Shown here: in pieces, positions 1 to 37,275 of the stretch | How positions within the stretch are numbered: position 1 is the stretch's first letter | Layout of the letters: every line of letters begins with the position of its first letter | Origin: Saccoglossus kowalevskii | Taxonomy: Eukaryota; Hemichordata; Enteropneusta; Harrimaniidae | DNA: 37,275 nucleotides | Direction: 5' to 3' | Assembly (NCBI RefSeq): GCF_000003605.2 | Contig: NW_003134345.1 | Span: 2,843-40,117 of the forward strand | Program-made: the position numbers and the translations under genes | Notes under the pieces: model-generated | Databases searched by the model: none | What the model saw: the letters and a program-made list of their open reading frames with translations, nothing else | Told to the model about the DNA's origin: nothing

Positions 1-681
1 CTAGGAAGGTACCAAACAATTTATTATTATTCATTTTTTTTACATTCATTTTATCTATAATATTCAATGCCAGTGGTTGGACAATTACGTAACATGAAAC
101 TATTATATAAAGTATATCAGTCTTGTTTGTGCTGCGTATTGTCCTGATAGAATAACATTATTGCATAATGTGTGGCAGCGCGTATAGTTGTCATAAAATA
201 ACTGGGTTGAACAAGTAAGTTTTGAACTTGACAACTAATGAGTACATTTTGAACATTAAAAAAACACAGTACAAATACGATATCCACGTAAAAATCATTT
301 TCAACTTACTTTGCTGACAGTATCATACTGACTTAACAGCTCCTATATCCATGATATCAGTTTCCATGACAACCAATATATTTATCGTAGTGAAAAACGG
401 AAATTACAGTGAAACAAGTTATATATTTCAGTGACAATAATATTAAGAATATTAACCATATAAACTATATACATGTACACGGGTCAGGGATTGTTGTGTA
501 ATTCTTTTATATCAGTGGCAACAGTAATATTGATAATATCAACCAAAATACTGTATACGTGGTGACAGATACTTTTAATATAGTATAACACTTCATAAAT
601 ATATATCCGTCATTGCTTATGTTAGTATAAGTAACGAGTATAAGCTCTAATATTGTTTTCAAATATGATCGTTACTCTCAC
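1..681. other. intron 2 of ABAT copy B (partial)
   Basis: AT-rich sequence with no coding homology that I can see. It precedes, in plus coordinates, the exon at 682-770 and would be its downstream intron. Confidence 0.6.
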
Positions 682-770
682 CTTAGACCGTGGTCCAGGA
701 ACAGTGGTCTTCATTAATGGCGCTTCATACTCGTCAGGAATCAGCTTTGTCACTTGTGACACACATCTAA
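682..770 (-). CDS. ABAT-like: ABAT paralogue (copy B) exon 2; gene continues beyond base 1
   Basis: With a TATAG acceptor and an AAG|GTGAGA donor, this 89-nt exon encodes 29 full codons starting RCVSQVTKLIPDEYEAP and ending [10 protein letters not shown], clearly homologous to exon 2 of copy A. The start and end phases are identical (2 nt of a split Val, then phase 0). It lacks about six residues between VTKL and PDEY relative to copy A. There is no stop and both splice sites are intact, so it looks like part of a living tandem duplicate rather than a relic. Exon 3 onward would lie at coordinates below 1. Confidence 0.85.
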
Positions 771-1655
771 CTATAGTAACAAATATCACCAATTAAAAAA
801 AACTGGCACGGATGCAATTTAATCCTACTCACACATGAAACTACTCAGGATTATCGAATTATACAGTCATATCAATCCCTACATCATCTGTAATTAATAA
901 CGATCATAACAAAATGAAAATAATCGTCCTTAATACATGCATGACCAATCCTGATTGTCTATAACACATTTCTCGATATAGAGTGACAGGCAGTATTAAT
1001 CGAAGATATTTGCATAATTTTGAGTAAAGTTAACTCATTAGTTAATGACGATACTATTTAGCAATCATTTATTTGAATGCAACGTAATTATTCTGAAATA
1101 AATATTGTTTTAAATCGTACTCATTGTGTATTGTACTTGATTGGTGAAACACAACTGTCACGCTACCGCGTAATTGGTAAAGAATAGTTGAATTATTTGA
1201 TTGCATTTAAAGTTTCTCTTCCTTATTTGATGTTCACTGAACTGGAATCAATGTCTGCATATAAAAAAAACATTGAAACTCCTTCTGCAAATACTGTGAA
1301 TGCCCACATTGATTTATGTGCGAATATAGCATTCACTTCGATGAAAGCATACACACATTCCATTACGATTCAAGCAAACACGCTCATAACCATTTATAAT
1401 ATGTGTTCTAGCAAAGCTGTGCGCAGTGTCATTGACTTAAACTATTATTTCCAATAATTGTTTCTAATGATGTCTGTGTGATAAACATACTTGAATTAGT
1501 GCTTGCAAGAGGAACGCAATTGCAATGAAGATTTAATGATGCTCATAGTCTGGCGGTTATTCTACGTGGAGAGGTGAATTGAATACATTATCCACCCCCT
1601 GTGATTCGTGAATACACATATGTCACTGTCTATGTGTGAACGGTTACAGGTCGAT

Positions 1656-1736
1656 GTTCCGAGGGTTCATTGGTCCGAGGCTTCATTGGTCCGAGGGTTC
1701 ATTAGACCGAAGGTTCAATATTCCGAGGGTTCTAAG
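1656..1736 (+). repeat. 16-bp tandem repeat cluster, about 5 units
   Basis: Units of the form tccgagggttcattgg are repeated with small changes (ggcttcattggtccg, ggttcattagaccg, ggttcaatattccg). An inverted cluster of the same unit lies 1.5 kb away, suggesting subterminal repeats of a mobile element, but I found no terminal inverted repeat or target duplication. Confidence 0.7.
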
Positions 1737-3220
1737 TATTTATTGTTAATTAATTGTCTAACTAACTTCTCAAAAGATGTAATAAAGTATTAGGTGATGT
1801 GGTTATCGTTCCACCCAGAAAAAGCAAACAAAAGGAAAAGAAAAACCACAATGACGAACAATTGTGTTTATAACTGCCATTGAAATTCTGTGGACACCCT
1901 AAAGTTCTATACAATTTAAAAGGTTTAGTAGACGCTTCTTTTAGTTTGTGTTTACTTTGTGGTTGCATTCCTTCACAGAGTGAACCTGTGCATCATCGGT
2001 TGGCATACGCACTAAAACACAAGCTAAACACGACAGTTGAGTAACAAAACATCGTTGTAGTCTACACACAGTATCAGACTTTTACTCTCTGTGCAATGTT
2101 CTATAGTTGCTACCTCATTTCTTTATTTAGTGGGAAAGGAGTAATTAAGAGGCTTACTGTTGTTTATGTTTCAATATAGAGTTACGATGATGTTAATAAA
2201 AACATAAGTGTATTTAAGTGTATTTAACGCATAGTCTGATTAAAATAAGACCTTATTAGGCTTTTTTTAAATATTTATTATGTTTATTATACACCTGTCA
2301 CTGTAACGCCGTAATTTACAGCGTGTCGTAATTTTGCGTATTACACTGGGTATTTTATCCTAACATATTAAGCGTCCTCTAATAATAATAAACAAACATG
2401 GCTGCCTTCGGGGTTTGACTAGACCCCTCACAAAACAGTTTACTAAATCTGTTCTAAACGTTTTGGATTTCGCCATTCCAATGATGTATTCCTTGGAGAA
2501 AAAGATTTATAAATAATAAGGTTATTACAAGGATATTGCAAAATATGCACAGTACGCGTGCATACTTTGTATTAGTATTATTAGATCGCCAAAGCCCGTG
2601 GCAATCAGACTAATGAAAATGATTATATATGTTTGCGAAAAATTAAAAAAATTAAAATAAATTAACTAAAAAAGCTCTGATGCCTTCAATGATTGTATAT
2701 ACAATTTTCAGGCTGACATTGCGTTTCTTTTTTTGGAATAAATATTGGTGTATATATTGCAACTACCCAGGTATAAAAATGGTCACATTATTTAGGGCTC
2801 AGGGGAACCTCTCTACCCAGCTATATATCACTACCCCACCCTCCCAGGAAGCAACCCGCAAGACGATGAAGACTTTCAAAGAAAGAAACATCTATCTGTC
2901 CGAAAAACAGAATCTGCAGCTGTGCATCCAATCAGTAATATAACTTAATGATGATTAAATATAAATTTGGACAGTAAAACTATAACATTTATTACATGCA
3001 CTGGTTATGAATGAGTAACACAAAAGATCACCAACATTTTTGGAAATGTAATATTTCCGATAATGTTTTATTAATTTAGCTAACAAACGCATGAAATATA
3101 AATACATAAAAACTAACTTCTAAATTAGTCCGACGATTTTCTTGGAATAAAAAAATATATTGAGATTGCAAAATATGTTTAAAATTTTACAATAAATGAG
3201 ATTCCTTTGTCATTCAAGGC

Positions 3221-3280
3221 CGTCGGACTAATGAACCTTCAGACCAGTGAACCCTAGGACCAATGAACCCTTGGAATAGC
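3221..3280 (-). repeat. 16-bp tandem repeat cluster, inverted relative to 1656-1736, about 4 units
   Basis: On the minus strand the units read ggttcattggtccta, ggttcactggtctga and ggttcattagtccga, the same motif as the cluster at 1656-1736. Short hairpin-forming sequences follow: a ccccttccgcggagggg palindrome near 3303 and acatct/agatgt arms near 3333. Confidence 0.7.
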
Positions 3281-3920
3281 GAGCTGTCTCCTTGTGAACA
3301 CGCCCCTTCCGCGGAGGGGAGTCGATAAACAAACATCTATAAACAGATGTATGAACACTATAAATGGGTGTAACCATTTCATCAAGAAGATTAAAGACTA
3401 CCCACCCCAAAAATATGTAAAACGCTTATAAGCTGCAGCAAACTATTTAACTGCGTTCGATAATAGAATGGCTTCTGGGTTCTAGTTGAATGACAAAGGA
3501 GCAATTTGCACAGGCTAGAGTATATTGAATGCATTCATGCCTGTATTCGCTCTCATTATGAAACATGCATTAAGTGGTTGTAGTTATATGGTTTGCAACA
3601 CTCACGTACGATTTTAGTTCCATCGAAATGGAATGGTCTATTTGACCTTGAAATGTATGTCAATATCACATGTAAAATACGAGTCGCGACAATTCCAATG
3701 CCATGTATCTGAAAACGTTTATGATGTTCAATATCCACACTCAACATTTATTGCATCGTGGTCTAATTATATATTAATATATTGCAGTGAACATTCAGAA
3801 CGGTAGCCCAGCTCCCGCCCCTTCTAACCGCAACCATTTTGCAGCGACGGACTACATGTAGTACTTCCGGGCTATACGTCAAAATGCGGCAATGACAATC
3901 GAGAATTAACAGATCCCTAC

Positions 3921-3990
3921 CTTGTAAGAACCGTTCAGTGTTACACGACGGCAACCGACAGCAAGCTCTTCCAATCTTTAACGAAGACAT
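3921..3990 (-). CDS. ABAT paralogue (copy B) exon 1, start and putative transit peptide
   Basis: An open frame from ATG (A at -3) of 23 codons plus one base, ending in a CAAG|GTAGGG donor of phase 1. Joined to the exon at 682-770 it makes Val24 and reads on into RCVSQVTKL, just as Val25 joins RCVSHARKL in copy A. The peptide starts MSSLKIGRACCRL; it is basic and Cys-rich with one acidic residue, plausible as a mitochondrial presequence. It shows no sequence identity to exon 1 of copy A; length, phase, start context and distance to exon 2 (3.15 kb versus 3.64 kb) are what link it. Confidence 0.65.
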
Positions 3991-5599
3991 CGTTTGAGTG
4001 ATTCTCTGGTCTTTGGCAACGTCTTTATGTCAGTCTGTAATCGCTATAAGATGGGTTCAAAGATCACGTAGTTCAGTGACAAAAGCATGGCACTGTACGT
4101 GAACTGGAACGTCACCAGAGCCCAGTGTTTCACAGCCCGTAAAATTAATTGTTAAATATGTGACTTTTGGGGAAACTTGTTATGTTTGTTAATTTAATGA
4201 GACACGTTTAACTTAAAGTGTGCACATTATTACGCGGGTTCCATGTGGACATAGATGGCGCTCTCGATAACAATCTTGTAGAGATGCAGTTTCCCTGACA
4301 GGTATTTTAATTAGTTAATTAGGAAACCAAGATGACCTCCCTTGTCCACAAAACTATATATTTTCGGAAAGCTTATTGCATGAATTTTAAAGTTTTGTTA
4401 GTATTTTATTTTTATGGACACTGTAGTTTGAAATATGCACAAAAATGTGCTTTTTTGGTCAAAAGTGATTTTAAAAAAATTAGCTTATAAACCATGCTTC
4501 TGTTTCCTGTCAAAATTGGTCTATGGGTACATCTGTTTACTATGAAGAAAGCGCCGTCTTGAAAACTGTCTACCAGTTGTCAATTTTGTAGGGCAGCAGC
4601 TCAAATTTCACTACTTCAAGTTTATGCATAAATTAACACCCAGGCTAGTTGTCTGTACGATTGCTGTAACACTATTCAACTAAAAACAATGCCCCGACGG
4701 CGTTTTGGAGATAAACACATTGTCAATCATTTGTGAAAATTACAAAACAAAAGGTCAAAGCGTCTAGGAGCTATTTTTTTTAAAGTTCTTGAACGTGCAC
4801 TAAAAAGAAGCTGAGATAATTGCTAATTTGCATAACAATTCACTCAGTAAGAAGTTTGCTAATGCTCATAAATAAATGGCTGTAACAGTTCCAAATTTAA
4901 ATGTATTATCGTTTTGTAAAAAGTTAAATACAGTGCATAATATGGAGATCCCGTCATTTCTTTTTTTCACCATGTTTTTTTTTTATTATTTATGTACAGC
5001 CTTGCTAAATCTTGCTCAGCATTCAAATAATTTTGCACCTGTTATCTATATTTTAAAATCGTTTTTTGAGTATGTTCCACTATTCACAATTCTACAAAAT
5101 TTCAACAGTCTATAGCCAAGACTTTTTGGAAAATATCACTCCCAAGTGCCCTAGAACCTGCATCTCTACCTTATGAGAGTATACGAAACCTGCATTTCTA
5201 ACCGTTGTACAATCTGGGACAGTGACAACCTAAAGACGATAGGTATTTAAATTCTTTCCCATTCAGTAAATTTAATATCAAAAATGTAATATTGTTTATA
5301 ATAAAACATTTGAACAATATTCATTGTTCGAATGTAGTAAAGGAAAATAAACAATTCTTTAAACATACTTCAACTGTAACATTTATAATTAAAATTATTA
5401 TTTATTTCAGGCCAAAAAGTCCTATATACAATACATTAAAAACACCAACACTAATAAATACAGCGTCTGAAATTAGTCCAAAACTTAAGAAAAAAACACA
5501 GAGTTGACAAGTAAGAATTAAAACATTATCGCTCGTAAAAAGGCGCTGACAGACTTTTACAACTCCTTGCGCTGAAGAGATTCAAAGTTAAAAAATATT

Positions 5600-5621
5600 T
5601 CTATTCTATTCTATTCTATTC
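5600..5621 (+). repeat. (ctatt)n microsatellite
   Basis: About four perfect units of ctatt. It follows an A-rich stretch, as seen at tails of short retroelements, but no element body is recognisable. Confidence 0.8.
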
Positions 5622-7183
5622 ATAAGATCAATCGAATGGCGTTATTATAAACCACTCGTACTATATTTGCGATAATCACACCAAACATCAGTCAAACAAT
5701 AGATACTGTATAAATAAGATTACTTACAATTACAATCTGAAATTTTAGTAAATTTCCCTGATATAAAGTTTGCCTTAGCATAAATACACCTCAAATGTCC
5801 CTTCATGTCAGCTTCATTCTTGCCATCTGATGACACCATATAACGCAGGCACTTTTTACTGGGACGAAAACCAAAGGTTTGCCATATAAGTACATATACG
5901 CTTGGTATCATTGGCTGTCCCATATTCTTAGTCTTAGTAGTGTGGAAGAGAAACTCTTTCTTTACCAGTCTCTTTTACAAGCTTTTTCAATGATTTGATA
6001 GAAGGTGAAATTAACAACATATCATATGATTAAAAATATGATTCATCTTACCAGCCAAATGACACCCAACACCTGCATACTAGTACTGAGATAGTCAAAA
6101 TAAATTGAAAACAACGTCGACGAAGGAATGCTTTATTGTCGGACTCCGTTGTGCACTCTAAAGGACACAGATATTTCTGAAGCACTTCGAATACAAAAAA
6201 GTTTGACCTCGGTACCAATACAATAAACAACGCACAATGAATAAATGTACCCCCTGTCAAGTCCTTTTTTGAATAATAATAATAATACCTTGTCAAATGG
6301 TTTTTACCACGTTTAAATAAACTGTTCAATTATAATGCACAATTCAAATAATTTCGAAATAACAAATACAATCAACATATCTATAGTTATTTACTCTTAT
6401 GATAGTTTTATCTTTAACAATTTGGCAAATCATTGTATTCATAAAATAGTCTGGTAGATGCGCGTGCACAAATAATGCAGTAAAGACAAGTCTAATAAGA
6501 CACATAATATTTAATCATCAAATATGACATATTTCGAGCACAGACTGTTTTTTCCGACATATTTCCCTTTTTTCAATTTATTAAGAGCTACTTTGATTTC
6601 ATTACAGGTAACCATCATATCGTCATGGTATGTCACGTCACTCACAACATATATCAACTAATTTTTGTTTTCAAGTTGGTAATTTGTTACAGATCAGAGG
6701 AGAGCTTTATAGTGCTTTTCCCACATTACTAATGTTTGTTTGCCCGTCACAACCCCTTATAGTAGATGGTGAATGGCTAACGTTGTTAGTCATACTATCA
6801 ACTGAATTCCAAATGTGCTTCGATTTGCCTTTCGATAACGTATGAGCTTGTTCGTCGTTTCTCTCACACATACAAACCATTTGAATTTTGCTCGGATTTT
6901 ACGCATCAATTCATAAAGTGGTCCAGTAGAGGTCTTCCATTAATTACCCACATCTTATTAATAAATGCATCCCTAGCAATGTCACGAACTTGGCCATTCC
7001 ATCCCTGGAACTTGTGTCATCGTTTAGAGTTGACAGTTGGTATAGCAGTGGCGGCGGCACCGGGACATGGTGAACAGACCCCCCCCCCCCCGTGCCACTG
7101 CCTCTGTTAAGTATTTTAACTGCTGCATGGTTGAACAATGTCAGTACAGTAAGATTTACGAGTGATTATATGGTCTCCAAGTG

Positions 7184-7640
7184 TACGCCCATTTTTTAGA
7201 AACCACGCCCACTTTTGCGAAACCTCGCCCAAATTGTAGTAACTTGATGTTCAATTAACAGTTAAAAACATAGATTGTTACTGTTGTTTAACGTCCATAT
7301 TTAGTAACTCCAAATTTAATTAATAATTAAGCGAACTTCGAGTCACGGGCTACATATTTTGTTTTGTTTTATTTAACGTGTTATGACTCCCCTAACTCGA
7401 AATTCGGTTAATTGTTAACTGTTAATTAACATTTGAGTTACTAAATTTGAGCTTTTTTGCTCGTAACTCGATGTTTGGTTAACAGTTAATTAAAGTTCGA
7501 GTTACTAAATGTGGACGTTCAAAAAATACAAAAATGTATGTTGCCGTAACTCGAAGTTCTGTTAGCAGTTAATTAAACATCGAGTTACAATTTCGATGAG
7601 GTCTTGCAAAAGTGGGCGTGGCTTCTAAAATATGGGCGTC
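7184..7640. mobile_element. foldback / MITE-like element with ~45-bp terminal inverted repeats
   Basis: The left arm (7184-7228) contains acgcccattttttagaaacc and cacgcccacttttgcgaaac. The right arm (7591-7640), read on the other strand, gives acgcccatattttagaagcc and cacgcccacttttgcaagac. The ~360-bp interior is filled with alternating-strand variants of a core like taactcgatgttcggttaac and agttaattaaagttcgagtt, so the whole unit could fold on itself. No ORF and no obvious target duplication. Confidence 0.75.
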
Positions 7641-10176
7641 ATCTTTGTAACTCGATGTTTTCGTTACTCAATGCTCGTTACTCGATGTCCGTAATTCGAA
7701 TCATTCAGCATCTCAATAGCATAACGGCAACTCGTGATCAGTACGTTATTTAGTGTATTTAAACAGAAGCTGGACAGTCTTTGACCGGTACCTACTAACT
7801 TAATGTTGAGTCACCTTAGACCATTTCAGCACGTTTCTCTGGTAATTTCCAAGTCGAGGCTGGGATTCAAATCGAGTCAGAGGGTGTACTAAGGCAGTGA
7901 TCTAATCACCCTGTATTACCATGAGCCTCGCTGTAATATGTAACACTTTCAGTGGATATATCATATTCATTGCAGAAGTTTCGCGACCAAATAACGATCT
8001 TAGATTTGCATTCAAAAAAATATTTGAACAAGTTGGTAAATATGTACACAATACGAGTATATTTCTATACTCAGTACAGAGTTTCACACCAACAGTTAAA
8101 TACAGTTTTTAAATCAAGGCCAAGTGGAAATAACATACCTAATTTTAAATCGTGTAGTATAGAGAAATATACAATCCACCGTACTGCACCGAACCGCGCC
8201 ATTGCACGTTCCTAATGTATAGAAAATGGTTAGTTAGAGCAAAAATTCTACAAATCATCTATTTTCCTTGCATTGCCTTGAGCTATTGCTACTTGCTACC
8301 TTGTATTTCTTTGGAATATGACATGGAAATTTAACAAAAAGTGGATTAAATCACCTTTCCAGATTGTTAATACAAAACCAATATTTTCAAATTATAGTGG
8401 CCGACGAAATAGCATGGCATTATTTTTGTTATAGATAATCAAATGAAGTTCGTGTCAGAACCAACCATTGTGCAAATTCATTCACATTTGTAAGCACAAT
8501 TATCTCACAGTAATAAAATTGGCACGTTTCGGTCAGTGAACTGTCAGTCACATGGCGCGGAATTGTTGCAGGTTGTTACCCAATTGCAAATGTTATTCTT
8601 GGGTCCCACATGGCGGCCCTGTGTTATAAATGAAACTCCATGCATTTATAGAATCTATACAGAGAATATAGATCGTATATCCAGCTGCCTGATTGGTGGA
8701 AATGGTCCACTGCTTTATTCGAATTAATCATGGTATTTAGAATATGATGGAAGAAATGCCAAAACCAAATCTCGCTTTCGACCTAAGGTAAATAAAAGCC
8801 TCAATTATATTTACGACTGCCCTCTTCCGGTGTATAGTGCGAAGATTTGTAAACATTTAGAATTGTCAACATTTAGAGTTAGATGATTTTTACAATTCTT
8901 TTGGATACCCATGATCATACCATTACATATTGTTACTTACATGCACGTATTTGTGTGTCACGCCCTCATCCAGATTAGGTTGGGAGATACAATTAGAAAT
9001 TAAAATGAAATGATAACATATTTTTGATGATTTTGACAAAATCCCCTACATGGAACACATGCTACCAAACAATGACATGGAATCCAGAGTTTCCTTTGTA
9101 TTGGCATCAGGTCTTGATTGCTTTATATTATTGTTCATATTTCTTATACAGATTTATTCAAAAAAAATACATTATGACCAAGTACGGCACACTACCTGCT
9201 GTGGTAAATGCGTTGTTTTTTTTAAATTACTTATTACTTATTTTAGTCATTTCTATTCTTGCACATACTCCTTTGCTTTCTAAAAAAGTGATATATAAAT
9301 GAATTTCTGGGTTAAAACTGCAAGAAATGTGGCAGTATTTTATTTGACATTAACAGCATAGACATCAGCCATAAACTATGATGTTCTAATATTCACATTA
9401 CAACAACATCAATTAGTGTTTTGAAATTAACTTACATTGCATAAAACCTACAACCTACAGCTGTAATAACGTGATAAAAGTACACATTAAATCACGGTCA
9501 TATTGTTACTACGTGTGTGTGCACTGGAATTGAGTCCCAAGCAAAGATAACAACACACTCTAAAAACGCAAAGGCTTATGGGTAGACGCTTGTTTGTAAA
9601 CAATGACACGCTATGGCTATCTGACGCATGTGCAGGTGACGACTCCCCCACTTTAATATACTTATGATTCAGCTAACCTAAATAATATTACACTATATAA
9701 AACTGGAATTCTTTGTTTCATCAGCTGCAATTAAGGTATTCATTAAATTTTATTCATCAAAACTGATAACTGAGAGAACCAACCGTAATTATTATTACAT
9801 ATTCAATTATACACCCTATTATTGACACATTATCAAATAAATATCAGACAAGAGGTATTTATATTTCTGGAGGTCAAATGTAGCAAATAATAAGAAAATG
9901 TAAAATTTAAAAACTTGTATCGTACATTTGTAAACCATAAGTAATTTGAAACATAAAAATCATAATAACTACATTTAACAAGCAGTCATGTATTAGAAAG
10001 ACATACCTGACAAGCTTGGAAAACACAATATGTAAACAATGTTACCAAAACTAAATTGAAGAACACGAAAAAGAAAGTTATTTAGTAAAACAAATATTCC
10101 AGAAAATGTAAAATATGATATCCAGATATTTAAATATAAGTTGAAGTGATTACACAATAATAAGCTAAGATATTAT

Positions 10177-10182
10177 TTTAAT
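10177..10182 (-). terminator. candidate polyadenylation signal ATTAAA for ABAT copy A
   Basis: The first common poly(A) hexamer variant after the stop codon on the minus strand, 63 nt downstream. A canonical AATAAA lies further on at 9749-9754 and would give a 3' UTR of about 0.5 kb. The surroundings are very AT-rich, so either match could be chance. Confidence 0.3.
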
Positions 10183-10244
10183 TGAGAAATAGCAATTACT
10201 AAAATGTATTAATAATATTATTGTAATTACAATTATTAATTGCT

Positions 10245-10369
10245 TCACATTTTCATTTCTTCCAGTACTTCATCAAATGTCTCAAACATAATATCAGCGT
10301 GGTGTTTTTGGAAAACCAGTGTTGGTCTGAATCGAATAGTTCTCACTCCACAACAACCGACATTAACAC
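10245..10369 (-). CDS. ABAT: ABAT exon 15 (C-terminus and stop)
   Basis: Residues 466-506 and a TGA stop. [17 protein letters not shown] matches [16 protein letters not shown]; Arg478 corresponds to Arg445 of the pig enzyme. The protein ends EVLEEMKM. The acceptor is CTTTTTCAG. Confidence 0.95.
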
Positions 10370-13300
10370 CTGAAAAAGTCAAGGTAATATTATTCATGAA
10401 TTTAGTAAAATAATAAATAAAACTAAACACAAAGTGCTGTTTAGAGATTTAGTGCTTTCATAACTAAATTAATGACCACTGTTTGCACTGTTATCTGTGC
10501 AAGTAATTTTCAGTTTAATTTCAGAATACAAATAAAATTCAACTTCAAGGACAAGAATGCTAATCTCCTTGTGCCTTCTCAAGCAAGGCAAATCGAAAAG
10601 GTTACAAACTAGGTCATGTGTTCTTGTAAGTTTCAGACAAAATTATAATCAAAGAAAGCTTAGAAAGAAGCATTATCTTGATTACACATAAAAAACTTTG
10701 TATTTATTGAATGCAAAATCATTGAAATTTGTCTTATTTTGACTATATACTTGTCTTTGCCATTTAGGTGCTTCTAATANNNNNNNNNNNNNNNNNNNNN
10801 NNNNNNNNNNNNNNNNNNNNNNNNNNNNNAAACTAATAACAAGTTATTGATATGCACAGTTATCAACCCTGAAGTAATCATCTAAAATCACCTATAAATT
10901 TGTTAATTTGTGCAAATTTGGTAATTTGTAAGCAAAAAATTCAACCCTAAACTGAACATGTATATGGCTTATCCATAAGCATCTACATGTGTATGTACCT
11001 AAGTATCATTGAATCTGATGGGTGGTTGAGATATTGGTTAAAAATTTAATATTGGCTAATTTATATGCAAATTAGGTCATTAATATACATGTATATCAAC
11101 CAAAAACTAATCAGGTTTGCGTATTATGTGCCATGTTTCATTCAAATCTGTTGAATGGTAATTGAGAAACAAGTGAAAATGCCTAAAATTGGCTAATTAT
11201 TTTGCAAATTAATTCATCCAAAAACTAATAAGAACAGTGCATTATTACAGAACATCTATGTACTAAGTTTCATTGAAACCTGTTTGATGGTATATAAGAA
11301 GTGAAAATGATTAAAATTTTCTAATCAATATGCAAATTAGATAATTATTATGCAAAGGATTTTAACCAAAGCTAATCTGTACTACTGTGTATTATCCCAG
11401 AAGATGGATATACCAAGTTTCATTGAAATCTGTCTAATGGTACCTGAGAAACAAGTGAAAATGCTTAAAATCAGTTAATTAATATGCAAATGAATAGATG
11501 AATCCGACGTGAAATCTATGTAATAGAAAAATATGCATAAAAATACAATACAGTTTCACTTTTTTTTTCATAAAAATTGTGAAGCTTTATCCAACTTAAA
11601 TTTATGATATTGTTATTGGCTATACTCACCTTTATTCCTCATTTTTTCTACTATCTCCAGTAAAGTGGCACCATCTCTGACATCAATTGCACAAAACGTG
11701 CCAGCACCTCTGGCATTACTGAACATACTAGGACATTTATCCTGAAAGGCAAATTGCAACATCTCTAGCATTACTGAACATAGTAGGACATTTATTCTGA
11801 AAGACAAATTGCAACATCTCTAGCATTACTGAACATAGTAGGACATTTATCCTGAAAGACAAATCCCAACACCTCTAGCATTACTGAACATAGTAGGACA
11901 TTTATTCTGAAAGACAAATCCCAACATCTCTAGCATTACTGAACATATAAGGACATTTATCCTAAAAGACAAATCCCAACACTTCTAGCATTACTGAACA
12001 TATAAGGACATTTATCCTGAAAGACAAATCCCAACATCTCAGCATTACTGAACATAGTAGGACATTTATCCTGAAAGGCAAATTGCAACATCTCTAGCAT
12101 TACTGAACATATAAGGACATTTATCCTGAAAGACAAATCCCAACATCTCAGCATTACTGAACATAGTAGGACATTTATCCTGAAAGGCAAATTGCAACAT
12201 CTCTAGCATTACTGAACATAGTAGGACATTTATCCTGAAAGACAAATCCCAACATCTCAGCATTACTGAACATAGTAGGACATTTATTCTGAAAGACAAA
12301 TCACAACATCTCTAGCATTACTGAACATAGTAGGACATTTATCCTGAAAGACAAATCCCAACATCTCAGCATTACTGAACATAGTAGGACATTTATCCTG
12401 AAAGGCAAATTGCAACATCTCTAGCATTACTGAACATATAAGGACATTTATCCTGAAAGACAAATCCCAACATCTCCAGCATTACTGAACATAGTAGGAC
12501 ATTTATCCTGAAAGACAAATCCCAACATCTCTAGCATTACTGAACATAGTAGGACATTTATTCTGAAAGACAAATCACAACATCTCTAGCATTACTGAAC
12601 ATAGTAGGACATTTATCCTGAAAGACAAATCGCAACATCTCTAGCATTACTGAACATAATAGGACATTTATCCTGAAAGACAAATCCCAACATCTCTAGT
12701 GTTACTGAACATAGTAGGACATTTATCCTGAAAGACAAATCCCAGCACCTCTAGCCATTTGATATTTTTGAATTCCCACGCTTGATATTCAACAGTCTGA
12801 TGATCTGATTGGTGTACTCAAAATTGTGATGTCATCTCAAAAAATAACAAAACATGTCTCATTTGATAACTTAACAATTTTAAATATAATTTGAAATACG
12901 GTAAATATCAATGTTTCCACAATATATCGGTAATTCACCAGTGTGTGTCCCGGTGCTAAAGTCACAATGACCTTACCATTTCTTATTCTTCTAACCCCAA
13001 CTTAGCAGTGCACAGAATTAGTTGTACTGATTGCTGAATTTTTTAAAAATGTGTGAAATTTGCTGATAGAATTACTTCCAAACTTAGTAAAATGTTATCA
13101 ATATGTCCCTATTTATATGTTGTAACAGCAAATATATTGACCCTCCCAAAAAAGATCCAAAATTGTTAGTGGCAGTTATAATTTGTCGGTAAATTGTATT
13201 TGAGGAACTGTATTTCAATATGCAAAATGAATACAGAATGGGCTAAGAATACTATGACATGCTCACACAAAAACCATTATAAAATAAAATCTCCAATTCA

Positions 13301-16300
13301 TGACCATGAAATACAATATTCATTAAAATCAAACTTGGAAGATTAATGATAAATTCAATATCACGTTGACTTCGGAAATCCTCTGTATCTTGCATTTGTA
13401 CCAAATAAAAAAAGCTTAGAGAGAACCCCCATGTGCTGCAGTATTATAGGAACCAATTACGGGTAGATATAATTTAACATGTACTACACATAATGCATGT
13501 GTGCTGAAATAGCTCTGAACTTTGTGATGCCCAATCTGAAAGCAATCTGATCCAAAGTGTTGACAATACTAACAAATACATTGGATATCAGAAAAGGAAT
13601 AAATTGAAAATTGTCTAATAATCATTTTCAATTATTACTACTTCATTATGCAAATAAGGTAATTAATATGAACAGATTACACCCAAAAAACTACTCAGGT
13701 CAGTAAATTATTCTAGAGCACCTACGCACCATACTTCATCAAAATCTGAAGAGTGGTTCTTAGAACACTTGTCTAGTTTATGCAAATTATGCTAACCTAA
13801 TCTGGTGAAACAGATGAAAATTAGCTTATTAATATGCAAATTAATATGCAATATCACAGAGCCTAAAAATTGAAATTCAATAATTGCCTTGGTGAAACAT
13901 ACACACATTACTTGTATACATACACACATATAGGCAGAGTAAAAATATCAGTCAGAGAATGTCAGAGAAATGGGTAAGGACACTTCAGAGGGGGGGGGAC
14001 AAGGGGGGTAGCTGGTACAGTTTTACGGGAAATAGAAAAGGCTCTTTACAATTTACAAGGAAAAAAAAGAAGTTTTTACAGTTTACAGTGAAAATTGAAT
14101 TTTGGAGTGTATTGTGTCCTATCGTCGTTTTACAGTTTTGAAAATGTAATTTCCTTGGATTATTCTTTACGAGAAAAATGACACATTTTTACAGTGTACG
14201 AAAAAAATATTTGATTGATTACATTGTACGTCTAGCCTGTGATTACAGAATTACGGAATTTATTTTTGCAATTTACGTTGTACGAACAAAAAAATATCAC
14301 ATTGAACGAAAATAACCTTTGCCCCCCCCCCCCACTTCCCATCAACCATTTTGAATCAAAACGAAGAGCATGTTCATCACTGGCTAAACATACTGAGTGA
14401 TGTCAATACCAAGTAGAATGAAATCTGTTCAGGCATGCCAAAGAAAAAGTTCATGACATCTTGATTTTCAGGACAAAAATGGTCACAAAATGTCTCTGTC
14501 TTTGCGCAAAATCATTTCTGGCATGTCAAAAAAGAAAGTGTTGGATGGAGGCATTTAACCCTAAATACCTGTTTCAAAAAGCATACAATGAGACAAAAAC
14601 ATCTCAGATGTTGCAAGAAATGAAAATACCATGCTTAGTGTACAACAAATCTTTCTTTGCACGAGGAAATAGATTATCATGCATGTGAAATTCACATACT
14701 AACATCTTTATATTTACATACCTGTAAACCTTCAAGTTTGTGTAGAAGGTAGTCACCAGTTTCTTTAACATTCTGTACTAAATCATTATTCTGAATAACT
14801 TCAACAACTTTCTCCAGCAATATTATTTTACTTGGATCTCCCATCCAGGTATTAAAAATACGATGTGCCTAGAAAATAAACATATAATTTATCTACAATT
14901 TGAATGAAAGTAGATTGCTGGTAACCAAAGACACTGACATAGACTTCATAAGCAATGATAGTTGCACTTAACATTTTAAAATCACCTAAATTCACTGAGA
15001 TTAAGTACAGCTATGAGTAACTTTAATCCTACTAAACCGACTACTGTAAATGCATTAATTATTCACTGGGTTTTAATTTCGCTATTTTCGCTGACAGATA
15101 AAATCCGCTAAATTAAGACTATATGAACATGTAAAATAACAATAAAACTCATTGTTTTCTTGACAAATTCGTGAAATTAAAACACAGTGAATATGCTCAA
15201 AACATCAAAAATGTGAAATTAAATGTCAGTGATAATAAATAGTTTTACAGTATAAGCTTACACCAAATAAACCATCTGGAATTCTCACCAGTATTGAACT
15301 GGAATCTTGATATACCAATGAATTACCCACTCACACATACATCTCATAATACTGGTTCACACTGCTTTTTTAATAACAAAAATGACGTCTTACTCCTTGA
15401 ACAATAAATTCATCTTTAAAGTAATAACCACCAGTCAACATCTTCTTACTAAAACATACAATATCCGGTGGTGAGGGTAACTCCCATAGTTCATGGGCCC
15501 AGAATTTACCACTTGCTGCACAACCAGTCTGTACCTCATCCACTATGAAAGCTACCTTGAACTTAAAATATTAAAATAAAATGTGTTAATCAAACAATAA
15601 TAACAATAAAACAAAAATCTAATTATAAAATCACCACAATCAATTAGTCTGCAGAATTGGCATTTAGAATTGGTGAAAACAGATATTGTTTTTTACATAC
15701 TTTGTATATTTGGCATATGAGACCCATCTCAAACATGAGCATTTTGATGATTGTGGATCTTTAATTTTTACATAGAATACTCACCTGGTCACAGATTTCC
15801 CTTAATTTTTGAAAAAAGAACTTAGTTGCATGGTTATCTCCGCCCTCTGCTTGTATTGGTTCAATTATCAAACCAGCCACTTTACGTCCTCTGCTATTGT
15901 AATCCGTAATTAATTTGACAACCTTAGATATAAATGAAATCATTTCATAAATTATATAAACAAAACCTTGACAGTTTTATTGAGATATTTAAGAAGAAGT
16001 TAAAATAATTAAATAATTGATGCAGATTTGATGTGGGAAGCAAATGTTAACAATTTCTAAATTACAACCCCTCTCCCCTTCTAATAGGCACTTTTGCGCC
16101 CATTTACCATACAACAATCTTACCTCATCCAAACATCTCAGTTCATTGGCCCTATTCTCTTGTTCATAGCGCTCAAGTGGATATTTCAATTGTGGGAATG
16201 GAGCAATTGGCCAATCAAATGCAGCGATATCTACTTTATGAACAGCCTTAGAATGTGAGCAAGAAAGGGCACCTGTCAGCAAAGAATACAAAATACATTA

Positions 16301-19300
16301 CATATTATATAATTAAGATCCTAAACACGACTGTACCCTTAAGCATATTTGGCACAAAGAATTATTGTGCCTGTAACTTAAAATACATTCTGAATCATGT
16401 GTATCAATTAAGAGGTAAATTACATGATAACTAAACAAAGTCAATTTAAAAAATAAGTTAAATTACCACAACTTCTACCATGAAATGCACCAACAAATGA
16501 CAATATAGTATATGGTGGACTTCCAGGACTCTGTTGGAAACAAATTATAAAATAACTTAGAACAAAATCTACAGGAAGTTTAATTATTTTTCACATAAAT
16601 TGTGATGGAATCTCATCATTGTTGCAGTTAGATTGATAGAAAATTTTCATACTAGTAGAGAGTGATTTTACAATATGCATTCATTAATGTGTAACTTGAC
16701 GTCGTTATTGGGACAGTTATATTCAATATATATTATCAAACCAGCCACTTTACATATATTTCATTTATAATGTGAGTGGATTATTTCAGTTATTACATCA
16801 TGTATGTAAATTCAAAGATGGAACATAAAATGACCTCATTACGAAGACATGAATCCAAGTCTTCAGCAGTCGGTTGTAATCCATTACGATCTTGCTTCTG
16901 AAAATATAAAGACAGGAATGTTCTAAGCATGCTATCATGCTTATACTAAACCTAATCTTGTTGGCACACATGGCCTAGTAGCTGGTCCTAAACACCTCAA
17001 TTTTGACTACCAGTTTTATTAAAAGCACATACAATGTATAAACAACAAAAAATGCATTTGTTGTGTGCTGAATCAATACAATATTCGTCACGTCAGTATG
17101 TGATTTACAATTGTATACACTACTAATAGAGCAAATGGAATATCTAACAATTATTATATGCTATGACTTACTCTTTTCCATATAAATGCATGTTTCATGG
17201 CATTTTCCACAGAACAAGCACCACATGCCATTGTCTGTACCCTTTCCAATCCGGGTGGAGCAACCTAAAAACAAACAATATTTCAAAATCAGAAAATGCA
17301 AAAACAATAACTTATCCTTCAGTTAATGATAAAAAGACAAATACAGACTCTGAAATATCCACCCAGACTTTAATTATTCAAGCAAACATTTTTAGGGGGA
17401 AAAAATACTGAGCCAGCTGCTTGTTCAGTCCATTTTATTGTTAAAACAAAAATTGATGAATATATAATCAGAGGTTGCACAAGTTTTATTAACAATACAA
17501 TCTAAACTATGCATGACTAAAGCAAATGATTTTTCTTGTCCCTTAGATGTCATCTTAACATTTTTGTGGATAAGTGAGCAAAATAATATGCAAAAAAATA
17601 CTGGAACTGCAAATATGCTTAATTAATTTAATAATTGGGCAGTATGAAATGAAAATCAGGTAATGTTCATTTACAAATAACATGCAGATGGAAAAAGAAC
17701 AAAACACAATACACATGCTCGTTTTCAGTTTGTTTATAATGTTTCCGATATGATTTTGTGTGCACACTGGTGATCACTATATTCCTTAACACACGCAAGG
17801 GTTACAGTGGTTATCAGCATATAAGAATGTAATTTTAATATAAATCAGACTCACTGAAATCAAAGCATTTTGAAGTCGTTCAGGGAAATCCTCATTAGGG
17901 TGTACTCCTAAAGCTGGTCTGTTGACAAAAACACTCTGAAAAGAGAACAAGTGATTAAATATTAGATGAGAAAAGCAATGTAAAAAATAATTAACCTAAC
18001 AATTAAAATTAATTATCATCTAATTAAATGATGGAGACTAAAACTAATCGTACACACATTAGGTACCAGTATTACATGCAACTGTACCATCCATACTGGT
18101 CATGTTTACAATTCTCAAACTTCCCTAATTAAATTAAAATTAATTATCATCTAATTAAATGATGGAGACTAAAACTAATCGTACACACATTAGGTACCAG
18201 TATTACATGCAACTGTACCATCCATACTGGTCATGTTTACAATTCTCAAACTTCCCTAAACATTGATGTAAGGCATACTGGAACATTCTAATTTGATAAT
18301 CCCTATCAATTTATAAATATTTGTGTGAGAATAGCGTAATTCAGCATTATATCCATACTGGATGGACAATGTTAGTGTTGCTTTGTCTCCTATATTTTAA
18401 CAAAAGCTAAATCTATAGATTTTGTGATTGAGTTTTGTATGGAGTTGTCAAGTCAATCACCAAAACACAAGCTTGATTTCCATGGCAACTAGCTGAAGAC
18501 GATTTAGTTTAACACAATATCTAAATGATGTGAAACTTTTTCCATTATGATTCTTTAGACCAAAAACTCCAATGCATGATGGGATTGGTTGCTGAATGGT
18601 AAAATGAATTAGAATTTACATGCATAACACACTACAGGACATTTGAATTTGGTTAATTACTTTATATGACAAAAGTAACTACACTTTTTGCACCACCCAA
18701 ATGTCAAAGCAATCAGACTAGTTTATTTTCAAGAACATGGACAAATAGTCACTAAATTTAGAGAATTGAAGTTCTGGTCACAAAATGCAAAACACTGGGA
18801 GGGATCCAGTCAATTTACTTAAATATCAAATATAAAAGAAACCAATCAAGCCATTTTCACAAAGAAGTCAGATACATGTATTGTCAAAAAATGACCAAAT
18901 CTGAGAGAGAACTACCCAATGTACCTTTCTGGAAAATATCAAAGTCAAGGTGAAAATATAGGAGACAATTTTGACTCACAATTGCAAGACTATAAGGCAC
19001 CAGCATTCTAAAATTGTTAATAATAATAATAATAATAATGCTTAAAAAAAATCATTAAATTTCAAAAGCATTGCAGTATTCCCAGAGAGCATTTTTATTG
19101 ACACACCCAGTGCACAGTAGTGATTTCCCACAGAAGATGTTTTCTCTAAAGAACAATTTCATAGACATACCCAGTGGCATAGTAATATTTTAGTAAGTGT
19201 TTAGTGATGGGTTACACACATGGGTAGTGATTTTCAAAGTGTTCAATAATCGTTACCACATAAGTAAGGATTTCCAAAGTGTTCAGTAGGGGGTTACCCA

Positions 19301-22300
19301 CATAAGCAGTTTTCTCTAAAGCGTATAGTGATGGGTTACCCACACAAGTAGTGTTATCCAAAATTTTCATTGAGTGGGTTACCCATACAGGTAGTGTTTT
19401 CCAAAGTGTTCAGAGATTGGTGATGGGTTACCCATACAGGTAGTGTTTTCCAAAGTGTTCAGTGATTGGTGATGGGTTACCAATACAGGTAGTGTTTTCC
19501 AAAGTGTTCAGTGATTGGTGATGGGTTACCCATACAGGTAGTATTTTTCAAAGTGTTCAGTGATTGGTGATGGGTTACCCATACAGGTAGTGTTTTCCAA
19601 AGTGTTGAGTGATTGGTGATGGGTTACCCATACAGGTAGTGTTTTCCAAAGTGTTCAGAGATTGGTGATGGGTTACCCATACAGGTAGTGTTTTCCAAAG
19701 TGTTCAGTGATTGGTTACCCATACAGGTAGTGTTTTCCAAAGTGTTCAGTGATTGGTGATGGGTTACCCATACAGGTAGTGTTTTCCAAAGTGTTCAGTG
19801 ATTGGTTACCCATACAGGTAGCGTTTTCCAAAGTGTTTAGTGATTGGTGATGGGTTACCCATACAGGTAGTGTTTTCCAAAGTGTTCAGTGATTGGTGAT
19901 GGGTTACCCATACAGGTAGTGTTTTCCAAAGTGTTCAGTGATTGGTGATGGGTTACCCATTACAGGTTGTGTTTTCCAAAGTGTTCAGTGATTGGTGATG
20001 GGTTACCCATACAGGTAGTGTTTTCCAAAGTGTTCAGTGATTGGTGATGGGTTACCCATACAGGTAGTGTTTTCCAAAGTGTTCAGTGATTGGTGATGAG
20101 TTACCCCATACAGGTAGTGTTTTCCAAAGTGTTCAGTGATTGGTGATGGGTTACCCATACAGGTAGTGTTTTCCAAAGTGTTCAGTGATTGGTGATGGGT
20201 TACCCATACAGGTAGTGTTTTCCAAAGTGTTCAGTGATTGGTGATGGGTTACCCATATAGGTAGTGTTTTCCAAAGTGTTTGGTAAGATGTTACCAACAT
20301 AGGAGTGATGGGTTACCCACATAGGTACGGGTAGTATTTCCCAAAGTATTCAGTAGAGGGTTAACCATAAATGGCAGTGTTCTCCCAAGCAGAGAGTTAT
20401 CCATTGATACAATTATAAAGCCTTAGTAATAAATAGAGTAACATTCAGGTATTTTTACTGAGTAACAAATCTCACCAGGTTACCCGGATCCTGGATAGCT
20501 TCAACTAGAGCTGGATGATTATAACCTAGTAGGAAGATCAAATGTACGTCATGTATGCATTCAGCCCACACCAAGTAACCCATATGTGATTTACATTAAA
20601 ATTAAACTGTGCAGCTGAATCATAAATATCACTTCATGATATATAGTTTAGTTAAATGATACTAATAAATTAATATTGGTAATTGATGGACAGCCAAAAC
20701 ACTATAACAATGCAAACTCAGTTATTTCTTGCAATTAAAAACTGAGCAATGTATGAAATGGTCCTGGAAAAAAATCACAATTATTAACCATACTTTTATG
20801 TCTCAGACAATTTAAGACACGTCTACCAGTCATTTATTTTGATTTGTATCACCCAAGTAATATTAAATAGTTTCACCAAAATTGAATAATTTTATTGTAC
20901 ATTTTTAGAAACAAAATGACCACCAGTTGGCATTCTGATCAGACGGCAAATGTCCTATCATATATTGACAGGTTGAATCAGAAAATTGTTTGCTTTCTAA
21001 ATCATGAAACTAATAAAATAGGCAAACAAACAGAATGCACATGCTGTGATTAAAGTGATCTGTTGCATAATGGCATATATTGATCAGGGTTAAGCAGCCC
21101 TGCATATCAGCCATCTTGAATCAAATCATAAAACCAATGCTTGCGAATGTGTCTTCACATTTGTGATAAATTCTCGCTGTAACAGATACAAATGTTATAA
21201 AAACAAATTGGCTGCTAATCATTCATTTTTTATTTGAATTCAGTATTAGGAAAAACAATCCATGCATGCATGCATCTATGTCTGACATCCGGTTGTAAAG
21301 TGGCAGAGATGCTTGACTTTGGGAAATTCATCCAAAATAGCCACAAATCAGCTTACCATCCCAAATCAGATTGCTTAACGAATATATCATGCATATGTAA
21401 GAATCCCAAGTTATACTACATGCATGTGTAGAGTTCAATTGCGATAGGTGATTTTTCGTTCAACTGCGAGATCTCGCGAGTTGCATGAAAGTTGCGCGTC
21501 AAACGTCTGCAGCAAAAATCGAACGATTTGATTTTGAACTCAAAATCAAAATCCTCCCAAAATACTTTTGCATTTGTCAAATCCCATGTGATGTTTGACG
21601 CCACTACAACGCTATGACCTTTGTTTGTCCTGTTTTTACTTTCGATTTCACGCATAACGCGTGATTCTCGCAGTGAACGAAAAATGGTCAATTGCTAACA
21701 TGTCAATGATATGACCATGTTCATTAATTAGACTGATGAAAATGTTTCAATTAAGTGCACATGTAGCACAGTCACCAGCCCCATCCAGAATTAGATTGCA
21801 ATTCACAAATGCTCAGTACCGTTAGTATCCTGAGATGGCCTAGACATGACACAAAAAATTAGTTTTGAAAAATAAATGACCACAAGTTAGCCATTTTGAA
21901 TAGAACCTGAAATAACATGCATCTATACCCAATAATGCACTATTAATGTACCAAGTTTTAACAAAATTCATTTGCAAACACCACAGATCCAGTTCCAAAA
22001 CAGCAGGGGTAAATTGCTTTATTTTATTTTTTTAATAAAATGGCCACCAGTCAAGCATCTGGAATCAGATTTCTAAACATTTCTAAAGATGTTAATGTAA
22101 AGTATAATGTGCTCTGATAGACACAGGTAAGTTTTTTTTCTGACCTTGAAAAACGGAGAGAAAAATGGCTGTGCCAACAAAATTCATAATCAATACAGTG
22201 GCAGATGTGTCATTATATTCTATGAAATTTTCACCAAGATTATTATTTATTAGAATCCTTCAAAAGTGATATGTGCATGAAATATGCATTTAAACACTGT

Positions 22301-25300
22301 ACATTTGTTTGTCTCTGTGAAAGTACCATCATAATGCCAGAATTTGTAGACAAAAATAGTATTCCATTAATAGAATTAATTAATTATTCATATTTCGTTA
22401 TCTGCTTTTGAAATGATAACTGCACAACTGGGATAATCTAGACAGAACTGTTTTTATGATTGAAAACTTTCTGTCACAAGACATTTTGCAGAATTGGTAA
22501 AGCAAACTTCCTTGTCATAAAAATAACATCAATTATGAATGTTGAAATGCAGAATTCAGCTGCATCGAACAATTCATTTAACACTTTGAGTGTCAGAAAT
22601 TTTCCAGACTAAAATTCAGTGCAAATATTTTCATTTTTTGTCAAATTTTTATCAAATTTCATCATCATTTTGGACCATACAGACAGTTTCAGGTATTTCT
22701 TTTAGTTTTTGATCAAAAGGTTTGTCTATTTATATCACCATTTCACATGGAGATGAGAAGACTACAAGATCATTTTGTAGAAGGTGCCAAAAGTTGACCA
22801 TGGTGCTCAAAGGATTACAGAGCCACAACTTTAACCCTTTCAAAGCAACAGTAAACTATCAACACCTTTCGCAATATGTAAAATATATTTGGTACAAAAT
22901 TAGCAAATAACAAATTATAGAAAAATTTTAAAAAACAAGAAATCAAGGGAATGACAAAGCCAAGCATAAATTTTAAATTTTGCTTTTGGGTGTGTAAATG
23001 TATGGTTTTCTTGATCAAAAGATTCAATTTGTACCCTATTTGGGTTTNNNNNNNNNNNNNNNNNNNNNNNNNNNNNNNNNNNNNNNNNNNNNNNNNNTAA
23101 TAGTGATATTCAAATTGCATAACAATTATAATCATACTACAAAATGTAGTAGTTTAATATTATTATTACAACGGTCAATTCAAAAAAATCAAAATTGATC
23201 AAAATGTTTGGGAAAATAAATAAATTATATTTGTTTATGCAGGTTTATTTTGAGAATAATGACACATGATTTCATGTGTTCAGAAAGTTAAATTCAGTAA
23301 CCAATTATTATATAGATACCAATATAATCACAATATCTGGAAAGCATGCATTATCTCCACAAAACAAAATATTGTAATTCAACAGTGCAGCATGAAGACT
23401 AAGATAAATTACTTACCTATTGGTACAGATGCTACTTGTGTAAACACATCCAACATTCGATTACCATCAGCATCAACTAAGTAATTCCCTTTACTTTTCT
23501 TATAATTACCAAAAAATAATACATGTTCAACATTCTATGAACAAAAATCACATGAATCACAAGTCAATGTCAATGTCAAAATTAAATCAAAATTTTCAAT
23601 CTAAACACAAAACAAACTGACAAGCATCAGTAACCCATGCACACGTAATAAGCTCGGTTATTAAGCATCCTTTTTTGGGGATGTCCGGTGGCCGAGGGGA
23701 AGACGTGTAGTGGCGTGAAGCTAGGCGATTAGGTGCTGTACGCGAGCGCCGGTTCGAGTTACGCATGCAGTACATGTTTACTATAATTAGACATAGTCTT
23801 TACCTTGCCGTTTATTCAGTGTTATTTGCTTACTTAGTAACCCATGCAAATGTTCTTACCAAGTGATATCTGACAATTTGTTAACATAAAGGGTTGCTAG
23901 TTGTTAAATTTCATCAAAATCACAAATTCAGCAATTTTGAATCAGCAATTTTGAATAAAAATCATGAAGATAAATAAAATGCATTGGTAATTCACCATGA
24001 GTAATGATGATAATAAAATAAATAAAATTGATATAGGCATGCCTAAGAAATTGTTGATAACATGTGTGAATTGTTTTGTTGTCTTTTGGAACAAAAATAG
24101 CCACCAATCAGTCAAAAATCAGTAGAAAAATAATATATATATATCATTGTCTTGTATTATGCCTGGGTGGTTAAAAACACATTCAAATATAAAAAACTAT
24201 TAAAGAAGAAAATATCTATTACAGAAATAAAACCCCATTATTCTTATTTATTTATAATTTTGTATATTTTATTTTTAAATATTTGGTGAACGCAATACAT
24301 ATTGCATATTTTAATAAAATTGCTTTGTCTTTCCTCTTTCTGGTTTGTTTTGATAACATAATCTTTAAATAAGAATTTTCTTTTTTCCTTGTATAATTCA
24401 TCATCTACGATGAAGTTAATTTTATTCTCAACTTCTTTTTCATTGCATTTTTTCCAAAGTTTATTCTTTTCTTTGATAACTGGTTCTTTGACCTAATTTG
24501 ATTTCATATTATATTTCAGTAATTTTAAAAACAAAGCATCTCTCTATACACTTTTTTAAAGTCTACAAAACAACTGTATATACGTTATTCTTTACCACTG
24601 TTTTCTCTTTTCCCATAAAGATATTTTTCAACAACCTTTTAAAAAAAAAAGAGTGCGTTATCTTTTCTAAAACTGAATTGAAGCTCAGTGAAATAATAAT
24701 ATTTAGAATACTAGTGAATAACTCTGATAAAGACAGCGTGACAGTAAAATTGCTCGTCAATTAGTTGGGTCTGATTTATGAATTAGAGCAAATATCATTG
24801 ACATCCACTATTTAAACTGCATTTTTTGCATGCTTTCGTCTAGTAGTATACCGGTATTATCTGTTTTCAATAACTTGGAAATTTCATCTTCAGCAGTGGA
24901 TTTTTTATTTTTTAAATTTTTGATTGCTTTTTGCATCAAGTTTCATTGAAATGATATGATTAGTTATTAAGATGTCAGTAGAAAACCTGACAATTGAGGA
25001 CTATGCAAATTAGGCAATTAATACGTACAGATTCCAACTAAAAAACTAAAAAGTATGCATTGTCCCAGAGCATTTACTGGTATGTATCAAATTTCATTAC
25101 AATCTGAAAAGCAGTTCTTGAGATATACATGGACACAAACAGGGTAATTCCAAAGACTTATATTGTATGTTACACACACAGAAGTAAAACCAAATTACCA
25201 ATATGTGTATGGTTTCACTTCCTGCTAAACCCAGAGCACAGTGCTATGGAGGGACTGTGCCCAGATACAAGCTGAAATAACTCAAAATAAGTTACACTAA

Positions 25301-28300
25301 ATCACCTGCTAAAGGCTTCTACAGAAATAACTGGAAAAAAAGCTACAGCATGTGGTGTGTAACAAATCCCCAGTATACTACATAAACATAGTGTCATTGA
25401 TGCATGTATATGTGTACACATAAATATTGTAGCTGCATACATGTGTGACAAGCTAGTTAACTACCTGCTTTCATTCAGCTGTCAACCATCACAACTGTAA
25501 CAACTGTTTTAGCTATATGTTTATCAATGAGCATTATTTAGATCATAAGATTAGTGTAGAATTCTATGCAAATATTGTACGTACCTTGGTAATGTTTTCA
25601 AATTTGCCGAGTAATTCCTATAGGAATAAAACAATTAAAACATGTGTTATTATGGGATGCATATGCAGGAAATGTGAAGAAAACACACAAATTGTTTACA
25701 CTCTACATAACAAAAAAAATATGCAAAATTATATAAGACTTATTATAATGACAATTGATAGGAAGTGACAAGATCAAAGTTAGCTTGCATTGGGGTGATT
25801 TAAACAATAATGACCCCTCCCCCTCCCCCCCCCCATAGCACCATATTTGATGAGATTTAAGTAGGATCAATAGCAAGATAATGTGCAAAGCGAAGTTGAA
25901 CAAATTATTGCATCCAGACCTTTCTCCGAATCAAATATGATGAAGTGATTCATTGTTTTTGTTATAAATCAACATTATCATAATTAAACAAATCTTGTTG
26001 AATTTGGGGCTGTTTTTTTTTTTTAAATGAATTTACTTGTGAAAAGAGGTAATTTATGTAATAAAGTGAAGCTATGATGTCATGGTAGTCATGGTGATTT
26101 ATATTAAGCTATAATTTTGTTGGGCGGTCTAGACTTTTCACAAAACCCATTCATGTGTGGCTTATCACCATTACATGTAGGTACAACAACAGGTTTTTTA
26201 GGGTGTTCCCTTTTTGCAATATCCGTATGATAATGTACACTATCCAGCCTAGTTTGAATATAGGCTTGTATGAAAGTGAGTATGAGGGCAAGCACAATAC
26301 CAATTAAAAGAAACTTATAACTAAAAAATGTGTTATTTTATGAATAATAAATAATAAGTATAATTCTATGAATCTATGTGCAAAAAGAAAATCTAAATGC
26401 TTCCAGGAAATATACAATTGAGTATGGTCATTACAGCCTATGTCACAATAAATTTGAAGTTGACAGGAAAGAGATTTCCAATAAAAAACAATCTATTGCA
26501 CTATTAGTGTGATGCAAAGTATTAAAATTTGTATATTTTTTTATAATAGGTTGGTGATCCATTATTTTTATATTTGTAGAAATGTTCTCTAATGTTTTTT
26601 AAATTTTGAATTAAATTTCTCAAAAACAAAGAAGACAAGCAGTTGGCCCAAAAAAATATCTTGAGTCGTGGATTACCAGCAGCCAGTGACAGTAGTAGTT
26701 CTATTAAATCACAAGCATGGCCGCATTGAATGCAATAAATTTAGTCTCGTACAATCAAATTCTTGTGAGTTTGACGTTTTAATTTGGTGCACAATAAACC
26801 CTTTTGAAAATTACCCATGAGTCAAAGTAATACTGAATAACAACATTTTAATAAATCATGCCCCAAGTCTCACTAAGTATAGATTTATTTATTACATTAA
26901 TCATTCCACTGTACAAACATAGAAGTCATGCATGCTTTGTTTCCAATCCAAATGACATACAAAGGCTTACAAAACAGAGGGTGTAAACAAGCAGTGTCTC
27001 GGCTGAGAGCTCTGTTAGCGATTAAGTTATTGTCATAAAATGATTAAATCTGGTAAAAGTCCACCAAAAGTACATGCATACGTAGTATCAAAGCAATAGT
27101 GCTAGCCATATTTTGAAGAAACAGTCAAAAATGTTTTACAAACAAAAATACAAATATTCACTAAATTATAGAATTGAAGTTATTCTGTAATGACAAATTT
27201 GAGAAAAGTCCACTTAAGGTACCTACATATACAAATATATGTCAAGAAAGTATTATGTTACGAAAGACACAACTATAGCTATACTGATTCACACCTTAGA
27301 TCTGGGTCCAGGAACTATTATGTTACATAAAGAAGTATATCTATATTGATTCTGACCTTAGATCTGGGTCCAGGAACCGTGGTTTTCATAGATGGTTTGT
27401 CATACTCATCGGGAAATAGTCTTGTCTGTGGAGATAACTTCCTTGCATGTGAAACACAGCGAACTGAAAAAAAACAGAAAAACACATTTTTTGTTACTAC
27501 AATCAACATTTTCCCATCCATAAATGACAAAATGTGTGCATGACAGCAGCTATCAAAGATGGAGAAAATTCACTTAATTAAGAATACTTGATATTATTGA
27601 AACAATAACATTAATAATTATTTATAGTAATGTTCTGACAAATAAACACAAATAATAAAGTGACTGATTTGCACAGGTTGACTTTATTTATATTACTATT
27701 CGGTGACACAGAAACCTGATGAGGCCACACAAAATGAAGCAATTGATTTTCAATACAGTTATCATCTGCACAGTGTCTGACTTCAAATGTTATGTTTCAT
27801 TTAGCATTCTATTGTTATGTTATATTTATTTAATTCGATCTGATAGGCAGAAAGGCTAAAAGATGGTTAATTATTATGCTAATTAGGTGATTAGTATGCA
27901 TGGATTCCAACTAAAAAATACAGACAGACACACGGACAGGGTAACTGCACACAGAAGAAAAAAAAGGTCACTAACAAAAGAATTATTTTTAGTGTAATGT
28001 CCTCTCAGTAAGTATGTGTGTGGGACAAAGGGTTGACTCCCTCTAGTAAAATAGGGGGGCAAGGGTTATTTTCGTTCAACGTAATTGCAATATTTTTTTG
28101 TTCGTACAACGTAAATTGAAAAAATAAATTTTGTAATTCTGTAATCACAGGCTAGACGTACAACGTAATCAATCAAATATATTTTTCTTACATCGTAAAA
28201 ATGTGTCATTTTTTTCGGTGCGTACAAGAATTTTCAAGGTTTTCTTTTTTAATTTTCTGTAAAATGTAAAATAACCTTTATTTTCTCTGTAAACTGTAAA

Positions 28301-31174
28301 CATTCAATTTTCCCTGTAAACTGTAAAAACGTCTTTTTTCCTTGTAAATTGTAAAAAGCCCTTTTTATTTCCCGTAAAACTGTACCAGCTACCCCCCTTG
28401 CCCCCCCCCCTCAAAATAGGTAGCCAGCTGCACTATATTTTTAGACCATAAAATATAGACCACCTCATGGTCTTAAAAATTTAAACCTGCTGTTTCAACC
28501 AATGGTTGGGACACAATTTAAATTTAAAAAACAAGTGCGTGGAAATGACAAGTCCCCATCAGTACTTTGTCAAAGATTACTGACAAATACCCAACATACC
28601 AAAGAATAGAATGGATTACGTGTCAAAATAAACAATTTCAGGAATTGCATAAAGAAGCAATGACCTATTTAAATGTGTCAATTGTGGTTTATAGTGTGAT
28701 GGTGGATCAAATCATTAGAGTAGTCTTACAGTACTTGCTGGTGGGGGGGGGGATTACCAATACATGGAATATCTATTTTGACTGATATGATACAAAATGG
28801 AGCCAGTTTATTTGCGCTTTTTTTTGTATTTGTGTTGAATGAGATAAGTCAAGGCATGTCAGAGAAATGGTCCTGGAAGAGCATTCTTTAAAACAATATG
28901 ACCATGAGTCAGCCATTTTGAATCGTATGTGCAAACAAGCAGCCTGTCGGCTGAAATAGCTCCGCTGTTTGCAAGGCACATTGCAATTAAAGAACAGAAG
29001 ATATCATTAGAAAATGAACAATATGTATAGTATTAAAGCAATCAGACTTTTTATAACTTTTTATCAAAAATATTAATTAAAATTAGATAATTGAAGAACA
29101 AAATCATCACGAAATGAACAAATCTGAGAGAGGTCTAGTACCTATGTAGTATATATAATATCAAAGCAATGGGACTTGTGGTTTTTAACAAGAAATCGAA
29201 AATATCACTTTTTACCAAAAATGACAAAAATATTTATCAAAATTAGAGAATTGAAGATATCATCACAAAATGAACAAATCTGAGAGAGGTCCACCCAAGG
29301 TACCTACATACCAAGTATCAAAGCATTCAGACTAGTGGTTTTCAAGAAGAAAATAGCATTTTTGACCAAAAATGCCAAAAATATTGGCTATAAATAAGAC
29401 AATTGAACATATCCACACAAAATGAACAAATCTGAGAGAGGAGCACCCAAGGTACCTAGAAGGTTTCACAGCTATACAGTTTGTGGTTTTTAAGAAGAAG
29501 TTGGAAATGTAAAGTTGATGACGACGACAGTGACAGCAACGACGTACGCCGACGGACAGTCAGTAATACTATAAGCTCCGCTCGACTTTGTTGACAGCGG
29601 AGCTAAAAACTGAAGATATCATTAGAAAATGAACAATAGGTACAGTGTCAAAGCAATCAGACTTGCTGTTTTTAACAAGAATTCAAAAATATCACTTTTT
29701 ACCAAAGATTCCAAAAATATTCACCAAAATTAGAGAATTGAAAATATCATCATGAAATGAACAAATCTGAGAGAGGTCCACATGTAGTACCTATATATGT
29801 AATATCAAAGCAATCTGACTTGCAGTTTTTAACAAGAAGTCGAAAATATCCCTTTTTACCAAAAATGACAAAAATATTCACCAAAATTAGAGAATTGAAG
29901 ATATCATCATTAAATGAACAAATCTAAAAGAGGTCTACCCAAGGTACATATACACCAAGTATCAAAGCATTCAGACTTGTAGTTTCTAAGAAGAAGTCGA
30001 AAAGGTAAAAAGTTGACACGGACGACGACAGACAATCACTCATATGATAAGCTTGACAAAGTCAACAGCGGGGCTAAAAAATTAAGTGAATCAAGGTTTG
30101 ATTTTTATGCATTTTTAACATAAAAATTATTATGAAATGTGGGCATGTGCTTATTCAAAAATATGTGTGATGTATGTCATAAGTTTGAAAGTGATCAGTG
30201 ATCAAGTGATCTCTAACTATGAGTTACATGATTTGGATGTGATGTGTTTTTGACAATTTTGATTTTTGATGTGTGCTAATAAGTCAAGGAGTGTAAAAAT
30301 CATACGGCAAGCAGCCTGTCACTGATATAACTCAATTTCAAGATAACAAGAATATTCAATAAAATGAGAAAATTGAAGTTGTCAACAATAAATAAATAAA
30401 TCTATCTAACAGAGGAATGAACCAAATTAATCAGACAGTGGTTCATCTAAGGTACCTACATATATAATATCAAAGCTGGTGCTTTTTAAAACAAGTCAGA
30501 AATAATTGGGTTTTTTTTACCAAAAATGACAAACAAAAAAATTACTGAAATTAGAGAACTAAGTTTTCACCATGAATTCAACAATTATTTTGATTGCATG
30601 TACATTCATTGACTGTATATTTCTGTCTAAGTGATCAGCGCCCTCTTGTGTTCATTTAATTAAATAAAAGAAACATTGTGCTGTGAATTATTGTATTTAT
30701 TACTAGGTACTTTTCTCTCCTCGCACGGGTACAGTTGTGGCGATTAGTTTTCGCAAAATTATCTCCATCCCTGATTAAAAAGAAGTGAAAACTTATAAAA
30801 GTGTTAGACCTGTACTGAAGACAATACCCAGACTCTAGTACTAGTAACAGTGTCAATATGCGTAAAGCCCCACCCGAGGCCCGTCGTAGCTGCAATTCTG
30901 TAATTTATATGTTATTTGGTTTCGCTGTAGTATCAAAGCAATCAAGCGGGCGGGCGGTTTTCAAAAAATCATAAGCGAAAGTTGACGAAGACGCGCAGAT
31001 TCGTTCAATCATATTCGATGACAGTAGAGCTTAGACAATAATATTGATTATTATTATTTCATGAATAAAGCCACACAAAAAGATTGCAGTATAATACTCA
31101 CCCGGGGTCGCTATCTGTTTGCCACGATGGAAACGAAACAAATCCACGCTTATTTTCACTCGTTTACAGGCCAT
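10245..31174 (-). CDS. ABAT: 4-aminobutyrate aminotransferase, mitochondrial (GABA transaminase), whole gene, 15 coding exons
   Basis: A PLP class-III aminotransferase that converts GABA and 2-oxoglutarate to succinic semialdehyde and glutamate in the mitochondrial matrix (GABA shunt). Joining exons 31102-31174, 27357-27463, 25585-25617, 23417-23534, 20476-20525, 17855-17935, 17172-17264, 16835-16897, 16467-16530, 16124-16272, 15785-15922, 15394-15561, 14722-14868, 11630-11741 and 10245-10369 gives 1521 nt and 506 residues, against about 500 in vertebrates, with every phase compatible. Key residues: Cys168/Cys171 (Fe-S), Arg225, Glu303, Asp331, Lys362 (PLP Schiff base), Thr386 and Arg478. Their numbers exceed those of the mature pig enzyme (as I recall them) by a constant 33, so I infer no indels across the catalytic core. 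Introns range from 194 nt to 3.6 kb; all are GT-AG. The gene looks intact and functional. A second copy lies downstream. Confidence 0.95.
10780..10829. other. assembly gap (50 N) in ABAT intron 14
   Basis: A run of exactly 50 N, presumably a fixed-size placeholder. It lies inside an intron and interrupts no exon. Confidence 0.99.
10840..11515. repeat. degenerate ~140-150 bp repeats with 'tatgcaaattag' core, intron 14
   Basis: Several loosely similar units contain 'taatatgcaaattaggtaat', 'ccaaaaactaat', 'accaagtttcattgaaatct' and 'tgagaaacaagtgaaaatg'. The same family recurs at about 13600-13860, 24930-25145 and 27845-27960. It is an interspersed, partly tandem repeat with no coding capacity. 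Confidence 0.65.
11630..11741 (-). CDS. ABAT: ABAT exon 14
   Basis: Residues 429-466 (last codon split). It begins [20 protein letters not shown], aligning with YPQFISRVRGRGTFCSFD. The acceptor is TTTGCCTTTCAG; the donor is G|GTGAGT, phase 1. The first ~43 nt of this exon and its acceptor are the template of the tandem array next to it. The exon identifies the true acceptor as the lowest-coordinate copy, the only one that leads into RGAGTFC. Confidence 0.94.
11742..12755 (-). repeat. minisatellite of 18 units (54-55 bp) made of the ABAT exon 14 splice acceptor and exon start
   Basis: In the gene's orientation each unit reads ATTTGTCTTTCAG then GATAAATGTCCTACTATG and TTCAGTAATGCTAGAGATG, copying the end of intron 13 and the first ~40 nt of exon 14 ([12 protein letters not shown]; the units encode [12 protein letters not shown]). 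I count 18 copies besides the true exon, with 55-nt spacing, or 54 where one base is missing. All copies keep the AG with an upstream pyrimidine run (TTTCAG, or TTTTAG near 11962). Because 55 is not a multiple of 3 and the next unit supplies TAA in the shifted frame, retention of a 55-nt unit leads to a stop. Confidence 0.95.
13985..14335 (+). mobile_element. ~350-bp interspersed element with G/C-run ends, copy 1 (intron 13)
   Basis: Starts with a G-rich run (ggggggggacaagggggg) and tagctggtacagttttacgg, and ends tttgcccccccccccc. The interior is a series of phrases such as tttacaatttacaagg and tttttacagtttacagtg. An opposite-orientation relative lies at 28049-28411. It looks like a non-autonomous element; 'acttc' near both ends may be a target duplication. 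Confidence 0.7.
14722..14868 (-). CDS. ABAT: ABAT exon 13
   Basis: Residues 380-428. [13 protein letters not shown] matches YRIFNTWLGDPSK; Thr386 is the residue that reaches the PLP phosphate of the neighbouring subunit. The acceptor is TTTCTAG; the donor GTATGT is phase 0. The next intron (2980 nt) contains the splice-acceptor minisatellite. Confidence 0.95.
15394..15561 (-). CDS. ABAT: ABAT exon 12 (PLP lysine)
   Basis: Residues 324-379. VDEVQTG holds Asp331, which pairs with the PLP ring nitrogen. Residues 359-366 (CFSKKMLT) hold Lys362, the Schiff-base lysine. GKFWAHE follows the VDEVQTG motif as in vertebrates. The acceptor is TTTTAAG; the donor GGA|GTAAGA is phase 0. Confidence 0.96.
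15785..15922 (-). CDS. ABAT: ABAT exon 11 (active-site glutamate)
   Basis: Residues 278-323. [18 protein letters not shown] is the class-III motif; Glu303 matches the Glu270 that pairs with the substrate-binding Arg445 in the pig enzyme. The acceptor is ATCTAAG; the donor GTGAGT is phase 0. Confidence 0.96.
16124..16272 (-). CDS. ABAT: ABAT exon 10
   Basis: Residues 228-277. It contains [20 protein letters not shown], nearly identical to the vertebrate [18 protein letters not shown]. The acceptor is TGACAG; the donor GTAAGA is phase 0. Confidence 0.96.
16467..16530 (-). CDS. ABAT: ABAT exon 9 (substrate-binding arginine)
   Basis: Residues 207-228 (last codon split). It contains [13 protein letters not shown], the family motif 'SFMGAFHGRTMG'. 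Arg225 corresponds to Arg192 of the mature pig enzyme, which binds the GABA or 2-oxoglutarate carboxylate. The donor is G|GTAATT, phase 1. Confidence 0.95.
16835..16897 (-). CDS. ABAT: ABAT exon 8
   Basis: Residues 186-206, starting [16 protein letters not shown], the variable region that in vertebrates reads SKERGQRGFSQEELET. The acceptor is good (ATTTTCAG). The donor GAG|GTCATT is the weakest in the gene, although length and frame both require it. Confidence 0.88.
17172..17264 (-). CDS. ABAT: ABAT exon 7 (iron-sulfur cysteines and PLP phosphate loop)
   Basis: Residues 155-185. The motif [11 protein letters not shown] carries Cys168 and Cys171, equivalent to the two cysteines that bind the inter-subunit [2Fe-2S] cluster of mammalian ABAT, and the Gly-Ala-Cys turn that holds the PLP phosphate. 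The acceptor is TTTTTAG; the donor GTAAGT is phase 0. Confidence 0.95.
17855..17935 (-). CDS. ABAT: ABAT exon 6
   Basis: Residues 128-154. It contains [19 protein letters not shown], matching the [16 protein letters not shown] region near the active-site entrance. The acceptor is CTCTTTTCAG; the donor GTGAGT is phase 0. Confidence 0.95.
18001..18259. repeat. near-perfect 131-bp tandem duplication in ABAT intron 5
   Basis: Bases 18001-18131 and 18132-18259 are the same sequence in direct orientation, without visible mismatches over about 128 bp (each copy carries aattatcatctaattaaatg and ggtaccagtattacatgcaa). It is either a very recent duplication or an assembly artefact from joining two haplotypes. 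Confidence 0.93.
19010..19039 (+). repeat. (taa)n microsatellite
   Basis: A run of about eight taa/ata trinucleotide units inside intron 5. Confidence 0.85.
19376..20300. repeat. 49-bp minisatellite, about 19 units, ABAT intron 5
   Basis: The unit is gtgatgggttacccatacag then gtagtgttttccaaagtgtt and cagtgattg. Most units are 49 bp; two are 41 bp, lacking one 8-bp tgatgggt step. Decayed copies extend outward to about 19090 and 20390. Each unit contains atgggt-t-acccat, a 6-bp inverted repeat around one base. The array lies about 200 nt 3' of exon 5 in the gene's orientation and contains no exon copy. Confidence 0.95.
20476..20525 (-). CDS. ABAT: ABAT exon 5
   Basis: Residues 111-127, [17 protein letters not shown], aligning with the GYSHPALLKLIQQPQN segment. 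The acceptor is CTACTAG; the donor GTGAGA is phase 0. The 49-bp minisatellite follows about 200 nt downstream in intron 5. Confidence 0.94.
21451..21685. mobile_element. 235-bp MITE-like element with ~20-30 bp terminal inverted repeats (intron 4)
   Basis: The left end atttttcgttcaactgcgag matches the reverse complement of the right end (atttttcgttcactgcgag). It is CpG-richer than its flanks. 'tcaattgc' occurs just outside both ends and may be a target duplication. An internal gattttgaactcaaaatc can form a hairpin. The 91-codon open frame crossing it is a by-product of its higher GC content. Confidence 0.7.
23048..23097. other. assembly gap (50 N) in ABAT intron 4
   Basis: Exactly 50 N, a placeholder gap within an intron. 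Confidence 0.99.
23417..23534 (-). CDS. ABAT: ABAT exon 4
   Basis: Residues 72-111 (last codon split). It contains [16 protein letters not shown], the conserved class-III aminotransferase N-terminal stretch 'NYLVDVDGNRMLD'. The donor is G|GTAAGT, phase 1; the acceptor is TTCATAG. Confidence 0.95.
23681..23765 (+). ncRNA. tRNA-like sequence (SINE head or tRNA pseudogene) with pol III A and B boxes
   Basis: The A box at 23689-23699 (tggccgagggg) fits TRGYNNARNGG exactly, and the B box at 23751-23761 (ggttcgagtta) fits the consensus except its last two bases. The spacing of ~50 nt and the GGTGGCCGAG start recall Leu/Ser-type tRNAs with a long variable arm, but the acceptor arms do not pair, so this is not a working tRNA. 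It is on the strand opposite to ABAT, in intron 3. Confidence 0.6.
24930..25145. repeat. copy of the 'tatgcaaattag' interspersed repeat in ABAT intron 3
   Basis: Contains tttcattgaaatgatatgat, actatgcaaattaggcaatt, agattccaactaaaaaacta and acatggacacaaacagggta, the same phrase order as the units in introns 13 and 14. Confidence 0.6.
25585..25617 (-). CDS. ABAT: ABAT exon 3 (33-nt microexon)
   Basis: Residues 61-71, [11 protein letters not shown], matching the ELMKQLNIIQ segment of vertebrate ABAT. It is bounded by CCTATAG and a strong GTACGT donor, both phase 0. At 11 codons it is the shortest exon of the gene. Confidence 0.9.
26104..26320 (-). CDS. unassigned open exon-like segment with a transmembrane stretch, inside ABAT intron 2
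   Basis: After a possible acceptor (CACATTTTTTAG at 26321-26332) a frame of about 71 codons stays open to a TAA at 26104. It begins with a hydrophobic segment ([20 protein letters not shown]), followed by a polar tail with [11 protein letters not shown] and ending CEKSRPPNK. That layout suits the membrane anchor and stem of a type II protein or a short C-terminal exon, but I do not recognise the protein. There is no in-frame ATG before the hydrophobic segment. It could be an exon of a nested gene, a pseudogene fragment, or chance. Confidence 0.3.
27253..27380 (-). repeat. 62-65 bp tandem duplication covering the exon 2 donor of ABAT
   Basis: The exon end ctggacccagatctaag and its intron flank occur twice: the true copy (donor GTCAGA at 27356) and a second copy 62 nt downstream (donor GTGTGA at 27294). 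The flank ttatgttac is duplicated at 65-nt spacing. Use of the second donor would add 62 nt and shift the frame. Confidence 0.88.
27357..27463 (-). CDS. ABAT: ABAT exon 2
   Basis: Residues 25-60. It ends in the family signature [10 protein letters not shown], which precedes the catalytic domain (vertebrate form: KTEVPGPRSQ). The acceptor has a T-rich tract and AG; the donor is AAG|GTCAGA, phase 0. A duplicated copy of the exon end plus a second donor lies just downstream in intron 2. Confidence 0.93.
28049..28411 (-). mobile_element. ~360-bp interspersed element with G/C-run ends, copy 2 (intron 1, inverted relative to copy 1)
   Basis: Starts ggggggcaagggttattttcg and ends gtaccagctacccccc ttg then a C run: the reverse of the element at 13985-14335, sharing phrases such as the tctagcctgtgattacag region. 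'aaaata' directly outside both ends (near 28044 and 28414) may be a target duplication. Being inverted, the two copies in the same pre-mRNA could base-pair across ~14 kb. Confidence 0.72.
28957..29605. mobile_element. ~650-bp MITE-like element with 12-bp terminal inverted repeats (intron 1)
   Basis: Left end tagctccgctgt, right end acagcggagcta. The interior has a ~155-bp sub-repeat carrying atgaacaaatctgagagagg, aaagcaatcagactt and caaaattagagaattgaag at about 29117, 29271 and 29424. The right end has a gacgacgacag tract. The last 35 bp also fold as agctccgct/agcggagct. Confidence 0.65.
29606..30080. mobile_element. second, partial copy of the 12-bp-TIR element (intron 1)
   Basis: Repeats the sub-units (atgaacaaatctgagagagg at 29757, a variant at 29915) and ends gacgacgacagacaatcact then caacagcggggctaaaaa, parallel to the end of the preceding copy. 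More distant relatives are visible at about 27060-27240, 18700-18960 and 30920-31035. Confidence 0.6.
31102..31174 (-). CDS. ABAT: ABAT exon 1 (start codon, mitochondrial transit peptide)
   Basis: Encodes residues 1-24 and the first base of codon 25. The peptide starts MACKRVKIS, is rich in Lys/Arg and hydrophobic residues and has only one acidic residue, as expected of a matrix-targeting presequence. The start has G at -3 and G at +4. The donor is G|GTGAGT, phase 1, which matches exon 2 and makes Val25. The first exon is poorly conserved between species, so this call rests on the start context, the phase fit and the targeting character. Confidence 0.8.
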
Positions 31175-32740
31175 TTCGCGTCGCAAGATAAGAACCACCA
31201 GTCAGCCTCAGCAACGCACATCAACGTTTGCCAGTCTGTCAAGGCGGCGAGCTGCTTTAAATACTATCAGAAGTATTGTGAGGTCATGGGTTATGAATAA
31301 ATTAACAGGGGTCGTCGACATCTCGCGTGAACGACATATTGTGTCAAGGTTGCCTAGATTCTGCTCATTAACCACGTAAATTTATTCCAACGTCATCAAG
31401 AATTGGGCGGTCGCACTTCGTTTCTGTGGCAACTATCGCCTGATACATAACAACATTGGTACATTCAGATCAGCGGCGCTAGCTATATTTACCCGCCAAT
31501 CAACGCCATGGGCCATCTGTGGGGCTGAACGACCATGTCCCGGTACAGAATCTTATTCTTGCTCAAAATAATAAAAATATAGAATTGGAACATTTTAGTA
31601 ATGTAATACAAGCATGTATCAAGCATGTAGCGAATTTTGGTTTTTCTCTACATACTCTGATTATGTTTTTTAAATATTGCTCAGATTTGCATGTACCCAT
31701 AAAAATTAAACTACTCAAAATTGTGTTGGTAAATATTTTATTAAATTATATTTATATGTTTAGATTGAACATTACTTGTTATATACAATTTTCGCAATGA
31801 TAATGACATTCGTTTTATACATACATGTTTGTGTCAGTCTTTAGATACTTATTATATTAGCATTGTGTGATTTTTGTAAAATTGTTCAAAAATTAATAAA
31901 TTGATAATGTCGATTTTCAACAGTAAATCAGCAAAAAGTCTATATGCCATCAGGCGAAAAACATTTAAATGAATAGATAATTTGTTATAATCAATATATT
32001 ATTATATTTATATACTTGGCTATACAATTATTTTTTAAGAAATCGTGTGGGGCAAAATGATACTAGTAGTGCACAACGCTGAACGTGTATTAATGTTCAT
32101 AAATACAAAAGACGTATTGTAAGCGTTGTTCTTTGTTCATGAATAATTCAAAGAATTCCACTTGAAATTGAAACATTGGAAGAACTGTGTCTTCTCGTCA
32201 GCTCCAGAAATTGAACTTCGAATAAAGCTGCACAGTTTTAGCCAATGTACAATGTGATATTTACAATACCGGTGCCGGTTTACAAAATATGCCACATTTA
32301 TCTGTAGCAATTACATTTAGCATATGATTCTAACTGTAGAATTTACACTCTGCATATGAATGCAAGTATGGCCGGTCTACAATCTACATAGGAACACACA
32401 ATTTACCGAAATAAACCAACAGCAGGAATAATGAGCCACGTGACCTAGTGTCGTATAATTCTATAAAAACGCTATTCACCGGAATCAGAATTTAAATAAT
32501 GCTGGTTTGAAACTGCCACAAACGTAAATGAATATAGACATGCAAATGAGACTTCGGCGACCCCAGCGCACTCGTGTCTGATAACCAGGTCAGTATTTTA
32601 CAACGTTGATAACATCCGGTGTTTACTCTCCACTTACAGCGACATCTGCCGATAATCTACGCAGTGCAACTGACAGTAAATACCAGATTCAGAGCTTCTA
32701 ATAATTTGAAAACTACTTTACTTTATACTTTAGTTTATAT
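31175..32740. other. upstream flank of ABAT copy A
   Basis: The first ~350 bp is CpG-richer and should include the 5' UTR and promoter. The rest is AT-rich with no coding signal that I can name; the 93-codon open frame at 31519-31800 is AT-driven and matches nothing I know. Confidence 0.55.
31255..31263 (-). promoter_or_regulatory. possible TATA-like box upstream of ABAT exon 1
   Basis: On the minus strand the sequence TATTTAAAG lies about 80 nt before the ATG, in a locally CpG-richer stretch (about 31100-31520) that contrasts with the AT-rich flanks. A TSS some 30 nt downstream would give a 5' UTR of about 50 nt. An upstream ATG at 31221, in another frame, would overlap the main start if included. 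Position and sequence are the only evidence. Confidence 0.3.
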
Positions 32741-32744
32741 GGTC

Positions 32745-33005
32745 TTTATTTACAAATTCAAGGCCATCGGCCCATAAAAGTATTTACATGTACAAGAAGA
32801 ATCACATATTTCGTTCCTAAGTTTCAATGCGTGAAAGATGTATGCAGCCAGTGGTTGTAAAATGTCAGAATTTTGAGAAGTAACAAGTTCTATAAATTTA
32901 TCAAAAGACGGGGTATTATAAAATGTAATGGGTAAGTTTGAGGTTCGCAGTTTGAATACTACAAATAGTGCATATTTAGTACAATGTGAACAAAGGTGTA
33001 TAAGT
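32745..33005 (-). pseudogene. 3' end of a non-LTR retrotransposon (LINE), with its poly(A) signal
   Basis: On the minus strand an open frame from about 33005 to a TAA at 32750 reads HLCSHCTKY, then NTPSFDKFIELV, then AYIFHALKLRNEI: the Cys/His block and the C-terminal 'hALKLR' helix typical of LINE ORF2 ends. AATAAA (32745-32750) overlaps the stop codon. Upstream the frame is broken. It is a 5'-truncated copy. Confidence 0.6.
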
Positions 33006-33079
33006 TATTGCACCCTCGCCAGTGGACTAGGACACACAGGGCTGTAATTGACAACAAATTGCCAAAGGAAAAAAATAAT

Positions 33080-34145
33080 TAGAATTTGATTCGTTTTACA
33101 GACAACATCTATGTATGGGATTACTGGAGATATACATATCTCTGTAAAGGATGGGATATTTTATTTTGAACTTCATCAATACAGAAAGTTCAACACACAA
33201 GAGTACAACAAAATAGAAGTTGTTGCAGTGCAGCCTCTAGTCGTAGTCCTCTATGAAAGAACGCCGCTGCGTTGGAAATGTCAAAGTCCCACACCGCCAC
33301 TACGTTTGTACATATTAATCAGATAGTTACCAAAGTATCAGTCACACTGAGTCAGTAACTATATCAGGGACTGTGGTTGTACCTGTTATGTGTATTTTAT
33401 GAAGATTGCGACAATTCATCATTATGAATAGCATAGCCCCCACACAATGACAGTGGTGTCTTGCAGGTTTTTTGTGTCAACAATACTTTGCCAATATTTG
33501 ACATTTTCAAAACTGAAATATTTGCTTGGAGCATGATATAATGTTTGCTGCTACATTGTAAAACTGAAACATAACATTAATGTTTGGCAATACTTTTCCA
33601 AAAAAACTCGAAATATGTCAAACAAAATGATCACCATTCGATCAGCTCGAATGCACTTGCAGAGATAGATTATACATACATAGATCGTACATCTAAGAGA
33701 TATATAGAAGATATCTCACTTGTGACCCATGATATCAGATTTTTTAAACGAATGTAGTAATTCACATTTTATGAGAAATCGTACTGTTGGAGAAACGAGT
33801 CCCGTGTGTTACCAAGATGGGGTTAGGAGAAAACAAAATCAGCGATGACCACGAATTCGACATTAAAGCAAATCCCATTCGCCAGAATTCTGGTCGGACT
33901 CCGGAATTCTGTTAAGAGTACGGAATAATTGTGTTAATGCGGTGTGGTTAACGAGGGGGCCCAACGATCTCATCATATTTGATTCCGAACAGTATGATAC
34001 TCAGCAGCGCTCAGTGCCGTATGTTACTAGGGTCACAGTCCCTCACTCTTTGTGCTAGGGTGAAGCCATCGAACGCTAATATATTGAATGTTAATTTCAA
34101 TAAACGCTGGAGAAGCTAATGGACGTAATTTAAATTAAAACAAAA
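33080..34145. other. unassigned spacer between LINE fragments
   Basis: No recognisable gene. A 32-codon open frame at about 33819 has a strong Kozak start (ACCAAGATGG) but resembles nothing I know. A small palindrome (ccagaattctgg and ccggaattctg) lies near 33893. Confidence 0.5.
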
Positions 34146-35720
34146 TTATAACAAAATGTTTTCCAATGTATTGCTTGTATCAATGTTGCCCTGAATTGTG
34201 TTAAGAAGGATCTGTCTGTTATGTTTGTATAACTGATATTTTAACAGAAAGTGCTCTTCATCTTCAATATCATTAGTATCACATACCGGACAGCTTCCTA
34301 CAGTAATGTTAATTTTATGGTATTTGTCCATTTCAATTTGTAAAAAGCATGTGCACTTAGTTTGGTCATTGATGATCTGTGTAGTGTAGCAGATAATTTT
34401 TAAGTCCAAATTCATTTTTTTTTTCAATTTTCTGAAGTACGTAGTTTATTTCTATGGTTAATACCTTTATATTCATTGTTTAGAGAATCCCTACTGTTTA
34501 TTTTTAAGTTTGTTTCGAGTTTTGTAGTAATATTATTTATTAGGTATTTGTTCTCATTAATCTTTCCATCTTCCCACTCATGTTCCATATTAAGGTATTT
34601 GAGAATTGTTTTAATACAATTGACCTAATTTTGATTGCCTGAGTTATCCATATTGATTGCCAATCTGTATGCTTCATTTATGAGGCTATTGTCAGGCATA
34701 TTGTGCAATCATAACCATTATTTAAACATCTGTCTGATACATGTAGTTATTAGGGCGTACCGCCCCAATTCTAATAAGCAAGCAAGGTTTACCTTTAGTA
34801 TTTACTAGTGTCGCATACGGCTTATTTACCGCTTCCGTGTCACTGAGAATGTTCTAGAGCCGTGCTGTCTGGGTGGAATATTCTGGATTTTTTTTTAGAA
34901 ACTGGTTGAATGGGTAATAGAGGCGGCGGTAGAAGGTAATGGGACATTCTAGAAATTTATAGTAAATTCCAGACTCATTGTGTATGCTGATGTAATGGTC
35001 TATTTGTAGACAGTGTGGGTATATATAGGGGGGTTGCTCAGCACTGAGATCAGATCGGAGATCTCGTTGAATTGTATTGGAGTTTAAGTATCTAGTTATT
35101 GGAGTAGTGGAGTTTTACCGCGTTATTATACTTGATGTTTGCAGAGTATAATAATACCAGTACCAGTTGAAACCTCATCTGTTGGCTCCGTGTTCGTATT
35201 TTATCATCGCCGCCAGGGAAGTCTTTCTGTTACTGTTGCCATTTTGGTATTTGAACCATCACACCTGTATTATACCAATTACGGTAATATTACGTTGCGT
35301 GTGACAACTAGCAACGTTTTAAGTGCATTTTTTACATAAAGAGACAATAAGTGCATTGAATAGTTTTTAGTCACATGCCCATATTTCTGCACACCATACG
35401 AGAGTTGTATCAAACATTTGCGTTTACAATTTTGATGGAAACTTTATTTTCCGAGTATAGCATCTGCTTTCATTTGAAATATACCTTCAGAGCCCGGTTT
35501 TCAAGTCTATTTGCGCTATATCTAGATATCCAGTTGATATTCAGTTTTATACCAAGATACATGTATGAAGACACTTTTTTTCTAATTCTAGATCATTCAC
35601 ATATAATTTATTTTGTTTAATGTTTTCCGACTTTTGTTAAATATTATAGTTTTTGATTACAAGATCGCTAGCGTGTAATAGACGTAATAGGTAAAGAAGA
35701 CTTGATTGTTCGTGGTACCA
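34146..35720 (-). pseudogene. decayed LINE reverse transcriptase C-terminal region, interrupted by a solo LTR
   Basis: Reading the minus strand, the order is a broken YADD-like piece (LHASDLV near 35670), a 'YLGIKL' piece (near 35545), MFDTTLVWCAEIWACD (35371-35423; family form FDxLVxPxLLYGxEIW), then after the LTR the LELGRYAL motif (about 34754-34777), and finally SCPVCDTNDIEDEEHFLLK (about 34240-34296), the Cys/His block near the end of ORF2. Several stops and frame changes separate them, so it is non-functional. No poly(A) tail is identified; the last open frame ends at 34146. Confidence 0.8.
34804..35311. mobile_element. solo LTR (498 bp, 34809-35306) with 5-bp target duplication ACTAG
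   Basis: The element begins TGTCGCATACGG and ends CGTGTGACA, short imperfect inverted ends of the TG...CA type. ACTAG flanks it at 34804-34808 and 35307-35311. Inside, tatatata at 35020-35027 followed by a GC-richer leader looks like an LTR promoter. No gag-pol sequence is present, so it is a recombination remnant of a retrotransposon with 5-bp duplications (Gypsy- or BEL-type). It sits in the LINE relic and is therefore younger than it. Confidence 0.85.
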
Positions 35721-35887
35721 TGTTTGAAAACTGTTCGTTTTAGAAATCGTGATAAATATATTACGATTTCGAACAGCGATGCCTTCAAGTGTGATATACA
35801 GCGTTAGGTCCTTATAAAATTCTGTCCAAAAATAGTTCGCAAAATTTAAATAGTATTTTAACGCAATTCCAGACGGAATTCCAGAGG

Positions 35888-36220
35888 TGAGGTGATGTCT
35901 TTTGACAACTGTTTTGAAATTTGAAATATAGGTGAAGTACATTCCATCACGTACGACCCATCTCCACAATCATCACGTTTGATGTCTATCTATTGTTTGT
36001 ATTTCAATTTACACGAATCCACTGGTGGTGGTGGTGGGGGGGGGGGGGCTTTATCAGATTCTACGTGTTCATTGTTGAAGTTCGTTAACTTTGAGGTGAA
36101 GCTGAGGTTATATCTTTCGACAACTGGTTTGACATTTAACATGTAGGTGAATTATCACAGTGGATGATTTCCTATTGTTTGTTTTTCAATTAACACGGGT
36201 TCACTGGTAGGAGGGAAACT
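35888..36220. repeat. diverged tandem duplication with a G-run between copies
   Basis: gaggtgatgtcttttgacaa, ctattgtttgtatttcaatt and cactggtggtgg at 35888-36030 recur as gaggttatatctttcgacaa, ctattgtttgtttttcaatt and cactggtaggag at 36104-36215. A ggtggt/poly-G tract at about 36023-36048 separates the copies. Confidence 0.65.
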
Positions 36221-37275
36221 TTATGAGATGACATTGCACTATGAACTGGAATTGAACCAGTGATTTGATTCGTTAGCTCATTTTATCTCCATGGTTAAAC
36301 ATGTGTAGCCCCGAGTGTGAATAACAATACATTGACATAGCGCATTATCTAGTTCTATCTTCAAACTTCCAAATTCGACTTTCAATAAATATCGAATTGA
36401 GGCCGTGGTCATAACCCCACCCCCACCCCGACAACAGTGCTGCTAGTTTATATACTTTCATATTTGGTGTCATGTTTACATTAAAGTGACGTTTAGAAGT
36501 GTGGCAAACAGGTCGGTGATCAGTTCCGAACAAAGATCGGACAGCATCCGAGAGTAATAGAAATTATGTATCCCCCTGATGTGTATGCAATCTCTTGCTA
36601 CACGTATCGGACAAGACTTTCCACTGCGCGGGGACTGGGGTCCCCCTATTTTGAGAGAGAGGCTTTGGTGGTGGCATTAGTTGTCACGCCTCGGTAGGAC
36701 CTTTCTTTCATGAATTGATCCCAGTGATCATAGTATCAGGGGTAAATTCTTCTCCTCTCTGGGTTCTCCACACGTGTCAGGGGGGAATCTCGTCTCTGTC
36801 TCTATATCTCGTCCCCTTGAGGTGCGGGATCGGGAAAGTCACTTATACTTTACAGTCAAATAAGACACACACAACGAAATACGTTTCAGCTCTCGTCTTA
36901 GTCGGTCAATCGAGCACTCTATAAGACACAGCGCCCTGGAGAAAAAATCCCCAAGACTATCGCAAGGCTGACCCAAGACTCTCTTAGACTGCGTCAACAC
37001 TCGCCCCAAGTCTCTCCAGGACTGCACTACGACTGCGTCTATCGTGCTGTGCTCCCCAAGACCAACTCAAACTCTCTTTATTCATTTTCAAAACTCTAAC
37101 CAATTACAAAAACAGTAAAAAGACTCTAGGACGTAACCTTCAATCATAAAGCCAATCACACTAAGCACTGAATACGTCATATCTTTTGATTAATCGTTCA
37201 CTACATTAATAACTATGGAAAACAACTGTCAGAATCGCGACGGTTATCTGGTAATTAGTTCCAAATCACTGAGCC
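36221..37275. other. unassigned region, GC-richer than the rest
   Basis: About 36540-37130 is richer in CpG and has several 'ccaagactctc'-like phrases (36946-37060), hinting at another repeat or a retroelement leader. I cannot identify a gene, LTR boundary or tRNA in it. Confidence 0.4.

Follow-up and report, generated by a model that had tools for sequence, protein, structure and literature searches.

The window, i.e., the whole stretch of 37,275 nt that was analysed, contains an ABAT (4-aminobutyrate aminotransferase) gene in which 19 splice acceptors of nearly the same sequence lie within one natural intron, 18 of them decoys supplied by a tandem array whose units join the end of the intron to the start of the following exon. 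Boundary-spanning minisatellites have been named 'mirages' in lancelet genes for Adh3, globin, troponin C and PGBD5 (PMC3087553, PMC3902484), and on sequence grounds the ABAT array appears to be a new member of this already named kind, with many and short units. We consider it probable that this is a neutral or mildly leaky mirage, removed together with its intron and mostly harmless, with some decoy leakage being destroyed by nonsense-mediated decay (NMD).

On the minus strand of the window, 12 ABAT exons are readable between positions 23534 and 10245; their ends were placed by hand from GT/AG signals and homology, the model starting downstream of any further exons of the gene. The joined frame comprises 435 aa without internal stop, and the deduced protein aligns with pig ABAT over 434 aa, gap-free in the printed alignment (E about 3e-165), and matches Aminotran_3 (PF00202; E 6.4e-106). 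Among the best 60 of 172 matches, the next kind after ABAT is lysine epsilon-aminotransferase (about 5e-51). By this whole-length homology, the gene is identified as ABAT. The exons of the model measure 50-168 nt, and those flanking the array are the following:

14722..14868, minus strand: ABAT exon J, the upstream exon; donor CAG/gtatgt, phase 0, ends LEGLQ
11630..11741, minus strand: ABAT exon K, named exon 14 in the initial annotation; 112 nt, acceptor CTTTCAG/GAT, donor AAG/gtgagt
10245..10369, minus strand: ABAT exon L, the last coding exon; ends ATGAAAATGTGA

Exon J (end at 14722) and exon K (start at 11741) are joined in phase 0 across an intron of 2,980 nt, and 11741 was therefore taken as the productive acceptor; the alignment with pig ABAT is gap-free across both exon K junctions. 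Exon K by itself (38 aa) matches ABAT weakly (E 0.01), although ABAT accounts for 5/5 of its matches, and the strength of its homology-based identification comes from the whole gene, not from exon K alone. Three other ORFs of the window gave no Pfam match above the cut-off, and no RNA family reached the gathering threshold in the window.

Tandem Repeats Finder placed a main row at 11701-12755 (period 55, 19.3 copies, 92% matches, score 1781), with a minor row inside it at 11742-11833 (period 26, score 75). A scan for acceptors, defined as TTTYAG followed by RATAAATGTCC, retrieved 19 places, namely the 18 upstream decoys and the real one; the AG is required by the pattern, but the regular spacing of the retrieved places rules out a skipped unit. 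The components of the array, listed in the direction of transcription, are:

12742..12759, minus strand: 5' edge, an 18-nt partial exon copy that precedes the 14-nt block of the first acceptor
12728..12741, minus strand: first copy of the 14-nt intron-end block GATTTGTCTTTCAG
11742..12727, minus strand: 18 full tandem units of 54-55 nt each, head-to-tail
12727, 12672, 12617, 12562, 12507, 12452, 12397, 12343, 12288, minus strand: first exonic base of decoy acceptors 1-9
12234, 12179, 12125, 12070, 12016, 11961, 11906, 11851, 11796, minus strand: first exonic base of decoy acceptors 10-18
12017..12452, minus strand: units 6-13, a run of four dimers (55+54) repeating every 109 nt; self-match at lag 109 is 96.3%

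The tandem array of 18 acceptor-bearing units before the exon, as proposed in the initial annotation, was thus recovered both by repeat detection and by the acceptor scan; it reaches slightly further 5' than proposed (11630..12755), with the partial copy running to 12759. The local score of this partial copy was reached by 7/2000 shuffles. The make-up of the units and their likeness to the exon can be read directly from the letters: columns 1-41 correspond to the start of exon K and columns 42-55 to the intron end GATTTGTCTTTCAG, so that a unit consists of 41 nt derived from the exon start and 14 nt derived from the intron end. Fourteen units have 55 nt, and the remaining four (units 7, 9, 11 and 13) have 54 nt, being one base shorter. 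No unit contains more than 14 nt of intron sequence, and exon-like sequence precedes even the first copy of the intron-end block. The authentic boundary constitutes one end of the array, acceptor 11741 being the last of the 19. The 18 full units show a mean pairwise identity of 93.3% (range 83.6-100%) and fall into 14 distinct types, with 12/55 columns variable and 43/55 invariant. The AG is kept in 18/18 units, as had been claimed; as a sign of constraint, however, this is uninformative, since two given columns would stay invariant with P = 0.61 if the 12 variable columns fell randomly. Selection on the AG was dropped as a claim, given that most columns are invariant anyway, and more generally, when a tandem array is young, conserved AGs and motifs inside it are poor evidence of selection.

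The array consensus equals exon K at 37/41 positions, and no copy of the unit was found elsewhere within the window (best short match, E 7.6), in agreement with the proposed origin of the units from the exon that they precede. Exon K is the likely source, since it is the exon sequence that conforms to ABAT homology. When the codons are translated, three of the four consensus differences change the amino acid, one consensus change turning the glycine of ARG into aspartate, and for this reason it seems that the copies diverged in the manner of non-coding DNA. Furthermore, the 5' edge keeps the GAGGTGCTGG of the exon, and interior units mostly carry GAGATGTTGG: column 38 is T in 18/18 units and C in exon K and the 5' edge, and column 35 is A in 16/18 units and G in exon K and the 5' edge. 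This pattern suggests that a derived unit was amplified to form the interior, the edges largely escaping homogenisation; column 30, with T in the 5' edge as in the units and C in exon K, counts against this simple picture. The 109-nt dimers, together with an exact repeat of 145 nt (the longest within the array, with starts at 12476 and 12149, 327 nt apart), may be taken as signs of recent turnover in the array, which was read from one haplotype.

Other repeats were observed in the window, where GC is mostly 0.30-0.37 per kb. A second minisatellite lies in ABAT at 19328-20280, within the intron that separates exons B and C, with about 20 copies of a 49-nt unit; it was ruled out as another mirage, its best match to exon B and flanks being a gapped one of 13 columns. 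At 18001-18259, a 131-bp sequence is perfectly duplicated in tandem (2.0 copies, 100% matches). This duplication, which stops some 65 nt upstream of exon C, may be either very recent or an assembly artefact. Two neighbouring arrays at 29065-29458 and 29648-30003 have units of 152 and 157 nt, and their consensus units look related. Finally, runs of exactly 50 N occupy 10780-10829 and 23048-23097, presumably as scaffold gaps, and the acceptor array is located in the contig between them.

The consequence of using each of the 18 decoys was obtained by joining them to exon J by script and reading the frame onward. In all 18 the frame closes at the TAA of a unit junction once 19 or 37 codons have been read, at a distance of 107-1038 nt before the K/L exon junction; the stop is directly visible in every case, in line with the claim that only the last copy gives a functional frame. 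The more specific claim, that upstream acceptor use adds 55 nt and reaches a TAA, is accurate for decoy 18, where the stop is as follows:

11737..11739, minus strand: TAA (read 11739-11737) met in frame upon use of decoy 18 (11796)

It also holds in kind for all 18 decoys, except that those with 54-nt units (decoys 7, 9, 11 and 13) reach the stop one unit later than the others. For five of the 18 decoys (3, 6, 11, 12 and 16), the upstream distance from 11741 is a multiple of three, and a stop is met in these too. Under the 50-55 nt rule for nonsense-mediated decay, all 18 decoy mRNAs would be NMD targets, because their stops fall far enough upstream of the exon junction. As simple arithmetic, equal use of equal-strength acceptors would leave 1/19 of the transcripts productive.

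Comparison of the acceptors revealed that the real site, judged by its letters, is without any local mark that sets it apart from the decoys. Pyrimidines occupy 12 or 13 of the 18 positions from -3 to -20 in all 19 acceptors, against 11-15 in the other 11 exons, and the AG exclusion zone measures 18-19 nt in all 19 (19 at the real site), whereas the ten other ABAT acceptors scored have zones of 22-79 nt. Decoy 11 (12179) shares every letter with the real acceptor between -54 and +13, as do decoys 7 and 13 between -41 and +13. What does distinguish the real site is its position, given that 11741 yields an exon of 112 nt and the decoys yield exons of 167-1098 nt, of which all but that of decoy 18 (167 nt) exceed the range of the model exons. 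With acceptors so nearly identical, the spliceosome must be guided in its choice mainly by position and exon definition. In terms of donors, scored with an approximate matrix that was also used for branch points, the 11 true ABAT sites range from 4.3 to 13.4; the donor of exon K ranks second (12.3), and that of exon E (16829-16837, GAG/gtcatt) is the weakest (4.3).

The branch point is unsettled. TACTATG, said by the initial annotation to be carried by every unit, is present in 13/18 units, and on the unit itself two AGs follow the last A of this motif at 15-18 nt; it was ruled out as a constant branch point on both accounts. We prefer AGTAAT as candidate, whose putative branch A stands 29-30 nt before the next exonic base. 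This motif is found for acceptors 2-19 (as AGTAAC at acceptor 2) and is absent from acceptor 1. In the common unit the next AGs occur within 5-8 nt of it, and AGs under 12-15 nt from a branch point can be bypassed, according to one study (PMC1431707). On the approximate matrix, CCTAC (2.6), TTCAG (2.51) and CTGAG (3.87, at four acceptors) score above AGTAAT (2.09). The region in which a branch point would be expected is exon-derived in sequence for the real acceptor and decoys 2-18. The best approximate score upstream of the real acceptor is 2.6, and the ten other ABAT acceptors range from 1.9 to 4.5, those of exons E (2.52), G (2.6) and H (1.9) being no higher.

According to the preferred explanation, the intron-end/exon-start boundary of ABAT would have been duplicated in tandem and then amplified, partly as the 109-nt dimer, presumably by unequal exchange or slippage. 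The array would normally be spliced out with the intron. The strong donor of exon K would pair across this short exon with the nearest upstream acceptor, i.e., 11741, which exon definition would favour on account of the 112-nt exon and its donor over the 167-1098 nt decoy exons. Some leakage is to be expected, its likeliest targets being the decoys closest to 11741, at 11796 and 11851, and the leaked mRNA would carry an early stop and be a target for NMD. The array is not assumed to be selected for any function. What counts against this explanation is that nothing local marks 11741, and we infer exon definition as the deciding rule.

The initial annotation went further in proposing that each added unit is a decoy acceptor feeding NMD, so that ABAT level falls as the array grows. 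Its interpretation is supported in part, namely as to the origin of the units and the coding consequence of decoy use; the dial itself is a conjecture. The stops met by all decoys before the exon junction and the local quality of the decoys, as good as that of the real acceptor, are consistent with such a copy-number dial. The associated claim that normal AG selection should favour upstream acceptors is not supported: in a human-cell library, tandem 3' sites that were both at consensus showed no order preference (PMC6783452; native spacings 2-59 nt), a result that nevertheless speaks for a dial in which decoys compete. The linear-scan rule applies to AGs downstream of one branch point (PMC1431707), and its use for a succession of complete acceptors goes one step beyond that. 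In human ABCA7, with a VNTR of 12 to about 427 copies in people, expression is inversely correlated with VNTR length; however, the unit-retention isoform was unchanged with length and it was exon 19 skipping that changed (PMC5954066), which argues against a simple decoy dial. Moreover, published mirages are said not to disturb mRNA splicing (PMC3087553, PMC3902484), those of Adh and troponin C being reported to 'not generate aberrant mRNAs' (PMC3902484). The RT-PCR on the globin mirage employed oligo(dT)-primed cDNA from whole animals, and could have missed NMD targets. On balance, we regard a copy-number dial as rather unlikely, and it is unlikely to a somewhat greater degree that a copy-number-variable acceptor ladder actually sets ABAT output, with the productive share falling with the number of decoys and the rest going to NMD. 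Were that so, array length would tune GABA breakdown between individuals or tissues.

A more severe effect, in which the decoys badly impair ABAT splicing and the array represents a tolerated or heterozygous mutation, is very unlikely in our judgement. Branch-point supply may indeed be poor, with at most 14 nt of intron end per unit, an exon-derived region upstream, a best approximate score in the lower part of the range and a shorter AG exclusion zone than in the ten other acceptors; yet coding is intact over the 12 exons read, which would not be expected for long of a fixed null allele, and three other ABAT acceptors score no higher for their branch points. It is hardly plausible that misassembly accounts for the copy number or for part of the array: the 145-nt exact repeat and the two 50-N gaps of the scaffold leave room for it, and one BflGb6 mirage seemed to be wrongly assembled in its draft version (PMC3087553), but the 14 distinct unit types and the clean exit on both sides tell against it, and misassembly would not give rise to a unit that spans the boundary. 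Least of all do we expect a step toward a new intron or microexons, with exon-derived segments used as short exons inside the array, as the mirage intron-gain model might suggest (PMC3087553). The recurrent GT sites of the array (best 12 kinds) score at most 1.6 on the approximate matrix, against the much higher true donors, as exemplified by GTT/GTGATT (1.6, twice), GAT/GTTGGG (1.1, eight times) and TCA/GTAATG (0.3, eighteen times, exon K included). Microexons from these inner sites were rejected for that weakness, though GAG/GTGTTG of unit 16 (4.8) and GAG/GTGCTG of exon K (5.5) are, by approximate score, within the range of the weaker true donors.

The neutral or mildly leaky mirage that we favour can also be placed among known systems. 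Human variable internal tandem repeats at exon-intron boundaries resemble the ABAT array in that they can change splicing or form introns; they are tied to new introns, whereas the ABAT units have an acceptor and no donor-like GT, with the possible exception of unit 16 (PMC2812944). The ABCA7 intron 18 VNTR likewise abuts an exon, has a splice site in its unit and, when one unit is used, shifts the frame to a premature stop, but it is a donor-side repeat with a 25-bp unit that starts with GT and is described as intronic (PMC5954066); the ABAT array is on the acceptor side, with coding sequence in its unit. A donor-side VNTR of the ABCA7 type was in fact ruled out here, as the array abuts the acceptor of exon K, its units begin with the exon start, and the donor of exon J at 14722 is about 2 kb from it. 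'Introns from tandem arrays' were reportedly described by Zhuo et al. in 2007.

The closest likeness is to the lancelet mirages. The ABAT array has head-to-tail units, an intron-exon boundary in the unit, the authentic boundary at one end, splice signals in many units, and boundary units outside homogenisation (column 30 of the edge counting against this last feature). Our searches of the open-licence literature found no mirage in ABAT, although they did not pair ABAT with mirages, so that this is weak evidence of absence; ABAT is also absent from the genes named for lancelet mirages in the text available (PMC3087553, PMC3902484), where the known hosts are cephalochordates, which is not a defining feature. 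The array would extend mirages outside lancelets, if its host is not a lancelet. The lancelet PGBD5 gene has 60- and 108-bp tandem repeats that similarly include intron-exon boundaries, among them an imperfect triplication (3 x 108 bp), whereas the copies in ABAT are far more numerous (PMC3902484). Adh3 mirage units are given as 10-72 bp (as cited in PMC3087553, PMC3902484), those of ABAT measuring 54-55 nt. Lancelet BflGb6 shares with ABAT the tandem duplication of an intron 3' end with the 5' part of the next exon, the splice signals in many units, the authentic boundary beside the array and the exclusion of boundary units from homogenisation (PMC3087553), and differs in having units of 150-160 bp in 6 or 3 copies, as compared with 18 extra copies of 54-55 nt in ABAT.
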